Shown: piece by piece, positions 1 to 64,000 of the stretch
How positions within the stretch are numbered: the stretch's first letter is position 1
Layout of the letters: the number at the start of each line of letters is the position of its first letter
Assembly: GCF_016758115.1 (NCBI RefSeq)
Contig: NZ_WIVG01000002.1
Location: 1-64,000, forward strand
Direction of reading: 5' to 3'
DNA: 64,000 nt
Origin: Lactococcus garvieae
GTDB lineage: Bacteria > Bacillota > Bacilli > Lactobacillales > Streptococcaceae
Program-made: the position numbers and the translations under genes
Notes under the pieces: model-generated
The model's database searches: none
What the model was told of the DNA's origin: nothing
The model's input: the letters and a program-made list of their open reading frames with translations, nothing else

Positions 1-28
1 AATACCAATAGAATTAGAGATGAGTCAA
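1..28. repeat. 28-bp direct repeat, copy 1
   Basis: These 28 bases recur exactly at 695-722. In both copies the repeat is followed by a diverged spacer, a GACAAG/CTTGTC-type hairpin and a purine-rich Shine-Dalgarno sequence, so the duplicated module is longer than the identical core. Read in frame, both copies encode NTNRIRDES. In copy 2 this follows AAGGAGG and a TTG codon. The window starts inside copy 1, so its left limit is unknown. Confidence 0.85.
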
Positions 29-49
29 AGACTTTTTAACTTAGTATAA

Positions 50-77
50 AAAAGACGTGTCAGAGGACAAGTCTTTT
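50..77 (+). terminator. Terminator-like hairpin, repeat module copy 1
   Basis: The arm at 50-61 pairs with the arm at 66-77 across a 4-base loop, with one mismatch, and the right arm ends in four T. It sits just after the 28-bp repeat and before a TTGGAGAG sequence, the same order as in copy 2 at 750-780. It could be a terminator or a leader attenuator. Confidence 0.5.
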
Positions 78-163
78 AGTTTGGAGAGAACATATATTGA
101 TTGTTTGTAGATTATACAGGCATTGTAATATTTATTACTATGTGAATAGTGTGGAACATAGAG

Positions 164-466
164 TCAAATTTTTTCTTTTGTAGATAAGAATTTTTCTAGT
201 TCTTTTTCAATGTCTATATCTAGTCTGTTCGAAAGCTCAATTAACCACCAAATATTTTCTGCCATTTTTTCTTCCAAAGAGTATGGAGTTTCATCATAGT
301 AACGATTAAATCGGGTCATCACAAGTCTATTTAAATTTCCAATGTCATTAGAGAGCGCTAATAAATCTTCTTCTATACTCCATTTTTCACCATGTTTTTT
401 TATTTCTAATTCATGGTATCTTTTACGAATTTTAACGCTTTTGTCAACCAATTCTTTTATTTCCAT
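164..466 (-). CDS. Small MazG-like hypothetical protein
   Basis: This 100-residue acidic, all-alpha protein has a C-terminal half (about residues 66-98) that resembles MazG-like or phage-type nucleotide pyrophosphohydrolase relatives: an EEKMAENIWWLIELSNRLDI helix followed by a second charged helix. The full EXXE...EXXD metal-binding set of active MazG enzymes is not clear, so activity is uncertain. The start is supported by an AGGAGG site a few bases upstream on the minus strand, and a TATAAT lies just beyond it. It is transcribed against the neighbouring element genes. The family assignment is inference from pattern only. Confidence 0.6.
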   Translation of the reverse strand: MEIKELVDKSVKIRKRYHELEIKKHGEKWSIEEDLLALSNDIGNLNRLVMTRFNRYYDETPYSLEEKMAENIWWLIELSNRLDIDIEKELEKFLSTKEKI

Positions 467-694
467 TTTACCTCCTAGCTTATGATAATTATACCATTTT
501 ATGCAAAACTGTGATTGAGAAGAAGTATATGAGAGTAAAGGAGGATTAGGAAAAAGGATGATATACAGGCTATGAGAGGGAACGCTTGGTGAAGGGCTTG
601 GATTAAAATGGAGTTTAGATGTGTGTATCCAAACAAGAGAAGTATCTGGTCGGTGCGATTGACTTTCCCTTGATGAATTAAGGAGGTTATTTTG

Positions 695-722
695 AATACC
701 AATAGAATTAGAGATGAGTCAA
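695..722. repeat. 28-bp direct repeat, copy 2
   Basis: This is identical to positions 1-28. It is preceded by AAGGAGG (681-687) and a TTG codon at 692, so it could encode an 18-residue leader peptide (LNTNRIRDES, ending in a stop at 746-748). The hairpin at 750-780 follows, then the gene starting at 796. Confidence 0.85.
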
Positions 723-749
723 TCCTCCACTTTTATTGTATAGATTAAT

Positions 750-780
750 AAAGATTTGTCAGGATAAGGCAAGTCTTTTT
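750..780 (+). terminator. Terminator-like hairpin, repeat module copy 2
   Basis: The arm at 750-760 pairs with 768-778 (two G-U pairs) across a 7-base loop and runs into five T. It lies between the putative leader peptide and the ribosome binding site of the gene at 796, an arrangement that would suit attenuation as well as termination of upstream transcription. Confidence 0.55.
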
Positions 781-795
781 ATGTTGGAGGAGATG

Positions 796-1242
796 ATGAC
801 AAAAGAAGAATTAGCACAAAAATATAGACAGTTGGCAGATGAAGTACAGGAGTTTATCTTGGTTATTGGTAGACTTCACAAGTATGACCTGACATGGCGG
901 GACTGGGACGTTCTTTTCAATGGCGAAAGTGTAGAAAGCATTCAAACGGACTGTTATCATATTGTTTCTTGGTTGGACTCATGTCTTTTATCGGGACAAT
1001 TGACACGAAAAGAAGTACCTGACGGCATTGGCGTATTTGTGGATTCAGATTGGATGGAAAGTGAGAAAGTTAAATTTGAAACTTATCAGGTGCAGGAAGT
1101 CAAAGCTTTACCGTCTCAAATGTCTGAAGAAACCTATGATTTGTTTTTGAAAGATATGAGGATAATAACACATAAAGCAGCGCTCATTTCTACTCTTTGT
1201 CTATCTCTTGCAAAGGAGATTGACCGTTATGTATCAGAATAA
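796..1242 (+). CDS. Hypothetical protein of integrative element
   Basis: The product (148 residues) is not recognised. It is acidic, tryptophan-rich in the first half, mostly helical, and lacks a signal peptide or membrane segment. The frame is open from a TTG at 736, but the ATG at 796 is preferred because GGAGG lies five bases upstream and the hairpin at 750-780 would otherwise be inside the coding region. It is the first of four closely spaced genes that lead to the excisionase and integrase, so it is probably an accessory gene of the integrated element. The next gene begins 11 bases after its stop. Confidence 0.65.
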   Translation: MTKEELAQKYRQLADEVQEFILVIGRLHKYDLTWRDWDVLFNGESVESIQTDCYHIVSWLDSCLLSGQLTRKEVPDGIGVFVDSDWMESEKVKFETYQVQEVKALPSQMSEETYDLFLKDMRIITHKAALISTLCLSLAKEIDRYVSE

Positions 1243-1253
1243 GGACAGAAAAT

Positions 1254-1763
1254 ATGGATTTAACACAGCTTCGTAATCAAGTTAAAAATGCGGAAAGTCA
1301 ATGGAATATGAAATATCTTGCTTTTGATAAGCGCTTAAGAGAAATAGAAGAGGAGTTATTTCTACCACCTTATGCAAGATTGTCTGATGTTATTCAATGG
1401 AGCGAGAAATTGATTGCTTATGAACGAAAAATTGAGCTTATGCGAGAGGCGACTGTGACTTTATCACGTGAAGCATGGGGGAAATTAGAACAAAACATAT
1501 ACGATTATCAAAGGAAAGATGATAGAGCAATAAGGATTATGTCAGACTTTGTAAGTTTCTTAGTGAGCTTAGATAAAAGATACAGTCAGCGTTTGGAAGT
1601 CTTTTTAAATTTCTTAGATAACTGTGTACGTTATGTGAGGGGGTATGTGGAGGATCTAGAAAAACATGGTCTTCCGATAAATATCACACTACAGAAAGCT
1701 AGACAGTTAGGTTCTATGCATTGGATAAATGGAAAATCATATCAAACAAAATTGGAGATCTAA
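1254..1763 (+). CDS. Hypothetical helical protein of integrative element
   Basis: This 169-residue protein is not recognised. It is rich in charged and aromatic residues with long predicted helices (for example about residues 20-35 and 110-140), and has no membrane segment. AAGGA at 1241-1245, overlapping the end of the previous gene, serves as a ribosome binding site eight bases before the ATG. Its stop codon is followed directly by the ATG of the 38-codon gene (TAAATG), which argues for one transcript. Confidence 0.65.
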   Translation: MDLTQLRNQVKNAESQWNMKYLAFDKRLREIEEELFLPPYARLSDVIQWSEKLIAYERKIELMREATVTLSREAWGKLEQNIYDYQRKDDRAIRIMSDFVSFLVSLDKRYSQRLEVFLNFLDNCVRYVRGYVEDLEKHGLPINITLQKARQLGSMHWINGKSYQTKLEI

Positions 1764-1880
1764 ATGATTGTTTATAGATTGAGAGGACATCAGTTTGTGA
1801 GGCTATATTGTTCAGATGTACCTGAAAGGTCTGTGACTCCTAGATTTGATGTTGCTTCTCTAGAAAATATGGTAAAATAG
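1764..1880 (+). CDS. 38-residue hypothetical peptide
   Basis: This is a small open frame starting MIVYRLRGHQF and ending ENMVK, basic at the N-terminus. It starts directly after the stop of the upstream gene and ends ten bases before the ATG of the downstream gene, filling an otherwise empty gap in the operon. The upstream stretch TTGGAG can act as a ribosome binding site. Similar first codons occur in degenerate form near 97 (TTG ATT GTT TGT AGA) and near 558. No function can be assigned. Confidence 0.5.
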   Translation: MIVYRLRGHQFVRLYCSDVPERSVTPRFDVASLENMVK

Positions 1881-1890
1881 GGGGTAAAAA

Positions 1891-2445
1891 ATGTTAGGAG
1901 ATTATTCAATTATGGATTGGGTGACTTTAGGAGGTATTCTTGGGACAATTGGCGCACTTATAGGAACAGTTGTTAAGGTTCTAAAAGACAATACGGTTCT
2001 AAAGCAGAAAATGGAATCCTTATCGAAAGAGCATGAGGGATTATCTCAATTATTATCTCAAAAAATTTCTAGTGAAAGAATAGCTCTCTCTAAAGAGAAT
2101 GATTCAATAAAAGAAGATACAGACTATATTGCTAAAGAATTTTTAAAAGAGCAGATGGCTCGCAAGAACTTGTATAAAAATACTGACCGAGCTAAGGAAA
2201 TCTTAGAGACAATGGATATGATGAAAGAAGTTGTGATGCAAAATGCTCAGTTAAATGCGACGATTACGCAATTGGAAGTCAAAAATCAAGAATTGATTAA
2301 TCAAAAAAACCAGGATATACAAAATTTATTAAAGTCTGTAAATAATGTAAGAAATCAGCTGTCTAACTTTGAGGGTCATAGAGGTTTTGACGAAGCAGAT
2401 GAAATTTTTGGAAGTATTCAACGTCAATTTTCAGACTTTTTATAG
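1891..2445 (+). CDS. Membrane-anchored coiled-coil protein
   Basis: The product (184 residues) has one hydrophobic segment near the N-terminus (about residues 10-29, glycine-rich) followed by a long charged coiled-coil region from about 33 to 160, with many K, E, Q and N residues and heptad-like leucines. There is no cleavable signal. GGGG at 1881-1884 precedes the ATG. This architecture (short N-in membrane anchor plus coil) is common among accessory proteins of mobile elements, but no family is recognised. It is the last gene before the terminator at 2506-2536. Confidence 0.65.
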   Translation: MLGDYSIMDWVTLGGILGTIGALIGTVVKVLKDNTVLKQKMESLSKEHEGLSQLLSQKISSERIALSKENDSIKEDTDYIAKEFLKEQMARKNLYKNTDRAKEILETMDMMKEVVMQNAQLNATITQLEVKNQELINQKNQDIQNLLKSVNNVRNQLSNFEGHRGFDEADEIFGSIQRQFSDFL

Positions 2446-2505
2446 AAGTTGAGTCGTATTAAGTTTTACTGAAAATAAATAAGAAGAGAAATAAAGAGTT
2501 AGTAC

Positions 2506-2536
2506 AAGGACAAGAACAATCTTGTCCTTCTTTTTT
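2506..2536 (+). terminator. Intrinsic terminator before the xis-int genes
   Basis: A perfect 9-bp stem (2506-2514 with 2521-2529) and 6-base loop are followed by C and six T. It separates the accessory genes from xis-int. Its core CAAG/CTTG is shared with the two hairpins at 50-77 and 750-780. Confidence 0.85.
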
Positions 2537-2555
2537 GTATCGTAAGGGGGAAACT

Positions 2556-2771
2556 ATGGAAGAACGTTTTACAGATTTGTGTACAGCACATAAACTGGCA
2601 AAACTCTTTGAATATGAGTTAAAAACAGTACAAAACTATATTAGTCGGATGAGGAGAGACCCAGAATATGGCAAATATGTGGTGGGTCCAAGAGGGCATA
2701 CCATGGTAAGCTATGCAGGATTTTATGATTATTGGACAAGGAGGGGAGAAAAGCAGAGGGAAATGTTATAA
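2556..2771 (+). CDS. Excisionase-like DNA-binding protein
   Basis: This small basic protein (71 residues from the ATG at 2556) lies directly before a tyrosine integrase, the usual place for an excisionase. It contains a helix-turn-helix-like segment (AHKLAKLFEYELKTVQNYIS) followed by a wing-like basic stretch and a WTRRGEK tail. The frame is open from a TTG at 2535, but AAGGGGG at 2544-2550, five bases before the ATG, fixes the start. Excisionases bind near the attachment site and steer the integrase toward excision. Function is inferred from size, motif and position. Confidence 0.65.
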   Translation: MEERFTDLCTAHKLAKLFEYELKTVQNYISRMRRDPEYGKYVVGPRGHTMVSYAGFYDYWTRRGEKQREML

Positions 2772-2815
2772 TAAGGCTTATAACTTCTCTCTGCTTGGTC
2801 AATAAGGGAGAAACA

Positions 2816-3943
2816 ATGTTTTATAAAAAATTAGACAATGGAAAATATCGCTATTTTGAAAAATTTTTTGATCAGACACAAGACAAATGGCGTCAAGTGA
2901 CAGTGACTTTAAATTCAAAGAGTAGGGTCGCGCAAGCGGAAGCTAAAAATAGACTGGCTTTAAAAATAGAGGAAAAACTCCGTCAGGGAAGTTTTAAAGA
3001 AGTCCCTACTATACAAACAGTTTTTGAGGAGTGGCGAAAGATTCGGGATGAAGAATTAAAGGCTTCTTCTGTGCATACAGAAACATGGGCTTTCCGAAAG
3101 TTTTTAGACAACTTTGGAGGGAGGAAAATCTCAGAAGTTAAGGGCAATGAGATTCAGCAATTCATATTAGATTTGAATTTAGCACCAACAACACGAGTGT
3201 TGAGACGAACGTATTATAATCTTCTCTTTACTTATGCGCAAAATGTTGGCTATATAGAGCATAACCCCATGTCACAGGTGGTTTTACCTAAAGTAAGAAA
3301 GACTTTAGAAGACATAAAGAAAAAGCAAAATGACTTTTTGGATCGACGAGAAATGCGTCTTATTCTTGATTATGGCTACAGTCTTCCTAAATGTTATAGG
3401 AAGACGGCTATTTTAGAGTTTATGTTCTTAACGGGTTTACGTATAGGAGAATTGTTGGCTTTAAGGTGGGAAGCGATTGATTTTGAAGCATTTACTTTAA
3501 CAGTTGCGCACACCTTAAATTTTCATGGTTATGTGGCAAATGCACGACAGCTCCTCTCCCCTAAAACAGCCCATTCTTATAGAACAATTTCATTAAATGA
3601 AAGATGTCTAGAAATACTTACGCACTTTCTTACAGAATGTTATGATAAGGAGTTTGTCTTTGTAGATGAGAAGGGACGTATATATGGAAGAAATGAACTT
3701 TCTTATTATTTTAAGACAATCTGTTTTGAAAAATTGGGTGGTGAAGAAAAGGATAGGAGATACCACTTACACATGTTAAGGCATTCTCATATCTCCTTAT
3801 TGGTTGAAATGAATGTACCGATTAAGGCGATAATGGAGCGAGTAGGGCATTCGGATGAAAAAATGATTTTACAGGTCTATAGTCATGTGACTCAAAACAT
3901 GCAAGATGATTTGAAAGCCAAACTGAACGCACTTGACTTTTGA
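2816..3943 (+). CDS. int: Tyrosine recombinase / integrase
   Basis: This is a site-specific recombinase (375 residues) for integration and excision of the element. An N-terminal arm-type DNA-binding region (about 1-50) and a SAM-like core-binding domain (about 60-160) precede the catalytic domain, which shows the family residues: R in TGLRIGELLALRW, HxxR in HMLRHSH, H in GHSDEK, and nucleophile Tyr355 in QVYSHV. The frame is open from 2732, overlapping xis, but the ATG at 2816 has AAGGGAG five bases upstream and begins with the MFYKKLDNGKYRY start common in this family. The chromosome junction should lie in the 160 bases downstream. Confidence 0.93.
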   Translation: MFYKKLDNGKYRYFEKFFDQTQDKWRQVTVTLNSKSRVAQAEAKNRLALKIEEKLRQGSFKEVPTIQTVFEEWRKIRDEELKASSVHTETWAFRKFLDNFGGRKISEVKGNEIQQFILDLNLAPTTRVLRRTYYNLLFTYAQNVGYIEHNPMSQVVLPKVRKTLEDIKKKQNDFLDRREMRLILDYGYSLPKCYRKTAILEFMFLTGLRIGELLALRWEAIDFEAFTLTVAHTLNFHGYVANARQLLSPKTAHSYRTISLNERCLEILTHFLTECYDKEFVFVDEKGRIYGRNELSYYFKTICFEKLGGEEKDRRYHLHMLRHSHISLLVEMNVPIKAIMERVGHSDEKMILQVYSHVTQNMQDDLKAKLNALDF

Positions 3944-4108
3944 GAGTAACCAAATATTAACCAAAAGTATAAGAAAAGGGAGGAAAAAAGAGGAAAAAGA
4001 AGGACAAAAGAAATTGTGGGAAAGGCTGTTATAGCGCTTGTTTACAGGGTTTTTGTTCTATTATTTTCTAAAATGAATCTATTGTAAAATAAAGAGGAGT
4101 TTTTGTTG
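3944..4108. other. Probable element/chromosome junction region
   Basis: This stretch between the integrase and the aldo-keto reductase gene contains purine-rich repeats (AAGGGAGGAAAAAAG and AGGAAAAAGAAGGA) of the sort bound by integrase or excisionase arms. The attachment core cannot be identified because the left end of the element is outside the window and no tRNA gene fragment is seen. Confidence 0.35.
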
Positions 4109-5020
4109 ATGAAAAAAATTCAAATTGCGGCTATGCAGGCGTCGCAGGTTATCTTGGGGTGTATGCGTATTATAGAGCCAGGAAAGAATCCTGTAAAAGT
4201 CATTGAGACAGCTTATGAAAATGGCATTAACTTTTTTGATCATGCAGATATTTACGGAGATGGCCGGTGTGAGACAGTGTTTGCAGAAGCTTTGGCACAG
4301 ACATCTATCCGACGTGAGGATATCTATCTCCAGTCCAAATGCTCAATTCGTCCGGGAGTGGCTTATGATTTTTCAAAAGAGCATATTCTTAAATCTGTGG
4401 AAGGTTCGCTGCAGCGGCTTAAGACAGATTATTTGGATACATTACTTCTACATCGTCCGGATACTTTAATGGAGCCAGAAGAGGTTGCAGAGGCTTTTTA
4501 TGAGCTAGAAAAATCAGGAAAAGTACGCTATTTTGGTGTTTCCAATCAAAACCCGATGCAGATAGAACTGCTTAAAACAGCAGTTAAGCAGCCTCTATAT
4601 TTCAACCAACTGCAATTTGGTTTGAAGCATACGGAAATGATTGATGCAGGATTGAATGTAAATATTCCAAATCAGGCCAGTCATATGCAAGATGGCTCAG
4701 TGTTAGAATATTCACGTATAAATAAAATGACCATCCAAGCATGGTCTCCTTTCCAATACGGTTTCTTTGACGGCCCATTTGTAGACAATGAAAAATTCCC
4801 CGAATTAAACCAAAAACTCAACTTTTATGCTGAAAAATATGGCGTGACACCGTCAGGAATTGCTATCGCCTGGATTAATCGTCATCCAGCAAAGATGCAA
4901 ACGATAATCGGAACAATGACAGAGAGTCGTATTAAGGAAGTCACGGAAGCAAGCGACATTGTTTTAAGTCATGATGAGTGGTACGATTTGTACATGGCTG
5001 CAGGGAATAGTTTACCGTGA
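4109..5020 (+). CDS. Aldo/keto reductase family oxidoreductase
   Basis: This is a TIM-barrel NADPH-dependent reductase of about 303 residues, the usual family length. The catalytic tetrad is visible: Asp44 and Tyr49 (FDHADIYG), Lys77 (LQSKCS) and His115 (LLLHRPD). The overall pattern resembles the YdhF-type subgroup of AKRs. Two TTG codons precede the chosen ATG at 4109; GAGGAG at 4094-4099 serves it. The gene stands alone, being the first chromosomal gene after the element. The substrate cannot be told from sequence. Confidence 0.9.
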   Translation: MKKIQIAAMQASQVILGCMRIIEPGKNPVKVIETAYENGINFFDHADIYGDGRCETVFAEALAQTSIRREDIYLQSKCSIRPGVAYDFSKEHILKSVEGSLQRLKTDYLDTLLLHRPDTLMEPEEVAEAFYELEKSGKVRYFGVSNQNPMQIELLKTAVKQPLYFNQLQFGLKHTEMIDAGLNVNIPNQASHMQDGSVLEYSRINKMTIQAWSPFQYGFFDGPFVDNEKFPELNQKLNFYAEKYGVTPSGIAIAWINRHPAKMQTIIGTMTESRIKEVTEASDIVLSHDEWYDLYMAAGNSLP

Positions 5021-5111
5021 AGGGTTGTCACATAAGAAACTCCTATCTTGCAGTAAATTTATAAAAAACTAAGGATGTTAGTGTTCCAGACAAGCAAGGA
5101 GTTGAAATAGA

Positions 5112-5140
5112 TTGAATTCGTAGGGGAAATGGTGTATAAT
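5112..5140 (+). promoter_or_regulatory. Promoter of ireB-ruvX operon
   Basis: TTGAAT at 5112-5117 and TATAAT at 5135-5140 are separated by 17 bases. The ireB start codon is 80 bases downstream with AAAGGAGG in front of it. Confidence 0.75.
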
Positions 5141-5220
5141 TAAGGAGCATTATTAGGAAAAGTTAATTAAAAGGATTTTTAAGCAATTTGCTTGAACCTA
5201 TCCCAAAGGAGGTACATACC

Positions 5221-5487
5221 ATGAGTTTTACAGATGAAACAGTCCGCTTTGAATTTGATGATTCAAGTAAAAAAGAAATTGGCGAAACACTTGTAAATGT
5301 TTATCGTGCACTTGATGCTAAAGGTTACAATCCTATCAACCAAATGGTAGGTTATGTTTTGTCAGGAGATCCAGCTTATATTCCACGTCACGACGATGCG
5401 CGCAACAAGATTCGTCGCTTTGACCGTGATGATATTGTTGAAGAATTGATTAAAGAATACCTAAAAGCACACGGTGTACAACTCTAA
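5221..5487 (+). CDS. ireB: IreB family regulatory phosphoprotein (UPF0297)
   Basis: This is a small 88-residue protein of the YrzL/UPF0297 family. In enterococci the homologue IreB is a substrate of the PASTA kinase IreK and tunes cell-wall stress resistance; the same role here is inference. The conserved start [13 protein letters not shown] and the [22 protein letters not shown] segment are clear. An in-frame upstream start at 5188 exists but the ATG at 5221 has AAAGGAGG in front and gives the family start. It overlaps ruvX by one base (TAATG), showing translational coupling. Confidence 0.93.
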
Positions 5488-5915
5488 TGTACAGCAGAAT
5501 TTTAGGGCTTGACGTCGGTACAAAAACCGTTGGTGTTGCAGTCAGCGATTTACTTGGTATGACGGCTCAACCTGTTGAGACAATAAAAATTGATAGTGAA
5601 TCAGGTGAGTTTGGTTTTGAGCGCTTAGCAGAACTGGTTAAGGAGTATAAACCTTCGAAAATTGTACTTGGCTTACCCAAGCATATGAATAACGATGAAG
5701 GTATTCGAGCCGAAGCATCCAGAAATTATGGCGAAAAAATTGCCTCAGAGTTTGGTGTACCCGTGGAGTACCAGGACGAACGTTTGACAACCATGCAGGC
5801 AGAAAAAGTATTGATTGATGGTGGTGTCCGTCGTAAGGACCGTAAAAAATCAATTGATAAACTTGCGGCAGTCTTGATATTGCAAAACTATCTTGATGCC
5901 CATAAATTATTTTAG
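5487..5915 (+). CDS. ruvX: Holliday junction resolvase-like RuvX (YqgF)
   Basis: This 142-residue member of the YqgF/RuvX RNase H-fold family is implicated in 16S pre-rRNA processing and also described as a putative Holliday junction resolvase. The first strand with catalytic Asp ([17 protein letters not shown]), the central [10 protein letters not shown] motif, the [10 protein letters not shown] segment and the C-terminal [13 protein letters not shown] helix are all present. It starts inside the ireB stop codon and is followed 15 bases later by the DUF1292 gene, a trio conserved across Firmicutes. Confidence 0.94.
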
Positions 5916-5930
5916 AAGATAGGAAGTATT

Positions 5931-6254
5931 ATGTCAGAACATACACATGACCACGAACACGAAGAACGTTTTATCACTCTTATTGATGATAACGGGAATG
6001 AAAGCCTTTTTGAAATCTTGATTACTATCGATGGTCAAGAAGAGTTTGGTAAGAATTACGTTCTCGTTATGCCTGTTGATGGCACAGAGGATGAGAATGG
6101 TGAAGTTGAAATTCAAGCTTATTCATTTACACAAAATGAAGACGGTACTGAAGGAGATTTACAGCCTATTGCTGAAGAATCTGATGCTGAATGGGATATG
6201 ATTGAAGAAGTGTTCAATAATTTCATGGAAAATCAAGACGACGAAGTTTATTGA
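5931..6254 (+). CDS. DUF1292 family protein (YrzB-like)
   Basis: This 107-residue, strongly acidic protein has a histidine-rich start ([14 protein letters not shown]) and the DUF1292 core [17 protein letters not shown]...YVLVMP. The family is widespread beside ruvX in Firmicutes but has no known function. The start has TAGGAAG upstream. It is the last gene of the ireB-ruvX transcript; a terminator follows two bases after its stop. Confidence 0.9.
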
Positions 6255-6255
6255 T

Positions 6256-6281
6256 AAAAAAGGGGTGAAGCCCTTTTTTTC
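6256..6281 (+). terminator. Terminator after DUF1292 gene
   Basis: An A-rich/GGG left arm pairs with CCC and seven T (6271-6280) around a short loop, directly behind the stop codon. Confidence 0.8.
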
Positions 6282-6333
6282 TTGTATTGCTACATTAATG
6301 TCAGGAATTTTGGCCTTGTTCTTCTAAGGAAGA

Positions 6334-6362
6334 TTGAGTAGTTTGGGAAAATTTGTTATAAT
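6334..6362 (+). promoter_or_regulatory. Promoter of GT-C-like membrane protein gene
   Basis: TTGAGT at 6334-6339 and TATAAT at 6357-6362 are spaced by 17 bases; the start codon follows 30 bases downstream. Confidence 0.7.
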
Positions 6363-6391
6363 TTAGTAATTACTCGTTGAAGGAAATAATC

Positions 6392-7990
6392 ATGAAAAAA
6401 AGATATGGTTCACGCACATTGAGGCATGAACAGACAAAAGTAATGGCGCAATCCGAAGAATTTGAAGGATTTGAGAGCGAGGAAGCGTTTGATGACTCTG
6501 TTGAAATCACCGGTTCTTATTCACGGCGTGACAAGGCAGAAGGAGGCTTTACACGAACAAGAGAAAAGGCACCGAGAATTTTAGTGGCTGACTGGTTTTT
6601 TATTGCTCTGGTTTCTTTTGCTCTTAGCTTGACCTTTTATGCTTTACCGCTTTTTAATTTCCAATCTGTTGGAGTACAATCTCAATACCTTTATTCAGGA
6701 ATGGCCATGCAGGCAGGTTTGGTTCCTTATAATGATTTCTGGGGTTCTGGAGGTTTAGTCTTTTACTTAATTAATTGGATTGGACATTTCGCTCAAACCA
6801 CGTGGTTGCTCTACTTTTTCCAACTCTTTGCTTTGTTTATAAGTGGTGTACAAGTTTATCGGTTGATTTTACAGCGGACACACAGTCGTTTAGCTGCGCG
6901 CATTACCGCAGGGTTTACCTTGGTTTCAATTGCAGGTTTGGCTCAGGGAGGGACTTCCCCAACTTTGATGGCTCTGCCTCTTGCTTTGTGGGCCTTACAG
7001 TTTTTAGACCGCTATCTGCGCCAAGATGTTCGTGATGAAGCTTTTATCTTTTTTGGGATGAGCGGTGCCTTTGCTTTGGTTATATCACCGGTTATGACCG
7101 TTCTATGGGTGATTTCAGCATTGGCTTTATTCATCTTTAATATTAGGAACAAGAGAATTGGGCGTGGTTTCTATCAATTGCTGGCAACCTTGTTTGGTGT
7201 GCTGTTGGTAGGATACACGGTAGCCTTCTATGCGTTAAATGCGCAAGTTCTCTACACCTCAATTGAGCAGTCCATCATTATCCCTCTTACCAGCTTAGGC
7301 TTTACAGCTAATCTGTGGTTGACTCTTTTAAAATCAATTGTCTTTCTTTTAGTATTTGGTTTGGCAACTAATTTTGTTCATGGCATGTTAAATATTAAAA
7401 AATCAGGGCAAACCTTTGTTTGGCAAGTTTTACTGCTCATTGGTTCAGTTGCCGTCTTGGTTTTTGTACTTTTATCCCCAGTATTTGAAAGTTCAAATCT
7501 CCTAGCGCTCTTGCCTTTACTCCTGCTCTTTGTCAGTGACACATTACAGGATGCTGTAAACCAACGTCGAAATGTTTTGCAACAATACATGAGAGCAAAA
7601 CTCTTTGCTCCAATTTTGGCTCTATTCTTTGTCATAGGTGCACCTTTTGTTTCACAATGGATGAATCGTCAAGTCTTCTCCGAGGAGCAACAAGTTGCTC
7701 AACATGTGAAGGCCGATACGACAAGAGATGATAGAGTTTTGGCTATAGCAGGGGATAAGAATATTAATCTGCGGGCACAGCGTGTCGCAAGTCTGGGCGT
7801 TTTTCCAAGTTACTACCCTATAGGGTTTCATCAGAATTTTGATCTAGTCTTTGCAAATGCGGAGAATAAATATGTTATTGTTCAAAGTGGGCAAGAACTC
7901 TCAGATTCAGTGCAGAGGACGCTTCAAGATTCATATGAAAAAGTAGAAATTAGTAATGTTAGTCAATTTTCTGTATATAAAAAGAAATAA
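6392..7990 (+). CDS. Polytopic membrane protein, GT-C glycosyltransferase-like
   Basis: The product (532 residues) has a charged cytoplasmic N-terminus of about 60 residues, roughly ten or more membrane segments from about residue 65 to 430, and an extracytoplasmic C-terminal domain of about 100 residues. After the first membrane segment comes GLVPYNDFWGSGGLVFYLI, which resembles the first outer-loop motif (PYxDF...GPLxY) of dolichyl-phosphate-mannose or ArnT-like GT-C enzymes that use lipid-linked sugars. This suggests transfer of a sugar to a wall or lipid acceptor at the outer membrane face. The start at 6392 is chosen because GAAGGA lies seven bases upstream. It stands alone with its own promoter. 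Confidence 0.7.
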   Translation: MKKRYGSRTLRHEQTKVMAQSEEFEGFESEEAFDDSVEITGSYSRRDKAEGGFTRTREKAPRILVADWFFIALVSFALSLTFYALPLFNFQSVGVQSQYLYSGMAMQAGLVPYNDFWGSGGLVFYLINWIGHFAQTTWLLYFFQLFALFISGVQVYRLILQRTHSRLAARITAGFTLVSIAGLAQGGTSPTLMALPLALWALQFLDRYLRQDVRDEAFIFFGMSGAFALVISPVMTVLWVISALALFIFNIRNKRIGRGFYQLLATLFGVLLVGYTVAFYALNAQVLYTSIEQSIIIPLTSLGFTANLWLTLLKSIVFLLVFGLATNFVHGMLNIKKSGQTFVWQVLLLIGSVAVLVFVLLSPVFESSNLLALLPLLLLFVSDTLQDAVNQRRNVLQQYMRAKLFAPILALFFVIGAPFVSQWMNRQVFSEEQQVAQHVKADTTRDDRVLAIAGDKNINLRAQRVASLGVFPSYYPIGFHQNFDLVFANAENKYVIVQSGQELSDSVQRTLQDSYEKVEISNVSQFSVYKKK

Positions 7991-8034
7991 GATGTACATA
8001 TTGTATGTCTTATTTTATTATAATGAAAAAAGCG

Positions 8035-8049
8035 AATTTTCTGACTATT
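8035..8049 (+). promoter_or_regulatory. CodY box upstream of codY
   Basis: AATTTTCTGACTATT matches the consensus AATTTTCWGAAAATT at 13 of 15 positions and lies five bases before the -35 element of the codY promoter, a good place for autorepression. Confidence 0.7.
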
Positions 8050-8053
8050 GCTG

Positions 8054-8082
8054 TTGTTTTTTGAATTTTTTTGTGCTATAAT
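8054..8082 (+). promoter_or_regulatory. codY promoter
   Basis: TTGTTT at 8054-8059 and TATAAT at 8077-8082 are spaced by 17 bases, with a TGC extended -10 element directly before TATAAT. Confidence 0.8.
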
Positions 8083-8125
8083 CTGTTAAGAGTTTATTTA
8101 GAAAATAATATAATAGGAGAAAACC

Positions 8126-8917
8126 GTGGCTACATTATTAGAAAAAACCCGCAAAATTACGTCAGTTCTGCAAGATGGTGTGACTGACCTAAAGCAGGAT
8201 TTACCTTATGACAACATGACGGAGCGTTTAGCCAACGTTATCGACTGTAATGCTTGTATTATTGATACAAAAGGAAAACTTTTAGGCTTTTCACTACCAT
8301 ATGAAGTTAACAATGACCGCGTTAATGAACTTTTCTATGTAGAAAAGCATTTGCCAGAAGATTATGCACGTGCGGCTATTCGTATTTATGATACCTTAGC
8401 AAACATCACAATCAATGAGCCATTGTCAATATTTCCTGCAGAACTTTTAGGAGAATATCCTAATGGTTTGACAACATGTGCTCCTATCTATGGTAGTGGC
8501 ATGCGTTTAGGAACGTTTATCCTTTGGCGTACAGATGGAAAATTCGATGATGATGACCTTGTTCTTGCAGAGCTTGCAACAACAGTTATCGGAGTTCAAC
8601 TTTCTAACCTTAAGCTTGAACAAATGGAAGATAATATTCGTAAAGATACCATGGCGAATATGGCTGTTAACACACTTTCTTATTCAGAGATGAAAGCGGT
8701 TAAAGCGATTCTTGAAGAACTTGATGGTGAAGAAGGACATGTTATTGCATCAGTAATTGCTGATAAGATTGGAATCACTCGTTCAGTTATTGTTAACGCA
8801 CTCCGTAAGCTTGAATCTGCAGGTGTTATTGAAAGTCGTTCATTAGGCATGAAAGGAACTTATCTTAAAGTTCTGAATCAAGGTCTCTTTACAAAACTTG
8901 AAGGTCGTAATTTCTAA
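8126..8917 (+). CDS. codY: GTP/branched-chain amino acid sensing repressor CodY
   Basis: This 263-residue global regulator of nitrogen metabolism in low-GC Gram-positives has an N-terminal GAF domain that binds isoleucine, leucine or valine (about residues 1-155), a linker helix, and a C-terminal winged helix-turn-helix (about 190-260; [38 protein letters not shown]) that binds CodY boxes. The GTG start has TAGGAG upstream. A near-consensus CodY box at its own promoter suggests autoregulation, as known in L. lactis. It is monocistronic, ending in a strong terminator. Confidence 0.97.
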
Positions 8918-8976
8918 AGACAGTTTATAGTTGGGGAAAACTTTTGGGAAAGAAGTTTATCTCAAAATATCTGAAG

Positions 8977-9005
8977 AGGAACCGCAGGAAAGCGGTTCCT
9001 TTTTA
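8977..9005 (+). terminator. codY terminator
   Basis: A perfect 9-bp stem (8977-8985 with 8992-9000) and a 6-base loop are followed by five T. Confidence 0.9.
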
Positions 9006-9093
9006 ATGGGTCAGTTGTGCAGTAAAAATAACTTTATAAAGCATTGTGAAAATGGGCAGTAAAGCCTAGCTGTATCAGTTTTTTTAGAAATTT

Positions 9094-9101
9094 GCTATAA
9101 T
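9094..9101 (+). promoter_or_regulatory. Extended -10 of gatCAB operon
   Basis: The GCTATAAT stretch (TATAAT at 9096-9101) has a TGC extension and lies 36 bases before the gatC start. The matching -35 region is weak (TATCAG at 9073-9078 at most). Confidence 0.5.
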
Positions 9102-9137
9102 TGAGAATGAAAATCTTTAATAGTTAGGGAAAATAAC

Positions 9138-9443
9138 ATGAGCAAGATTACAAAAGAGCAAGTGGAGCATGTGGCAGCATTGTCAAAGCTCAAATTTGAG
9201 GAAGACGAAATTGATGCTGTGACGAATCAGTTGGGTAAAATCATTGAAATGGTTGAACAGTTGGAGGAAGTAAATACAGAAAATGTAGAGTTTACGATGA
9301 GCGTTGCGGACAACTTAAACCGCATGCGTGAAGATATTGCTGTAGCAGGTGATAATCGTGACGAACTCATGCGAAATGTACCTACGAAACAAGACGGCTA
9401 TATTAAGGTACCTGCGATGTTGACTGATGGAGGTGATGCGTAA
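9138..9443 (+). CDS. gatC: Asp/Glu-tRNA amidotransferase subunit C
   Basis: GatC (101 residues) wraps around and stabilises GatA in the GatCAB complex, which amidates Glu-tRNA(Gln) and Asp-tRNA(Asn). The family pattern is clear: [17 protein letters not shown] near the start, a central helix and the C-terminal [22 protein letters not shown] precedes the ATG. Its TAA shares a base with the gatA start (TAATG). First gene of the gatC-gatA-gatB operon. Confidence 0.96.
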
Positions 9444-10915
9444 TGGCATTGAATGATAAAACAATTAAAGAGTTGCATGACCTCTTAGTCAAAAAGGAAA
9501 TCTCTGCTGTTGAATTAACACGTGCGACCTTGGAAGATGTGCATGCACGTGAAGCAGCAATGGGAAGTTTTATCTCCGTCTTAGATGAAGAAGCATTAGC
9601 ACAAGCAGCAGCCATTGATGCGCGTGGGATTGATGCAGCAAAACTCACAGACGGTATTCCCTTAGCAGTTAAAGACAATATTGTGACTAAAAATATTGAA
9701 ACTACTGCAGCAAGCAAGATTTTATCAGGGTTTATTCCGCCTTATGATGCGACTGTCGTTGAAAAACTTTATGACAATGGCATGATTATTATTGGTAAAG
9801 CAAACATGGATGAATTTGCAATGGGGGGCTCAGGGGAAACATCCTTCGTAAAACCGACTCGTAATGCATGGGATCAAACAAAAGTTCCTGGAGGTTCATC
9901 TTCGGGATCAGCCAGTGCTGTTGCAAGTGGACAGGTCCGCCTGTCATTAGGCTCAGATACGGGCGGTTCGATTCGTCAGCCGGCTTCTTTCAGTGGTATC
10001 GTGGGTCTGAAACCAACTTATGGACGTGTGTCTCGTTATGGTTTGATTGCTTTTTCTAGTTCACTTGACCAAATTGGTCCGTTTTCAGCCACTGTTGAAG
10101 AAAATGCACAACTTTTAAATGTTATCTCTGGTAGTGATGCCAAGGATGCTACAAGTTCAGAGCTTGCTGTACCTGATTTCACCTCAAAAATTGGTCAAGA
10201 CATCAAAGGAATGAAGATTGCTTTGCCTAAAGAGTATTTTGGCGAAGGGATTGACTCAGCAGTTAAAGAGCAAATTATGGCGGCAGCGAAACACTTAGAA
10301 TCTTTAGGGGCTATTGTTGAAGAGGTGAGTTTGCCACATAGTAAGTATGGAGTAGCTGTTTACTACATCATTGCTTCTTCAGAAGCTAGCTCAAACCTGC
10401 AACGTTTCGATGGTATCCGCTATGGTTATCGTGCAGAGCATATCGAAAATCTTGAGGATGTCTATGTGAAATCACGTTCAGAAGGCTTTGGCGATGAGGT
10501 CAAACGCCGTATCATGCTGGGGACATTTAGTCTTTCTGCAGGTGCCTATGACAAGCACTTTAAAAAGGCTGGACAAGTGCGTACACTGATTATTGAAGAC
10601 TTTAATAAAGTATTTGCGGATTATGATTTGATTCTTGGCCCAACGGCTCCAACAGTTGCCTTTGGCTTCGATGAAAAATCAAAAGATCCTGTTCAAATGT
10701 ATCTCTCAGATATCCTCACAATTCCGGTCAACCTTGCGGGATTACCAGGGATTTCGATTCCAGCAGGCTATGTTGAAGGTCTACCTGTTGGGATGCAATT
10801 GATTGGTAAGCGTTACGATGAAGAAACAATTTATCAAGTCGCAGCAGCATTTGAAGCAACGACAGATCATCATAAGAAAAAACCAATTATCTTTACAGAA
10901 GGAGGGGCAAAATAA
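9443..10915 (+). CDS. gatA: Asp/Glu-tRNA amidotransferase subunit A
   Basis: This amidase-signature enzyme (490 residues) hydrolyses glutamine to supply ammonia to GatB for tRNA-bound Glu or Asp. The Ser-cisSer-Lys catalytic set is visible: Lys in PLAVKDNI, and the Gly/Ser-rich [15 protein letters not shown] and [15 protein letters not shown] segments. Length is normal. It is coupled to gatC by a one-base overlap, and GGAGGTGATG near the end of gatC is its ribosome binding site. Confidence 0.97.
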
Positions 10916-10916
10916 G

Positions 10917-12350
10917 ATGAACTTTGAAGCAGTCATTGGACTTGAAGTCCACGTTGAGCTAAACACGAACTCAAAAATTTACAGCCCAACTCCAGCTGAA
11001 TTTGGCTCTGAACCAAATGTGAATACCAATGTTATTGATTGGGCAATGCCTGGTGTTTTGCCGACTTTGAATAAAGGCGTTGTCGTTGCAGGGATGAAAG
11101 CTTCTCTTGCCATGAATATGTCAATTCAAAAGAGTATGCATTTTGATCGTAAAAATTATTTTTACCCTGACAATCCTAAAGCTTACCAAATTTCACAAGC
11201 GGATGAACCTATCGGTTACAATGGCTCTATTGAAATTGAACTTGAAGACGGTACAAAATCGACTATACGTATTGAGCGAGCGCATATTGAAGAAGATGCC
11301 GGTAAAAATACGCACGGAACTGATGGCTACTCTTATGTTGACTTGAACCGTCAAGGGGTGCCATTGATTGAGATTGTTTCTGAGCCAGATATGCGTAGCG
11401 CTGATGAAGCTTATGCTTATCTGACAGCCTTACGTGAGTTGATTCTCTACACAGGTATTTCTGATGTAAAGATGGAAGAAGGCTCAATGCGTTGTGATGC
11501 CAATATTTCATTGCGTCCTTATGGTCAAGAAGAGTTTGGTGTTAAAACAGAAGTGAAAAACATGAACTCTTTCAGTAATGTGAAGAAAGCCTTAGCCTTC
11601 GAAATTGAGCGTCAAGCGAAGATTCTTCGTGCTGGTGGTGAAATTCGTCAAGAAACACGCCGTTTTGATGATAAAACAGGTGAAACTATCTTGATGCGTG
11701 TTAAAGAGGGGGCTTCGGATTACCGTTATTTCCCTGAGCCAGATTTGCCACGTATTGAAATTTCTGAAGCTTGGGTTGACGAAGTTCGTGCAGAACTTCC
11801 TGAGTTCGCAGCAGCGCGTCGTGTGCGTTATGTAGAGGAAATGGGTCTCAGTGAATATGATGCACGCCAGTTGACAGGATCAAAAGATGTCTCTGACTTC
11901 TTTGAAGCAGCTGTTAAATGTGGTGGTGATGCCAAATTGGTATCCAACTGGCTTCAAGGGGAAGTTGCACAATACTTGAATACAGCACATCTGGAACTTA
12001 AAGATATTCAATTAACCCCAGAAAATCTCACAGAAATGTTGCGTCTGATTGCGGATGGGACAATTTCATCTAAAATTGCGAAGAAAGTCTTCCTCGAATT
12101 AGCTAAAAATGGCGGATCAGCAGAAGCTTTTGTTAAGAAGGCGGGATTGGTTCAAATCTCTGATCCAGCTGTACTCTTGCCAATCATTCATGAAGTCTTT
12201 GCTAAAAACGAACAATCTGTTGCAGATTATCGTGGTGGTAAAGAAAATGCAGCTAAAGCTTTAGTTGGTCAGCTGATGAAAGCTACAAAAGGACAAGCTA
12301 ATCCGACAGTAGCGCAAAAACTGCTCTATCAAGAATTGGATAAAGACTAA
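10917..12350 (+). CDS. gatB: Asp/Glu-tRNA amidotransferase subunit B
   Basis: GatB (477 residues) binds the misacylated tRNA and carries the kinase/transamidase site. The start [16 protein letters not shown], the [12 protein letters not shown] motif, [22 protein letters not shown] and the C-terminal YqeY-like helical domain are all present. The reading frame is open from far inside gatA, but the ATG at 10917, two bases after the gatA stop and with GGAGGGG upstream, gives the family start. Confidence 0.97.
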
Positions 12351-12352
12351 TA

Positions 12353-12382
12353 AAAAAATCGTTCAAGGAAGAACGATTTTTT
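12353..12382. terminator. Bidirectional terminator between gatB and MATE gene
   Basis: A 12-bp perfect inverted repeat (12353-12364 with 12371-12382) is flanked by A-runs and T-runs, so it can serve both converging transcripts. The stop codon of the MATE gene lies inside it. Confidence 0.9.
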
Positions 12383-13718
12383 CTTGTGTATTTTCTCGGG
12401 TAAAGCGACGAACCATCCGAATAGTTGTAGGGATTAAAATAGCGGTTGATCCCATCCAAGCAGCAGGATTAGATGAAATGATCACGGTATAATTTAATAG
12501 ATTAACACCGATGATAGCCACTGCGGCACGCATAACTAGCTCTGCCACACCACAAATCGTCGGAATGCGCGCATTGCCCAATCCCTGTAGTGTTGAGCGC
12601 GTGACAAAGAGAATAGCAAGTAGCCAGTAGAAGCCACCATTTACAATATAATAATGTCTAGCCATATCGATAACAGCAGTTTGGTTTGGTGAGATAAAAG
12701 CAGTAGTGAAGTAGTAGTTCAAGCTTACTAAAAGAATGGCAAAGCCAATCGCCCAAGAAACAGCAATGAGTAGAGCTTGGAAAAGCCCTTGATTTATTCG
12801 TCGATATTGTTTTGCACCATAGTTTTGGGCTCCAAAGGTAGCCATGGCAAGCCCAATAGACATCATTGGCAGCATCGCGATTTGATCAATCTTAGAAACA
12901 ATAGCTTGAGTGGCGACAGCATTTGTTCCCATAGTGTTAAGCGCTACTTGAAGCGTAATAGAGCCAATGGCGATAATACTAGATTGAAATCCCATGGGGA
13001 TGCTTAAGCGCGCATGTGTACGTATTTCTTGTGCATTGTAAGCAAGGAGTTTGCGATTAAGATGTAACTCAGGCACCTTGCGTTTAATGTGTAAAACCAG
13101 ATAGAGTACAGAGATACATTGGGCCAAAATCGTAGCTGCACTTGCCCCTGCTAAGCCTAAATGGAGAACGAGGATTGCGAAATACTCAAAGCTTATATTT
13201 AAAATACTGGCGACGATAAGTGCATAGAGTGGTGTCTTGGAATCACCTAAGGCACGGAGCGCATTTGAATAATAAGCATATAGTGTGGTCGCTGTAAGTC
13301 CACCTAGCATAATACTCAAAAAAGTATGTGCACCTTCGTAAATCTCAGCAGGAGTTTGCATGAGTTGGAGCAATTGCCCCACAAATAGGACCGATAAGAC
13401 ACTGAGCAAGAGCGAGATAGCTATCGTAAAATACAGCCCTGTCACAAAGGACTTTTTGACAGCATGTGCATCTTTGGCACCAAAGCGTTGCGCAGTAATA
13501 ATCGTGAGTCCAGCGGTCATGCCCTGAGCAAAACCAACAATTAAAAAGTTGATGGATCCTGTAGCCCCTACAGAAGCAAGGGCATTTTTCCCTAAAGTTT
13601 GACCAACGATTAGTGTATCTGCAGTATTATAGAGCACTTGAAAAAAGTTTCCCAAGAGCAAGGGGAGGGTGAAGGTAATTAAACCTTTGAGGATGTTTCC
13701 TTTTGTTAAATCTTTCAT
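12363..13718 (-). CDS. MATE family efflux transporter
   Basis: This 451-residue polytopic protein has 12 predicted membrane segments in two MatE repeats. The first repeat begins at TLPLLLGNFFQVLYNTADTLIVGQ and includes the AQRFGAKD loop. The second has the corresponding SIPMGFQSSIIAIGSITLQ and FGAQNYGAKQYRRI segments. Such proteins export cationic drugs or metabolites using Na+ or H+ gradients; the substrate here is unknown. Monocistronic on the minus strand, converging on gatB. Confidence 0.93.
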   Translation of the reverse strand: MKDLTKGNILKGLITFTLPLLLGNFFQVLYNTADTLIVGQTLGKNALASVGATGSINFLIVGFAQGMTAGLTIITAQRFGAKDAHAVKKSFVTGLYFTIAISLLLSVLSVLFVGQLLQLMQTPAEIYEGAHTFLSIMLGGLTATTLYAYYSNALRALGDSKTPLYALIVASILNISFEYFAILVLHLGLAGASAATILAQCISVLYLVLHIKRKVPELHLNRKLLAYNAQEIRTHARLSIPMGFQSSIIAIGSITLQVALNTMGTNAVATQAIVSKIDQIAMLPMMSIGLAMATFGAQNYGAKQYRRINQGLFQALLIAVSWAIGFAILLVSLNYYFTTAFISPNQTAVIDMARHYYIVNGGFYWLLAILFVTRSTLQGLGNARIPTICGVAELVMRAAVAIIGVNLLNYTVIISSNPAAWMGSTAILIPTTIRMVRRFTRENTQEKIVLP

Positions 13719-13849
13719 AATATTCCTAAATTCTTTGCTTTATACATTGTAAACTTTTTATATGTATTAAACAATAATTTATCTGTCTCTTTTAGAATAT
13801 CTTAATTTAGAATAAAAGAAAAGCACCTCAAGGGTGCCAAGAATTAGAA

Positions 13850-14047
13850 TTATTTAGTAACGTTGATTGCTTGAGGTCCGCGTGGGCCTTCTTCAAGATC
13901 AAAGTTCACTTTTTGACCTTCATCAAGTGTTTTGAAGCCATCAGTTTGAATAGCTGAGAAGTGTACAAACACATCGTTGCCTTCTTCAGTTGTAATGAAG
14001 CCAAAACCTTTAGTAGCGTTAAACCATTTTACAGTTCCTTGTGCCAT
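13850..14047 (-). CDS. Cold-shock protein, CspA/CspB family
   Basis: This 65-residue OB-fold nucleic acid chaperone has the RNA-binding motifs KGFGFI (RNP1) and VFVHF (RNP2), and the start [10 protein letters not shown]. The frame is open further upstream, but the start is fixed by GAAAGGATG shortly before the ATG and by the family length. The leader of about 100 bases between the divergent gene and this start is compatible with the long untranslated leaders of cold-shock genes. Confidence 0.96.
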
Positions 14048-14159
14048 TTGAATACATCCTTTCTTTAGTTTGGTAAATCTTATCGTCGGAAAGCGTGTAA
14101 CAAAAAAGCACAAACGTTAACTTGAAAAAAACTTACAGCTTTATGATACCATATAAAGT

Positions 14160-14678
14160 ATGGAAAAGAAAGCGCTAATTCGCCAAGAGATGATAAATTT
14201 ACTGAAAAGTTTTGATCTTGCTGATAAAAGCTACCAAAGTCGGAAAATTATTGAAAAATTTCTTGCTTCTGAACAATGGAGAACAGCAAAAGTCGTTGCG
14301 CTCTACATGCCGCAGGAATTTGAATTTGATTTGAAAACTCTTTTTGAACAAAAGGATAAACAAATAGTTATACCCAAGACTTTGCCCAATCGTCACATGA
14401 TGTTCGTAAAATACAATAAAAATGACTTAGAACGCACAAAATTTGGTATACTAGAACCTAAGTCGAACCAAGAAATTGTTCCTGATTTGATTTTAGTCCC
14501 AGGTTTGGCTTGGAATAAAGAGGGATATCGTATTGGTTTTGGGGCAGGATATTATGACCGTTATCTGGCGCATTTTTCTGGTCAGACTGCAAGTCTATAT
14601 TATGATTTCCAGCAAAAAGACTTTAACTCAGAAACTCATGATATACGCATAGGAGACACATTTACTTATGAACATTGA
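14160..14678 (+). CDS. 5-formyltetrahydrofolate cyclo-ligase
   Basis: This enzyme converts 5-formyl-THF to 5,10-methenyl-THF with ATP. The product has 172 residues. Typical features are the start KKALIRQEMINLL, the YMPQEFEFD segment, DLILVPGLAWNKEGYRIGFGAGYYDR and the short C-terminus. No Shine-Dalgarno sequence precedes the ATG, and TACCAT/TATAAA-type -10 candidates (14147-14157) place transcription start at or very near the ATG, so the message may be leaderless. It overlaps the rhomboid gene by 11 bases. Confidence 0.92.
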   Translation: MEKKALIRQEMINLLKSFDLADKSYQSRKIIEKFLASEQWRTAKVVALYMPQEFEFDLKTLFEQKDKQIVIPKTLPNRHMMFVKYNKNDLERTKFGILEPKSNQEIVPDLILVPGLAWNKEGYRIGFGAGYYDRYLAHFSGQTASLYYDFQQKDFNSETHDIRIGDTFTYEH

Positions 14679-15360
14679 CATGATAAAAAAAGACTTTATG
14701 AAGCATAAAGCAACTTATGTTTTATCACTTTTAACAACGATGGTTTGGCTTTACCAATTCTTACGCTATGGTTTAGCTGCAACCTCGGCAATTAATCTTT
14801 TTAATACCGGTGCATTATTTCCACCAGCCATTTTGGTTGATCCGACTCAATTATGGCGACTGGTTACACCAATCTTTGTCCATATCGGATGGACGCACTT
14901 TCTGATGAATACTCTGACACTCTTTTTTATTGGACGTCAGGTTGAAGCTGTATTTGGTAGCCTTAATTTCAGTTTGATATATATTCTTTCAGGAATTTTT
15001 GGGAATGCGGCAACCTTTATTTTTTCACCAAACTCCTTATCTGCGGGCGCTTCAACCTCTATCCTTGGTCTTTTTGCAGCGATTGCAGGAATTGGCTTTT
15101 TTACTGGACATCCTTTGCTCAAACAGATTGGAAAGACTTTCACTGTTCTAATTGCCATCAATCTCTTTTTCAATTTGTTTAATTTAAGTACAGTAAACAT
15201 TTGGTCCCATCTCGGTGGTGCGGTAGGAGGCCTGCTTTTGGCGCCTGTATTTCCACCTAAGTATTTTAAAAATTCTGTACCGATGCAGAATCGCATTTTA
15301 TCGGGGGTAACAGTTGTGATTCTTTTTATGGTATTTCTTATTTTACCATTCATAAAATAA
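14668..15360 (+). CDS. Rhomboid family intramembrane serine protease
   Basis: This 230-residue protein has six or seven membrane segments. The catalytic dyad is Ser129 in the GASTS motif and His181 in SHLGGAVGG, with the HFLMN motif (around residue 77) that lines the active site. Rhomboids cut transmembrane substrates; the target here is unknown. Its start lies within the end of the 5-FCL gene, with AGGAGA about 11 bases upstream. The same pair is found together in B. subtilis (yqgN-gluP), which supports the calls. Confidence 0.93.
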   Translation: MNIDMIKKDFMKHKATYVLSLLTTMVWLYQFLRYGLAATSAINLFNTGALFPPAILVDPTQLWRLVTPIFVHIGWTHFLMNTLTLFFIGRQVEAVFGSLNFSLIYILSGIFGNAATFIFSPNSLSAGASTSILGLFAAIAGIGFFTGHPLLKQIGKTFTVLIAINLFFNLFNLSTVNIWSHLGGAVGGLLLAPVFPPKYFKNSVPMQNRILSGVTVVILFMVFLILPFIK

Positions 15361-15396
15361 GTCCCCCAAAATTGAAAAAAGTAATGAGGAAGAGCT

Positions 15397-15849
15397 ATGA
15401 AAACACGTGGATTTGAAATTGTAAGTAAATATGAAAATGCTGGACTTGAATTGCCAGTACGCGCAACGAAACAAGCTGCAGGTTATGACCTGTCTGTGGC
15501 CGAAAAGCTTGTTATACAGCCGGGGGAAATCAAGTTAGTACCAACAGGACTTAAAGCCTATATGCAAGCTGGAGAGGTGCTCTATCTTTACGATCGTTCA
15601 TCAAATCCACGCAAAAAAGGTTTGATTCTGATTAATTCAGTTGGTGTTATTGACGGTGATTATTATAATAATCCAAGTAATGAAGGCGAGATATTTGCTC
15701 AGATGAAGAACATCACTGAGTCAGAAGTTGTTTTGGAAAAGGGAGAAAGAATTGTTCAAGCGGTCTTTATGCCTTTCTTAGTTGCTGATGGCGATGAGGA
15801 AACACTTAAGACCACACGTACAGGCGGTTTTGGCTCCACAGGTCACTAA
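15397..15849 (+). CDS. dut: dUTP diphosphatase
   Basis: This trimeric dUTPase (150 residues) lowers dUTP and supplies dUMP. The five family motifs are visible: AAGYDLSV, DRSSNPRKKGL, GVIDGDYYNN, ERIVQAVFMPF and RTGGFGSTGH. The RSSNPRKKGL form of motif 2 is the variant common in Lactococcus and in phages of Gram-positives. GAGGAAGAG precedes the ATG. Confidence 0.95.
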   Translation: MKTRGFEIVSKYENAGLELPVRATKQAAGYDLSVAEKLVIQPGEIKLVPTGLKAYMQAGEVLYLYDRSSNPRKKGLILINSVGVIDGDYYNNPSNEGEIFAQMKNITESEVVLEKGERIVQAVFMPFLVADGDEETLKTTRTGGFGSTGH

Positions 15850-16268
15850 TGAAGAGGCTCAAAAGCTATCGATTGGAGATAGAGTTTTTGTGTTATAATG
15901 GTAAAATGGATTTGTTATGCAATATTTGCTTGAAAGACTTACACTCGTAACTGGAAAAGTTTTCAGCCATCGAGCGTTTTTTTGCGGAAAAATCAAAAAG
16001 TTATCCGTCTGTGCCAAATCTTGATGCCTTGCTCAAGTATAAGCAAGTTCCTTTTGCTAAAGGCTTAAAAAATATAAGAGTTAGCTGGTGATAATAGTTT
16101 AACTTCTGATTGGAGACAGTGAGTCAGAGGCAGGATAAAAAGAAAGACAAAGAGAAGTATTGAAGGTACTTTCGCTAGGATATCCGTAAGGGGAAGTCAA
16201 GTAGAGTTGTTTTTTCTATGTTTAAATAAATAAAACGAGAGAATAAAAAAAACAGAAAGGAAGATAGC
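15850..16268. other. Interval with possible decayed ORF and promoter
   Basis: TATAAT at 15894-15899 precedes an ATG at 15906 that opens a 62-codon frame to a TGA at 16089-16091, interrupted by an in-frame TAA at codon 15. The part after the stop reads like real protein (LEKFSAIERFFAEKSKSY and onward) but matches no family I recognise. From 16092 to 16250 I see only AT-rich sequence. Confidence 0.4.
15906..16091 (+). pseudogene. Possible small gene with in-frame stop
   Basis: The 62-codon frame starts MDLLCNICLKDLHS, has TAA at codon 15, and continues without further stops through a charged stretch containing SYPSVPNLDALLKYK and ending in IRVSW. A promoter-like TATAAT lies seven bases upstream of the ATG and there is no good Shine-Dalgarno site. 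It may be a nonsense-mutated small gene or chance. Function unknown. Confidence 0.3.
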
Positions 16269-16877
16269 GTGCCAAAAGAAGTTGATGAATCAAAATTAAA
16301 TTATAATCGTTTTCCCGGTGAGCATGTGATTTCCAATGGTGATATTGTAAAAGTAGGCGGGAAGACTTTTCATTTGGTCTACAATTACCGTGAGGGGTTT
16401 GATGCTGAAAAGTTAGAACAGCGTTTCAGTGATATTTTCGATAAATATGATTATATTGTTGGTGACTGGGGCTTCGAACAGCTGCGATTAAAAGGTTTCT
16501 TTTCAACCAGTAGAAAAAAAATGCAGTCTGAAAATAAAATAGATCGATTAGAAGACTATATTAATGAATACTGTAATTATGGTTGCGCCTATTTTGTTTT
16601 GCGACGTGTACGTTCACAAGATGAAGCATACACATCTGAACGTGTGTTTGAAGATAAACCGCGTCATCCAAAATTTGATAGGCTTCGTCAGCGGAATAAT
16701 CGAAGTAAAGATCGAAACAGTCAGAAAAAACAGAAGAAAAATGAGAAAAAATATTTTGAAATTCGCGATAAATCAACGAAAATCAACAGTAAAATGAATG
16801 AAAATGAGAAAAATGACAAAGTTTCTCATTCTAAATCTAATTTTATAATGCGCGAACGCTCAAAAACAATAAAATAG
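16269..16877 (+). CDS. YutD family protein (DUF1027) with charged tail
   Basis: The product has 202 residues. The first 120 match the YutD/DUF1027 pattern: FHLVYNYREGFDAEKLEQRFSD, then DKYDYIVGDWGFEQLRLKGFF and YINEYCNYGCAYFVLRR. The last 75 residues are a low-complexity K/N/R/S/E-rich tail, probably disordered. The GTG start has AGAAAGGAAG upstream. The family is of unknown function and, as in other Firmicutes, sits next to rlmN. The tail length differs from typical members and may be variable. Confidence 0.85.
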   Translation: MPKEVDESKLNYNRFPGEHVISNGDIVKVGGKTFHLVYNYREGFDAEKLEQRFSDIFDKYDYIVGDWGFEQLRLKGFFSTSRKKMQSENKIDRLEDYINEYCNYGCAYFVLRRVRSQDEAYTSERVFEDKPRHPKFDRLRQRNNRSKDRNSQKKQKKNEKKYFEIRDKSTKINSKMNENEKNDKVSHSKSNFIMRERSKTIK

Positions 16878-16966
16878 ACAAATATCAAAAAGTGTCTAAA
16901 AAACTATTGAATAATATACATAAAAAATGGATTAAGGACTGATTTGCTAAAAATATCGGAGATATA

Positions 16967-18037
16967 ATGGAAAAACAAACAATTTATGGCTTAACACGTG
17001 ATCAGCTGATTGACTGGGCAATCGAAAATGGTGAAAAAAAATTTCGGGCTACACAAGTATGGGATTGGCTTTATAGAAAACGTGTTCAAACTTTTGAGGA
17101 AATGACAAACTTATCGAAGGATTTTATTGCGAAGCTAAAGGCGCACTTTATCATGAATCCTTTGGAACAAGTGGTCGTCCAAGAGTCAGAAGATGGGACG
17201 GTTAAATACCTTTTCATGTTACCAGACAAAATGATGATTGAAACTGTCTTGATGCGCCAATCTTATGGTTTATCTGTATGTGTGACTACACAAGTTGGCT
17301 GCAATATGGGCTGTACTTTTTGCGCCTCTGGTATTCTGAAAAAAGAGCGTGATGTCACAGCTGGGGAGATTGTTGCGCAAATTATGCTGGTTCAAAAATA
17401 TTTTGACGAAAAAGGTCAAGATGAACGTGTATCCCATGTTGTTGTTATGGGAATTGGTGAACCTTTTGACAACTATGTAAACTTGATGAACTTTTTACGC
17501 ATAATCAATGATGACAATGGTTTGGCTATCGGAGCCCGCCATATCACAGTGTCAACTTGTGGTTTCATGCCTGCTAAGATCAAAGAATTTGCTAATGAAA
17601 ATTTACAAGTGAACTTGGCTATTTCTTTACATGCACCAAATAATGCACTGCGTACAAGCTTTATGCGTATTACACGTAATGCTCCCTTGGAGAAACTTTT
17701 TGAAGCTATTGATTACTATACTGAGACGACCAATCGTCGTGTAACTTATGAGTACATCATGCTTTCAGGAGAAAATGACACGCCAGAGATTGCTCAAGAA
17801 TTGGCTGATTTGCTAAAACCAAGAAAGAAACTTGCTTATGTCAACTTGATTCCTTATAATCCAGTTGCAGAGCACATCAGATATGAACGCTCAACACAGG
17901 GTGATACGGCGAAATTTTATGATGTTCTTAAGAAAAATGGAATCAACTGTGTAGTGCGTCAAGAGCATGGTACAGACATTGATGCTGCCTGTGGACAACT
18001 CAGAAGTAAACAGATTAGAAAAAAAGAAGAAAATTAA
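16967..18037 (+). CDS. rlmN: 23S rRNA (A2503-C2)/tRNA (A37-C2) methyltransferase RlmN
   Basis: This radical-SAM enzyme (356 residues) methylates C2 of A2503 in 23S rRNA and A37 of some tRNAs. The cluster-binding CxxxCxxC is at Cys112-Cys116-Cys119 ([11 protein letters not shown]), followed by GIGEPFDNY and the C-terminal ACGQL segment that carries the methyl-bearing cysteine. The N-terminal helical domain ([18 protein letters not shown]) is typical. GGAG lies just upstream of the ATG. Confidence 0.96.
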
Positions 18038-18046
18038 ATAAAAATA

Positions 18047-18096
18047 AAAAGGAACCGCTTGCTGCCCTTAACCGTGCTATTGCTGGTTTCTTTTTG
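18047..18096 (+). terminator. Possible terminator after rlmN
   Basis: AAAGGAACC (near 18048-18056) can pair with GGTTTCTTT (near 18086-18094) around an internally structured loop and ends in five T. The stem has one mismatch and a long loop, so it is less certain than the others. Confidence 0.5.
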
Positions 18097-18118
18097 TATA
18101 TTTATTATTAATTATAAA

Positions 18119-18133
18119 ATGAAAGCGCATTAT
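18119..18133 (+). promoter_or_regulatory. Candidate cre site upstream of arcA promoter
   Basis: ATGAAAGCGCATTAT fits the CcpA consensus WTGNAANCGNWNNCW with one mismatch and ends 16 bases before the -35 element of the arc promoter. Confidence 0.55.
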
Positions 18134-18149
18134 TATAATGAACGTTGAT

Positions 18150-18178
18150 TTGCATTTAAAAAAAGATTAAACTATAAT
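18150..18178 (+). promoter_or_regulatory. arc operon promoter
   Basis: TTGCAT at 18150-18155 and TATAAT at 18173-18178 are spaced by 17 bases, giving a predicted start near 18185 and a leader of about 63 bases before arcA. Confidence 0.8.
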
Positions 18179-18185
18179 AAAGGTG

Positions 18186-18200
18186 TTGGAAGCGCTTTTA
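18186..18200 (+). promoter_or_regulatory. Candidate cre site at arc transcription start
   Basis: TTGGAAGCGCTTTTA fits WTGNAANCGNWNNCW with one mismatch and overlaps the predicted transcription start, a position where CcpA binding would repress. Confidence 0.65.
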
Positions 18201-18247
18201 CAATTTTTAATTTATAATAGATTTACTTAAGAAAGGATGCTTATCTC

Positions 18248-19477
18248 ATGGAAAAAGCAATCAATGTCAACTCAGAAATCGGGAAACTTAAATCAGTTCT
18301 CCTTCATCGTCCAGGTGCTGAAGTAGAAAACATCACACCAGACACAATGCATCAGCTTTTGTTTGATGATATCCCTTACCTAAAGATTGCACAGAAGGAA
18401 CACGATTTCTTTGCACAAACATTGCGTGATAACGGTGCAGAAACAGTCTATATCGAAGACCTTGCTGCAGATGTTTTCCAAACGGAAAGTGTTAAAAAAG
18501 ACTTCTTGGCACGTCTCTTGCACGAGGCTGGCTATCGTCCAGGGCGTACACTTGATGGCTTGACAGAGTATTTGACAAGTATGGATACAAAAGCAATGGT
18601 TGATAAAATCTATGCAGGTGTTCGTAAAAACGAATTGGACCTTCAACGTACAGTACTTAGTGACATGGCTGGTTCTGATGCTGAAAATCATTTTTACCTC
18701 AATCCATTGCCAAACGCCTACTTTACACGTGACCCGCAAGCATCTATGGGTGTAGGGATGACTATCAATAAAATGACTTTCCCAGCACGTCAACCTGAAT
18801 CTTTGATTACAGAGTACGTTATGGCACATCACCCACGCTTTAAAGATACTCCAATCTGGCGTGACCGCAACCATACAACACGTATCGAAGGTGGGGACGA
18901 ACTAGTTCTTAACAAACATACTGTGGCAATCGGTGTTTCTGAGCGTACTTCATCTAAGACGATTCAAGCATTGGCTAAAGAGCTTTTCGCAAACCCATTG
19001 TCAACCTTTGACACTGTACTTGCAGTTGAAATTCCACATAACCACGCAATGATGCACTTGGACACTGTATTTACAATGATTAATCACGATCAGTTTACAG
19101 TATTCCCGGGAATCTTTGACGGCTCTGGAAATATCAATGCCTTCATCTTGCGTCCAGGTAAGGATGGTGAGGTTGAAATTGAACACTTAACAGATCTCAA
19201 AGCTGCACTTAAGAAAGTATTAGACTTGTCAGAACTTGACTTGATTGAATGCGGCAATGGTGACCCTATTGTTGCACCACGTGAACAATGGAATGACGGT
19301 TCAAATACATTGGCAATCGCTCCGGGTGAAATTGTCACTTATGACCGTAACTATGTCACTATCGAATTGCTCAAAGAACATGGTGTCAAAGTTCATGAAA
19401 TTCTTTCAAGTGAGTTAGCACGTGGACGTGGCGGAGCGCGTTGTATGTCTCAACCGCTATGGCGTGAAGATATCTAA
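18248..19477 (+). CDS. arcA: Arginine deiminase
   Basis: This enzyme (409 residues) hydrolyses arginine to citrulline and ammonia, the first step of the arginine deiminase pathway. Family motifs include FTRDP, the [11 protein letters not shown] segment, the HLDTVF catalytic His region and the C-terminal [15 protein letters not shown] with nucleophile Cys399. GAAAGGATG lies upstream of the ATG. It heads the arcA-arcB-arcD-arcC cluster and has a strong promoter flanked by two cre-like sites, so glucose repression is likely. Confidence 0.97.
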
Positions 19478-19493
19478 AACAGTTCACTTAAAA

Positions 19494-19555
19494 CTGCTTG
19501 GTTTACAGACATTGTCAATAAGCTTGACAGTTCTCGAACTCAAAACTCCAAGCAG
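19494..19555 (+). promoter_or_regulatory. Intercistronic mRNA hairpin between arcA and arcB
   Basis: The outer arms CTGCTTGG (19494-19501) and CCAAGCAG (19548-19555) are exact complements. They enclose an inner hairpin TGTCAA/TTGACA (19513-19518 with 19524-19529). There is no T-run, so it is more likely an mRNA stability or processing element than a terminator. Confidence 0.6.
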
Positions 19556-19615
19556 ATGCCATTATAATCTCATTTTCAAAAAACAAAAAAATATTTAAAT
19601 TGAGGAGAAAAATAA

Positions 19616-20659
19616 ATGCAAACACCAAAAATCAATTCAGTTTTCCAAGGACGTTCATTTTTAGCAGAAAAAGACTTTACACCTGCAGAAATTCAATACC
19701 TTATTGATTTCGCTATCCATTTGAAAGCTTTGAAGAAAAATAACATTCCGCACCACTACCTAGAAGGAAAAAATATCGCCTTGCTTTTTGCCAAAACTTC
19801 TACACGTACACGTGCAGCTTTCACCACTGCGGCGATTGACCTTGGTGCGCACCCTGAATATCTCGGTAAGGACGATATCCAACTTGGTATTAAAGAATCT
19901 ACTGAAGACACAGCACGTGTTCTGGGGTCAATGTTTGATGCGATTGAACGTCGTGGTTTCTCACAAAAAGAAGTGGAAGACTTGGCAAAATACTCAGGTG
20001 TTCCTGTATGGAATGGTTTGACTGATGATTGGCATCCAACTCAAATGATTGCCGACTATATGACAATCAAGGAAGAATTTGGCTACCTTAAAGGTCTTAA
20101 ACTTGCTTATGTTGGTGATGGACGCAACAACATGGCCAACTCTCTAATCGTAACAGGTGCAATGCTTGGCGTTAGCGTAACTATCGTGGCGCCTGAATCA
20201 CTCCAACCATCAGAAGAAGTTATGGAAATCGCGCGCAAATTTGCAGCTGAATCAGGTGCAAAACCAGAAACAACTGCAGATATCGAAGCAGGGGTTAAAG
20301 GTGCAAACATTATCTACTCTGACGTATGGGTATCTATGGGTGAGTCAAACTGGGAAGAACGTGTTGAGCTCCTCACTCCATACCGTGTCACAATGGATAT
20401 GATGAAATTGACTGGAACTCCAGATGAAGAACTCATCTTCATGCACTGCTTGCCAGCTTTCCACGATACTGAAACTGAATATGGTAAAGAAATCAAAGAA
20501 GAATATGGCTTGACTGAAATGGAAGTCACTGACGAAGTGTTCCGCTCTAAATACGCCCGTCAATTTGAGGAAGCTGAAAACCGTATGCATTCAATTAAAG
20601 CAATTATGGCAGCAACTTTGGGTAATCTCTTCATTCCAGATGTGCCAAGTATCAAATAA
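19616..20659 (+). CDS. arcB: Ornithine carbamoyltransferase, catabolic
   Basis: This enzyme (347 residues) splits citrulline with phosphate into ornithine and carbamoyl phosphate. The carbamoyl phosphate motif STRTR, the [11 protein letters not shown] segment, and [16 protein letters not shown] are all present, and the longer chain with conserved ADI-operon partners marks the catabolic form. GAGGAG lies upstream of the ATG. It lies between arcA and arcD, with large hairpins in both flanking gaps. Confidence 0.97.
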
Positions 20660-20675
20660 TTGGTGTTGAATTTGA

Positions 20676-20746
20676 TTTTTTCCGGATTTGACAGACTTTC
20701 CACTTTCGCTGATGCCAGTGGGAAGTTTGCACAAATCTGGAAAAAA
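20676..20746 (+). promoter_or_regulatory. Large hairpin between arcB and arcD
   Basis: A 15-bp outer stem (20676-20690 with 20732-20746, one G-U) encloses a second stem CTTTCCACT/AGTGGGAAG (20696-20704 with 20717-20725, one G-U). It is not followed by a T-run on the plus strand, so partial termination, mRNA processing or stabilisation of arcAB is more likely than full termination. Confidence 0.65.
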
Positions 20747-20860
20747 TATTTTAAGCTCCCTCTATAACTCTTGTTTTGAAAAGGTCAGATCCCAAATATA
20801 TTATCATCGTGTTGAAGACTTTTTTAAAGCATATGACTTTATGAAAAAATAGGTAGTAAT

Positions 20861-22324
20861 ATGGAAGTAGAAAATAAAAAAGGAATTGGGCTCATGGCCC
20901 TCGTAGCCATTATTGTTTCAGGAGCAATCGGTGGTGGGGTATTCAACCTCTCAAATGATTTAGCTCGTGGCGCTACACCAGGTGGTGTTGTTATTTCGTG
21001 GCTCTTTATCGGTTTTGGTATTTTAATGCTCGTTTTGAGCTTGAACTATCTTGTAGTAAATAAGCCTGAACTTTCAGGTGTTTCAGACTATGCTCGCGCA
21101 GGATTTGGTGATTTTGCTGGTTTCTTATCAGGATGGGGGTACTGGTTGTCTGCTTGGGCAGGTAACGTTGCCTTTGCTGTATTGATGATGACCTCGGTCA
21201 ATTATTTCTTTCCTGGGGTCTTTGCCAACGATGACGGTTCTTTAACTGTTTTATCAGTAATTGTTGTTTCTGTTGTCTCATGGGCTTTAACAGCACTTGT
21301 TATTCGTGGTGTCGAAGGAGCAGCAGTTATTAATGCTATCGTTCTCATCGCAAAATTAATCCCAATCGTAATTTTTGCAGTTGTTGCTATTGTCATGTTC
21401 AAAGCGGGAATTTTCACAGAGCATTTTTGGCAAAATGTAGCGATTAATGCAGATGGTTCAGCGGCCTTTACAAATATGACAGCATCAGGCTTAGTAGAAC
21501 AAATTCAAAATTCTCTGATGGTCATGATTTGGGTCTTCGTTGGTATTGAAGGCGCTGCGATGATGGGTGACCGTGCCAAGAAAAAATCAGATGCAGGTAA
21601 AGCCTCCATTATTGGTTTACTTACCCTGTTAGTTATCTATATCTTGCTCTCACTCTTGCCATACGGTTATTTGGATCAAGCAACATTGGCAAGCATACCA
21701 CAACCAGGTATGGTTGGAATCCTACGTGAAATGGTTGGCCCTTGGGGCGGGAATTTGATGGCTATTGGCTTGATTATCTCACTTCTCGGTGCTTGGTTGT
21801 CTTGGACAATGCTTCCGGTGGAGGCGACTTCTCAACTGGCTTCACAAAAACTTTTACCTGCATGGTTTGGGAAAGAAAATAAGGCTGGTGCACCTGTCAA
21901 TTCATTATTGTTGACTCAAGGTTTTGTACAACTCTTTATTATCATTACCTACTTTGCCTCAGATGCCTATAATGTATTTGTATATCTTTGTACGGCTGTA
22001 ATCATGGTCTGCTACGCTTTGGTAGGTGCCTACATGTTTAAAGTTGGTTTAGTGGAAAAATCACCGAGAAATATCTTAATAGGTTTCTTCGCTATGGCCT
22101 TCCAGATTGTTGCCCTTTATCTGAGCGGTTGGGAATTTGTATGGATGTCCGCTATCCTTTACGTTGTTGGCTTTGTTCTCTATATTCGCGCGAAACGAGA
22201 AAATAACAGAAGTATTTCTTCAAGAGAATGGTTTGCCATCATTGTGTTCACACTTGCAGCTTTACTAGCTCTTTATGGACTTCTTGCCAATCAATTTGGT
22301 TTAAGAGAGTTGCTCGGTATTTAA
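20861..22324 (+). CDS. arcD: Arginine/ornithine antiporter
   Basis: This APC-superfamily transporter (487 residues, about 12-13 membrane segments) exchanges extracellular arginine for intracellular ornithine without net energy cost. The first membrane segment carries the APC signature SGAIGGGVFNLSNDLA, and GVEGAAMMGDRAKKKSDAGKA is the conserved cytoplasmic loop of the ArcD group. TAGGTAGT precedes the ATG. Its position between arcB and arcC supports the arginine role. Confidence 0.95.
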   Translation: MEVENKKGIGLMALVAIIVSGAIGGGVFNLSNDLARGATPGGVVISWLFIGFGILMLVLSLNYLVVNKPELSGVSDYARAGFGDFAGFLSGWGYWLSAWAGNVAFAVLMMTSVNYFFPGVFANDDGSLTVLSVIVVSVVSWALTALVIRGVEGAAVINAIVLIAKLIPIVIFAVVAIVMFKAGIFTEHFWQNVAINADGSAAFTNMTASGLVEQIQNSLMVMIWVFVGIEGAAMMGDRAKKKSDAGKASIIGLLTLLVIYILLSLLPYGYLDQATLASIPQPGMVGILREMVGPWGGNLMAIGLIISLLGAWLSWTMLPVEATSQLASQKLLPAWFGKENKAGAPVNSLLLTQGFVQLFIIITYFASDAYNVFVYLCTAVIMVCYALVGAYMFKVGLVEKSPRNILIGFFAMAFQIVALYLSGWEFVWMSAILYVVGFVLYIRAKRENNRSISSREWFAIIVFTLAALLALYGLLANQFGLRELLGI

Positions 22325-22379
22325 GAATAAAAAAGATGAAATTTTTGATTAATCAGAAATTTTATTCTTTGATGCGCAA

Positions 22380-22393
22380 AGTAAGCGCTTAAA
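22380..22393 (+). promoter_or_regulatory. Weak cre-like site before arcC
   Basis: AGTAAGCGCTTAAA matches TGWAANCGNTNWCA at 12 of 14 positions and lies 26 bases before the arcC start. An imperfect palindrome AAATTTTTGATT/AATCAGAAATTT at 22338-22361 lies just upstream. Both could be chance in AT-rich sequence. Confidence 0.35.
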
Positions 22394-22419
22394 TAATAAG
22401 AAATAGGAGAAAATAATTT

Positions 22420-23370
22420 ATGGTTAGACGTATTGTAGTTGCTCTTGGTGGTAATGCTATTTTGACAAATGATCCGACAGCAAAAGCACAACAAGAAGCC
22501 TTGGAAGTTACAGCAAGTCAATTGATTCCACTTATCAAAAACAACGATGTAGAAATCATTGTCACTCATGGGAACGGACCACAGGTTGGAAATTTGCTCT
22601 TGCAACAATTAGGATCAGACAGTGAAAAAAATCCAGCTATGCCTTTAGACACAGCAGTTGCTATGACTCAAGGACAAATCGGTTACTGGATGAGTCAGGC
22701 TTTCACTAAGGCTCTACTTAAGGAAGGTTTAGGACATATCCCAGTTGCCTCAGTTGTAACCCGCGTTGTTGTTGATGGCAATGATCCAGCCTTTGAAAAC
22801 CCAACAAAACCTATTGGACCGTTTTATGATGAAGTGCAGATGAATAAGATGCAGGAACAATATCCAGATTGGAAATTTGTTGAAGATTCGGGCCGTGGCT
22901 ATCGCCGTGTTGTAGCAAGTCCAAAACCTGAGCGTATCGTCGAAGCAGAAGCAATTAAGCCTCTATTAGATGCTGCAGTTTTGACAACAGTATCAGGCGG
23001 CGGTGGTATTCCTGTAGTTGCCAATGAAGATGGGACATACACAGGTGTGGAAGCTGTTATCGACAAAGACTTCTCAGCCGCTAAACTTGCAGAACTCGTT
23101 GACGGTGATGAACTGGTTATCTTGACAGGTGTTGACAATGTTTTCGTCAATTACAACAAACCTGATCAAAAGAAATTGGAAAAGGTTACCTTGTCTGAGA
23201 TTGGAGCCTACTTGGAAGAAGGACAATTCGCTGCAGGTTCTATGAAGCCAAAAGTTGAAGCAGCCATGGCTTTTGTAGAACGTACAGGACGTGCTGCAAC
23301 GATTACCTCACTTGAAAATCTTGAAGATTTCTTGGCAAATGGTTCAGGGACAACAATTGTTGCGGATTAA
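22420..23370 (+). CDS. arcC: Carbamate kinase
   Basis: This enzyme (316 residues) transfers phosphate from carbamoyl phosphate to ADP, the ATP-yielding last step of the pathway. Family motifs are [10 protein letters not shown] at the N-terminus, [36 protein letters not shown] and the aspartate-rich [18 protein letters not shown] segment. AATAGGAGAAAA precedes the ATG. A terminator directly follows, so the arcA-C transcript probably ends here. Confidence 0.97.
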
Positions 23371-23376
23371 AATGTG

Positions 23377-23402
23377 AAAGGCTGCGTTTACGTGGCCTTT
23401 TT
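23377..23402 (+). terminator. Terminator after arcC
   Basis: AAAGGC (23377-23382) pairs with GCCTTT (23395-23400), with an inner CGT/ACG stem, and is followed by T residues. Confidence 0.8.
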
Positions 23403-23422
23403 CCTATGATTTGGAGGAGCCA

Positions 23423-23915
23423 ATGAGAAATTTTAGAGAAGTAGAAGAGCTGATGGCCAAACTAAAAATTCCATATCAAATAGTGGAACATCCAGCAAGT
23501 TATTCTACAGAAGAATCAGATAAATATATCGAAGGACATGAAGGGTGTAGGTCGAAAACTTTAGTTTTGGCCAATAAAAAGTCCACGCAATTCTATATGG
23601 TTATTATGGATGACAGTAAGCGAGTGGAGATGAACAAGCTTGGGGGGGTACTTGGAGTAAATCGCCTGCATTTTGCATCAGAAGAACGCTTAGAAAGCAT
23701 GTTGGGGGCTCCAACCAGGGATTGTTTCTATTTATGGTTTGGTTGATAATAAAATGGATAATATGCACGTTTACTTTGATCGAGAAATGCTTGAGGAGCA
23801 TGACATTATGACTTTTCATCCAAATGACAATACAAAGACAATATTCTTTCCTATGGAAGATTGCTTTAAAATACTGGAGTCACAAGGATATACTTATGCT
23901 ATAATTGATTTTTGA
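23423..23915 (+). pseudogene. Prolyl-tRNA editing protein (PrdX/YbaK-like), frameshifted
   Basis: The first frame encodes a YbaK/ProX editing domain: STEESDKYIEGHEGCRSKTLVL, FYMVIMDDSKRVEMNKLGG and ERLESMLGAPT. It then runs into a stop at 23744-23746. The second frame continues the same domain from 23718 (PGIVSIYGLVDNK through HVYFDREML and FHPNDNTKTIFF to AIIDF) and ends at 23915. The break lies at about 23711-23718, in GCTCCAACCAGGG; the expected sequence needs two more bases (for example ACCCCA). The intact protein would remove mischarged alanine from tRNA(Pro). It is either a true disruption or a sequencing error. GGAGGAG precedes the ATG at 23423. Confidence 0.85.
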
Positions 23916-23933
23916 GATATGGAGGAGTAGCTT

Positions 23934-25064
23934 ATGAAAATAAATGGTTTTGGAGTTGAAGAATGGCTTAATGTGTGGGAAAAGTCAGCAGTATATGATA
24001 TTGCACAGTCAACGATTTCATCTATGACCCTGCAAGAGATATTAGATTTAGAAGCGGATAAGGGGCAAGGCTTTATGTCGGCTCTTATGCAGGAGAAATT
24101 CAATTATGGCTGGATTGAGGGGTCTCCTGAATTTAAAAAAGAAGTGGCTAAACTTTATACTGATGTTCCTGCAGAAAATATCTTAGCAACAAATGGAGCA
24201 ACTGGTGCAAATCATCTCGTACTGTATAGCCTGATTGAGCCGGGGGATCATGTTATTGCAGAATACCCAAGCTATCAGCAGCTCTATGATATTCCTCGGT
24301 CTTTGGGAGCAGAAGTTGATTTCTGGCAGATCTATGAGCGTGAAAATTGGTACCCTCGTCTAGAAGAGTTACGCCAGATGATGCGACCAAACACCAAGAT
24401 GATTTGTCTGAATAATGCCAACAACCCCACAGGAACGACATTAAACCGTGCATTTTTGCAAGAAGTAGTAGACTTGGCTAAGACGGTTGGTGCTTATGTA
24501 TTAGTTGATGAAGTTTATTTACCATTAGATGACTCAGAGGACTATGTACCCATTGCTGACTTGTATGAGAAAGGGATTTCCACCAATTCTTTGTCTAAAA
24601 CTTACTCTGTTCCAGGTGTGCGCCTGGGCTGGGTAGCAACTCAGGACGAAAAACTGACCGATGTGTTTCGGAAATATAGGGATTATACAATGATTTGCTG
24701 TGGCGTTTTTGATGATGCCTTGGGAACTTTGGTTTTAAAGCATCGGGACAAAGTTCTTGCACGTAATAAAGCAATTGTAAATAAGAACCTCGAAATCTTG
24801 CGTGAGTGGGTTGAAAATGAACCCTTGGTTTCAATGATATATCCAAAGTCTGTTTCGACAAGCTTTGTAAAATTTGAAGAATTGGATCCAGAAAAAACGG
24901 AAGAATTTTGCATAGAATTACTAAAAAGCAAGGGAGTTCTTTTAGTTCCGGGAAATAGGTTTGACTTACCGGGCTATGCAAGATTAGGGTATTGTACAAA
25001 CGAAGCGACCTTACGCGAGGGCTTAGCTGCTTTATCTCAATTTTTGCGAGAATATGACAAATAA
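23934..25064 (+). CDS. arcT: PLP-dependent aminotransferase, ArcT type
   Basis: This is a class I/II fold aminotransferase of 376 residues. NNANNPTGTTL, VDEVY (PLP ring Asp) and SLSKTYSVPGVRLGW with PLP lysine Lys222 are present. L. lactis carries a transaminase gene called arcT downstream of arcC in its arginine deiminase cluster; order and sequence pattern here suggest the same gene. The substrate is unproven. ATGGAGGAG precedes the start. It ends in a strong terminator. Confidence 0.8.
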   Translation: MKINGFGVEEWLNVWEKSAVYDIAQSTISSMTLQEILDLEADKGQGFMSALMQEKFNYGWIEGSPEFKKEVAKLYTDVPAENILATNGATGANHLVLYSLIEPGDHVIAEYPSYQQLYDIPRSLGAEVDFWQIYERENWYPRLEELRQMMRPNTKMICLNNANNPTGTTLNRAFLQEVVDLAKTVGAYVLVDEVYLPLDDSEDYVPIADLYEKGISTNSLSKTYSVPGVRLGWVATQDEKLTDVFRKYRDYTMICCGVFDDALGTLVLKHRDKVLARNKAIVNKNLEILREWVENEPLVSMIYPKSVSTSFVKFEELDPEKTEEFCIELLKSKGVLLVPGNRFDLPGYARLGYCTNEATLREGLAALSQFLREYDK

Positions 25065-25070
25065 GATAAT

Positions 25071-25092
25071 AAGAGGCTTTGAGCCTCTTTTT
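25071..25092 (+). terminator. Terminator after arcT
   Basis: AGAGGCT (25072-25078) pairs with AGCCTCT (25082-25088) across a 3-base loop and runs into five T. Confidence 0.88.
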
Positions 25093-25141
25093 CTATACCA
25101 AAAATTTCCAAATTTGGTACAATAATGAAAGGAGGATTTCC

Positions 25142-25753
25142 ATGGATTTTGTAAAAATTAATAAAGAACGCCACGCTGTAAAAACATTTGACGGTAAAAA
25201 GATACCGACAGTAGATGTGAAACAGATTATCTCTGCTGCGAGCTTAGCGCCTTCTGCACATAATATTCAGCCTTGGCATTTTGTGATTATAGAAAGTGAG
25301 CAGAAGCGTCAAGCGCTTTTATCAGAAGTTAAGGGAAAGAACGGACAACAGGTTAAAGAAGCGGGAGCTGTTATCGCTATCTTTAGTGATACAAATCTTT
25401 CAGAACGCTCAAGCGAAATTGCTCGCATAGGAGCTGGAGAACTGGACAGCGAGCAATTGCAACGTTTTAATAGTCGTTATCCACAAATGTTTGAAAGCAT
25501 GGATGAGCTGATGGAGGCAAGCTACCTATCCTTGAATATAGGCTTTGTGACAATGAATCTCATGTATGCCATCAAAAATAGAGGGTATGAAGGAAATGTC
25601 ATTCTTGGTTTTGATCGTACAGAGCGTGTGAACGAAATTCTTGAAGTTGATAAACGTTATCGTCCAGAACTGCTGGTTGTCCTTGGAACATCAGAGTCTA
25701 AAGGTGAAGCAAGTTATCGCTTGCCACAGCAAAACATTATTGAGATTCGTTAA
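25142..25753 (+). CDS. Nitroreductase family protein
   Basis: This FMN-dependent NAD(P)H oxidoreductase has 203 residues. The N-terminal ERHAVKTFDGKKIP and AASLAPSAHNIQPWHFVII segments bind FMN and are typical. The C-terminal LLVVLGTSESKGEASYRLP is the family end. The frame is open upstream from 25079 but the ATG at 25142 has AAAGGAGG in front of it. Physiological substrate unknown. Stands alone between arcT and the quinone genes. Confidence 0.92.
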   Translation: MDFVKINKERHAVKTFDGKKIPTVDVKQIISAASLAPSAHNIQPWHFVIIESEQKRQALLSEVKGKNGQQVKEAGAVIAIFSDTNLSERSSEIARIGAGELDSEQLQRFNSRYPQMFESMDELMEASYLSLNIGFVTMNLMYAIKNRGYEGNVILGFDRTERVNEILEVDKRYRPELLVVLGTSESKGEASYRLPQQNIIEIR

Positions 25754-25859
25754 GCATTTGTAAGAAAAACTGGAGTCGTTTATATCGAAATCTAAGGTGA
25801 AATTTGCTAGAATAATAGAGACATAAAAATGATAGATATATTAGGGAGCGAAGGAAAAA

Positions 25860-26840
25860 GTGCTAGATTTTTGGCAGGACTATCCTGAAATTAGAGGAAA
25901 ACTTATCGCAGTACAGACTTTGATGGCGGAACGTTTGTCAGTAAATAATGCAGACATACGTGATGCATTGCAAAAGTTTACGACACGCGGAGGTAAAATG
26001 GTTCGTCCAGCGCTTTTTTTTCTATTTTCTGGCTTATTAAAAGAGGGCAACCAAGACGAAGAGCGCTTGCTTAAAATAGCGGCTAGCTTGGAGTTGCTGC
26101 ACTCAGCGACCTTGATTCATGATGATATCATCGATGATTCGCCTTTACGCCGAGGTTTACCAAGTGTGGAGGCTCAGTTTGGTAAAGATGTTGCTGTGTA
26201 TACAGGTGATTTTATCTATACAGTGTATTTTGAACTACTTTGCGAGACGATGGCAGACACGCCATTTTTACCTAGAAATGCAAAGTCAATGAAAAAAATA
26301 CTGCAAGGTGAACTGACTCAAATGCAGTCAGCGTTTAATGCAGATAACAGCATCCGACACTATCTTAAGGCAATAAGCGGTAAAACGGCAGAATTGTTGA
26401 GTCTGGCTTGTTTGGAAGGGGCATATTTTTCAGGCGGAGATAAGCAGATGCAACGGTCAGCTCGAAAAATCGGTTTGGCTATCGGTTTGGCCTTCCAAAT
26501 ATATGATGATGTTTTGAACTTTACTGTAGGTTTAGAGGAGGCTGATAAGCCTATACTGACGGACTTTAGACAGGGAATCTACACATTGCCTCTGCTTTTA
26601 GCAAAAGAGGAAGCACCTGAACAAGTTTTACCCTATCTGGTAGCCTCAGACGGTCTCAGCCGTGAGGAATGTATCCAGTTTTCGCAGTTGGTAGCGGATC
26701 TGGGTGGCATTACAGGAAGTTTATTTTTAGCCAAACATCTCACGAACCAAGCGCTTTTAGAAATTGAAAAACTTCCCCAATCTCGTAATCGTGAGATTTT
26801 AAAGGAAGTTACTCAAACTTTATTACAAAGAAATTATTAA
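25860..26840 (+). CDS. Polyprenyl diphosphate synthase (long-chain)
   Basis: This trans-prenyltransferase (326 residues) makes the isoprenoid tail for menaquinone. The first aspartate-rich motif is HDDIIDD (Asp88-Asp93) with RRG after it, GGKMVRP is the N-terminal basic motif, and FQIYDDVLNF is the second aspartate motif. The GTG start has GAAGGAAAA upstream. It is followed after two bases by the UbiA-family gene, which would use its product. The exact chain length cannot be read safely. Confidence 0.9.
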   Translation: MLDFWQDYPEIRGKLIAVQTLMAERLSVNNADIRDALQKFTTRGGKMVRPALFFLFSGLLKEGNQDEERLLKIAASLELLHSATLIHDDIIDDSPLRRGLPSVEAQFGKDVAVYTGDFIYTVYFELLCETMADTPFLPRNAKSMKKILQGELTQMQSAFNADNSIRHYLKAISGKTAELLSLACLEGAYFSGGDKQMQRSARKIGLAIGLAFQIYDDVLNFTVGLEEADKPILTDFRQGIYTLPLLLAKEEAPEQVLPYLVASDGLSREECIQFSQLVADLGGITGSLFLAKHLTNQALLEIEKLPQSRNREILKEVTQTLLQRNY

Positions 26841-26842
26841 AA

Positions 26843-27745
26843 ATGAATTTTAAAACATTTGCTGAACTCATTGAGTTGAAAGCTAAAGCAGCCAGCGTTT
26901 TTCCTTTTTTATTGGGATTGGCTTACTCACTCTATCATTACCAGACGGCCAACTTCTTCCCTTTGTTCCTCTACTTTATCGCTATGTTCTGTTTCAACTG
27001 TTTTGTAGACATATGGGACAATTATAATGACTATCATAAGGCTGTGGACACGGAAGATTATAAGAAAAATACCAATATTATTGGGCGAGAAAATCTGTCT
27101 CTTAAGACAATACGTACATTGCTCATGTCCTTCTTTTCTCTCTCCTTGTTATTAGGGTTAATCGTAGCTTGGCTGGTGGGTTGGCCTGTCTTTTGGCTCG
27201 GACTCTTTTGCTATTTTGTAGGGATTTTTTACTCTGCAGGTCCGAAACCACTATCAAGTTTACCGGTGGGCGAGTTGGCGAGCGGTTTAACAATGGGCTA
27301 TTTGATTTTTCTGATTTGTGTATATATTAATACGAGTGCGGTTTTTATCTGGGACTTTGAAAGTTTGGGGTCAACTTTTCTCGTTGCCTTGCCAAGTACA
27401 TTGCTGATTTCAAACCTGATGTTGGCCAATAATACCTGCGATTTGGAAGAAGACGAAGCCAATCATCGTTACACCATTGTGTATTATATTGGCAGAAAGA
27501 ATGCGTTGCGCTGGTGGACGATGAGTATCGTTGTAGCTTATATTTCTATTGTTGCTGCTGTTGTTCTAAGATTGATTTCCCCGCTTATGCTGATGCTCTT
27601 CTTGCTTTTACCTTTTATCGTAAAACAGGCCAGACCTTACTTACAAAGGCAGGTAAAAAAAGAAACATTCATTATTTCAGTGAAAATCCTGCTCATCTTC
27701 TCTTTTACCCAGACAATCTTGATGCTTGTATCTTTAGCTATTTAA
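26843..27745 (+). CDS. UbiA-family prenyltransferase, MenA-like
   Basis: This 300-residue membrane protein has about eight to nine segments. The two Mg-prenyl diphosphate motifs of the UbiA family are in DIWDNYNDYHKAVDTED (cytoplasmic loop 1) and NNTCDLEEDEANHRYT (loop 2). It most likely attaches the polyprenyl chain to 1,4-dihydroxy-2-naphthoate to make demethylmenaquinone. It starts two bases after the polyprenyl synthase stop, so the pair is one operon. No other men genes are in the window. Confidence 0.85.
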   Translation: MNFKTFAELIELKAKAASVFPFLLGLAYSLYHYQTANFFPLFLYFIAMFCFNCFVDIWDNYNDYHKAVDTEDYKKNTNIIGRENLSLKTIRTLLMSFFSLSLLLGLIVAWLVGWPVFWLGLFCYFVGIFYSAGPKPLSSLPVGELASGLTMGYLIFLICVYINTSAVFIWDFESLGSTFLVALPSTLLISNLMLANNTCDLEEDEANHRYTIVYYIGRKNALRWWTMSIVVAYISIVAAVVLRLISPLMLMLFLLLPFIVKQARPYLQRQVKKETFIISVKILLIFSFTQTILMLVSLAI

Positions 27746-27802
27746 ACTAATGAAGCAAAAAAAGTTCCATAATAAATCCCACAAGATGTGTCACAGAACC
27801 CT

Positions 27803-27833
27803 AAAAAAGCCTTTCAGTTAAGAAGGCTTTTTT
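27803..27833. terminator. Bidirectional terminator between MenA-like and feo genes
   Basis: An 11-bp stem AAAAAAGCCTT / AAGGCTTTTTT (27803-27813 with 27823-27833) serves both the plus-strand prenyltransferase and the minus-strand feo operon. Confidence 0.9.
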
Positions 27834-27834
27834 G

Positions 27835-28005
27835 CTAGTCACAGCACTCTGTTTTCGCTGATGTTTCCAGTGCAGAAACACCTTTGACGGGACAGGTTGT
27901 TGTGGCACAATCATCGCACGCTCCTTTACCACGGACTGTTTTGCGAATAGAAAAGAAGGTGGCGGTTAAAATAATAACTAAAAGAATACTACTAGCTAAG
28001 TTCAA
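27835..28005 (-). CDS. FeoB-associated Cys-rich membrane peptide
   Basis: This 56-residue protein comes from a TTG start that lies inside the 3' end of feoB (overlap of 14 bases), with AAGGAGG nine bases upstream. One membrane segment (about residues 3-20, LASSILLVIILTATFFSI) is followed by a basic stretch RKTVRGKG and a cysteine-rich tail with CDDC, TTTCP and a final ECCD. This is the pattern of the FeoB-associated Cys-rich membrane protein family, thought to help ferrous iron uptake. A bidirectional terminator lies just downstream. Confidence 0.85.
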   Translation of the reverse strand: MNLASSILLVIILTATFFSIRKTVRGKGACDDCATTTCPVKGVSALETSAKTECCD

Positions 28006-30097
28006 GAGAATGTTCCTCCTTATTTAGTGTAATTTTTGGTTTACGGAAAATGAGATAACTTCCAAAAATCATGAGAAGTAGCGCAGATAAAGTGCTGATA
28101 TTAAAGGTTTTTTCAAGGACGGAAAAACCGATCTGATAAATAATGAAACTCATACTATATGCAATAGCCGTTTGAAAGCCAACAGCGCGTAAAGTCCATT
28201 TTACGTCACCCATTTCCTTATAAATAGCAGATATAGCAGCGATACATGGTGCACATAAAAGATTAAAGACAAGTAAAGAGTAAGCTGCAAGAGAGGTATA
28301 ACTGCTTTGTAAAGCTGTCCAAATGGCTCTGCCATTATTTTCTGCATCTGCACCCTGCGCATACAATTGACTCATCGTCCCAACGATGGTTTCCTTTGCG
28401 ATAAGGCCGGTCAAGGTTGCGACAGTTGCTTTCCACTCTCCGAAGCCCAGAGGAGCAAAGATAATACTCAAGTAACCTCCTAATGTGGCCAATATTGATT
28501 CCCCCGGTTCAACTTGCGCCAAGGTAAAACTATAATTGGACAAGAACCAAAGACAGACATTAAGGGCAAATATAATAGTTCCAGCACGTTTAATAAAGCT
28601 GAGACCACGGTCAAAAGCATACTTTAAGACTGTAGGAAAATGAGGCAGATGATAAGTAGGGAGTTCCATAATGAAGGCAGAGGTATCACCAGCAAACATT
28701 TTGGTCTTTTTTAATATGATTCCTGAAAGAATAATCATCGCCATGCCTAAAAAGTAGGCACTAGGAGCTACCCAACTGGTGGAGTGAAAAAATGCGCCAG
28801 AAACCAAAGCAATAATCGGCAATTTTGCCGAACAAGGCATAAAGGTTGTGACCATAATCGTGATTTTTCGATCACGCTCCTGTTCAATTGTGCGCGTGGC
28901 CATGATTCCAGGAACGCCACATCCAGAAGAAATTAACATTGGGATGAAGGATTTTCCAGATAAACCAAACCGTCTAAAGATGCGGTCCATGACAAAAGCC
29001 ACACGTGCCATATATCCTGAATCTTCAAGAAAGCCCAATAAAAGAAAGAGAATAAAAATTTGGGGGACAAAACCTAAAATAGCTCCAATTCCGGCAAGGA
29101 CACCGTCGAGGAGAAGTGACTGTACCCAAGGAACAATAGCCCAATAGTCCATCATTTGACGAAGCGTGTTGGGCAGAAAACTGCCAAAAAAATTATCATT
29201 TAACCAATCACTGGCAGGTGTACCAATAACTTGAATAGCCAAGAAGTAGACCAACCACATGACAAAGATAAAAATAGGGAGCCCCAACCATTTATTGGTG
29301 ACGATACTGTCTATCCTATCCGTTAGGTTAAGGCGCCCGTTACTATTACTTGTAACGACAAGGCCTACAATTTGTCCGATTAAATCATAACGTTCATTGA
29401 CGATGATAGATTCATGATCATCTCCCATTATTTTCTCGGTTATTGCAACAATATCATTTAATTCTTTTCTTTGAGTATCACTAAGACTTTCTAAAGCTAA
29501 GGTATCCCCTTCAAAGAGTTTGATTTGTTCAAAACGATTCTCTGCATGAGGGCAAATTTGTCCAATCTCTGATAAGGCACTTTCAAGACGATGATCGTAG
29601 TCCAAGGAGTGAATCTCCAAGGGCTGGCAAGCAATCCGTATAACCTCATCCAAGCCACGATTTTTTAGAGCACTTGTGGGTACAACAGGTACCCCCAACA
29701 TATAAGAGAGTTTTTCTTTGTCTATCTTCTTTCCTTGATATTCCAGTAAATCACTCATGTTTAGAGCAATAACTATAGGAATGTTAAACTCCATAAGCTG
29801 TAATGTAAGGTAGAGAGAACGCTCCAAATTAGTAGCATCTATAATATTAAGGAGAATATCTGGTGGGGGTTCTCTAAGATAGTTCCGTGTAACCTGCTCT
29901 TCCAAGGTATAAGGTGAGAGTGAATAAGTTCCAGGAAGATCTTGAATAGCAATGGTTTTGTCTTTTTTATAACGCCCAGTTTTACATTCTACTGTGACAC
30001 CAGGCCAGTTTCCGACTTGTTGATTGCTTCCGGTCAATATGTTGAAAATACTGGTTTTTCCACTATTGGGATTTCCGATTAAGGCAATTTTGGTCAT
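27992..30097 (-). CDS. feoB: Ferrous iron transporter FeoB
   Basis: This iron(II) transporter has 701 residues. The N-terminal G domain has GNPNSGKT (residues 8-15), the DLPGTYSL G3 region, and NMSD (G4). A helical GDI-like domain follows (about 160-260), then the polytopic membrane part with two Gate repeats (CGVPGIMATRTIEQERDRKIT and the later GLIAKETIVGT). It abuts feoA (no gap) and overlaps the downstream Cys-rich peptide gene. Confidence 0.96.
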   Translation of the reverse strand: MTKIALIGNPNSGKTSIFNILTGSNQQVGNWPGVTVECKTGRYKKDKTIAIQDLPGTYSLSPYTLEEQVTRNYLREPPPDILLNIIDATNLERSLYLTLQLMEFNIPIVIALNMSDLLEYQGKKIDKEKLSYMLGVPVVPTSALKNRGLDEVIRIACQPLEIHSLDYDHRLESALSEIGQICPHAENRFEQIKLFEGDTLALESLSDTQRKELNDIVAITEKIMGDDHESIIVNERYDLIGQIVGLVVTSNSNGRLNLTDRIDSIVTNKWLGLPIFIFVMWLVYFLAIQVIGTPASDWLNDNFFGSFLPNTLRQMMDYWAIVPWVQSLLLDGVLAGIGAILGFVPQIFILFLLLGFLEDSGYMARVAFVMDRIFRRFGLSGKSFIPMLISSGCGVPGIMATRTIEQERDRKITIMVTTFMPCSAKLPIIALVSGAFFHSTSWVAPSAYFLGMAMIILSGIILKKTKMFAGDTSAFIMELPTYHLPHFPTVLKYAFDRGLSFIKRAGTIIFALNVCLWFLSNYSFTLAQVEPGESILATLGGYLSIIFAPLGFGEWKATVATLTGLIAKETIVGTMSQLYAQGADAENNGRAIWTALQSSYTSLAAYSLLVFNLLCAPCIAAISAIYKEMGDVKWTLRAVGFQTAIAYSMSFIIYQIGFSVLEKTFNISTLSALLLMIFGSYLIFRKPKITLNKEEHSLELS

Positions 30098-30571
30098 CTA
30101 TATTTCCTCTTGATTGGGGATTACTATTTTTATCTTTTCGGCATCAATTTTTCGTAAAGAGAGAGCATAACCTCGGAGATGAAGTTCCATAGGATCGCCT
30201 AGAGGGGCAAGCTTATGAACGGTAATGTGCGTACCGCGTGTAATGCCCATATCCATTAAGCGGCGTTTCATTTCTCCTTGACAGTCAATAAAGCGAACGA
30301 CTCCGGTCTGCCCAGTAGTCAAGGATGAAAGAGAAGATAAGTTCTCTTCGGATTGTTCATTTTTAATCACAATATCTTGCAAGTAGAAGTTACTTAAGGC
30401 TAGGCGCGTGTCACCGATTTTTAAAAGAGCATTTTCTCCATCAAGAGAAAGTAGGACGATTTCTTTATCTGATGAAAAACCAAGTTCCCGTAATTTTCCA
30501 GCATGTGCGGATTTTAAAATTTTATCGATGTAATATATTTGACCAATTCGGGCTGTATTCAGTGTTTTCAT
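30098..30571 (-). CDS. feoA: FeoA protein with two SH3-like domains
   Basis: FeoA (157 residues) is roughly twice the usual 75-residue length and contains two FeoA/SH3-like domains: about residues 1-70 (IGQIYYIDKIL, KLRELGF) and about 80-150 (TTGQTGVVRFIDCQGEMKRRLMDMGITRG). FeoA binds and modulates FeoB. Its stop codon TAG is followed directly by the feoB ATG. AAGGAG precedes its own start. A perfect palindrome (30588-30604) lies between its promoter and start codon. Confidence 0.92.
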   Translation of the reverse strand: MKTLNTARIGQIYYIDKILKSAHAGKLRELGFSSDKEIVLLSLDGENALLKIGDTRLALSNFYLQDIVIKNEQSEENLSSLSSLTTGQTGVVRFIDCQGEMKRRLMDMGITRGTHITVHKLAPLGDPMELHLRGYALSLRKIDAEKIKIVIPNQEEI

Positions 30572-30587
30572 GCGGGCTCCTTCAGCG

Positions 30588-30604
30588 AAATGTAAAATAC
30601 ATTT
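30588..30604 (-). promoter_or_regulatory. Palindromic operator candidate of feo operon
   Basis: AAATGTAAAATACATTT is a perfect 7-3-7 palindrome between the -10 element (TATACT on the minus strand, 30617-30622) and the feoA start. The position suits an iron-responsive repressor, but it matches neither the classical Fur box nor a regulator I can name. Confidence 0.5.
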
Positions 30605-30708
30605 GACATTACACTAAGTATAACACGAATCACTTGTAATTTCGAGGAAATTGTGTATAGAGTTCCGCTGTGGAAAGTTTGTGATACTTTCTTGACCGAG
30701 GATGTCGG

Positions 30709-30724
30709 TGTTTCACGTGAAAAC
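30709..30724. promoter_or_regulatory. parS-like palindrome
   Basis: TGTTTCACGTGAAAAC contains the perfect 12-bp palindrome TTTCACGTGAAA and matches the ParB-binding consensus TGTTTCACGTGAAACA at 14 of 16 positions. It lies between the feo operon and the nested hairpin. Confidence 0.45.
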
Positions 30725-30728
30725 AAAT

Positions 30729-30836
30729 AAAAAAACTTGCCTTAAAACGGAAAGCCTATCTAAATGGTAGTTATGGTATTTTTACCGTATCCATTTTAGC
30801 AGGCACTGTTTATCATAATTAAAGGCAAGTTTTTTT
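30729..30836. other. 108-nt nested hairpin with T-runs at both ends
   Basis: The outer stem of 15 bp (30729-30743 with 30822-30836) is exact and ends in runs of A/T, so it looks like a bidirectional terminator. In place of a short loop it holds about 78 bases with further stems: GCCT/AGGC (30754-30757 with 30801-30804), CTAAATGG/CCATTTTAG with one bulged base, and TATGGTA/TACCGTA around a short T-rich loop. It lies downstream of fakA and upstream of feoA on the minus strand. Confidence 0.75.
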
Positions 30837-30843
30837 ATTGGAT

Positions 30844-32514
30844 TTACTCTACAGAGAAGATATAAGGGTAAACAGGTTGTTTTCCTTCATGAATCTCTAC
30901 TTCGAGTTCAGGATACCGTTTTTCTAGTTCTTTGGCGATACGTTCGGCGTTTGATTTTTTACCGTCTTCTCCGATATAGATTGCTGCGATTTCACTGTCT
31001 TCATCAATCATTTTTTCGAAAGAAGCAAAGATGGCATCGTTCATCTTCTTGGTTGAAGCAACGATTTTATTATTGACCATACCGAGAGTATCTTTTTTGT
31101 GGATTTCGATACCATCAATATTTGTATCACGGATGGCTTGTGTCACTGAACCAGATTGCACATCTGCTAGAGCAGCGGTCATGTTTGTTTTGTTATCTTC
31201 GATAGATTTTGTGGGGTCAAAGCTAAGTAGAGCGGTGAAACCTTGTGGAATAGTGGCGGTTTCGATAACCTCAACAGGGATATCTGCAACCTCGGCAGCA
31301 GATTTAGCAGCCATGAAAATATTTTTGTTATTAGGTAAAATAATTACTTTTTCGGCATTCACAGCCTCAATAGCTTTGAGGATATCTTCTGTTGAAGGGT
31401 TCATTGTTTGTCCACCAGAAACGACGTGTTGGACTCCCATTTCACGGAAAATATCTGCGAGACCCTCTCCAGCAGCAATAGCAATCAAGCCCCAGTCGGA
31501 TTTAGACGTTGAGGTACTGATGTTGTTTGCTTTTTCCTTCTCAGCAACGCCCTCGTTTTGCAGGCGCATATTATCTACTTTAACTTTGACGAGGCGTCCG
31601 TATTTGAGTCCTTCTTGCATCACTAAACCGGGATCTTCAGTATGCACATGGACTTTTACGATTTCGTCATCGTCAACCACTAAGAGTGAATTACCGATAC
31701 CTGCCAAGTAGGCTTGGAAATTATCGTGATCATAACTTTCGCGCACTGTCGGTCCTTGGCCAAGCTCTACCATAATTTCTGTACAGTAGCCGTATTTGAT
31801 ATCGCTTGTAGAGGCACCAGCCACACTGGTTTCAGCCTCATGTTCAAGGTTAATCATGCGCTCCATAGCACCCAAACCTTGCTCAGGATTTTCAGGAACG
31901 AATTCCCCATTGAGGGCCATCAAGAAACCTTCATAGATGTAGACTAAACCTTGACCGCCTGAGTCAACAACGCCAACTTCTTTAAGGACAGGAAGCATGT
32001 CTGGAGTTTTAGCCAAAGCAATCTTGGCCCCCTCAAGCGCAGCTTCCATAACCGCTATGGCATCGTCTGTTTCATTTGTCTTACGGTTTGCGAGTTCGGC
32101 AGCACCACGCGAAACAGTCAAGATAGTTCCTTCGACAGGTTTCATAACAGCCTTGTAAGCGACTTCTACACCACTTTGCAAGGCATTTGCCAAATGGATA
32201 CCGTCAAGTTCATCGTAATCCTTTGCATATTGTGCAAAGCCACGGAAAATTTGACTGAGGATAACCCCCGAGTTGCCCCGAGCGCCCATAAGCAAACCTT
32301 TAGAAAGAATCTGAGAGACTTGACCAACAGTTTCGGCTGGCTTTTCAGCAACATCTTTGGCGCCATTTGTGATTGTCATCCCCATATTTGTTCCCGTATC
32401 ACCATCTGGGACAGGAAAGACGTTAAGAGAATTGACGTATTCAGCTTGTTCGTTAAGGCGACTCGCTGCCGCCTGAATCATTTCTTGAAATTTACTTGCG
32501 TTAATATTTGACAC
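30844..32514 (-). CDS. fakA: Fatty acid kinase subunit A (DAK2/DegV-like, YloV)
   Basis: This 556-residue protein has an N-terminal DhaL/DAK2 ATP-binding domain (about 1-200; NVFPVPDGDTGTNMGMT and MGARGNSGVILSQIFRGF), a middle domain, and a C-terminal DAK1/DegV-like domain (about 330-556). FakA phosphorylates fatty acids carried by a FakB protein for incorporation into phospholipid. It overlaps the stop of the YloU/Asp23 gene by one base, the same order as yloU-yloV in B. subtilis. The nested hairpin follows it. Confidence 0.93.
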   Translation of the reverse strand: MSNINASKFQEMIQAAASRLNEQAEYVNSLNVFPVPDGDTGTNMGMTITNGAKDVAEKPAETVGQVSQILSKGLLMGARGNSGVILSQIFRGFAQYAKDYDELDGIHLANALQSGVEVAYKAVMKPVEGTILTVSRGAAELANRKTNETDDAIAVMEAALEGAKIALAKTPDMLPVLKEVGVVDSGGQGLVYIYEGFLMALNGEFVPENPEQGLGAMERMINLEHEAETSVAGASTSDIKYGYCTEIMVELGQGPTVRESYDHDNFQAYLAGIGNSLLVVDDDEIVKVHVHTEDPGLVMQEGLKYGRLVKVKVDNMRLQNEGVAEKEKANNISTSTSKSDWGLIAIAAGEGLADIFREMGVQHVVSGGQTMNPSTEDILKAIEAVNAEKVIILPNNKNIFMAAKSAAEVADIPVEVIETATIPQGFTALLSFDPTKSIEDNKTNMTAALADVQSGSVTQAIRDTNIDGIEIHKKDTLGMVNNKIVASTKKMNDAIFASFEKMIDEDSEIAAIYIGEDGKKSNAERIAKELEKRYPELEVEIHEGKQPVYPYIFSVE

Positions 32515-32903
32515 TAGTCTTCAACCACCTTCACATTTTGTACATATACATTGACCTTAGCTGCTGCAATGCCAAGTTGATTTTCCAGATTAAAACGGAT
32601 ACGTTCTTGGATGTTTTTGGCAACTTCGCTAATTTTGACACCATAGCTCACAACGACATAAACACCAATGGTTGTTTGATTATCTGCTGTCGTCACGACA
32701 ACACCTTTAGAATAGTTTTCTTGTCCGAGGATATTACGGAAGTTGTCTTTCACAGCATTTTTGCTTGTCATACCGACAACGCCGAAAATTTCAGTAGTGC
32801 TTGCACCAACAACAGTAGCGATAACGTCTGTTGCAATGTCAACATTACCATGTTGAGTATTAATAGTAACGGTCATTTTCATATGCGTGCTGCTGAATCC
32901 CAC
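32514..32903 (-). CDS. Asp23/Gls24 family protein (YloU)
   Basis: This small envelope-stress family protein is partner of fakA. Core motifs are GNVDIATDVIATVVGASTTEIFGVVGM and YGVKISEVAKNIQERI. The frame is open to an ATG at 32918, but that ATG sits directly before the GGAGG that should serve as ribosome binding site. A GTG at 32903, eight bases after GGAGG, is therefore preferred (129 residues). An internal ATG at 32882 is a further option closer to the usual family start. Confidence 0.88.
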   Translation of the reverse strand: MGFSSTHMKMTVTINTQHGNVDIATDVIATVVGASTTEIFGVVGMTSKNAVKDNFRNILGQENYSKGVVVTTADNQTTIGVYVVVSYGVKISEVAKNIQERIRFNLENQLGIAAAKVNVYVQNVKVVED

Positions 32904-33103
32904 AGCACTTTCCTCCATAATAATTTATGTATCACTTCATTCTATCATAATTTTGTAAAATAGAACAGTTGTTTTATTGGCTTTTTAGTCACCTTTCCCT
33001 GATTAGTAATCCGAGTAGCCCTTGTTTTAGGAGAAAGATTCCAGTGAAATTTTTAAAAGATGATATGATTTCCTGTAATAGACAAGCATAAAATATGAAA
33101 ACC

Positions 33104-33132
33104 TTTACTTTTTTATGGAGGTATAGTATACT
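33104..33132 (+). promoter_or_regulatory. Promoter of ridA-like gene
   Basis: TTTACT at 33104-33109 and TATACT at 33127-33132 are spaced by 17 bases. Two copies of ATTGTTTCG follow near 33137-33156 in the leader. Confidence 0.6.
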
Positions 33133-33196
33133 AGAATTGTTTCGCATTGTTTCGTTTTCGTTAAAAAAGAGACATAAATTACAAGGATAATCTAGT

Positions 33197-33583
33197 ATGT
33201 TAAAAAGAATTTCAAGTGAAAAATTACCCCAAGCTGTCGGAAGCTATTCCCCAGCCACAGAAGTAGGCAATTTAATTTTTACTTCTGGGCAACTGCCTAT
33301 CAACGGTAAAACAAACAAAATAGACTTTCCAGACAGCATAGAAGAGCAGACAAAGCAGTCGATGGATAATGTGAAATACATTTTAGAGGATAATAAGTCT
33401 TCCTTAGAAAACATTGTAAAAACTACAGTTTATTTGAAAAACATCAAAGATTTTGCGAGCTTCGATCAAGTTTATAAAAGCTACTTTACAGAAAGTTTTC
33501 CTTCCAGAACGGCGTTTGAAGTTGGGGATTTACCCATGGGTGCACTTATTGAGATTGAAGTAGTTGCTCAAAAGATAGGGTAA
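33197..33583 (+). CDS. RidA family enamine/imine deaminase
   Basis: This 128-residue protein of the YjgF/YER057c/UK114 family hydrolyses reactive 2-aminoacrylate and related imines. Typical features are LPQAVGSYSPATEVGNLIFTSGQLP at the start, and the arginine-bearing SRTAFEVGDLPMGALIEIEVVA at the end. Monocistronic with its own promoter and terminator. Confidence 0.95.
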   Translation: MLKRISSEKLPQAVGSYSPATEVGNLIFTSGQLPINGKTNKIDFPDSIEEQTKQSMDNVKYILEDNKSSLENIVKTTVYLKNIKDFASFDQVYKSYFTESFPSRTAFEVGDLPMGALIEIEVVAQKIG

Positions 33584-33637
33584 AATGTATAAGAGGCTGG
33601 AAAAGAAATAAAATCTTATCTGATTTTAACTAAAACT

Positions 33638-33676
33638 GCTCAATCACGACATTTTTGTACGTGGCTGAGCGTTTTT
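33638..33676 (+). terminator. Terminator after ridA-like gene
   Basis: GCTCA (33638-33642) pairs with TGAGC (33666-33670) and CACG with CGTG inside; five T follow. Confidence 0.7.
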
Positions 33677-33785
33677 AATTTTTTTATGGTCGTCTCTCCA
33701 AGAACATCAATGTAACAAAACATTATGATAACATTTCATAAATATTAAGTAACATGTTAAAATATGATGAGAGATACCATTGTAT

Positions 33786-33814
33786 TTGGAGAAACACCCC
33801 CAATGACTTATAAT
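33786..33814 (+). promoter_or_regulatory. Promoter of surface-protein gene
   Basis: TTGGAG at 33786-33791 and TATAAT at 33809-33814 are spaced by 17 bases. The ACAAC repeat begins four bases after the -10 element, so the message would start at or inside the repeat. Confidence 0.7.
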
Positions 33815-33817
33815 CAG

Positions 33818-33862
33818 ACAACACAACACAACACAACACAACACAACACAACACAACACAAC
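33818..33862 (+). repeat. Pentanucleotide tandem repeat (ACAAC)9
   Basis: Nine perfect head-to-tail copies of ACAAC (45 bp) are followed by ACACACA. Such arrays change length by slipped-strand mispairing. This one falls in the predicted 5' untranslated leader of the gene at 34029. Confidence 0.97.
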
Positions 33863-33906
33863 ACACATAAACAAGCGGTAAATTGCCGTTCTTTTCTCCA
33901 TGCCCC

Positions 33907-33936
33907 AAAACGTTCCGGATGACTGGGACGTTTTTT
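33907..33936 (+). terminator. Terminator-like hairpin inside leader
   Basis: AAAACGTTCC (33907-33916) pairs with GGGACGTTTT (33925-33934, one G-U) across an 8-base loop and gives six T in a row. It lies between the promoter and the coding region, so it would act as an attenuator for the gene at 34029. Confidence 0.75.
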
Positions 33937-34028
33937 GCCGTGCACCAAAGATAAAACTATTGGTTGTGATTCCCCAAGTCATAAGGCTTCGCACACCCAT
34001 AAAAATTAAAACATAAGGAAGAAATAAA

Positions 34029-35828
34029 ATGTACTCAACAAACAGAAACAGGAAAAAACTAGGAATCCTTTTAGCCATACTCTCCGTTCTGCTGCTCATC
34101 TCAGGGACCTTCGCTTGGTTCTCCTTCACACAGAGAGCTATCAATGACCGCAGTGTCAGTGTCAACTTTGAAGAAGTGGGACGCCTGCACGACTACTTTG
34201 ACCGTGCCTCAGGCAACAAGGACGTCTTCGCCGAGAACTTTGGCGATGCTCCTATCTTGGTGCGCGTAAAACTCCTCGAATACATGGAAATCAATGGCGA
34301 ATCTCTAGTCCAAGCCGACCCACAAGAGGTGGCAGAGGGCAACGCAGTCCAACCCATCAAAGAAGACACGGGCACATGGACGCCTTGGACACCAGAAGCC
34401 TCAGGAAATACAGTTGGTCAACGTGTCGGACCGGGCGCCGTCTTCAATGCCCGTGCCCGCTGGACCGTAGGTTGGACTCCCCGAGCAGCCACAGACGGCT
34501 CTGGGCAGCTGAATGCTCCCTACTTCATGCCGACCTTTAACCGCGCCCGAGATAATCACAAGACAGCCGGTGCAGGCGACGGGCGTGACTGGACCCAGTC
34601 GGGAGAAGAGGCGGATACATCGGCTAGCCCTAACGGAACCAATGCCGGCGCAGATGCCACAGGGGTTACACATCCCGGGAATGGGACAGATGGTTACTGG
34701 AACAACGGCAGCACAGCCACCTCGCTCCTAGGAACACCGCCCGATACAGAAGACGGGACACATACGGCTCGCCAAACCGTCATCCAAGACCAGCCGGTCA
34801 TGTTGCTCAGTCAGTGGAATGCCCTGCCTGTTCAAGAGCGTGTCGGCAACTTCTGGGTGGTGGATCCCCAGACAGGTTGGGCTTACTGGGCCAACCTGCT
34901 CTTCCCAGAGGAAGCCACTTCCTTCCTCCTCGACCAAGCCAATCTTAATACCAGTGGCCTACGTGGAGATATTTACTATGGCATCAAGGGTGTAGCCAAC
35001 ATGGTAGCTAACACCGATGGCGACGTCTCTGCCCTTTGGGATGAAGCCCCAGAAAACCACAGCGACCTTGCCAAGCAGTTAGTAGATGAAGTACGTAATG
35101 GCTTACCTATCCTTGGTGAGATGGAGCCGGGGCAGATTTTCTCTATGCGTGGCACGCAGTATCGATATCTTGAGAATAAGGGGGACGGGAATCATCTGGT
35201 CATTCATGATGCCAGCTTATCTGCTGGACAATGGGGGACGGAGGGAACGACAAGTTACAACGGCTCCATAATTGACAGTAGAATGCGTGACTTCCATGAT
35301 GCGCTACCGAGTGTCATCAGACGACAGGTTCAACCTGTTCAAGCAACATTCCCAGATGATTTTGCCAATGCACCAACAGGGTGGTGGAATCTAGATGCGG
35401 TCCTTGATTTTGGTGGTACGCCCAATAACCCTATAGATCTTTGGGAAGGAGGACATGTTTTTTGGAAGCTGGACATGAATCATTCCTCGAAAACAGAGGC
35501 GATGCGAAATGATATCACTGCCTATACTCCAGGAGGTGAAAAGAAAGCTTTTGCTCTTTCTTTGGCTGATCTTATGAGCGTGTCTGGTCCTAACCTTGGT
35601 TTTCCAGATATGCTTTCAAGAAACGGAGTAAATAGTTCGAGCTGGGCCTTACGTACACGTGCTCGAGATAACGTAGCATGGCTAGTAATAGCTATGCAAG
35701 ATATAAGAGGTAGGGGTGGTCTTCTTGCAACTAATCGTCAACCTATTAATTCATATGATATATTCAATGTTCCTCGCCCCTCCCTCATCCTCCGCGACCA
35801 AGAAGGCGCATGGACCTCTAGTTTTTAG
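34029..35828 (+). CDS. SipW-type signal peptide surface protein, DUF6273-like C-terminus
   Basis: This exported protein has 599 residues. Its N-terminus (basic start, hydrophobic LGILLAILSVLLLISGTFAWF, then SFTQRAIND) has the GTxAWF form of SipW-cleaved signal peptides seen in TasA-like and related matrix proteins. The middle (about 100-240) is Gly/Thr/Asn/Asp-rich and low in lysine. The C-terminal part from about 340 onward (GQIFSMRGTQYRYLENKGDG ... WALRTRARDNVAWLVIAM ... VPRPSLILRD) looks like the DUF6273 type. No LPXTG anchor is seen and no SipW peptidase gene is in the window. Bases 34029-35100 are much richer in GC than neighbours, while 35260-35770 is AT-rich. AAGGAAG precedes the ATG. 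Expression is probably governed by the repeat/attenuator leader. Confidence 0.7.
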   Translation: MYSTNRNRKKLGILLAILSVLLLISGTFAWFSFTQRAINDRSVSVNFEEVGRLHDYFDRASGNKDVFAENFGDAPILVRVKLLEYMEINGESLVQADPQEVAEGNAVQPIKEDTGTWTPWTPEASGNTVGQRVGPGAVFNARARWTVGWTPRAATDGSGQLNAPYFMPTFNRARDNHKTAGAGDGRDWTQSGEEADTSASPNGTNAGADATGVTHPGNGTDGYWNNGSTATSLLGTPPDTEDGTHTARQTVIQDQPVMLLSQWNALPVQERVGNFWVVDPQTGWAYWANLLFPEEATSFLLDQANLNTSGLRGDIYYGIKGVANMVANTDGDVSALWDEAPENHSDLAKQLVDEVRNGLPILGEMEPGQIFSMRGTQYRYLENKGDGNHLVIHDASLSAGQWGTEGTTSYNGSIIDSRMRDFHDALPSVIRRQVQPVQATFPDDFANAPTGWWNLDAVLDFGGTPNNPIDLWEGGHVFWKLDMNHSSKTEAMRNDITAYTPGGEKKAFALSLADLMSVSGPNLGFPDMLSRNGVNSSSWALRTRARDNVAWLVIAMQDIRGRGGLLATNRQPINSYDIFNVPRPSLILRDQEGAWTSSF

Positions 35829-36024
35829 AAGTCCTTTTAGAGAGTGTACATGAGAGATGTCACCTCTAGAGTCAGAGTTTTGTCTAACTTTAGGGGAGGC
35901 AGTACAAGCTCTTAGGACTTGTGAGATGTTTTTGGTTGAAAAATCACAAAAAAAAAGAACCGCCTGACCTCAGAATAAAGCTTCTTAGAACATACCTGTC
36001 GTCAACTTTTATTTGGCGAGATGC

Positions 36025-36049
36025 GACTTGCTTCAAGCAAGTCCTTTTT
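36025..36049 (+). terminator. Intrinsic terminator
   Basis: GACTTGCTT and AAGCAAGTC (36025-36033 with 36035-36043) are exact complements and are followed by CTTTTTC. It lies about 200 bases after the surface-protein gene. Confidence 0.8.
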
Positions 36050-36130
36050 CATCCCTACCATAAGCATTTCTATTTCTTTCTTCAAAAGATATAAAAAAGA
36101 ATTGCACAGGATTAGAATAAGACAAAACCA

Positions 36131-36205
36131 ACGCATAACCTTTAACAAGGGCTGTTCATACGTTCTTCTACCTTGGTTAATTGTTATTGAGACGAGGTTA
36201 TGCGT
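36131..36205. repeat. Imperfect long inverted repeat
   Basis: ACGCATAACC (36131-36140) and GGTTATGCGT (36196-36205) are exact complements. Inside, TTAACAAGG and CCTTGGTTAA (36171-36180) also pair with one bulge. No open frame or T-run explains it; it might be a structured RNA or a remnant of a small mobile element. Confidence 0.55.
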
Positions 36206-36351
36206 AAAAAGAGCAAATGGTAAATGCAGTGTCCGCTACTAGGTTTAATAATGTACTCAGTGAAACTTTACTTGATATAGAAGTAAAGAGACTAAAAATG
36301 CTATAATAGATGCATAATATATAGTTATTTCACAAAGAGCATTAAAAGATT

Positions 36352-36735
36352 ATGAATATAAAGAAAGCTGCCGAGTTATCAGGTATTAAAGCAGATAACA
36401 TCAGATATTATGAGAAAATTGGATTAATTCCAAAAATTGCGCGTAAAGAAAATGGTTTACGTCATTTTACAGACCGTGACATCCATGCCTTACAGTTTGT
36501 GAAGCATATGCGTGATGCAGGGCTGAAAATAGAACCACTGACACGCTACATGAAATTAGTCATTGAAAATGGTGATGTTGAAATACGTAAAGAAATCCTC
36601 CGACAGCAAGCGGCTCAACTTAAGCTGGAGATTGAGGAAAAACAGCGTGCGTACAACTATTTGACTTATAAATTGGAACATTATGATGAAGTCATGAACC
36701 CAATTGAAGAAAATCTTGAAAATCAAGAGTTCTAG
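36352..36735 (+). CDS. MerR family transcriptional regulator
   Basis: This 127-residue protein has the N-terminal MerR winged helix (NIKKAAELSGIKADNIRYYEKIGLIP ... NGLRHFTDRDIHALQFVKHMRDAGLKIEPLTRY) and a dimerising coiled coil (about 75-110) with no cysteine sensor pattern. It is related to the AdhR/YhcZ-like group next to oxidoreductases. The neighbouring SDR gene has a promoter with a 19-bp spacer carrying a dyad, the typical MerR target, so it probably controls that gene in response to an electrophile or similar signal. The stop codon lies inside the terminator. Confidence 0.93.
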   Translation: MNIKKAAELSGIKADNIRYYEKIGLIPKIARKENGLRHFTDRDIHALQFVKHMRDAGLKIEPLTRYMKLVIENGDVEIRKEILRQQAAQLKLEIEEKQRAYNYLTYKLEHYDEVMNPIEENLENQEF

Positions 36736-36755
36736 CGGTATCGCTAGAACTTTTT
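36729..36755 (+). terminator. Terminator after merR-type gene
   Basis: GTTCTAGCG (36729-36737) and CGCTAGAAC (36742-36750) pair exactly across a 4-base loop, followed by five T; the stop codon of the regulator is in the left arm. Confidence 0.9.
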
Positions 36756-36775
36756 CGTTGCTGGTAACCTTTTTC

Positions 36776-36806
36776 TTGACTTGGAGTTCACTTCAAGGTT
36801 TATAAT
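36776..36806 (+). promoter_or_regulatory. MerR-type promoter with 19-bp spacer
   Basis: TTGACT at 36776-36781 and TATAAT at 36801-36806 are near-consensus but are 19 bases apart. Between and over them lies the dyad ACTTGGAGT / ACTTCAAGG (36779-36787 and 36790-36798). Overlong spacers with a central dyad are the hallmark of promoters that MerR proteins activate by untwisting. Confidence 0.85.
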
Positions 36807-36836
36807 GGATGTATAAATTAAGAAAAGGAGAATCAA

Positions 36837-37589
36837 ATGTCTAACTCACTTAAAGATAAAGTTGTCATCATTACTGGAGCTTCAAGTGGAATTGGTGAGG
36901 CTACAGCGAAACTTCTTGCAGAAAAAGGAGCAAGTTTAGTACTTGCTGCACGACGTGAAGATCGTCTGGCAATGCTAAAAGAAAAACTGACAGGGCAAAG
37001 TGCTTCAGTTGACTACAAGGTTACCGATGTTACTTCTGCAGAGGAAAATGCTGCACTCGTTGCTTTTGCAAAAGAAAAGTACGGCAAGGTTGATGCGATT
37101 TTCCTCAATGCAGGTATCATGCCTAGTAGTCCACTTTCAGCACTTAAGGTCAACGAGTGGAACAGCATGGTCGACATCAATCTCAAAGGCGTACTCAATG
37201 GAATCGCAGCAGTTATGCCCGAGTTTGTCAAACAAAAATCAGGTCATATTATCACAACAAGTTCAGTGGCTGGTCTGAAAGCTTATCCTAATAGTGGTGT
37301 ATACGGTGCAACAAAATGGGCAGTCCGTGAATTAATGGAGGTCTTGCGCATGGAATCAGCAATGGAAGGTACTAATATCCGTACGGCAACCATTTATCCA
37401 GCAGCAATCAACACGGAGCTGCTCAATACAATCACAGATAAAGGGACATCAGAGGGCATGGCTGCTCTGTATGAAAAGCACGGTATTAGCCCTGATGCAA
37501 TTGCTCGTATCGTTGCTTTTGCACTTGAACAACCTGAAGATGTGAACATTAGTGAGTTTACAGTTGGACCAACAAGCCAACCTTGGTAA
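36837..37589 (+). CDS. Short-chain dehydrogenase/reductase
   Basis: This classical SDR has 250 residues. The NAD(P)-binding TGASSGIGEATA is near the start, with AARRED after strand 2 suggesting NADP preference. NAG (LNAGIMPSS), the catalytic Ser in ITTSSVAG and the YGATKWAVRE motif with Tyr and Lys follow. GAAAAGGAG precedes the ATG. It is expressed from a MerR-type promoter, so it is likely a stress- or substrate-induced reductase. Substrate unknown. Confidence 0.94.
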   Translation: MSNSLKDKVVIITGASSGIGEATAKLLAEKGASLVLAARREDRLAMLKEKLTGQSASVDYKVTDVTSAEENAALVAFAKEKYGKVDAIFLNAGIMPSSPLSALKVNEWNSMVDINLKGVLNGIAAVMPEFVKQKSGHIITTSSVAGLKAYPNSGVYGATKWAVRELMEVLRMESAMEGTNIRTATIYPAAINTELLNTITDKGTSEGMAALYEKHGISPDAIARIVAFALEQPEDVNISEFTVGPTSQPW

Positions 37590-37666
37590 GGTGTCAGGAA
37601 AGAGACTATACACTATCCAACTTTAAGAAAATAGCTTAAGTCTCTAAAAAAGCATATATAAATCAG

Positions 37667-37713
37667 AAAGGGAGGCAGTCTGAAGTCGAGCGCTTTTTAT
37701 TCGCCTCTCTTTT
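37667..37713 (+). terminator. Terminator after SDR gene
   Basis: AAAGGGAGGC (37667-37676) pairs with GCCTCTCTTT (37703-37712, one G-U) around a 26-base loop and ends in T residues. Confidence 0.65.
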
Positions 37714-37759
37714 GCATTTGTTCAACGCTCAGTTACCGCTTATAGCTTTTTACAGAATA

Positions 37760-37789
37760 AAAAAGACCAGTAAATATCCTATTTACTGG
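37760..37789 (-). terminator. rpmB terminator
   Basis: The 10-bp stem CCAGTAAATA / TATTTACTGG (37767-37776 with 37780-37789) is followed on the minus strand by TCTTTTTT. Confidence 0.88.
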
Positions 37790-37808
37790 CTTTATTTATC
37801 TAAACGAC

Positions 37809-38003
37809 TTATACGCGCTCAACGCCTGCAGGCAATTTTTTCAACGCCTTAGCTGAAGCCCATACAGTTTTGAGTTCACCGTTTTCAAGAATTTGAACTT
37901 TTTGAAGATTTGGTTTAACTACACGTTTAGTTTGGTTCATCGCGTGTGAACGGTTATTACTTGACACAGTCTTGCGACCAGTAAAATAACATTCTTTTGA
38001 CAT
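37809..38003 (-). CDS. rpmB: 50S ribosomal protein L28
   Basis: Small basic ribosomal protein of 64 residues. The start [21 protein letters not shown] and the VVKPNLQKV and [13 protein letters not shown] segments are typical of bacterial L28; the zinc-finger cysteines of some L28 forms are absent apart from one. AAGGAGG precedes the ATG at 38003; the frame is open further upstream without support. It has its own promoter and a leader of about 100 bases. Confidence 0.96.
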
Positions 38004-38110
38004 GATTTGATTCCTCCTTAAAAATTTCATGCTTTTTTTAAAGAGCATCTCTAAAAATTCAGATCTGAAATATAATTCTTACAGAAACCCTCAAAATAAC
38101 ATACCAAATT

Positions 38111-38140
38111 AGTATAACATTTTTTTATTAAAAAAATCAA
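38111..38140 (-). promoter_or_regulatory. rpmB promoter
   Basis: On the minus strand TTGATT (38135-38140) and TATACT (38111-38116) are spaced by 18 bases. Confidence 0.65.
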
Positions 38141-38184
38141 GTTTTATTTCCAAATTTCGCTAATTTTTTTATATAATAGGAGGT

Positions 38185-38832
38185 ATGGAAAATCTAATCG
38201 AGCAACTCACTGCAAAAAATAGCGAATATGTACACAGTGTCACAAAACAACTGATGCTTCTGGGAAAGTCAGATGAGGAAATTAAAGAAATCCTTAATGA
38301 AATCTTGCCCAAAATTATTGAAGGCCAAAAAGAAGGAATTCTTGCCCGTAAACTGTTGGGCGCGCCTGTAGAATTTGCAACACAATATAAAATTGAAGAC
38401 AAGGCGGAGCACCAGGAAAAAGAGAAAAACGAATCTCCTTTCTTGATGTGGCTAGATAGCGCTCTCCTTTTCTTTGGAGTAATTTCAGTTGTGATGGGGC
38501 TTATGGGGCTCTTTCAACCTCAAGCCAGTGTCTATGGGGTTCTAACAACGCTTGCCTCATCTGCTTTGGCCGGTTTGGTGATGTACTGGATGTATAAGTA
38601 CTTTTACAGTGCGCAAAGAGCACAGAAAAAAGGGAAGGGCTTTGCGATGCTTGCTTTGGCAATGGTGGCTTGGGCAGGTGTATCTGTTTTAGTCGCTTTA
38701 CTCCCTAAGTCGATCAATATCGTTCTTACGCCTTATGTTACAATCGTTCTTGGAGCAGCTGTGATGGGAATTCGTTTTCTTATTCAACGCAGATTTAACG
38801 TTCAATCATCTATGGCACGCCCAACAAAATAA
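38185..38832 (+). CDS. DUF1129 family membrane protein
   Basis: This 215-residue protein has a soluble helical N-terminal part (about 1-85; LIEQLTAKNSEYVHSVTKQLMLLGKSDEEIKEIL is the family pattern) and about four membrane segments from 88 to 200. The family is found in lactic acid bacteria and is of unknown function. AGGAGG is only one base from the ATG, and TATAAT (38172-38177) lies eight bases upstream, so the start of transcription falls at about the ATG itself. A terminator (38843-38866) follows. Confidence 0.85.
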   Translation: MENLIEQLTAKNSEYVHSVTKQLMLLGKSDEEIKEILNEILPKIIEGQKEGILARKLLGAPVEFATQYKIEDKAEHQEKEKNESPFLMWLDSALLFFGVISVVMGLMGLFQPQASVYGVLTTLASSALAGLVMYWMYKYFYSAQRAQKKGKGFAMLALAMVAWAGVSVLVALLPKSINIVLTPYVTIVLGAAVMGIRFLIQRRFNVQSSMARPTK

Positions 38833-38842
38833 GCAGAGGAAC

Positions 38843-38866
38843 CTCGCCGTGATGTGGCGAGTTTTT
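38843..38866 (+). terminator. Terminator after DUF1129 gene
   Basis: CTCGCC (38843-38848) pairs with GGCGAG (38856-38861) across a 7-base loop, then five T. Confidence 0.85.
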
Positions 38867-38888
38867 ATATTTCAATAATGTAAGATAT

Positions 38889-38917
38889 TTGCTTTCCTAT
38901 CTGTGTTAGGATAAATT
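38889..38917 (+). promoter_or_regulatory. Possible promoter of P-type ATPase gene
   Basis: TTGCTT at 38889-38894 and TAAATT at 38912-38917 are spaced by 17 bases. The -10 is weak. Confidence 0.4.
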
Positions 38918-38936
38918 TAGAGTGAGGAGAGAACTT

Positions 38937-41255
38937 ATGTTATTTAAATATGAAGGCTTGACTCAAGAAGAAGTCGAGAAACGTTTAGAAGCAGGACAAA
39001 TCAACGTTGCAAAAAATGAAAGCAGCAAAACATATGGTCAAATTTTTGCCAGTAATTTGCTGACCTTTTTTAATACAATTAACATAGTTCTTTTTGTTTT
39101 AGTCCTTTCTGTAGGTTCTTATCGAAATGCGCTTTTTATCATTGTTGTTGCAGTCAATGCAGGGATTGGTCTTCATCAGGAAATCAAGGCTCGTCGCTTG
39201 TTGGATAAGCTTTCTCTGTTAAATACAAGCAAGGTAAAGCTTTTTCGTCAAGGGAAACAGATAGAGCTAAAACAAGAAGAATTGGTACTTGGTGACATTA
39301 TCCTTCTGGGTTTGGGGGATCAAATTCCCTGTGACAGTCAGATTATAGAGGGACAGCTTGAAGTGAATGAGGCTTTACTAACGGGTGAGGCGGATGCTTT
39401 GACTAAAAAAGAAGGTGCGGAACTTTTTTCAGGAAGTTTTGTGACAAGTGGAACAGCGGTTGCACGTGTTATTCATGTGGGGAAAGACAACTATATTCAT
39501 CAACTGTCTCATGAAGCAAAAAAAATAAAGAAGCAAAAGCGCATGTTGCGTGACAGTTTAGCCAAAGTAGTACGCATCGTTAGTTTTATCATGATACCTC
39601 TGGGGATTTTGCTTTACCTGAAGCTGTTTTATGTTGTGGGTACGGGGCATAAACAAGCCGTACTAGGAACAGTCGCCGCCTTAGAAGGCATGTTTCCACA
39701 GGGACTGATTCTTTTGACCAGCATGGCTTTGACCTTGGGAGTCATTAATTTAGTGAAACAAAAAGTACTGGTTCAGGAACTGCATACAATTGATGCACTG
39801 GCGCGTGTAGATGTTCTTTGCCTAGATAAAACGGGGACAATCACGACAGGTGAAATGCGGGTTGAGTATGTTGAGGGGCTGGCAGAACAGCCTATAGAAT
39901 ATCTGAATCCTGTTGTTGGAAATTTACTAGAAAATCTCCCAGATAAAAATGCTACAGCTCAGGCTTTGAGAAAACACTTCGCTCCATCGAAGGAGCTTAA
40001 AGCCGTGCATGTTCTTCCTTTTTCATCAGAAAGGAAATACAGTGCGGTTGAGTTTACGGATGCGACGTATTATCTAGGAGCTTGGCAATTTTTATTTCCT
40101 CATGGAAATTCTAGATTGCAAAGTAAGGCGCAAAAATATGCCGAAAAAGGCTATCGTGTTTTGGCTTTGGCTCAGTCAAAAGAGCCAATCAAGACAAATT
40201 TCCTCCCAGAAGATCTGCATGCTCAAGCACTGATAGTCATTTCTGATATATTACGTGATGACGCCAAGCAGACGTTGGCGTATTTTAAAAAACAAGGAGT
40301 GGATTGTAAAATTATTTCAGGTGATGATCCGGTAACGGTCTCTGCCATCGCTAAGTCAGTTTCCTTATCGGATGCGGAGAAGTATGTTGATGTAAGCCAA
40401 GTGAAGACGGATGAAGAATTAGAATATGCAGTAGAGAACGCTCAAGTATTTGGGCGCGTGTCACCTCAGCAGAAGAAAAGAATGGTACAAATTCTTAAGC
40501 AAAAAGGGCATACAGTAGCAATGACTGGTGACGGCGTTAACGACATTTTGGCCTTCAAGGAGGCAGATTGTTCAATTGCTATGTGTGAGGGAAGTGAAGC
40601 GGCTAAACAAACAGCTAACCTGATACTTATGGATAATAATTTTTCGGCTATGCCCTATATTGTTAACGAAGGACGGCGTGTAATTAATAACTTGACTCGT
40701 ACGGGTTCTTTGTTAATGGTGCGTATGATGTTTTCAATCGCACTGACAGTTTTAACCTTATTTGTTGGGAATATATATCCTTTTGAGCCTATCCAACTAA
40801 CGGTTTTGGCAGCCTTTTTTGTTGGTATTCCGTCATTTTTCCTTAGTTTTGAGTCAGATTTCTCACAGGTGCGAGGCAGTTTTTTACGACTTTTATTTGA
40901 ACGCTCTTTTCCTGTTGGATTAAGCATTGCAGTTGGAGCAACGCTTATCGGAGGAATCGGTGCTGCTATTGGGATTTCGCAGGCGGAACTTGCGATGATG
41001 ACGATACTCTTTTCTGCTTGGAATTATATTTTGATGCAGCATAGAATATTTTGGCCGATTAAACGTTATCGCCTATGGATTTTCACGCTCACACAGATAT
41101 CTTTCTTGATTGCTCTCCTTATAGGAGCGGACTTTCTCAACTTGGCCTGGCCAAGTCTTGGGCATTTACTCTTGCTTTTACCCTTTCTTTTAGTTGCACC
41201 AGTTGCGCAGTCTCTGCTTTTGAAAAGTTCAAGCTTTATTTTTAAAAAGTTATAA
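38937..41255 (+). CDS. P-type cation-translocating ATPase
   Basis: This pump has about 772 residues and 8-10 membrane segments. The actuator motif TGEADALTKK, the phosphorylation site DKTGTITTGEM, the nucleotide-domain HVLPFSSERKYSAV and the hinge MTGDGVNDILAFKEADCSIAM are all clear. The overall pattern is of the calcium-type CtpE/Exp7-like group rather than heavy-metal pumps, since no N-terminal CxxC domain or CPC motif is seen; ion specificity is inference. The frame is open from a GTG at 38922, but GAGGAG before the ATG at 38937 fixes the start. Confidence 0.9.
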   Translation: MLFKYEGLTQEEVEKRLEAGQINVAKNESSKTYGQIFASNLLTFFNTINIVLFVLVLSVGSYRNALFIIVVAVNAGIGLHQEIKARRLLDKLSLLNTSKVKLFRQGKQIELKQEELVLGDIILLGLGDQIPCDSQIIEGQLEVNEALLTGEADALTKKEGAELFSGSFVTSGTAVARVIHVGKDNYIHQLSHEAKKIKKQKRMLRDSLAKVVRIVSFIMIPLGILLYLKLFYVVGTGHKQAVLGTVAALEGMFPQGLILLTSMALTLGVINLVKQKVLVQELHTIDALARVDVLCLDKTGTITTGEMRVEYVEGLAEQPIEYLNPVVGNLLENLPDKNATAQALRKHFAPSKELKAVHVLPFSSERKYSAVEFTDATYYLGAWQFLFPHGNSRLQSKAQKYAEKGYRVLALAQSKEPIKTNFLPEDLHAQALIVISDILRDDAKQTLAYFKKQGVDCKIISGDDPVTVSAIAKSVSLSDAEKYVDVSQVKTDEELEYAVENAQVFGRVSPQQKKRMVQILKQKGHTVAMTGDGVNDILAFKEADCSIAMCEGSEAAKQTANLILMDNNFSAMPYIVNEGRRVINNLTRTGSLLMVRMMFSIALTVLTLFVGNIYPFEPIQLTVLAAFFVGIPSFFLSFESDFSQVRGSFLRLLFERSFPVGLSIAVGATLIGGIGAAIGISQAELAMMTILFSAWNYILMQHRIFWPIKRYRLWIFTLTQISFLIALLIGADFLNLAWPSLGHLLLLLPFLLVAPVAQSLLLKSSSFIFKKL

Positions 41256-41273
41256 TCAAGCAGAATCACAGAT

Positions 41274-41307
41274 AAAAGGTCTAGAGACGATGTGTCTAGC
41301 CTTTTTT
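41274..41307 (+). terminator. Terminator after P-type ATPase gene
   Basis: AAAAGG-T-CTAGA pairs with TCTAG-CCTTTT around a 9-base loop and ends in six T. Confidence 0.8.
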
Positions 41308-41331
41308 CTTTTCTAGAAATGAAGAGTTGAG

Positions 41332-41360
41332 GTGAAATGTGAATAAAAATATGCTATAAT
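41332..41360 (+). promoter_or_regulatory. Promoter of the rml/CWPS locus
   Basis: TATAAT at 41355-41360 has a TGC extension and a GTGAAA -35 candidate at 41332-41337 (17-base spacer). It is 36 bases before rmlA. Confidence 0.65.
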
Positions 41361-41395
41361 TATGCTGATTAACTATAGAAAAAGTGAGGTAACTC

Positions 41396-42265
41396 ATGAA
41401 AGGGATTATTTTAGCAGGCGGTTCGGGGACGCGCTTGTATCCGTTGACGCGTGCAGCAAGTAAACAGCTGATGCCCGTCTATGACAAACCAATGATTTAT
41501 TATCCATTATCTACATTGATGTTGGCTGGAATCAAAGATATTTTGATTATCTCCACACCAGAAGATACACCACGTTTCCAAGAACTCTTGCAAGATGGTT
41601 CTGAATTTGGTCTTAATTTGCAGTATGCTGTTCAACCAAGTCCAGATGGTTTGGCTCAAGCATTTATCATTGGTGAGGACTTTATTGGAGATGACGCCGT
41701 TGCCCTTATCTTGGGAGATAATATTTATCACGGACCAGGCATGTCTAAGCTGCTTCAAGCAGCTGCAGCAAAAGAAAAGGGAGCAACGGTGTTTGGCTAT
41801 CAAGTGCCTGATCCAGAGCGTTTCGGTGTTGTGGAGTTTGACAAAGACATGAATGCTGTTTCTATTGAGGAAAAGCCAGAAGTACCAAAATCTGACTACG
41901 CTGTAACAGGGCTCTACTTCTATGACAATGACGTTGTAGAGATTGCTAAAAGTATCAAACCATCACCACGTGGCGAATTAGAAATCACAGATGTGAATAA
42001 AGCTTATCTCGAACGAGGCGACCTCTCTGTAGAACTTATGGGACGTGGTTTTGCGTGGCTTGATACAGGTACGCACGAAAGTCTGCTCGAAGCAGCACAA
42101 TATATTGAAACAGTTCAACGTATGCAAAATGTTATGGTTGCCAACCTTGAAGAAATTGCATGGCGTATGGGCTACATTTCAGGAGAAGCTGTGCGTGAAC
42201 TTGCACAACCTCTAAAGAAAAATGCATATGGTAAGTATTTGCTAAAATTGGTAGGTGATAAATAA
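41396..42265 (+). CDS. rmlA: Glucose-1-phosphate thymidylyltransferase
   Basis: RmlA (289 residues) makes dTDP-glucose from glucose-1-phosphate and dTTP, the first step to dTDP-rhamnose. The start [18 protein letters not shown] is the nucleotide-binding signature, and [25 protein letters not shown] and [15 protein letters not shown] are typical. It opens the rmlA-rmlC-rmlB-rmlD cluster and has its own extended -10 promoter. Confidence 0.97.
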
Positions 42266-42266
42266 A

Positions 42267-42863
42267 ATGGCAGAGAACTTTTTCGGAAAAGAACTTGCAG
42301 CACGTAAAATCGATGCAATCCCCGGCATGTTAGAATTTGACATCCCTGTGCATGGCGATAATCGCGGCTGGTTTAAAGAAAATTTTCAAAAAGAAAAAAT
42401 GTTGCCTCTAGGTTTCCCGGAAAAATTTTTCGCAGAAGGAAAATTACAAAATAATGTTTCGTTCTCACGCAAAAATGTCCTACGTGGCTTGCACGCAGAA
42501 CCTTGGGACAAGTATATATCTGTAGCAGATGGTGGACGTGTTCTGGGCTCATGGGTAGATCTCCGTGAGGGTGAAAGCTTCGGTCATGTCTATCAAACGG
42601 TGATTGATGCTAGCAAGGGAATCTTTGTTCCACGTGGTGTTGCCAATGGTTTCCAAGTTTTAAGTGATACAGTTTCTTACTCTTATCTGGTGAATGACTA
42701 CTGGGCTTTGGAACTTAAGCCAAAATATGCGTTTGTAAACTATGCGGATTCATCTCTAGGTATCGAGTGGGAAGATCTTGAGAATGCTGAAGTCAGTGAA
42801 GCGGATAAACATCATCCTATGCTGGCTGATGTCAAACCTTTGACAGCAGATTTGCTCGGCTAA
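42267..42863 (+). CDS. rmlC: dTDP-4-dehydrorhamnose 3,5-epimerase
   Basis: This cupin-fold epimerase (198 residues) carries out step three of dTDP-rhamnose synthesis. It has the streptococcal form: RGLHAEPWDKYISVADGGRV in place of the more common RGLHYQ...PHAQ pattern, then GIFVPRGVANGFQVLSD and the SYLVNDYW segment. The catalytic His of RGLH is kept. The frame is open from a GTG at 42255 in rmlA, but the ATG at 42267, one base after the rmlA stop, gives the family start. Confidence 0.95.
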   Translation: MAENFFGKELAARKIDAIPGMLEFDIPVHGDNRGWFKENFQKEKMLPLGFPEKFFAEGKLQNNVSFSRKNVLRGLHAEPWDKYISVADGGRVLGSWVDLREGESFGHVYQTVIDASKGIFVPRGVANGFQVLSDTVSYSYLVNDYWALELKPKYAFVNYADSSLGIEWEDLENAEVSEADKHHPMLADVKPLTADLLG

Positions 42864-44064
<1,201 letters not shown>

Positions 44065-44079
44065 GATAAAGGAATAGAT

Positions 44080-44979
44080 ATGATTTTAATTACTGGTGGA
44101 AATGGTCAACTTGGCACAGAGTTGCGCCATCTTCTGGATGAACGTGATGTAAAATATTTTGCGGCAGATGTCAACGAGCTTGACATTACAGATAAAGCTG
44201 CAGTTGATGCTTTCTTTGATGAAAACAAGCCAGAATTGGTTTACCACTGCGCCGCATACACTGCCGTAGATAAAGCCGAAGATGAGAGCAAGGCACTCAA
44301 TGAAAAAATCAATGTTGACGGCACACGTCATGTGGCTGAGGCAGCCGCTCGTGTTGGAGCGACACTTGTTTATGTTTCGACAGACTATGTCTTCAATGGC
44401 GATTTACCAGTTGGTCAAGAATGGGAAGTTGATGATCCAACTGATCCTCAATCGGAATATGGTCGTACCAAACGTTTAGGCGAACTTGCGGTGGAAGAAT
44501 CTGGAGTGAAATTCTATACGATACGTACGGCTTGGGTCTTTGGCAACTATGGTCATAATTTTGTTTTCACGATGCAGAACTTAGCGAAAACACATGATAC
44601 TTTGACAGTAGTAAACGATCAACATGGTCGGCCTACATGGACACGTACTTTGGCAGAGTTTATGGTTTACTTGGTTGACAATGATGTAAACTTGGGTTAT
44701 TATCACTTGACGAATGATGCCGCAGCAGGTGAGGATGTCACTTGGTTTGATTTTGCATCAGAAATTTTGAAGGATACAGATACAAAGGTAATACCTGTTG
44801 ATTCAAGTGCTTTCCCAGCAAAAGCCAAACGTCCTTTTAACTCGACGATGAGCTTAGCGAAAACAAAAGCTACAGGCTTCGAAATTCCAACATGGCAAGA
44901 AGCTTTAGCTCAGATGCTTGCGAAAGGCGATTTGCGTCCAGATAAAGCAGGTGTAAAAGGCGATATTAATAAGAAATAA
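44080..44979 (+). CDS. rmlD: dTDP-4-dehydrorhamnose reductase
   Basis: This is the last step to dTDP-L-rhamnose, NAD(P)H-dependent, 299 residues. It has ITGGNGQLGTELRHLL at the start, CAAYTAVDKAEDE, VSTDYVFNGD, EYGRTKRLGE with catalytic Tyr and Lys, and VNDQHGRPTWTRTLAEF. Together with rmlA, rmlC and rmlB upstream it supplies the rhamnan made by the rgp genes that follow. Confidence 0.97.
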   Translation: MILITGGNGQLGTELRHLLDERDVKYFAADVNELDITDKAAVDAFFDENKPELVYHCAAYTAVDKAEDESKALNEKINVDGTRHVAEAAARVGATLVYVSTDYVFNGDLPVGQEWEVDDPTDPQSEYGRTKRLGELAVEESGVKFYTIRTAWVFGNYGHNFVFTMQNLAKTHDTLTVVNDQHGRPTWTRTLAEFMVYLVDNDVNLGYYHLTNDAAAGEDVTWFDFASEILKDTDTKVIPVDSSAFPAKAKRPFNSTMSLAKTKATGFEIPTWQEALAQMLAKGDLRPDKAGVKGDINKK

Positions 44980-45033
44980 AACGCTATTCTGTCGGAAACG
45001 GCAGAATTCTCGTTTTGAGAGGCTATCACTATT

Positions 45034-46179
45034 ATGATAAAACACATTTTTATCATAGGGAGTCGTGGACTTCCTGCGAAATATGGCGGTTTTGAAACTT
45101 TTGTGGAAGAACTCGTCAAACATCAAAAAAATGAAAACATTAAATATCATGTAGCTTGTCAAAGCGAGAATTCGGATTTGACTGGTCTTTCTGATGGACA
45201 TTTTGATTATTTAGGCGCAGATTGCTTCGTGATTGATGTGCCTAATATAGGTTCTGCTCGTGTTATTGCATATGATATTTTGGCTATAAGAAAATCTCTT
45301 GAGATCATTAAACAAGAGGGGATAGAAAAACCTATTTTTTACATTTTAGGCAACACTATTGGCGGAGTTATTGGAACTTATGCAAAAAAAATACATGGCA
45401 TAGGTGGTAAGCTTTTTGTTAATCCTGATGGCCTTGAATGGCGCCGGACAAAATGGCCTGCGCCCGTGCGTAAATATCTTAAATTTGCTGAGAGAAAAAT
45501 GGTCCGTCATGCGGATCTGATTATTAGTGATAATCAAGGGATTCTTGATTATTTACGTGCAGAATATGGGCAAGTAAATAGTGATGTTATCGCGTATGGA
45601 ACGGAGAAATTCAAATCAGATTTGACAGAATCTAAAACTCTGGTAAAATATGGGGTCAGTGATTATTATTTGATTGTGGGACGCTTTGTGCCTGAAAATA
45701 ATTACGAATTGTTGATTCGCAGTTTTATGGAAAGTAAGACCACGCGAGATTTAGTAATTATTACGAATTATGAAGGCAATCCTTACTATGAAGAACTTCG
45801 GGCTCAAACAGGGTTTGATAAAGATCCAAGAATTAAATTTGTTGGTACTGTTTATGACCAAAATGAATTGCGCTATATTCGTGAGCAGGCTTTTGCTTAC
45901 TTACATGGTCACGAAGTTGGTGGAACTAATCCAGGACTTTTGGAAGCCATGTGGTCAACACCAGTAAATATCGTTCTTGGGGTGAATTTTAACCGAACAA
46001 CTGCAGAGGATGCTGTCATCTATTTTGACAAGGAAAATTTGCGAACTGTTTTGTCAGAGGTTGAGCTGATGTCCTCTGATACGCGTCATCGTTTAAAATA
46101 CAAAGCAAGAGCCATTATTGAAGAAAAGTACACTTGGGATTATATTTGTGCCCAGTATGAAACTTTATTTATAAAATAA
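45034..46179 (+). CDS. rgpA: Rhamnosyltransferase RgpA-like (DUF1972 + GT4)
   Basis: This 381-residue glycosyltransferase starts with the DUF1972 domain (IGSRGLPAKYGGFETFVEELV) and continues as a GT4 transferase (VNPDGLEWRR, VGRFVPENNYELLI, HGHEVGGTNPGLLEAM). RgpA/Cps2T-type enzymes add the first rhamnose to the lipid-linked primer. It lies at the start of the rgpA-rgpB-rgpC-rgpD block, right after rmlD. Confidence 0.93.
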   Translation: MIKHIFIIGSRGLPAKYGGFETFVEELVKHQKNENIKYHVACQSENSDLTGLSDGHFDYLGADCFVIDVPNIGSARVIAYDILAIRKSLEIIKQEGIEKPIFYILGNTIGGVIGTYAKKIHGIGGKLFVNPDGLEWRRTKWPAPVRKYLKFAERKMVRHADLIISDNQGILDYLRAEYGQVNSDVIAYGTEKFKSDLTESKTLVKYGVSDYYLIVGRFVPENNYELLIRSFMESKTTRDLVIITNYEGNPYYEELRAQTGFDKDPRIKFVGTVYDQNELRYIREQAFAYLHGHEVGGTNPGLLEAMWSTPVNIVLGVNFNRTTAEDAVIYFDKENLRTVLSEVELMSSDTRHRLKYKARAIIEEKYTWDYICAQYETLFIK

Positions 46180-46202
46180 GTGACTGAAAGAGACCTTTCA
46201 AC

Positions 46203-47144
46203 ATGCCCAAAGTTAATATTTTAATGTCAACTTACAACGGTGAAAAGTTTGTTGCAGAGCAAATCGAAAGCATTCAAAAACAAACCTTTCAAGACTGGAC
46301 GCTCATCATCCGTGACGATGGGTCAAGAGACACTACCGTTCAAATTATTGATCGTATTGCCAGTGAAGATAGCCGTATCCAAGTACTCAAAGCTCAAAAT
46401 GTCGGTGTCATTCAATCCTTCTATGAATTGGTAAAAGCTGATACTGCAGATTTTTATTTTTTTGCTGATCAGGATGATTACTGGCTGCCTAACAAATTAG
46501 AAATTATTTTGCGAGAAGCAGAAAATCATGACAACAGTATACCGACCATGTATTACACCGACCTAAAAGTCGTCGACAAAGATTTGACGGTCTTATCAGA
46601 AAGCATGATTCGTAGTCAATCTGATCATGCGAATACACAATTGGTCCAGGAACTTACTGAGAACACGGTTACAGGTGGAGCCAGTATGATTAACCATGCT
46701 CTAGCAGAAGAGTGGAAAACTACCGATGATGTCATCATGCACGATTGGTATTTGGCGCTTCTTGCAACGGCTATTGGTAAACTGGTTTATATTGATCAAC
46801 CAACTCATCTTTATCGTCAACATGATGCGAATGTTCTGGGTGCAAGGACATGGACGAAACGCATGAAAAAGTGGTTGCATCCTAATCTTTGGTTTGAAAA
46901 ATATTGGTGGCTTATCGAATCAAGTCAAAAACAGGCACAGAAACTCTTAAAAGAGCAATTAGCCCATATGTCAGTACACAATAGAGAGCTCATCCAAGCT
47001 TACGTTAAATTATTGGACATGCCAAAAGAAAAGCGACGTCAAACGCTTTATCAATATGACATACGGAAAAACAAGGGATATCACACTAAAATTTTCCGTA
47101 CACTCATCCTCACAAAATTTGCATACAAAGGAAAAAACAAATGA
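46203..47144 (+). CDS. rgpB: Rhamnosyltransferase RgpB-like (GT2)
   Basis: This is a 313-residue GT-A fold transferase: NILMSTYNGEKFVAEQIESI at the N-terminus, RDDGSRD, FADQDDYWLP (DXD-like), TGGASMINHAL and MHDWYLALLA. RgpB homologues add rhamnose in the rhamnan repeat. Its stop overlaps the rgpC start (ATGA). Confidence 0.93.
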   Translation: MPKVNILMSTYNGEKFVAEQIESIQKQTFQDWTLIIRDDGSRDTTVQIIDRIASEDSRIQVLKAQNVGVIQSFYELVKADTADFYFFADQDDYWLPNKLEIILREAENHDNSIPTMYYTDLKVVDKDLTVLSESMIRSQSDHANTQLVQELTENTVTGGASMINHALAEEWKTTDDVIMHDWYLALLATAIGKLVYIDQPTHLYRQHDANVLGARTWTKRMKKWLHPNLWFEKYWWLIESSQKQAQKLLKEQLAHMSVHNRELIQAYVKLLDMPKEKRRQTLYQYDIRKNKGYHTKIFRTLILTKFAYKGKNK

Positions 47145-47950
47145 ATTTCTTCAGCCGTAGAAATCAAATTCTACTCAAAGAACTGATTAAAACCGACTTT
47201 AAACTGCGCTATCAAGGAAGTGCTATTGGTTACTTATGGTCTATACTCAAACCTGTCATGCTCTTTTTGATTATGTATTTAGTCTTCGTGCGTTTTATGC
47301 GTTTTGGGGAAGGGACCCCTCATTTTGCAGTAGCACTGCTTTTGGGGATTACAATCTGGAGTTTCTTTGGTGAAACAACGGGAGTGGGAATGCTTTCTAT
47401 CGTTAGTCGTGGTGACATGCTCAGGAAAGTAAACTTTTCAAAATCTGTTATCGTTTTTTCAGTAGTAATAAATGCTTTCATTAATTTAATGATTTCACTT
47501 GCTGTGGTTACCATATTTGCTTTGATTAATGGTGTACAGATGTCGTGGACAGTCATTTTTGTTGTACCTCTTTTATTTCAGCTTGTACTCTTTACCACAG
47601 GGATTTCCTTTATGCTTTCGACATTCTTTGTCTATTTTAGAGATTTAGGACCCATCTGGGAAGTCATCATGCAAGCTGGTTTTTATGGTACACCAATTAT
47701 TTATCCTATTACACAGATTTCAACGAATCATCTGGATGTGGCAAAGATTCAAATGCTCAACCCAATGGCACAAATTATTCAAGACATGCGCTATGTCTTG
47801 ACCTTTAGTAACAATACGAATCCTACCTTGTGGCAACTATGGGATAATCCCCTAGTAATTGCCATTCCCTATGTTCTTTCTGTACTTATCTTTGGCTTAG
47901 GATTATGGGTATTTAATAAAAACGCCAATAAATTTGCAGAAATAGTTTAA
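47141..47950 (+). CDS. rgpC: Rhamnan ABC exporter permease RgpC
   Basis: This 269-residue membrane protein of the ABC-2 type polysaccharide export family has six segments: LIKTDFKLRYQGSAIGYLWSILKPVMLFLIMY is the conserved start, and GTPIIYPI the conserved later segment. It forms with RgpD the transporter that moves the lipid-linked rhamnan across the membrane. It overlaps rgpB by four bases. Confidence 0.93.
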   Translation: MNFFSRRNQILLKELIKTDFKLRYQGSAIGYLWSILKPVMLFLIMYLVFVRFMRFGEGTPHFAVALLLGITIWSFFGETTGVGMLSIVSRGDMLRKVNFSKSVIVFSVVINAFINLMISLAVVTIFALINGVQMSWTVIFVVPLLFQLVLFTTGISFMLSTFFVYFRDLGPIWEVIMQAGFYGTPIIYPITQISTNHLDVAKIQMLNPMAQIIQDMRYVLTFSNNTNPTLWQLWDNPLVIAIPYVLSVLIFGLGLWVFNKNANKFAEIV

Positions 47951-47960
47951 GGAGGAAAAA

Positions 47961-49121
47961 ATGTCAGAAGTAGCAGTAAAAATAGATCATGTAAGTAAAT
48001 ACTTCCGCCTCCCAACAGAAGCAAGTACGAGTCTCCGTACCACCTTGGTGAACCGTATGCGGGGCATTAAGGGTTACAAAGAACAGCACGTGCTTAAAGA
48101 CATCGACTTTACCGTCGAAAAAGGCGACTTTTTTGGCATTGTTGGTCGTAATGGTTCGGGAAAATCGACGCTTTTAAAAATCATTTCCCAAATCTACACC
48201 CCAGAGAAAGGGAGTGTAACTGTTAATGGAAAACTGGTCAGTTTTATAGAGCTGGGTGTTGGTTTTAATCCTGAACTTACGGGTAAAGAAAATGTTTATC
48301 TGAACGGTGCAATGCTTGGCTTTTCAACGGAAGAAATCGACCATATGTACGATGATATTGTTGAATTTTCAGAACTTCATGAGTTCATGAATCAAAAGCT
48401 AAAGAACTATTCGAGTGGGATGCAGGTACGTTTGGCTTTTTCAGTTGCTATAAAAGCTAAAGGTGATGTCCTGGTTCTTGATGAAGTCCTTGCTGTTGGT
48501 GACGAGGCTTTTCAACGCAAATGTAACGACTATTTCTTGGAGCGTAAAGCCTCAGGAAAGACAACAATTTTAGTGACACATGATATGAATGCTGTTCAGA
48601 AATATTGTAACAAAGCCATTTATATTAAAGAAGGTGTTGTTGAAAAAGGAAATATCCAAGACATTACCAATAAATATTCTGAAGATAATCTCGCAAGAAA
48701 TAACTTGAAGGGTGGCGATGTAGAAGAAGCGGCCGCAAAAATTACAATTGAACCCACCTCAGCCCTCTCTCTTTCAAAACCGGATGAGTTTTTTACAGCA
48801 AATTTAAATGTTGACCTTTACGATAAAACCCTTGATAGGTCGGACCTATTTATTTCCTATAGTCTTCATGATGTGACACGGGGCGGCATTGTTTATGACA
48901 GTGGTTCGTTACCCATTCATACTGTAAATACTATTGAAATCCCAATGAGGAACTTCCACAATACAGAGTTTGGTTTAGTGGCAACGATACGGATGAAGCA
49001 ACGCGTAGCAGAGGATGGCTTTATTGAAACTGAACTTCTCACTGCTTCACCAATGCTCAGTTTTGTTTACAGAGATTCTTCAGACAAGCGAACTTACGGA
49101 CTTTTAAAAGAAATCAAATGA
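47961..49121 (+). CDS. rgpD: Rhamnan ABC exporter ATPase RgpD
   Basis: This ATPase has 386 residues. Walker A GRNGSGKST, the YSSGMQVRLAFS signature, Walker B DVLVLDEVLAVGD and the H-loop VTHD are present in the first 240 residues. The last 140 residues form a C-terminal beta-sandwich domain (about 255-386) of the Wzt/TagH type that may recognise the glycan end. AAGGAGG precedes the ATG. Overlaps the next gene by four bases. Confidence 0.94.
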   Translation: MSEVAVKIDHVSKYFRLPTEASTSLRTTLVNRMRGIKGYKEQHVLKDIDFTVEKGDFFGIVGRNGSGKSTLLKIISQIYTPEKGSVTVNGKLVSFIELGVGFNPELTGKENVYLNGAMLGFSTEEIDHMYDDIVEFSELHEFMNQKLKNYSSGMQVRLAFSVAIKAKGDVLVLDEVLAVGDEAFQRKCNDYFLERKASGKTTILVTHDMNAVQKYCNKAIYIKEGVVEKGNIQDITNKYSEDNLARNNLKGGDVEEAAAKITIEPTSALSLSKPDEFFTANLNVDLYDKTLDRSDLFISYSLHDVTRGGIVYDSGSLPIHTVNTIEIPMRNFHNTEFGLVATIRMKQRVAEDGFIETELLTASPMLSFVYRDSSDKRTYGLLKEIK

Positions 49122-50008
49122 TACCAAAAAAGAAAATCAAACTTTATTCATGGAAAGCTCCAGGCGGGAAACCAAATTTTGGTGACGAACTTGGTCCTGA
49201 AATTATCCAAAATTTATTCTCCTACATTGAAATCGTCTACGAATCAGATATTAAGAAGGCTGATATGATTTCTGTGGGCAGTCTGCTACACATTTTGCTT
49301 GATTTAGAGCACAACCGCCCAACAAAAAAAATGCACATTTGGGGAAGTGGTACAATCTATCCGCTTCAAGCAAGAGTAGGCTCCATCAAGGAAACCTATC
49401 CTTTGCATGAGTTTTCATCGCTAAATTTTTCAAAGTTAAAATTTCATGCAGTACGCGGTAAGTTGACACAACAGGACTTGAAGCTTTCACCACTTCCTCT
49501 AGGCGATCCGGGAATTCTTGTAAATAAAGTGTATGAAGAAAGCCAGGTCAAGGAAGATAAAATAGGTATCATCCCTCACTTCGAGGAAGCTGATCAACCA
49601 CTCATTAAAAAGTTAGCAGCTGACTCAAGATTTAAAATTATTGATGTTTTGCGGGCACCGCAAGCCGTCATTACCGATATTACATCGTGTAAGCTTATTT
49701 TTTCCTCGTCTCTTCACGGTTTGATCGTGGCGGATAGTTTTGGTATTCCCAACCTCCACATGAATCTATCAGATCGACTTGTCGGAGGAGACTTTAAGTT
49801 TGAAGATTACTACTCGGGAATAGGAAAGCAGCATCGATTAGCAGATCTAAACAGGATTCTAAGTCAAGAGTATCACACGCAGCTTATTGAAGAATATCAA
49901 CTTATTACTGACCTTAAAGGGAAACAAGAAGCTTTATTAAAAGCTTTTCCATACAGAAGAACAAACTATATCTACTCATTGCTCGCCAAGCTGAAAAAAA
50001 GGTTATAA
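49118..50008 (+). CDS. Polysaccharide pyruvyl transferase-like protein
   Basis: This 296-residue protein shows the pyruvyl-transferase family pattern: KPNFGDELGPEIIQNLF near the start, IWGSGTIYPL, HAVRGKLTQQDL, LGDPGILV, and SSLHGLIVADSFGIP near the end. It would add a pyruvate ketal to a sugar of the wall polysaccharide, giving negative charge. It overlaps rgpD by four bases, so it is part of the same transcript. A non-catalytic or different transferase role cannot be excluded. Confidence 0.8.
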   Translation: MIPKKKIKLYSWKAPGGKPNFGDELGPEIIQNLFSYIEIVYESDIKKADMISVGSLLHILLDLEHNRPTKKMHIWGSGTIYPLQARVGSIKETYPLHEFSSLNFSKLKFHAVRGKLTQQDLKLSPLPLGDPGILVNKVYEESQVKEDKIGIIPHFEEADQPLIKKLAADSRFKIIDVLRAPQAVITDITSCKLIFSSSLHGLIVADSFGIPNLHMNLSDRLVGGDFKFEDYYSGIGKQHRLADLNRILSQEYHTQLIEEYQLITDLKGKQEALLKAFPYRRTNYIYSLLAKLKKRL

Positions 50009-50017
50009 GGAGAAAAA

Positions 50018-51352
50018 ATGAACATAGCTAAAAATAAAAAATTAAAACTCCCAGCAGAAAAATTCTTTATCATAGTTGTGCTCATTTTTGGTGTATTGGC
50101 TACCTTTCTTACTCCGCCGCTGTCAACAGGAGATGAAGGCTATCATCTTAGTTATGCCTATAGTCAGTTTTCATCTACTCATCCCGAAGTGATGTCTAAG
50201 CCAAGCCTCCGTGTGATGGAGAATGAGGCTATTGGAGGGGTTACAGGAAGTACAGCAGATATCAGCATCAAGGATACCATTTTCAAAAAAGTTGACTTGG
50301 GGAATGACGGTATTCGTTTTAATTTAACGAGTAATGGGAATAGCTTTGTTCCTATCAATCTTATGCACCTTCCAGCTTCGGTAGGTGTACTCATTGCGCG
50401 ATTGATTTATCCGAGTATCGGAGTGATGGATTATGGGGGCAGATTGGCTAATCTTCTCTTTTTCGCCCTCTGTTTTTATTTTATCATCAAAAAAAGTAAG
50501 CAAGGGAAATGGCTTATGGTCATGCTTTTCACGGTTCCTTACCTTATGAAAATTGCCAGCCCAAGCTATGATATCTTTAGCTTTATCGTCTTTGCGATGT
50601 TTGCGCTCAATTTCTTAGAATTGACTCAAATCAAGAGCTTCAAAGAATTAAGCAGAAAACAGCGTCTTTATACCTTAGCCACAATTTTGCTCCTCTTTTT
50701 CGCAAAGAAGAATTATGTTTTCTCACTTTTTGCTCTAGTCGGTCTCCCCATGCTTTGCAGACCTATAGTTGCATACCTCAAAAAGATGAAGAGCGCAACA
50801 AAATGGGTTTCGTCCTTTATAGTTACTCTCTTGATTGTTGGGACTCTTGTCGTTTTTAATGAAAAATTTGGCTTAGTTCATTTTACAAAAGTCTTTTTTA
50901 ATAACTATCTCAACTTTGCAACAATGGGAACCAATGCGCGCAGAATGTGGATGATTACCCCAATGAATCTTCCAGACTTTTTCAACATTATCTGGATTCT
51001 TTTATTCTGTTGGGTAGCCATGGGAGAGTTTAGACAGGTTTATTCCAAATGGACGACTTGGGTTTCTGGTATGACTTATTTCATCAACTGGGTAGGGATA
51101 TTTGCAGGAATCTATATTGGACAGAGGACGCTTTCGGCATTTGATGAACTCTCTGGTCGTTATCTGCAGCCCTTTATCATTTTTTTCCTCCCAGCCCTAC
51201 AGAATTTGGGAGCAAAATATAACATCAAACTTTCAGAAAAAACAGTTGCCAGCATTTCCAAAGTTTCTACGATTACGATAATGATTCTCTACCTCCTTAT
51301 CGTCTTCTACCGAGGCTTTATTCTCAGAGTAAAACCAACAGGAGTTGTCTAA
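50018..51352 (+). CDS. DUF2142 family polytopic membrane protein
   Basis: This 444-residue protein has about ten membrane segments. After the first segment comes the outer loop LSTGDEGYHLSYAYSQFS, similar to GT-C enzymes in which an acidic loop residue is catalytic. The family is common in polysaccharide loci, and members are proposed to add sugars from lipid carriers outside the membrane. AAGGAG precedes the ATG. Position between the pyruvyl transferase and the RgpF fusion supports a role in modifying the rhamnan. Confidence 0.8.
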   Translation: MNIAKNKKLKLPAEKFFIIVVLIFGVLATFLTPPLSTGDEGYHLSYAYSQFSSTHPEVMSKPSLRVMENEAIGGVTGSTADISIKDTIFKKVDLGNDGIRFNLTSNGNSFVPINLMHLPASVGVLIARLIYPSIGVMDYGGRLANLLFFALCFYFIIKKSKQGKWLMVMLFTVPYLMKIASPSYDIFSFIVFAMFALNFLELTQIKSFKELSRKQRLYTLATILLLFFAKKNYVFSLFALVGLPMLCRPIVAYLKKMKSATKWVSSFIVTLLIVGTLVVFNEKFGLVHFTKVFFNNYLNFATMGTNARRMWMITPMNLPDFFNIIWILLFCWVAMGEFRQVYSKWTTWVSGMTYFINWVGIFAGIYIGQRTLSAFDELSGRYLQPFIIFFLPALQNLGAKYNIKLSEKTVASISKVSTITIMILYLLIVFYRGFILRVKPTGVV

Positions 51353-51367
51353 AGAAAGAGTATACCT

Positions 51368-54304
51368 ATGAATGATAAGATTTCAGTTGTAGTCACTTGC
51401 TATAATCATGAAAAATATATTGAACAGTGCATAAGAAGTATCTTTGAGCAAACGCATCAAAATATTGAACTTATTATTTTTAATGACGGTTCAACAGATC
51501 ATTCTGGAGAAATTATTTCTTCACTGCTTCCAGAATCCCCCTTTCCAGAAACGCGCTATTTTTCAGATGAAAATCAAGGTGTTGTAAAAATCAGAAATGC
51601 TGCTCTGGAAAAAATTACTGGTGATTATCTTCTCTTTGTTGACAGTGATAACTTTTTAAACAAAGACCATATCGAAATCTTGCTCAGAGAGGCAAAAAAA
51701 CATGGTGATGTAGACATCGCCTACTGCCAACTCTGGGATTTTGAAAAAAAGAGAAATATTTTGCATGAAAACCTAGACTTTTCTCTCAATGATGAATTGG
51801 TGCAAAATGTTATTGACATGTCTTCCTTAGTAAAAACTCAGGCGATTGGAAATGCGAGATTTGATGAGAATTTGCGAAGTTTAGAAGATTATGATTTTTG
51901 GCTCAACCTCTTTCTCAACAACGGTACAAGTGCTTATTTTGTGAGAGAAACTAAGTTAAACTATCGCGTACTGGAAGCTTCACGGAGCCAAAGGGATGAT
52001 TTGGATAGGTATTTTGATGATTATCTTTATATTTTAAATAAATATAAAGATGTCCTTGGAGACAGGTACGCACAGGCAATCAAGCAAAACCTCATAGTTA
52101 GTGCGAGCAACTATAGAGAGATGGCAGAGGTTGCGGATGAACGTCTTGTATTAATAAGACGCTTGGAGCAAGAACTCCAACGTAAAGAATGGGAGATAGA
52201 GAGCAAAGAGGTACATATACAAAACATCACCCAGTCAAAAAGTTACAGACTGGGAAGTGCTATCGTGAAAAATATTAAGCGTGTCTCTCATGTTTTACGT
52301 CATCCAAACTTGTGGCTAAAAATGCCCAAGAGGATTTTTAAAGCCCTAGGGTTAAAATTCCACCCAGTTCTCAAAATCAAAAAAGAAATACTAAGTCTTT
52401 TACGCAATAAATCACGCAAAAACAACAACTATCACAATCCTAAGCGTGTCCTTGTTTACGTCATTTATTCAAACGGTAAAAAGCTTCAGGAGTACAAGCT
52501 GATTTTTCTTGAGGCTCTGGCTAGACTGTCGCATAAAATCGTCATTGTTGTCAATGGTTCTCTCGTCCTAGAAGACCAAAAGCTCTTGGAGGGCTTTGGA
52601 GAAGTAATTCTCCGGCCAAATGAGGGATATGACACAGCAGCATTTAGACAGGGCATTTTGGAGCTAGAAAAAACCGTTCTTTCACAATACGATGAACTGC
52701 TGCTCGTTAATGACACAAATGTTGGGCCCTTTATGGACTTGGAAATAACCTTTAGGGAAATGGCTGAGCGTAAATTGGACTTCTGGGGTATCTCCTATGG
52801 CGAACCCCAAGAAGATTTTACGGGTTATAACAAATATAAAACCATTCCAGTTCATCTCCAATCGTATTTCCTCGTTATTGAAAAAAGTATGTTCACTTAT
52901 CCAGGTTTCATAAAATACTGGAAAAATATGGACGATACAAATTCGAGAAATAAAGCGATTGGTAAACATGAAACTGTGTTTACAAAACATTTTGAAGATT
53001 TAGGGTTTAAGCATGGTGCAGTAAGTAACAACAATGGTGATAGTGCGATGTATATGCATCCACTTGTCATGCTGAAAGATTTCAAAGTTCCTTTAGTAAA
53101 ATACACAGCATTTTCAAATTACGATAACGACAAGTTTGCCTGGCAAGGCATAACAAGAGAAACAGAAGTTCCTGCCTTAATTGATTATATAAAGTCAAGT
53201 ACTTCCTATCCCCCAGAAGTTATTGATGGGATAATGGAGGATATCAAGAATACAAAACCCAAAGAGCATATCCTGATTATTGATGGTGTTGAAAATGCTA
53301 TTCCACAGTGTACACGCTATCGTGTTGAAAATAAAGCTGCACAGCTAAAATCGCTTGGCTTTGACGTGTGGGTAGTAAATGCTTCAAGCTTTAAGATGGG
53401 TTATGCAGAAAATGCAAGCCATATCATTATCTATCGTACGGGTTACTCAGAAGAACTAGAAAAGTTATGTCAGCTTGCTAAAAAGTATAATAAGCCTGTT
53501 TATTATGATATTGATGACCTTGTTATTGATACAAAATACACCGACTTGCTGACTTATACGCAAGAACTCTCTGATTTAGAGAAACACGCGTATGACAGTG
53601 GCGTTCACTCTTATGGGAGGATGATGGCGCTGTGTGATAGCGTGATAACAACGACTCGTGATCTTAAAGAGGAGCTGAAAAACTACAGTTCAAATGTATT
53701 ATTAAATAGAAACCTTGCCAGCGAAGAACTGGTGAGCCTCAGTCAAAAAGCACTCAAAGATTATTCAAAAGAAGACGCAAAAGTTAAAATAGGATACTTC
53801 TCCGGTTCAATCACACACAATGAAAATTTTGAAATGATTAAACCAGCGATTGTTCAAATTTTAGAAAAATATCCCAATGTAGAACTTCACTTGGTCGGTT
53901 ATATCGATCTCCCACAGGACTTGCAAAAATTTTCAAGACAAATCAAAATGAATGATTATGTAGATTGGAAAGAGCTGCCGAAACTTATTAGTCAAGTGGA
54001 TATTAATTTGGCTCCTCTAGTGGATAATGTGTTCAATCGGGCAAAATCAGAAATCAAGTGGCTGGAAGCTGCTCTTGTAAAGATTCCAACCCTAGCAAGT
54101 AATTTAGGATCTTTTGAAGAAATGATTGAAGACGGAAGAACGGGTCTCTTGGCTCAACCAAATGAATGGTATGAAAAACTAGCAGCACTTATCGAAAGTC
54201 CAGAAAAAAGAAAAGCAATTGCCGAAAATGCCTATGATTTTGTTTTAGAACATTGCACAGCTAAAGATCATACAGATGAATTTACCAAGAGTATAAGCGA
54301 ATAA
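51368..54304 (+). CDS. Three-domain fusion: GT2, RgpF rhamnan synthesis, GT1/4-like
   Basis: This is an unusually large glycosyltransferase (978 residues). Domain 1 (about 1-240) is GT-A/GT2 (VVVTCYNHEKYIEQCIRSI, FNDGSTDHS, LFVDSDN). A coiled linker (about 255-300) follows. Domain 2 (about 365-620) is the RgpF rhamnan-synthesis type (VLVYVIYSNGKKLQEYK, NEGYDTAAFRQGI, LLLVNDTNVGP). Domain 3 (about 630-978) is GT-B-like (IIDGVENAIPQCTRYRVENKA, YYDIDDLVIDT, VKIGYFSGSITHNENF, EIKWLEAALVKIPTLAS). It probably replaces separate RgpE/RgpF proteins and extends or branches the rhamnan. Confidence 0.88.
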   Translation: MNDKISVVVTCYNHEKYIEQCIRSIFEQTHQNIELIIFNDGSTDHSGEIISSLLPESPFPETRYFSDENQGVVKIRNAALEKITGDYLLFVDSDNFLNKDHIEILLREAKKHGDVDIAYCQLWDFEKKRNILHENLDFSLNDELVQNVIDMSSLVKTQAIGNARFDENLRSLEDYDFWLNLFLNNGTSAYFVRETKLNYRVLEASRSQRDDLDRYFDDYLYILNKYKDVLGDRYAQAIKQNLIVSASNYREMAEVADERLVLIRRLEQELQRKEWEIESKEVHIQNITQSKSYRLGSAIVKNIKRVSHVLRHPNLWLKMPKRIFKALGLKFHPVLKIKKEILSLLRNKSRKNNNYHNPKRVLVYVIYSNGKKLQEYKLIFLEALARLSHKIVIVVNGSLVLEDQKLLEGFGEVILRPNEGYDTAAFRQGILELEKTVLSQYDELLLVNDTNVGPFMDLEITFREMAERKLDFWGISYGEPQEDFTGYNKYKTIPVHLQSYFLVIEKSMFTYPGFIKYWKNMDDTNSRNKAIGKHETVFTKHFEDLGFKHGAVSNNNGDSAMYMHPLVMLKDFKVPLVKYTAFSNYDNDKFAWQGITRETEVPALIDYIKSSTSYPPEVIDGIMEDIKNTKPKEHILIIDGVENAIPQCTRYRVENKAAQLKSLGFDVWVVNASSFKMGYAENASHIIIYRTGYSEELEKLCQLAKKYNKPVYYDIDDLVIDTKYTDLLTYTQELSDLEKHAYDSGVHSYGRMMALCDSVITTTRDLKEELKNYSSNVLLNRNLASEELVSLSQKALKDYSKEDAKVKIGYFSGSITHNENFEMIKPAIVQILEKYPNVELHLVGYIDLPQDLQKFSRQIKMNDYVDWKELPKLISQVDINLAPLVDNVFNRAKSEIKWLEAALVKIPTLASNLGSFEEMIEDGRTGLLAQPNEWYEKLAALIESPEKRKAIAENAYDFVLEHCTAKDHTDEFTKSISE

Positions 54305-54420
54305 TGTTTGGGGCAGGGAAGACTTAATTTAAGTGCTTTTCAATCAATTTTTCTTACAGAGCCTGTCTTGCTGAATGAGAGGCTGACCATGATTGCATTT
54401 CGAATAACGAGGAAAGAACA

Positions 54421-55665
54421 ATGAAAAATATTTTATTCGTTTCTCCAACAGGTACCTTTGATAATGGAGCAGAAATCTCAATTTTTTATCTGATGACTGC
54501 GTTAGTTAAACGTGGGAACAAAGTGATAAATGTTGCACCAGGTTATCAAGGGGAGGATAAAACAAGTTACCAAAACAAATTTAAGGCTTCGGGTATCGAT
54601 ACCTATATTCTTCCAGCAGGAAAATGGTGGTGGGAAGATGCACCAGGAGGGCTTCCAGAAGATGCTAAGGTTCGTGCCTTTTATTATCGCGAAAACATTG
54701 CGCAAATCAGACAACTGATTCAGGAAAACAGCATAGATTTAGTGGTTACTAATACGGTGAATATGTTTCAAGGCGCGCTTGCTGCTGCGTGTGAGTCAAT
54801 TCCTCATTTTTGGTTAATCCACGAGTTTCCAGAAAATGAGTTTGCTTATTATCTTGATAAGATAGATTTTATAGCAGAATATTCGAAAGAAATCTACAGT
54901 GTGACAGGGCTTCTGAATCAAAAACTGAATCTTCTCTTTGGAGAAAAAGACATTAAGCAGTTCATTCCTTATAGCGAAGTGGATGCCTCGCCATTAAAAA
55001 AAGGAGAAAAAATTCGCTTCGTGTCAGTAGGGCGTTTGACCGAACGTAAAAATCAATTGGAACTTTTAAAAGCTTATCACCAGTCTGGAAAAACGTATGT
55101 TGATCTTGTTTTAATCGGTGCCGGAGATGAAGACTACAAAATCAAGTGCTTAAATTATATTAAGAAATATAATTTGAAAAATGTGAAGTTGACCGGTCAT
55201 CTGGATAATCCCTGGGAAGAACTCACGGATAAGGATATCTTTGTCAGCAGCTCGGCCATGGAGACCTTTGGTTTGGTCTATATTGAAGCCCTACTCAAAG
55301 GTCTTCCAGTCATCATATCGGACAACCCGGGTTACGCGTCTGCATACAAGATTTTTCAAGAAGGAGAGATGTATCCTTTAGGAGATATTGAAGCCTTATC
55401 TGAAAAAATGAGCTTGAGCCTAGAAACTTTTACAGAGCAAAAGCAAAACAGCATCAATAAAATTTCGGAAGTACGAGAGAAATATTCTATAGAGTTTGTT
55501 TATAAAACGTTTATTGAAGAAGCTGAAAAAGTCCAAGGCAGTGAGAAGAAAGCCGTGCGACATATAGAAAATCTACTCACAGTGAATGCAGACAGTTCAA
55601 GTTCGTTTAAGTCTGAAATAAAGAGAACGGTTAAAAGAGTGCTCTTGAAATTTAAGAAACGATAA
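54421..55665 (+). CDS. Glycosyltransferase family 4
   Basis: This is a GT-B fold transferase of 414 residues: N-terminal acceptor half starting NILFVSPTGTFDNGAEISIFYL, and C-terminal nucleotide-sugar half with FVSVGRLTERKNQLELLKAY, GAGDEDYKIKC and SAMETFGLVYIEALLKGLPVIIS (EX7E-type). GAGGAAAG precedes the ATG. A 116-base gap separates it from the fusion gene. Donor and acceptor cannot be read from sequence. Confidence 0.88.
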   Translation: MKNILFVSPTGTFDNGAEISIFYLMTALVKRGNKVINVAPGYQGEDKTSYQNKFKASGIDTYILPAGKWWWEDAPGGLPEDAKVRAFYYRENIAQIRQLIQENSIDLVVTNTVNMFQGALAAACESIPHFWLIHEFPENEFAYYLDKIDFIAEYSKEIYSVTGLLNQKLNLLFGEKDIKQFIPYSEVDASPLKKGEKIRFVSVGRLTERKNQLELLKAYHQSGKTYVDLVLIGAGDEDYKIKCLNYIKKYNLKNVKLTGHLDNPWEELTDKDIFVSSSAMETFGLVYIEALLKGLPVIISDNPGYASAYKIFQEGEMYPLGDIEALSEKMSLSLETFTEQKQNSINKISEVREKYSIEFVYKTFIEEAEKVQGSEKKAVRHIENLLTVNADSSSSFKSEIKRTVKRVLLKFKKR

Positions 55666-55667
55666 AT

Positions 55668-56543
55668 ATGAATATAACAATTTGTTTGGTCGCTTATGCC
55701 CAAAAATTCACGGAAACAGAATCTTTTGCATCACTTGTCAAACTTAGTGGTGCAATCAAAAAAAAGCTCAATGTCATTGTATTTGATAACGGAGCTATAG
55801 ACTATTCAGAGATAAAGCTTTCCCCTCTTTTTCATTCACTCACATATCTTTATAATCTTGATCCTAAAGAACGAGGGACCCGTATAGCATATGAGACTTC
55901 TCTCTCTTTGTCAAAAGACGAATGGCTGATGTTGCTGGACGACGATACCTTACTTACAGAAAGCTATATGCTTACTCTGTTTTCTGAGTTAGAAGGTGAA
56001 GAAAGAGAGAGTGACATCGTTGCTTACTGTGCGAAAATATATGATGGCACAACACAGATTTCCCCCACAGCAAGTGAGACTTTGGACATGCTCCTCTACC
56101 CAAGAGAAGCGGGTGTCTATCACCAAGATATTTCTGGAATATCCAGTACGCTAACGCTGAATAAGTCTTTTCTTGAGCAAATCGGTGGTTTTACAAAAGA
56201 GTTTCCTCTTGACTATCTGGACCATTGGCTCTTTTCAAAAATCATTTCGAGTCATAAAAAGGTCAAGGTGTTGCAATGTAAACTTAGCCATCATCTATCG
56301 GTTCAAGATTTATCCAGTTTGTCAGAGGAAAGATTTCATAGTATTTTTAGCAGCGAGTATCGATTTTATAAAGCCTATAAGCCCGACTTGCTCTGTCAAC
56401 TTAAAAGAAAATATGTTAAAATGATTCTGGAAGGTCTTTTGAAAAGAGATTCTGGAATCAGATGGAAGTACTTGATTAAATTAATGTTACAAGTGAAAAA
56501 GACAAATCCAAGACTAAGAGAGGAATTTCATAGATTTGACTAA
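55668..56543 (+). CDS. Glycosyltransferase family 2
   Basis: This 291-residue GT-A transferase begins ITICLVAYAQKFTETESF, has VIVFDNGAID in place of the usual DDGS motif, LMLLDDDTLL as DXD motif and GGFTKEFPLDYLDHWLF. It starts two bases after the previous stop and overlaps the next gene by eight bases. It resembles rhamnosyl-type or galactofuranosyl-like GT2 enzymes only in general pattern. Confidence 0.85.
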   Translation: MNITICLVAYAQKFTETESFASLVKLSGAIKKKLNVIVFDNGAIDYSEIKLSPLFHSLTYLYNLDPKERGTRIAYETSLSLSKDEWLMLLDDDTLLTESYMLTLFSELEGEERESDIVAYCAKIYDGTTQISPTASETLDMLLYPREAGVYHQDISGISSTLTLNKSFLEQIGGFTKEFPLDYLDHWLFSKIISSHKKVKVLQCKLSHHLSVQDLSSLSEERFHSIFSSEYRFYKAYKPDLLCQLKRKYVKMILEGLLKRDSGIRWKYLIKLMLQVKKTNPRLREEFHRFD

Positions 56544-57267
56544 CAAAGCAAAAATTCTTCTAATCATTCCTGCGTATAACGAGGGAGAAGGCATTGCAGA
56601 GAATATCAAAAAAGTAGAAAATTATATTAAAAGTTCTTTTTATGACTTAGATTATGTAGTCATAAATGATGGTTCGACAGATAACGAAGAAGAAGTGCTG
56701 AAAGAGAACAAGATTAATCATGTCGAACTCATTCAAAACCTTGGAATTGGTGGAGCTGTACAGACAGGATATATGTATGCCTATAGAAAGGGTTATGATA
56801 TCGCAGTCCAATTTGATGGTGATGGACAACATGATATCGAATCACTTCCGCAACTGATAGACCCTGTTATAAATAACCAAGCAGATTTTACTGTTGGTTC
56901 AAGATTCCTTGATGAGAGCAATTCAGAGTTTAAGTCTTCAAGAACACGTCAAATTGGAATTAAGATTTTGTCCACTTTGATTCGTTTCACATCAAAGATA
57001 CGTATAATGGATGTTACCAGTGGCTATCGTGCAGGGAATAGAAAAGTTATTGAGCAATTTGTGAAAAGGTATCCTCGGCAGTATCCAGAGCCAGAAAGCT
57101 ACATGCATCTTTTTGCCAAAAATATTCGTGTAAAAGAAGTAGGGGTAAGAATGTTTGAACGAACTACGGGGACATCTAGCATAAGCCTTTTAAAAGGTGT
57201 AAACTATATGATTAGTGTTTCGTTGTCCATTTTAGCAACGTCACTATTAGGGAAGGGTAGAAAATGA
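56536..57267 (+). CDS. Glycosyltransferase family 2, DPM1-like
   Basis: This 243-residue enzyme has ILLIIPAYNEGEGIAENIKK, VVINDGSTDNEE, GIGGAVQTGYMYA, VQFDGDGQHD and VGSRFLD, the pattern of polyprenyl-phosphate sugar transferases that charge undecaprenyl phosphate with one sugar. The TTG start lies in the end of the preceding gene. Directly downstream is a small DUF2304 membrane protein that commonly pairs with such enzymes; in lactococcal CWPS loci the pair is thought to begin side-chain synthesis. Confidence 0.9.
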   Translation: MTNKAKILLIIPAYNEGEGIAENIKKVENYIKSSFYDLDYVVINDGSTDNEEEVLKENKINHVELIQNLGIGGAVQTGYMYAYRKGYDIAVQFDGDGQHDIESLPQLIDPVINNQADFTVGSRFLDESNSEFKSSRTRQIGIKILSTLIRFTSKIRIMDVTSGYRAGNRKVIEQFVKRYPRQYPEPESYMHLFAKNIRVKEVGVRMFERTTGTSSISLLKGVNYMISVSLSILATSLLGKGRK

Positions 57268-57632
57268 TGCCGTTACAACTACGAATATTAGCGATTATTC
57301 TAGCAGTTTCATTCTTTTTTTATACGATTCATCTTGTTAGAAAAGATAGAGCAGAAATTCGACACATGTTGAAATGGCTGGTTCTAGCGTTAGTTATTCT
57401 GTTTGGAGCGCTTTTTCCAGAAGTAGGAAGTGAAGTAGCACATTTCTTTGGTATTCAAACTCTTACAGCATTATCTTTGTTTATACTGGTGAGTATTTTA
57501 CTGATAATTGTTTTGAAACATCAGATGTCTCTAATATCTGCCGAAAAGCAAATAAAAAATTTAGTTCAAGAAATATCACTACTTAAGAAGAATGTGGAAG
57601 AAGTGGAAAATAAGAATGATTCAAAACAATAA
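57264..57632 (+). CDS. DUF2304 small membrane protein
   Basis: This 122-residue protein has three membrane segments (about 5-21, 34-52 and 66-86) and a C-terminal coiled tail (about 88-120). DUF2304 proteins usually neighbour DPM1-like transferases and probably act as membrane partner. It overlaps the transferase gene by four bases (ATGA) and the epimerase gene by 17 bases. Confidence 0.87.
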   Translation: MMPLQLRILAIILAVSFFFYTIHLVRKDRAEIRHMLKWLVLALVILFGALFPEVGSEVAHFFGIQTLTALSLFILVSILLIIVLKHQMSLISAEKQIKNLVQEISLLKKNVEEVENKNDSKQ

Positions 57633-58560
57633 TATTTTAATCACTGGTGGGGCAGGGTTTATTGGTTCATCTTTGGCTAATAAGCTTCTTCCTAACAACA
57701 AGGTTACGGTTATTGATGACCTCTCAATGGGAGATTTTTCTAACCTAAATAGCTCGAGTAATTTAATAAAAATAAAAGGCTCTGTAACGGATAAAGATCT
57801 GCTTGAGAAAGTATTTGACGAAAATGACTTTGATTATATCTTTCATCTTGCAGCAGTGGCCTCTGTAGCGGATTCAGTTGCTCGTCCATATGAAACTCAT
57901 CAAGTCAATTTTGATAGTACAATGGCGATTTTAGAGATTCTACGGAAAAATAAAAAATCGATCAAACGTTTTATTTTTTCTTCAAGTGCAGCGGTTTATG
58001 GAGATGAACCGACTCTTCCAAAACAGGAAGAAAGCATCATTCGTCCTCTAACACCTTACGCGGTTGATAAATTTGCCTCGGAAAGAATGGTCATGGTCTA
58101 TAATAACCTTTACAAAATTCCGGCAAGTGCAACGCGCTTTTTCAATGTCTATGGTCCGAACCAGAATCCTAATTCCCCATATTCAGGTTTTATTTCGATT
58201 TTGGTGGATCGCCTGAAAAAACAGAAACCTTTGACAATTTTTGGCGATGGTGAGCAAGCAAGAGATTTTGTCTATATTGATGATGTTCTCCAAGCGCTGC
58301 TTCTTATTGCCACATCTGACCAATCTTTAGGCCAAGTGTACAATGTTGGGACTGGAATAAAGACGACTTTGAATGATTTGATTCGCTTTTCCCAAAGCAA
58401 TTTAGGCAAAGTGGTAGATGTCAAATATGCTGAACCAAGAGAAGGCGATATTAAACTTTCAATCAGTAACATCCAAAAATTAAAGAAAATAGGATATAAT
58501 CCAAAGTATAATCTCGAAAGTGGAATGAAGAAATACTTAGATTATGAATTTCACAAATGA
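57616..58560 (+). CDS. NAD-dependent nucleotide-sugar epimerase/dehydratase
   Basis: This extended SDR has 314 residues. [16 protein letters not shown] near the start, DDLSMGDFSN after strand 2, HLAAVASVADSV, FSSSAAVYGDEP and YAVDKFASE (YxxxK) are the family marks; TRFFNVYGPNQ and DFVYIDDVLQA complete it. It resembles UDP-glucose/GlcNAc 4-epimerases. The frame is open from 57592, but the ATG at 57616 gives the family start. It would prepare a sugar for the side chain. Confidence 0.9.
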   Translation: MIQNNNILITGGAGFIGSSLANKLLPNNKVTVIDDLSMGDFSNLNSSSNLIKIKGSVTDKDLLEKVFDENDFDYIFHLAAVASVADSVARPYETHQVNFDSTMAILEILRKNKKSIKRFIFSSSAAVYGDEPTLPKQEESIIRPLTPYAVDKFASERMVMVYNNLYKIPASATRFFNVYGPNQNPNSPYSGFISILVDRLKKQKPLTIFGDGEQARDFVYIDDVLQALLLIATSDQSLGQVYNVGTGIKTTLNDLIRFSQSNLGKVVDVKYAEPREGDIKLSISNIQKLKKIGYNPKYNLESGMKKYLDYEFHK

Positions 58561-59990
58561 AAAACGAGTTTAAATCAGGAATATTTTTCACGGCAATTGC
58601 TCAGTACAGTACCGTAGTTGTACAACTCATCCTCAATATGGTGCTTTCACGGCTATTGACCCCTGAGCAAATAGGGATAGTAACTACGGTACAAGTGTTA
58701 ATTTTATTTTTCCAACTCTTAACTGGTACGGCTATCGCACCAGCAATTGTGCAAAATAAAGAGTTGAAGCCTGAAGATTATGGCGTGATTTTTAATTATA
58801 CAATCTTAATTGGCGTGATTACCTCTCTATTTTTCGGAGTTGTTGGTGGCTTTACATTATCAACAATTTTCAACGACCCAATCTATATTCCGATCAGTTG
58901 GTCAATGTCACTTATAATTCTTACTGCAGCGATGAACCAAGTGCCTAATGGTATCCTCAGTAAGGAAAAGAGATTTAAGGCAATCAGCCTTAGATTGGCT
59001 GGGGCAAGCATAATTAGCGGGGTAATGGGTATAACTGCTGCATTAATGCATGCTGGGATATATTCATTGGTAATCACCTTTACGATGATTGAAGCAATCA
59101 TACTTGTGTTGAATTTACGACTGGTAGATATTAAGTTTACAAGGTCAATGCATCTTGGCCCAATGAAGAAAATCTTTTCATTTGTAAAATATCAAACGAG
59201 CTTTTTATTATTAAACTACTTTTATCGTAACTTCGATAACCTACTTGTAAGTAAGTTTTTTGGCGCCAAGCCCTTAGGAAATTATTCAAGAAGTTATCAA
59301 TTGCTATCACTTCCGATAACTGTATTCTTAAGTGTCGTCAATCCTGTTTTACAACCTATTTTGGCCGAACATGAAAAAAATGTCCCTTTAATAAGAGATA
59401 CATATTTAAAAATTAGTCAAATCCTCGCCTTTATCGCTATTCCGGTATCTGTTTTCTTTTCACTCAATGCTGAACCCATCATTTACTTGCTGTTTGGGAA
59501 TCAATGGGGCGGAGCAGTCGTGCCCTTGAAATTTTTAAGTTTGAGTATATGGGCACAGATGCTGGCACAGATGATGCCAGCGATATGGCAGGCAAGAAAT
59601 CTTGTGAGGATCCAATCCTTTAATGGGATAGTTTCTTTAGGAACTATTTGCATAAGCATCATAGTTGGAATTTCCTTTGGATCAATAGATACTGTGGCAA
59701 TTGCAGTTTCCATCTCTTATATCATTAATTTTATTATTTCAGGAAGTTTGTTAATGAGTCGCGCACTTGAAGGGAAGTTTCGTCTAATAGTACGAAATCT
59801 CATCAAACCTTTCATTCTGGGAATATTGCTTTATGCAGTTTTATATTTCACACAAGATTTTACTAATATTTTAAATTCCTTTGTTACCCTTCTTGTGAGA
59901 GGAAGTATTTGGCTAGCTTTGATTGTAGTTTTCTTGTACTTCTCTGGCGATTTGAAAAATATAAAACAATTGGTGAAAAATAATGAATAA
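58557..59990 (+). CDS. Polysaccharide flippase (Wzx/MATE-like)
   Basis: This membrane protein has 477 residues and about 12-14 segments. The N-terminal SGIFFTAIAQYSTVVVQLILNMVLSRLLTPEQIGI and the later NFDNLLVSKFFGAKPLGNYSRSYQLLSLP are typical of the lipopolysaccharide-type oligosaccharide flippases (PST/MOP superfamily). It would move a lipid-linked side-chain unit across the membrane, separately from the RgpCD ABC exporter. It overlaps both neighbours (4 and 8 bases). Confidence 0.92.
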   Translation: MKNEFKSGIFFTAIAQYSTVVVQLILNMVLSRLLTPEQIGIVTTVQVLILFFQLLTGTAIAPAIVQNKELKPEDYGVIFNYTILIGVITSLFFGVVGGFTLSTIFNDPIYIPISWSMSLIILTAAMNQVPNGILSKEKRFKAISLRLAGASIISGVMGITAALMHAGIYSLVITFTMIEAIILVLNLRLVDIKFTRSMHLGPMKKIFSFVKYQTSFLLLNYFYRNFDNLLVSKFFGAKPLGNYSRSYQLLSLPITVFLSVVNPVLQPILAEHEKNVPLIRDTYLKISQILAFIAIPVSVFFSLNAEPIIYLLFGNQWGGAVVPLKFLSLSIWAQMLAQMMPAIWQARNLVRIQSFNGIVSLGTICISIIVGISFGSIDTVAIAVSISYIINFIISGSLLMSRALEGKFRLIVRNLIKPFILGILLYAVLYFTQDFTNILNSFVTLLVRGSIWLALIVVFLYFSGDLKNIKQLVKNNE

Positions 59991-61122
59991 AACAGTTGCG
60001 ATTTTTAATGGGTATTACCTGCCTCATTTAGGTGGTGTCGAACGCTATACCTACAATGTTAGTAAAAAACTGCACGAGCGGGGCTATAATGTCATTATAG
60101 TGACGACTCAGCATAGTGATGATTTGCTTAACGAAGAGGTACAAGATGGAATAAAAATTTATCGTCTTCCTGTAAAAAATATTTGGAAAAACAGATATCC
60201 ATTTTTGAAAAAGAACGCCTTATATCATTCTTTAATAAAGAAAATTTCATCTGAACCCATTGATTATTATATCGCCAATACTCGTTTTCACCTTCCTGCC
60301 TTGTTAGGAACTGAACTGGCAAAGAAAAAAGGAAAAGAAGCAATCGTTATCGAGCATGGTTCGTCCTACCTTACCTTGAACCAGCCCATTTTAGATTTAT
60401 TTTTACAAAAAATTGAGCATTGGTTGATAAAGAAGGTGAAGAAAAATACTTCCCTTTTTTATGGTGTATCCAAGGAAGCTTCTGAATGGTTGAAAACTTT
60501 TAACATACATGCAAAAGGTACACTTCCTAATGCAGTCTCCATTGAAGAGTATAATAACCAAAAGATAGAAAAAGTCCAGGATAAGATTGTTATTTCCTAT
60601 GCTGGGCGATTGATTCCACAGATGAAAGGCGTTGAAATATTGCTTTCGGCTTTTGAAAAGCTTTCAAAAGAACGAGAGGACTTGGAACTGATTATAGCTG
60701 GTGATGGTCCACTATTAAAGGATGTTCGGACACAGTATCAACAAGAAAATATAAAATTTTTAGGACGACTCCCTTATGAGGGCGTACTAGAGTTAGATGC
60801 GAAATCGGATATTTTTGTTCTGATGTCTCGGAGTGAAGGTTTTGCGACAGCAATGCTTGAGGCAGCCATGCTAGAGAATGTTGTAATTGCAACTCCAACT
60901 GTCGGTGGAGCACGAGATATTATGCCAGATGAAAGTTATGGCTTTATTATCGAAAACAGTGAACCTGCACTACTTCAAACGCTGAGAAAAATCATTGCGG
61001 ATAAAGAAGAGATGAGACGCATACAGAAAAAAGTCTCTAAGAATGTGGTAGAAAACTTTACTTGGGAACAATCAGCAGAAGCTTTCGTAAAAGTTTTCAA
61101 AGAATTGGACGAGAAAAAATGA
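59983..61122 (+). CDS. Glycosyltransferase family 4
   Basis: This is a GT-B transferase of 379 residues: IFNGYYLPHLGGVERYTYNVSKKL at the start, IEHGSSYL, and C-terminal ISYAGRLIPQMKGVEILLSAF, IAGDGPLL, and MSRSEGFATAMLEAAMLENVVIA. This start pattern is close to capsular GT4 enzymes. It overlaps the flippase gene by eight bases and the LicD gene by four. Confidence 0.9.
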   Translation: MNKTVAIFNGYYLPHLGGVERYTYNVSKKLHERGYNVIIVTTQHSDDLLNEEVQDGIKIYRLPVKNIWKNRYPFLKKNALYHSLIKKISSEPIDYYIANTRFHLPALLGTELAKKKGKEAIVIEHGSSYLTLNQPILDLFLQKIEHWLIKKVKKNTSLFYGVSKEASEWLKTFNIHAKGTLPNAVSIEEYNNQKIEKVQDKIVISYAGRLIPQMKGVEILLSAFEKLSKEREDLELIIAGDGPLLKDVRTQYQQENIKFLGRLPYEGVLELDAKSDIFVLMSRSEGFATAMLEAAMLENVVIATPTVGGARDIMPDESYGFIIENSEPALLQTLRKIIADKEEMRRIQKKVSKNVVENFTWEQSAEAFVKVFKELDEKK

Positions 61123-61949
61123 AAGAGATAACTCAAGAAGAACTTCGTGAAATACAGCTTGACCAACTGGCTTATATCGATACTATTTGTCGAGAAAATG
61201 GTATTGAATATACTTTAGCTGGCGGCTCTTTGATTGGAGCTATGCGTCATGGGGGCTATATTCCATGGGATGATGATATTGACATCGAGCTTACACGATC
61301 AAACTATGAACGCCTCATTAAGATTTTGATGGAAAAACTCCCAGATGAGAGATATGCTCTTCTTTACTATAAAGTCAGAGAAACTTATCTTCCTTTTGCA
61401 AAGTTATATGATACACGTACAACATTTGAAAGTAAAATTGATAATTTGAATAGAGGAACAGGAGTGTTTTTAGATATTTTTCCGATGGATATTTTACCGG
61501 ATGATGCGGAAGAACGAAAGCAATTTAAAAAAGAGTTCTTGAAAAAAGCCGTTCGATTAACGGCTTCAAATCCTCATGGTTTAGACTTTGCCAGTGCAAG
61601 CAGAAAACTTTATTTTTGGGGGAAGTTGATTTTGTGGATGCCGCAGCATCTCAAATACCGTGGAAAATATCGAACTTTAGCTGAACAGTTAGACCTCTTT
61701 ATGCAAAAATACAATAATACAGATAACAATCTAGTCTCATATCTGTATACTGGTTATAAAAATGCAATTTTTCCTAAAAAAATCTGGGAAGAATATGAAG
61801 ATGTAAAATTTGAGCATTTGATTTCTCGAAAACTGAAAGATCATGATGCTTATCTCTCCCGTCAGTATGGCGATTATATGAAATTACCCCCAGAAAATGA
61901 GAGAGTAAATCATGAATACTATAAATGGTTTTGGAAGGATAAATCATGA
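61119..61949 (+). CDS. LicD family phosphotransferase
   Basis: This 276-residue protein contains the LicD/fukutin core: TLAGGSLIGAMRHGGYIPWDDDIDIEL near residues 30-55 with the DDDID metal motif, and FLDIFPMDILPDD. LicD proteins transfer phosphocholine or another phospho-alcohol from a CDP-linked donor to a sugar. The frame is open from 61062, but the ATG at 61119, overlapping the previous stop, starts MKEITQEELREIQL as in the family. The CDP-donor may come from the cytidylyltransferase gene at 63861. Confidence 0.92.
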   Translation: MKEITQEELREIQLDQLAYIDTICRENGIEYTLAGGSLIGAMRHGGYIPWDDDIDIELTRSNYERLIKILMEKLPDERYALLYYKVRETYLPFAKLYDTRTTFESKIDNLNRGTGVFLDIFPMDILPDDAEERKQFKKEFLKKAVRLTASNPHGLDFASASRKLYFWGKLILWMPQHLKYRGKYRTLAEQLDLFMQKYNNTDNNLVSYLYTGYKNAIFPKKIWEEYEDVKFEHLISRKLKDHDAYLSRQYGDYMKLPPENERVNHEYYKWFWKDKS

Positions 61950-62947
61950 AATTTAGCATTATTATCCCAGTTTATAATTCGGAAAAGTATATCGAAAAAT
62001 GCGTATCCAGCATTACTCAGCAAACGCATCAAGATTTAGAGATTCTTTTAATAGATGATGGTTCAACAGATAACTCTGGAAATATATGCGATGAACTATC
62101 AAAGACTGATTCCAGAGTGAAAACCATTCATCAAGAAAATGGAGGGACATCAAAGTCTAGAAACACAGGTTTAAAAGAAGCCACGGGCGACTATATTATG
62201 TTTATGGATAATGATGATTTATGGTCGACTAAAGATGGTTTGGCGGCTATAAACAGCCAACTTCTAGAATCTAAGGCTGATGTTTTAATGTTTGATTCTG
62301 CAATTGAACGTAATGGAAACGTAGATCATGTAGGAGAATCTAATTTTTCAAGAGATAGAGTATTAAAACAACCTACAGAAGTCGCTTTGAAAGAATTAAT
62401 TGTAGGGAATAAATTGGTTCGAGCTGTTTGGACAAAGGTAATCAAAAATGATTTAATAAAAAAATATCATTTGGAATTTCCAGTAGGAATGAGAAATGAA
62501 GATACAGCTTTTACAGCAGATTTAATTGCTGTAGCTCAAAGCTACGACTGGTACAATTATCATTTTTACACTTGGATTAAAACAGGAGTGAGTCAAACTT
62601 CGAAAAGAGTCTCTCTTCAAAGTATGAAAGATTTAGAAGAAATTTTGGTTGCTAATTTCGATAGAGCTTCAAAAATAGAAAATAAAGAAATAAAAAAAGC
62701 TTTTTTATCTTATTTGGCCTATCCATATGTAGTTCTCTTAGGGCAAGCCAAAGAATATCAGAAACGAGATAAAACGGCGAGTCTCCAAATAATAAAAAAC
62801 TTGGAACAATATAAATTTATCTTAAATATTGAGGGGCATCCCACAGTCAAAAAGATAAAATACATTTATAAAATATTTGGATTCAAAGTAGTCGTCCACC
62901 TTTTAGGAAGAGAAATGAATAGAATATACAGAACACAAGGAATTTGA
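61946..62947 (+). CDS. Glycosyltransferase family 2
   Basis: This 333-residue GT-A enzyme has FSIIIPVYNSEKYIEKCVSSI, LIDDGSTDNSG, NGGTSKSRNTGLKEATGDYIMFMDNDDLW and an acidic motif GMRNEDTAF. It is overlapped by four bases with licD and is one base from the next gene. Its sugar is unknown. Confidence 0.92.
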   Translation: MKFSIIIPVYNSEKYIEKCVSSITQQTHQDLEILLIDDGSTDNSGNICDELSKTDSRVKTIHQENGGTSKSRNTGLKEATGDYIMFMDNDDLWSTKDGLAAINSQLLESKADVLMFDSAIERNGNVDHVGESNFSRDRVLKQPTEVALKELIVGNKLVRAVWTKVIKNDLIKKYHLEFPVGMRNEDTAFTADLIAVAQSYDWYNYHFYTWIKTGVSQTSKRVSLQSMKDLEEILVANFDRASKIENKEIKKAFLSYLAYPYVVLLGQAKEYQKRDKTASLQIIKNLEQYKFILNIEGHPTVKKIKYIYKIFGFKVVVHLLGREMNRIYRTQGI

Positions 62948-62948
62948 C

Positions 62949-63836
62949 ATGGGATATAGTTTGACAATTCTGACCCCTACATACAATAGAGCATATGTCT
63001 TACCCAAGCTTTATGAAAGTTTAACAGGGCAGACCAATCTGGAGTTCACATGGTTAGTAGTCGATGATGGAAGCAGTGATAATACAGAAGAGCTAATCAA
63101 CGAATTTATCAAAGAAGAAAAGATAAAGATTGTATATATTAAGCAAGAAAACGGTGGAAAGCATAGGGCCCTAAATACAGGAGCTAAAGCGGTTACTACT
63201 GATGCTGTATTTGTTGTAGACAGTGATGACTACCTGACTTCTGATGCAGTGGAAACAATTCTTAGCTCATGGAATATTGTAAAAGAAAACAAGCTTATGG
63301 GAATCAGCCTTTTACGAGGCTACAGTGAAACAGAGGTAATAGGGGAAGAGTTTCCTGAGAACTATCTCATTAAAAATTTCAATGAGGTCAGGTATAATAT
63401 GGGGATAAAAGGAGATAAGGCAGAAATCATAGATGCTGAAATTATGAAATCAAGCCCATTTCCAGATATCCCTAGCGAACGCTTCATGAGTGAAGGAGTG
63501 GCTTGGAAAGAAATGGCTAAAAAGGGCGACTCACTCTTCATTAATAAGATTATCTATATCACAGAGTATCTTGAAGATGGCTATACAAGTTCTGGCAGAA
63601 TGCTACTCATCAATAATCCACTTGGAGCCATGCTCAATGCAAAGATGGCGATGACAGATGAATTTACTCTAAAAGTTCGCTTAAGAAATGCTCTCCTGTA
63701 CATTGCTTATGGCTACGTTGCGCATAAGAGTAGAAAAGAGATTGTTCAAGAAAGTGGTCAGAAAGCCCTTGTTCAGTCATTACTCCCATTTGGTTGGTTG
63801 TTTTACCGGTACTGGAAGTTTAAATATAAATTTTAA
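62949..63836 (+). CDS. Glycosyltransferase family 2
   Basis: This 295-residue transferase has LTILTPTYNRAYVLPKLYESL, LVVDDGSSDNTEEL, ENGGKHRALNTGAKAV and FVVDSDDYLT. The C-terminal part (about 230-290) is basic and could contact the membrane. It starts one base after the previous stop. It ends 24 bases before the partial cytidylyltransferase gene. Confidence 0.92.
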   Translation: MGYSLTILTPTYNRAYVLPKLYESLTGQTNLEFTWLVVDDGSSDNTEELINEFIKEEKIKIVYIKQENGGKHRALNTGAKAVTTDAVFVVDSDDYLTSDAVETILSSWNIVKENKLMGISLLRGYSETEVIGEEFPENYLIKNFNEVRYNMGIKGDKAEIIDAEIMKSSPFPDIPSERFMSEGVAWKEMAKKGDSLFINKIIYITEYLEDGYTSSGRMLLINNPLGAMLNAKMAMTDEFTLKVRLRNALLYIAYGYVAHKSRKEIVQESGQKALVQSLLPFGWLFYRYWKFKYKF

Positions 63837-63860
63837 GTATAGGAATTGAAAGGAAAAAGA

Positions 63861-64000
63861 ATGAAAACAGTCTTAGTTGCAGGAACATTTGATATTATAC
63901 ATGAGAGTCATATCAATATGCTTAAAAATGCGCGTAATCTTGGCGATCGCTTGATTGTTATGGTTTCTACGGATGAGTTTAACTGGAATGAAAAACAAAA
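63861..64000 (+). CDS. Cytidylyltransferase, TagD-like, partial
   Basis: Only the first 46 codons are in the window. The start KTVLVAGTFDIIHESHINML and the following LGDRLIVMVSTDEFNW are close to glycerol-3-phosphate cytidylyltransferases (TagD/Gct), which make CDP-glycerol. The nucleotide-binding HxGH motif reads H-E-S-H here, with Ser in place of Gly. AGGAAAAAGA precedes the ATG. Together with the LicD-type gene it suggests a phospho-alcohol substituent, but the product (CDP-glycerol or other) is unproven. Confidence 0.75.
   Translation, partial: MKTVLVAGTFDIIHESHINMLKNARNLGDRLIVMVSTDEFNWNEKQ

Follow-up and report, generated by a model that had tools for sequence, protein, structure and literature searches.

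The window, that is, the whole 64,000-nt stretch of DNA analysed here, contains at 34029..35828 of the forward strand a gene encoding an exported protein of 599 residues, which belongs to a multicopy family with a SipW-type signal (BsaA-like). The gene has its own Shine-Dalgarno sequence (AGGAAG, 34016..34021) and is preceded by a leader region composed of a short open reading frame (ORF), a pentanucleotide repeat and two hairpins, all on the same strand. The leader ORF (33803..33922; 39 residues, MTYNQTTQHNTTQHNTTQHNTHKQAVNCRSFLHAPKRSG*) begins with ATG at 33803-33805 downstream of a Shine-Dalgarno GGAG (33788..33791), runs for 39 codons across the repeat and ends with TGA at 33920-33922, which falls in the loop of the second hairpin. 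The repeat inside it, (ACAAC)9.6 at 33818..33865, consists of nine perfect ACAAC units (33818-33862) plus ACA up to position 33865, and is the top tandem array of the window, with a TRF score of 96 compared to 57 for the runner-up. Exact arrays of at least four ACAAC units occur at three sites genome-wide (contigs C40, C42 and C53), and the array is not a chance occurrence, since all three sites precede genes of the same family. The first, weaker hairpin (33874..33890) is followed by the T-rich tail CTTTTC. The second, a candidate terminator or attenuator (33907..33936), has a 12-bp stem, the loop ATGA and six T; its arms AAAACGTTCCGG-ATGA-CTGGGACGTTTT occupy 33907-33934 and are followed by TT, so that the six T lie at 33931-33936. 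Folding of 33866-33945 gave -24.2 kcal/mol with a z-score of -2.7 and the 12-bp stem, and an Rfam search with the leader returned nothing close to any gathering score.

Two promoter-like motifs lie in front of the repeat. The probable promoter of the leader transcript, P1 (33735..33763, +), reads TTCATA-17-TAAAAT with an extended -10 (TGT); written out as TTCATA-17-TGTTAAAAT, it matches 9 of 12 positions, has TG 5' of the -10 element and is located 39 nt upstream of the leader ATG. The putative promoter P2 (33786..33814, +) is made up of TTGGAG (33786-33791), a 17-nt spacer and TATAAT (33809-33814), followed by CAG, and overlaps the Shine-Dalgarno sequence, the ATG and codons 3-4 of the leader ORF. 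The TTGGAG-17-TATAAT motif, the nine ACAAC units and the six-T hairpin had all been pointed out in an earlier note on this DNA, and each was found where that note had placed it.

Profile searches with the 599-residue product found no Pfam match, in addition to weak matches to TIGR04088 and to TIGR04090 (BsaA, SipW-dependent matrix protein; E 1.1e-5). As the TIGR04090 score of 25.3 bits is under the curated cut-off of 60, we call the protein BsaA-like only. It has a hydrophobic, signal-like helix at the N-terminus; against the PDB there was neither a sequence match nor a fold match at E <= 0.001, the latter searched with a model of moderate quality (pLDDT 68). Pieces of the family number 73 in its own genome (G000), where many are truncated at the end of a contig, and 63 in that of Lactococcus ileimucosae DSM 107391 (G015). 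Three more Lactococcus genomes have 20, 19 and 13 pieces, respectively, and the remaining 13 of the 18 have none. Contigs of G000 often end within family members or at the repeat (for example C73, C37, C102, C119 and C97), and the true copy numbers in this genome are uncertain because the family breaks the assembly. A SipW-type signal peptidase (TIGR02228 over the cut-off) is encoded in exactly the five of 18 Lactococcus genomes that hold the family. Such peptidases adjoin shorter family members of about 335 residues at locus L119 (G009:C2:1996200-2003200), and the same adjacency is seen at G000:C53 and C35, G015:C8, G003:C1 and G002:C32; the genome G009 has two of them.

The ACAAC unit is 5 nt long, and therefore the reading frame of the leader shifts with each unit gained or lost. 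In the window sequence, a unit count divisible by three gives the long leader, and any other count gives a short one. With 3n+1 units the ribosome would be in frame A+1, which ends at TAA 33879..33881, 31 nt 5' of the hairpin reference point 33910, and with 3n+2 units in frame A+2, which ends at TAA 33868..33870, 42 nt 5' of it; relative to this point, the three frames end at +10, -31 and -42. The leader stop set by the present nine units is 109 nt upstream of the start of the structural gene. As in the loci of the Streptococcus gallolyticus pil1 type, a non-triplet repeat lies in a leader ORF with Shine-Dalgarno sequence and ATG, a hairpin precedes the structural gene, and the frame set by the repeat puts the leader stop either before the hairpin or in or after it. 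The earlier note had suggested a phase-variation device made of the repeat and the attenuator. Its kind was correctly recognized, but the leader ORF that joins the two elements was missed.

Pattern searches combined with extraction of upstream regions revealed about 40 leader loci, in which GAGG or GGAG is followed by ATGnnnTATAAT and then by a pentanucleotide repeat. They are found in five of the 18 Lactococcus genomes, namely the five that bear the family, with about 6, 8, 10, 8 and 9 loci per genome. The pattern was absent from the 13 other Lactococcus genomes, from 394 other genomes of the order and from the controls. Scans of IMG/VR for the leader gave no match with CAGCA and two with CAACA, both in unrelated contigs. 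In every repeat-bearing leader the repeat is accompanied by ATGnnnTATAAT, an ATG and a Shine-Dalgarno sequence, and nearly all leader loci have GGAG or GAGG 5' of the ATG. The repeat units are ACAAC, CAGCA/ACAGC or AGAGC (the last equal to the GCAGA unit), in 3 to 54 copies. Nearly all leader loci precede paralogs of the one SipW/BsaA-type exported family, the exception being a single LPXTG gene. At this locus, L172 (G000:C44:8600-11500), the leader with (ACAGC)6 and a hairpin lies before a gene (at 910-2454) for an LPXTG surface protein of 514 residues, and the leader cassette is modular in that this target gene is outside the family. Three leader-preceded paralogs, at L104, L105 and L060, have an in-frame stop or are split in two frames; they are possibly decayed copies or recombination partners. 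Across Streptococcaceae, GCAGA arrays occur in 14 of the 245 genomes examined, from 5 of 10 genera. Those of L179-L181 and L200 look leader-like, and others sit inside genes. The arrays of L182, L185 and L186, from other Streptococcaceae, lie apparently within coding sequences, one of them, by eye, apparently a type III restriction-modification gene, and this unit thus appears to be used also for in-gene frame switching.

The leader frames were compared at those 30 hairpin loci in which a position could be assigned to the conserved peptide; the counts are not independent, as the paralogs are related. Frame A (AVDxRxFxxAPKRSG...) reaches the hairpin in all 30 loci, whereas frame A+1 stops 28-34 nt upstream of it in all 30 and reaches it in none. 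Frame A+2 reaches the hairpin in 13 of the 30, which rules out our initial idea that only one of the three frames is ever open; ON and OFF are consequently not always in a ratio of one in three, because two of the three frames reach the hairpin at these 13 loci. On this frame assignment, the present unit number would bring the leader to the hairpin at 12 of the 30. In the APKRSGPLERFFR block, third codon positions account for 7 of 10 variable columns (p = 0.008), and over 15 codons of frame A conservative replacements exceed those in column shuffles (p = 0.036), both values being modest and derived from related sequences. The pairing of the hairpin is maintained among the relatives via compensatory changes, with three of nine pairs changed on both sides. 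Without translation of the leader, it would be difficult to see why a readable frame is conserved.

Repeat numbers vary between paralogs, which is the only level of comparison in collections that hold one genome per species. Two paralogs of G009 that are 98.6% identical over 1237 nt 3' of the repeat have 19 and 31 units, respectively, and paralog pairs of G003 at 94-95% identity have 20 versus 54 and 31 versus 40 units. The window gene has nine units, corresponding to frame A and predicted to be ON, compared to seven units in its nearest paralog (92.5%), corresponding to A+1 and predicted to be OFF.

We propose, with a probability of roughly 0.8, that the locus is a phase-variable leader-peptide attenuator, a contingency locus of the S. 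gallolyticus pil1 type, in which promoter use, translation, termination and switching are those we infer from the DNA. In S. gallolyticus, pil1 and pil3 carry 22 and 13 GCAGA units, respectively, in a leader ORF, and the frame decides whether the ribosome reaches the terminator (Danne et al. 2014, PMC3894217). Transcription in the window would begin upstream of the leader ORF, probably at P1, and ribosomes would initiate at ATG 33803, with slippage in the ACAAC array setting the point at which they stop. With 3n units, as in the present nine, the ribosome would read to the stop in the terminator loop, so that the hairpin could not form and the polymerase would enter the gene of the 599-residue exported protein (ON). 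With 3n+1 or 3n+2 units it would stop 31 or 42 nt earlier, respectively, allowing the terminator to form and leaving the gene OFF or at a basal level. Many paralogs of the clade lie behind the same cassette, and the subset of the family that cells display would therefore change.

Three other readings were weighed against this attenuation model. Transcription might start at the repeat itself from TTGGAG-17-TATAAT, as the earlier note had supposed, in which case repeat length would act on initiation, on slippage or on the stability of the RNA and not on leader translation. The conservation of P2 speaks for such a start: its TATAAT is present in 37 of 37 Lactococcus leader loci, with TTG at fixed spacing in 34-36 of the 37, and the motif TTGAC/TTGGAG-16/17-TATAAT is conserved in nearly all leader loci. 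Other Streptococcaceae genera keep TTGACA-16/17-TATAAT in the same place, but the spacing between ATG and TATAAT is 2 there instead of 3. The motif is therefore conserved as DNA, because TATAAT is retained even though its frame with respect to the ATG differs, and the view that TATAAT represents merely two leader codons is weakened. However, the -35 element of P2 is poor in the window (3 of 6), and a start at the repeat leaves unexplained why every repeat-bearing leader has an ATG with a Shine-Dalgarno sequence, and why one frame always and another never reaches the hairpin. Moreover, mapping placed the S. gallolyticus start 5' of the leader ORF, and expression in the ON state requires translation there (PMC3894217). 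P1 is better placed, since a transcript starting at the repeat would drop the leader Shine-Dalgarno sequence and ATG. P1-like sites are found 39-66 nt upstream of the leader ATG in most relatives, with a conserved -10 and some of them excellent (TTGACA-16-TGTTAGAAT), which is consistent with P1 being the probable promoter of the leader transcript; P2 may be a second promoter whose transcripts bypass the leader ORF. A start at the slippage-prone repeat is not needed, as the leader ORF begins upstream and the repeat sets its frame, and we regard it as unlikely.

The frame might also act on the downstream gene through translational coupling or polarity rather than through transcription antitermination. 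This reading draws on genome G002, whose nine leaders (L120-L128) mostly lack a terminator, yet the frame that extends from the repeat as far as a TGA sharing bases with the ATG of the gene (ATGA) is open in nine of nine, where dinucleotide shuffles gave an expectation of 2.07; in G003 it is open in 4 of 10, with 0.51 expected. None of the nine G002 loci is currently in the ATGA-ending frame. These leaders suggest a translational-coupling version of the device, to judge from their sequences. The Shine-Dalgarno sites of some G002 loci look sequestered, an attractive arrangement, but overall the sequestration did not exceed that in shuffled controls. In the window, by contrast, the ON stop is too far from the gene start, at 109 nt, and a strong hairpin with a U-run lies there, which makes coupling at this locus decidedly improbable. 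As for the third reading, in which the repeat is a neutral microsatellite, the terminator of the leader an ordinary one and regulated switching absent, it would agree with the facts that switching is deduced from sequence and that several loci precede interrupted genes. It would not account for an architecture that recurs at about 40 loci while repeat unit and length vary, for the restriction of the leader to one gene family and one LPXTG gene, or for the existence of a proven counterpart, and we consider it hardly credible.

Besides the leader cassette, a different upstream element is common to 24 other paralogs of G000 and G015. Their promoter, CTCATCAAACACTCATTTCATTTGACC-Tn-ATACTATAGA, hardly varies except in the length of the T-run, which ranges from about 6 to 17. 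The T-run is located between TTGACC and the ATACTATAG element at loci L061-L070, L072, L081-L091, L094 and L108. These promoters resemble a phase-variation device, which would be the second one on the exported family and act at the level of transcription. It seems somewhat probable to us that this one Lactococcus clade draws on a combinatorial repertoire of surface or matrix proteins spread over the whole genome, in which dozens of SipW-dependent paralogs per genome would be independently ON or OFF, either by leader slippage, acting through a terminator or an ATGA overlap, or by the length of the promoter poly-T. If true, it would amount to antigenic variation of the Opa or pilin kind in a Gram-positive gut commensal, with a regulatory RNA device in place of the coding sequence, and would suggest that lactococci, which pass for tame, vary surface or matrix proteins as pathogens do. 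ON or OFF could be predicted per locus from the sequence by units modulo three, and the loci would offer a natural allele series for measuring ribosome-mediated antitermination.

In the proposed mechanism, as in translation-controlled transcription attenuation of the trp type, the position of the ribosome on the leader peptide would decide terminator formation; that position is set by amino acid supply in the trp type, whereas in the window it would be set by heritable mutation of repeat length. Phase variation by the pentanucleotides of S. pyogenes scl2 and the bca repeats of group B streptococci (GBS) involves a repeat situated either within the structural gene or 5' of the promoter. The window locus would share with scl2 the slippage of pentanucleotides ahead of a surface protein of Streptococcaceae, but differs from scl2 and bca in that its repeat is housed in a leader ORF of its own, followed by a terminator. 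The sipW-bsaA biofilm matrix of Clostridium perfringens is of the same broad exported family type (by the weak TIGR04090 match), with a SipW-type peptidase in the same genomes. It is expressed heterogeneously, as the Lactococcus family would be, and according to the accessible part of the report, this heterogeneity arises via a two-component system and PilA2, without repeats (PMC7395162). Unlike C. perfringens BsaA, the Lactococcus proteins are longer and fall under the family cut-off.

The closest counterparts are S. gallolyticus pil1 and pil3, where a pentanucleotide likewise lies in a short leader ORF with a Shine-Dalgarno sequence and a terminator hairpin precedes a surface-protein gene. 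The short frame stops 39-49 bp before the hairpin there and 31 or 42 nt before it in the window, and the ON stop is in or next to the hairpin in both. That switch is supported by variants, a chloramphenicol effect, a terminator deletion, and start-codon and stop mutants, and Ppil1 is heterogeneously expressed in Lactococcus lactis too (PMC3894217). The principle is thus already proven in S. gallolyticus and works in L. lactis. For Lactococcus itself, we found no paper describing the leader device in a literature search that mostly left aside subscription journals. The new features are the scale and the target gene family, two of the units (ACAAC and CAGCA), the stop-start overlap of G002 and the second, poly-T device. 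In Lactococcus the units are ACAAC, CAGCA or AGAGC, and only the last equals the GCAGA unit of S. gallolyticus; the targets belong to a SipW/BsaA-type family with 6-10 leader loci per genome, compared to two copies before sortase pili, and one species has a stop-start overlap in place of the terminator. A switch of two pilus operons in one Streptococcus species is thereby extended to a device at 6-10 loci per lactococcal genome.

Follow-up and report, generated by a model that had tools for sequence, protein, structure and literature searches.

Wall rhamnans serve as phage receptors and as surface antigens. Their backbone type varies between strains of one species, and the causes of this variation have not been assigned to single genes. 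In the models given for Lactococcus lactis (PMC5596347) and Streptococcus mutans (PMC4931226), the rhamnan is built by RgpA, RgpB and RgpF. The stretch of Lactococcus garvieae DNA analysed here (64,000 nucleotides, hereafter the window) contains a rhamnan locus with one unusually composed protein of 978 residues, in which a first-pass annotation had recognised a GT2 domain, an RgpF domain and a third, GT-B-like domain. The question is what this protein consists of, and what it does to the polymer.

The gene is real. According to the ORF listing of the window it is an uninterrupted ATG reading frame of 978 codons, starting 15 bases past the stop of the preceding gene, with a purine-rich GAAAGAG ahead of the ATG. 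Two other Lactococcus species have a protein of equal length and module order (92% and 76% identity), so the frame is not an assembly artefact. A promoter scan gave no excess over shuffled sequences (46 vs 44.8), and an NCBIfam search with the protein returned no family above cut-off.

The surroundings, with rmlACBD and rgpA-D (Table 1), bear out the earlier assignment to a rhamnan locus; the four rml genes are presumed to be such from resemblance and gene order. The genome encodes two PF00953 proteins, which would be enough for a TagO-like starter beside MraY. Further glycosyltransferase genes follow downstream of the GT4 gene at 54421. Lactococcus ileimucosae, L. petauri and L. hircilactis contigs are among the genus-mates of the window's genome. 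The pyruvyl-transferase-like gene is matched solely in L. ileimucosae and L. petauri among 35 annotated loci, and suggests a pyruvate decoration of the window's wall polymer.

Table 1. Genes of the rhamnan locus and modules of the 978-residue protein, with positions in the window.
Feature	Position	Strand	Basis
rmlA, rmlC, rmlB, rmlD (presumed): dTDP-L-rhamnose synthesis	41396..44979	+	ORFs; order conserved in relatives
rgpA: beta-1,4-rhamnosyltransferase	45034..46179	+	NCBIfam NF046071, above cut-off
rgpB: GT2	46203..47144	+	
rgpC and rgpD: polysaccharide ABC exporter permease and ATPase	47141..49121	+	
Polysaccharide pyruvyl-transferase-like gene, between rgpD and DUF2142	49118..50008		PF04230, E 1.1e-13
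DUF2142 membrane protein	50018..51352	+	
GT2 - RgpF(N-half) - GT4 protein, 978 aa	51368..54304	+	ORF, Pfam, orthologues
Module 1: GT2, GT-A fold, residues ~3-260	51374..52147	+	Pfam, model
Linker, predicted long helices, residues 261-355	52148..52432	+	Model, low to middling confidence
Module 2: N-terminal half of RgpF, residues 356-632	52433..53263	+	Pfam, hhalign
Module 3: complete GT-B, GT4 type, residues ~633-978	53264..54301	+	Pfam, model
GT4 gene	54421..55665	+	Homologue in rgpE slot of canonical Streptococcus locus L093, 42%

Pfam finds three modules in the chain: GT2 (PF00535, E 2.4e-30, residues 6-129), RgpF (PF05045, E 1.8e-50, residues 391-634) and a GT4-type region (PF13692, E 2.4e-15, and PF00534, E 1.1e-14, residues 798-957). 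Thus the earlier description of three glycosyltransferase modules in one chain stands, with the exception that RgpF is present as its N-terminal half only. The match covers profile positions 1-246 (or 1-248) of 503; for the RgpF of other lactococci positions 1-502 are covered. The protein is GT2 plus half an RgpF plus GT4, and not RgpE plus RgpF plus an extra glycosyltransferase.

Profile comparison agrees with this. Module 2 is related to the N-terminal half of canonical RgpF (hhalign probability 99.9, E 1.8e-37). Module 3 shows no relation to the C-terminal half (probability 0.7), and was rejected as its counterpart in sequence. It also shows no kinship by BLASTP with the neighbouring GT4 gene at 54421 (E 0.78). 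An internal duplication within RgpF was rejected too, as its two halves do not match each other in sequence (probability 0.2-0.3).

The structural models separate the two proteins further. Canonical RgpF (pLDDT 79.6, 9 sequences) is modelled as two tandem GT-A-like halves: residues 1-227 match, for example, WrtF (Z 12.4, rmsd 3.1, 170 aligned) and residues 268-527 match, for example, BcsA (Z 13.6, rmsd 3.2, 184 aligned). For the window protein the model (pLDDT 82.0, 27 sequences) has a pTM of 0.53, which is why it is read module by module and not for packing. Module 1 (residues 3-260) matches AvpGT (Z 24.1, rmsd 3.0, 241 aligned), while the fold of module 2 is assigned from the model of the canonical N-terminal half. 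Module 3 (about 631-978) is predicted to be a whole GT-B fold with GT4 relatives, with matches to sucrose-phosphate synthase (6kih, Z 27.5, rmsd 3.4, 319 aligned) and MshA (Z 27.4), in line with the GT-B-like third domain of the annotation. Since canonical RgpF models as two GT-A halves and module 3 as GT-B, a GT-A half of RgpF is, according to the models, replaced by a GT-B enzyme in the window protein.

Next, we studied the putative catalytic sites in an alignment (A3) of 27 rows from three genera, picked as matches to both the RgpF N-terminal half and the GT4 module. In module 1, D40-G-S, D92-x-D94 and D174 are invariant in all 22 three-module rows. In module 2 N418-x-G420-Y-D422, N448-D449-T450 and H534-E535-T536, and in module 3 K893, S894, E895 and E900, are invariant in 27 of 27. 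The EX7E motif of GT4, placed in module 3 by alignments to 5i45 and MshA, is incomplete: the second glutamate is E900, and the first is A892 in every row.

This substitution brings up the idea that the protein contains a catalytically dead module, most likely the GT4, with a scaffold role. The pyrophosphate-binding Arg/Lys pair expected from PMC3898925 is, further, not evident by eye in the segment FSGSxTHNEN. However, the pocket positions are strictly conserved across the 27 sequences and three genera, and WsaF is described as an active retaining beta-1,2-rhamnosyltransferase of GT4 that lacks the first EX7E glutamate (PMC2943079, PMC3898925). A dead module is therefore very improbable, and the caveat that domain 3 might be inactive finds no support in its invariant pocket residues and its full GT-B fold, as far as alignment and model can tell.

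As GT4 enzymes are retaining (PMC3898925), module 3 is not expected to form alpha-L-rhamnose from dTDP-beta-L-rhamnose. By analogy with other GT4 enzymes its product should be beta-rhamnose or an alpha-hexose, unless the subfamily differs.

How common is this arrangement, and does it occur together with ordinary RgpF? In the window's genome the 978-residue protein is the sole PF05045 protein. RgpF in some form is present in 17 of the 18 Lactococcus genomes, with one copy each (split over two contigs in G015). As no other PF05045 protein is available, the window protein must supply any RgpF function. Eleven of the 18 have a full-length RgpF (including G015), six have the half-RgpF with GT4, and one incomplete genome has none. 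The statement that rgpE and rgpF are usually separate genes of an rgp locus holds for half of these genomes: a GT2 gene adjoins the full RgpF in nine genomes, while two have RgpF without that GT2, and among the six, three have the three-module protein and three have RgpF(N)-GT4 without GT2.

The window is not alone in this architecture, which recurs in other Lactococcus, in many Streptococcus and in some members of Enterococcus. Relatives turned up at 58 loci when named genomes were scanned, the strong ones being from Lactococcus, Enterococcus, Streptococcus and Streptococcaceae metagenome-assembled genomes. Most annotated loci also have, next to the RgpF(N)-GT4 pair (which we call the core) or near it, a DUF2142 gene and a gene homologous to the GT4 at 54421.

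Across 335 Streptococcaceae genomes, related ones included without correction for descent, 137 contain a strong full-length RgpF (a match above 430 bits), 50 contain the core (GT4 part called at E 1e-60 or better) and a single genome contains both. PF05045 matches, listed down to about 346 bits, occur in at least 192 genomes, and 6 of those 192 fall in neither group. The core and a strong full-length RgpF thus show near-complete mutual exclusion across the family. The genome holding both is G701, whose RgpF reaches 433 bits. Fisher tests run in the surveys take no account of kinship, so their p values do not count as evidence in isolation.

A sample of 395 genomes from the whole order gives a similar picture. 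PF05045 is present in 46 of them (again uncorrected for descent): 29 have a single full-length RgpF, 17 have a long frame with half an RgpF, and none has both. One of the 29, G197, reaches only 350 bits. The 17 consist of nine with the long frame alone and eight Streptococcaceae in which a short or diverged RgpF accompanies it.

In core-bearing streptococci the second RgpF has decayed in an asymmetric way, which is the main new observation of this study: the N-terminal half is retained and the C-terminal half is lost. In six of these eight Streptococcaceae it is an N-terminal half of 264-289 residues (likewise in L042 and L044). Among the longer second RgpFs of core-bearing streptococci, 13 of the 14 examined have a C-terminal half with neither NxGRD nor HTK; the one in G701 keeps HTK. 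In canonical RgpFs both motifs are present (11 of 11 examined). Such decay would be expected if the core made the function of the C-terminal half redundant or unwanted.

Individual cases illustrate the pattern. At L041:19810-21477, L045:19755-21425 and L043:19757-21400 the N-terminal half is intact, NxGRD and HTK are lost from the C-terminal half, and the core is present. An exception is L160, from G197, where RgpF carries neither C-terminal motif although the genome has no core.

We propose that the core probably replaces the function of the C-terminal half of RgpF as a cytoplasmic rhamnan elongator, and in this way sets a different backbone. TagO and RgpA would start the lipid-linked rhamnan, the window protein would elongate it, and RgpC and RgpD would export it. 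The stable core would then pair a single GT-A module of RgpF type with a GT4 module, and would take over the job of the second, C-terminal GT-A half, with a backbone of other linkage or composition as the result. The N-terminal GT2 may be accessory, a relative of the stand-alone GT2 beside rgpF that adds a residue as a cap, as a branch or within the chain. We infer activity for each module, rhamnan as the substrate, dTDP-rhamnose as a donor and an effect on the structure of the backbone.

Several findings support the replacement: the resemblance of module 2 to the N-terminal half of RgpF and the lack of one between module 3 and the C-terminal half, the mutual exclusion, the decay of the C-terminal half, and the location among rml and rgpA-D genes. 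Further, a relative of module 3 occurs outside the order in a locus that has rmlABC and an ABC exporter and is without RgpF. Two genomes speak against it, G701 with core and 433-bit RgpF together, and G197 with neither core nor C-terminal motifs, and so does the retaining chemistry expected of the GT4 module. The relative outside the order is found in a Bacilli genome (L108:448-2703, also L109), where it is 40% identical to module 3 and joined to a second GT4.

Gene position bears on whether the protein acts on the backbone at all. In streptococci the core gene lies upstream of rgpA-D and rgpF, behind genes for other glycosyltransferases, and is accompanied by an RgpF relative, as might be expected if the protein built or attached a variable side chain. 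In Lactococcus and Enterococcus, however, the core gene comes directly after rgpC/D or within two genes of it, with no other RgpF in the locus, and RgpF is the backbone enzyme in the L. lactis model (PMC5596347). We find a side-chain role rather improbable, and retain elongation of the backbone as the preferred reading.

The published polymers of Streptococcus thermophilus offer a link to backbone chemistry. In the Rgp1, -6 and -7 loci a "large, multidomain glycosyltransferase" is described together with a DUF2142 protein and a further glycosyltransferase, the last of which is 45% identical to rgpE of Rgp2 (PMC9746298). The same set of large glycosyltransferase, DUF2142 protein and rgpE-like glycosyltransferase occurs in Streptococcus vestibularis (L043) and other streptococcal loci; the large S. 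thermophilus enzyme is known from that one phrase and was matched through the gene order in S. vestibularis, not by sequence. The reported backbone of strain UCCSt50 (Rgp1) is -2-aRha-6-aGlc-2-aRha- (PMC8752142), compared with -2-aRha-3-aRha- for Rgp2 and Rgp3 and -3-aRha-2-aRha-2-aRha- for Rgp4 (PMC9746298). Judged by the Rgp1 locus and backbone against the Rgp2, Rgp3 and Rgp4 backbones reported in these sources, the trio travels with a backbone without 1,3-linked rhamnose. This is a correlation within one species, in which the DUF2142 gene, the GT4 gene and a divergent rgpF differ as well. For L. garvieae and L. petauri the literature search brought up no structure of the wall polymer.

The alpha-glucose in the UCCSt50 backbone (PMC8752142) raises a different possibility: the RgpF-type module alone does the rhamnan step, and the GT4 module adds alpha-glucose from UDP-glucose, within the chain or as a branch, giving a glucorhamnan. 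A retaining GT4 would suit the formation of alpha-glucose from UDP-alpha-glucose (PMC3898925). On the other hand, the first EX7E glutamate, a donor-hexose contact in other GT4 structures, is alanine in all 27 rows, and WsaF, with proline at that position, is reported to use dTDP-rhamnose (PMC2943079). The co-occurring GT4 gene at 54421 could add the glucose instead, and the relative of module 3 outside the order sits in an rml locus without RgpF. A glucosyltransferase role is for these reasons unlikely, though a more serious contender than the side chain, and replacement of the RgpF C-terminal half remains our preferred explanation.

What, then, does the N-terminal module contribute? The pair of RgpF(N) and GT4 is found in one chain in all 27 rows of A3, which were chosen as matches to both. 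It is the stable unit, and the N-terminal glycosyltransferase is exchangeable: it can be a GT2, another GT4, a separate gene or absent. Among the 50 core frames of Streptococcaceae 33 have 980-1195 codons; the other 17 (679-725) are too short for a third module. The module type was read in the core frames that were fetched, and it is GT2 in 22 of the 27 rows. G701 and G687 have in its place a GT4 resembling the gene at 54421. No N-terminal module is present in L. hircilactis, Lactococcus reticulitermitis, G001, G011, Enterococcus sp. HY326 and G154, while in Enterococcus italicus (L056, the split form) the GT2 is a separate neighbouring gene.

The swap of GT2 for GT4 at the N-terminus can be seen at L159:17004-19988 (994 aa) and L162:2454-6014 (1186 aa). 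In G712 (L161:1-2849) a full-length RgpF lies in an open frame of about 949-999 residues, directly downstream of a GT2 gene.

In other lactococci a stand-alone GT2 gene lies upstream of rgpF, and module 1 shares 49-55% identity with it. In the tree the fusion GT2s and the stand-alone rgpF-side GT2s are grouped apart from RgpB (100/100), and the GT2s of the three Lactococcus fusions stand beside the Lactococcus stand-alone GT2s, apart from other fusions. The test rejects a topology in which the 19 fusion GT2s are kept separate from all others (p-AU 6.7e-5), but the split form of E. italicus, L056, lies among them. When L056 is added, neither a single clade (p-AU 0.23) nor the Lactococcus grouping (p-AU 0.68) is rejected, and an independent origin of the Lactococcus fusion is not claimed. 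The suggestion that the fusion fixes the order of sugar addition is still possible, but for the GT2 it is weakened, because this module is absent, swapped or separate in relatives.

The family is thus widespread and uncharacterised, rather than a one-off fusion. A literature search, restricted to open-licence papers and hence weak, found none naming the GT2-RgpF(N)-GT4 combination and no enzyme of the RgpF(N)-GT4 type with measured activity. The family is of interest for the replacement of one RgpF half and for its correlation with the type of backbone, rather than for being a fusion. The replacement may explain differences in wall polymers between strains. If the core does replace the C-terminal half, an intact RgpF versus an RgpF-GT4 core in the sequence would predict the backbone class, and the linkage made by each half of RgpF becomes directly testable.

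More tentatively, and short of an even chance in our view, RgpF(N)-GT4 could be an alternative rhamnan polymerase, the second such class in Lactobacillales, whose acquisition led to decay or loss of the RgpF C-terminal half and to a change in backbone chemistry. Exchange at the N-terminus (GT2, other GT4 or none) would then tune the repeat, and module make-up would predict the structure of the wall polymer.

Finally, the protein can be compared with known systems. With RgpF it shares the N-terminal half, as module 2, and a locus with rmlACBD and rgpA-D. It lacks the C-terminal half, however, and has a GT-B module of GT4 type there instead, and module 2 falls in a clade separate from canonical RgpF N-terminal halves (100/100). 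The slot between rgpD and rgpF (L091:3435-4469, L092:6058-7491, L093:3558-5216) is filled by a GT2 in some streptococci and by a GT4 in another; the name rgpE may therefore stand for enzymes that are unrelated.

In enterococci EpaN of the Enterococcus faecalis type occupies the same slot after the exporter ATPase and is of similar size. The L122 protein in that slot (1055 aa), however, consists of a methyltransferase and a GT2, without the RgpF and GT4 modules. In the E. quebecensis genus PF05045 and GT4 occur in 4 of 22 genomes, and both are absent in 18. Judged by the proteins in this slot of E. faecalis-type loci, the window protein is therefore not EpaN of the E. faecalis type. Similar frames to L122:8876-12043 are present in L123 and L124, in genomes without the core; two unrelated large enzymes use one slot.

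EF2181 has been linked to WsaE (PMC7188991). WsaE of Geobacillus stearothermophilus sets a precedent: as described in PMC2943079, this rhamnan enzyme carries several active modules in a single chain. By this description, a methyltransferase with two rhamnosyltransferase domains, it is set apart from the window protein. The chondroitin polymerase K4CP and heparosan synthase make other polymers than rhamnan, and have no RgpF or GT4 module. They do, as a likeness, build a polymer with two glycosyltransferase modules in one chain; canonical RgpF has K4CP as its best Foldseek match, and the two enzymes are among the matches of the window protein.
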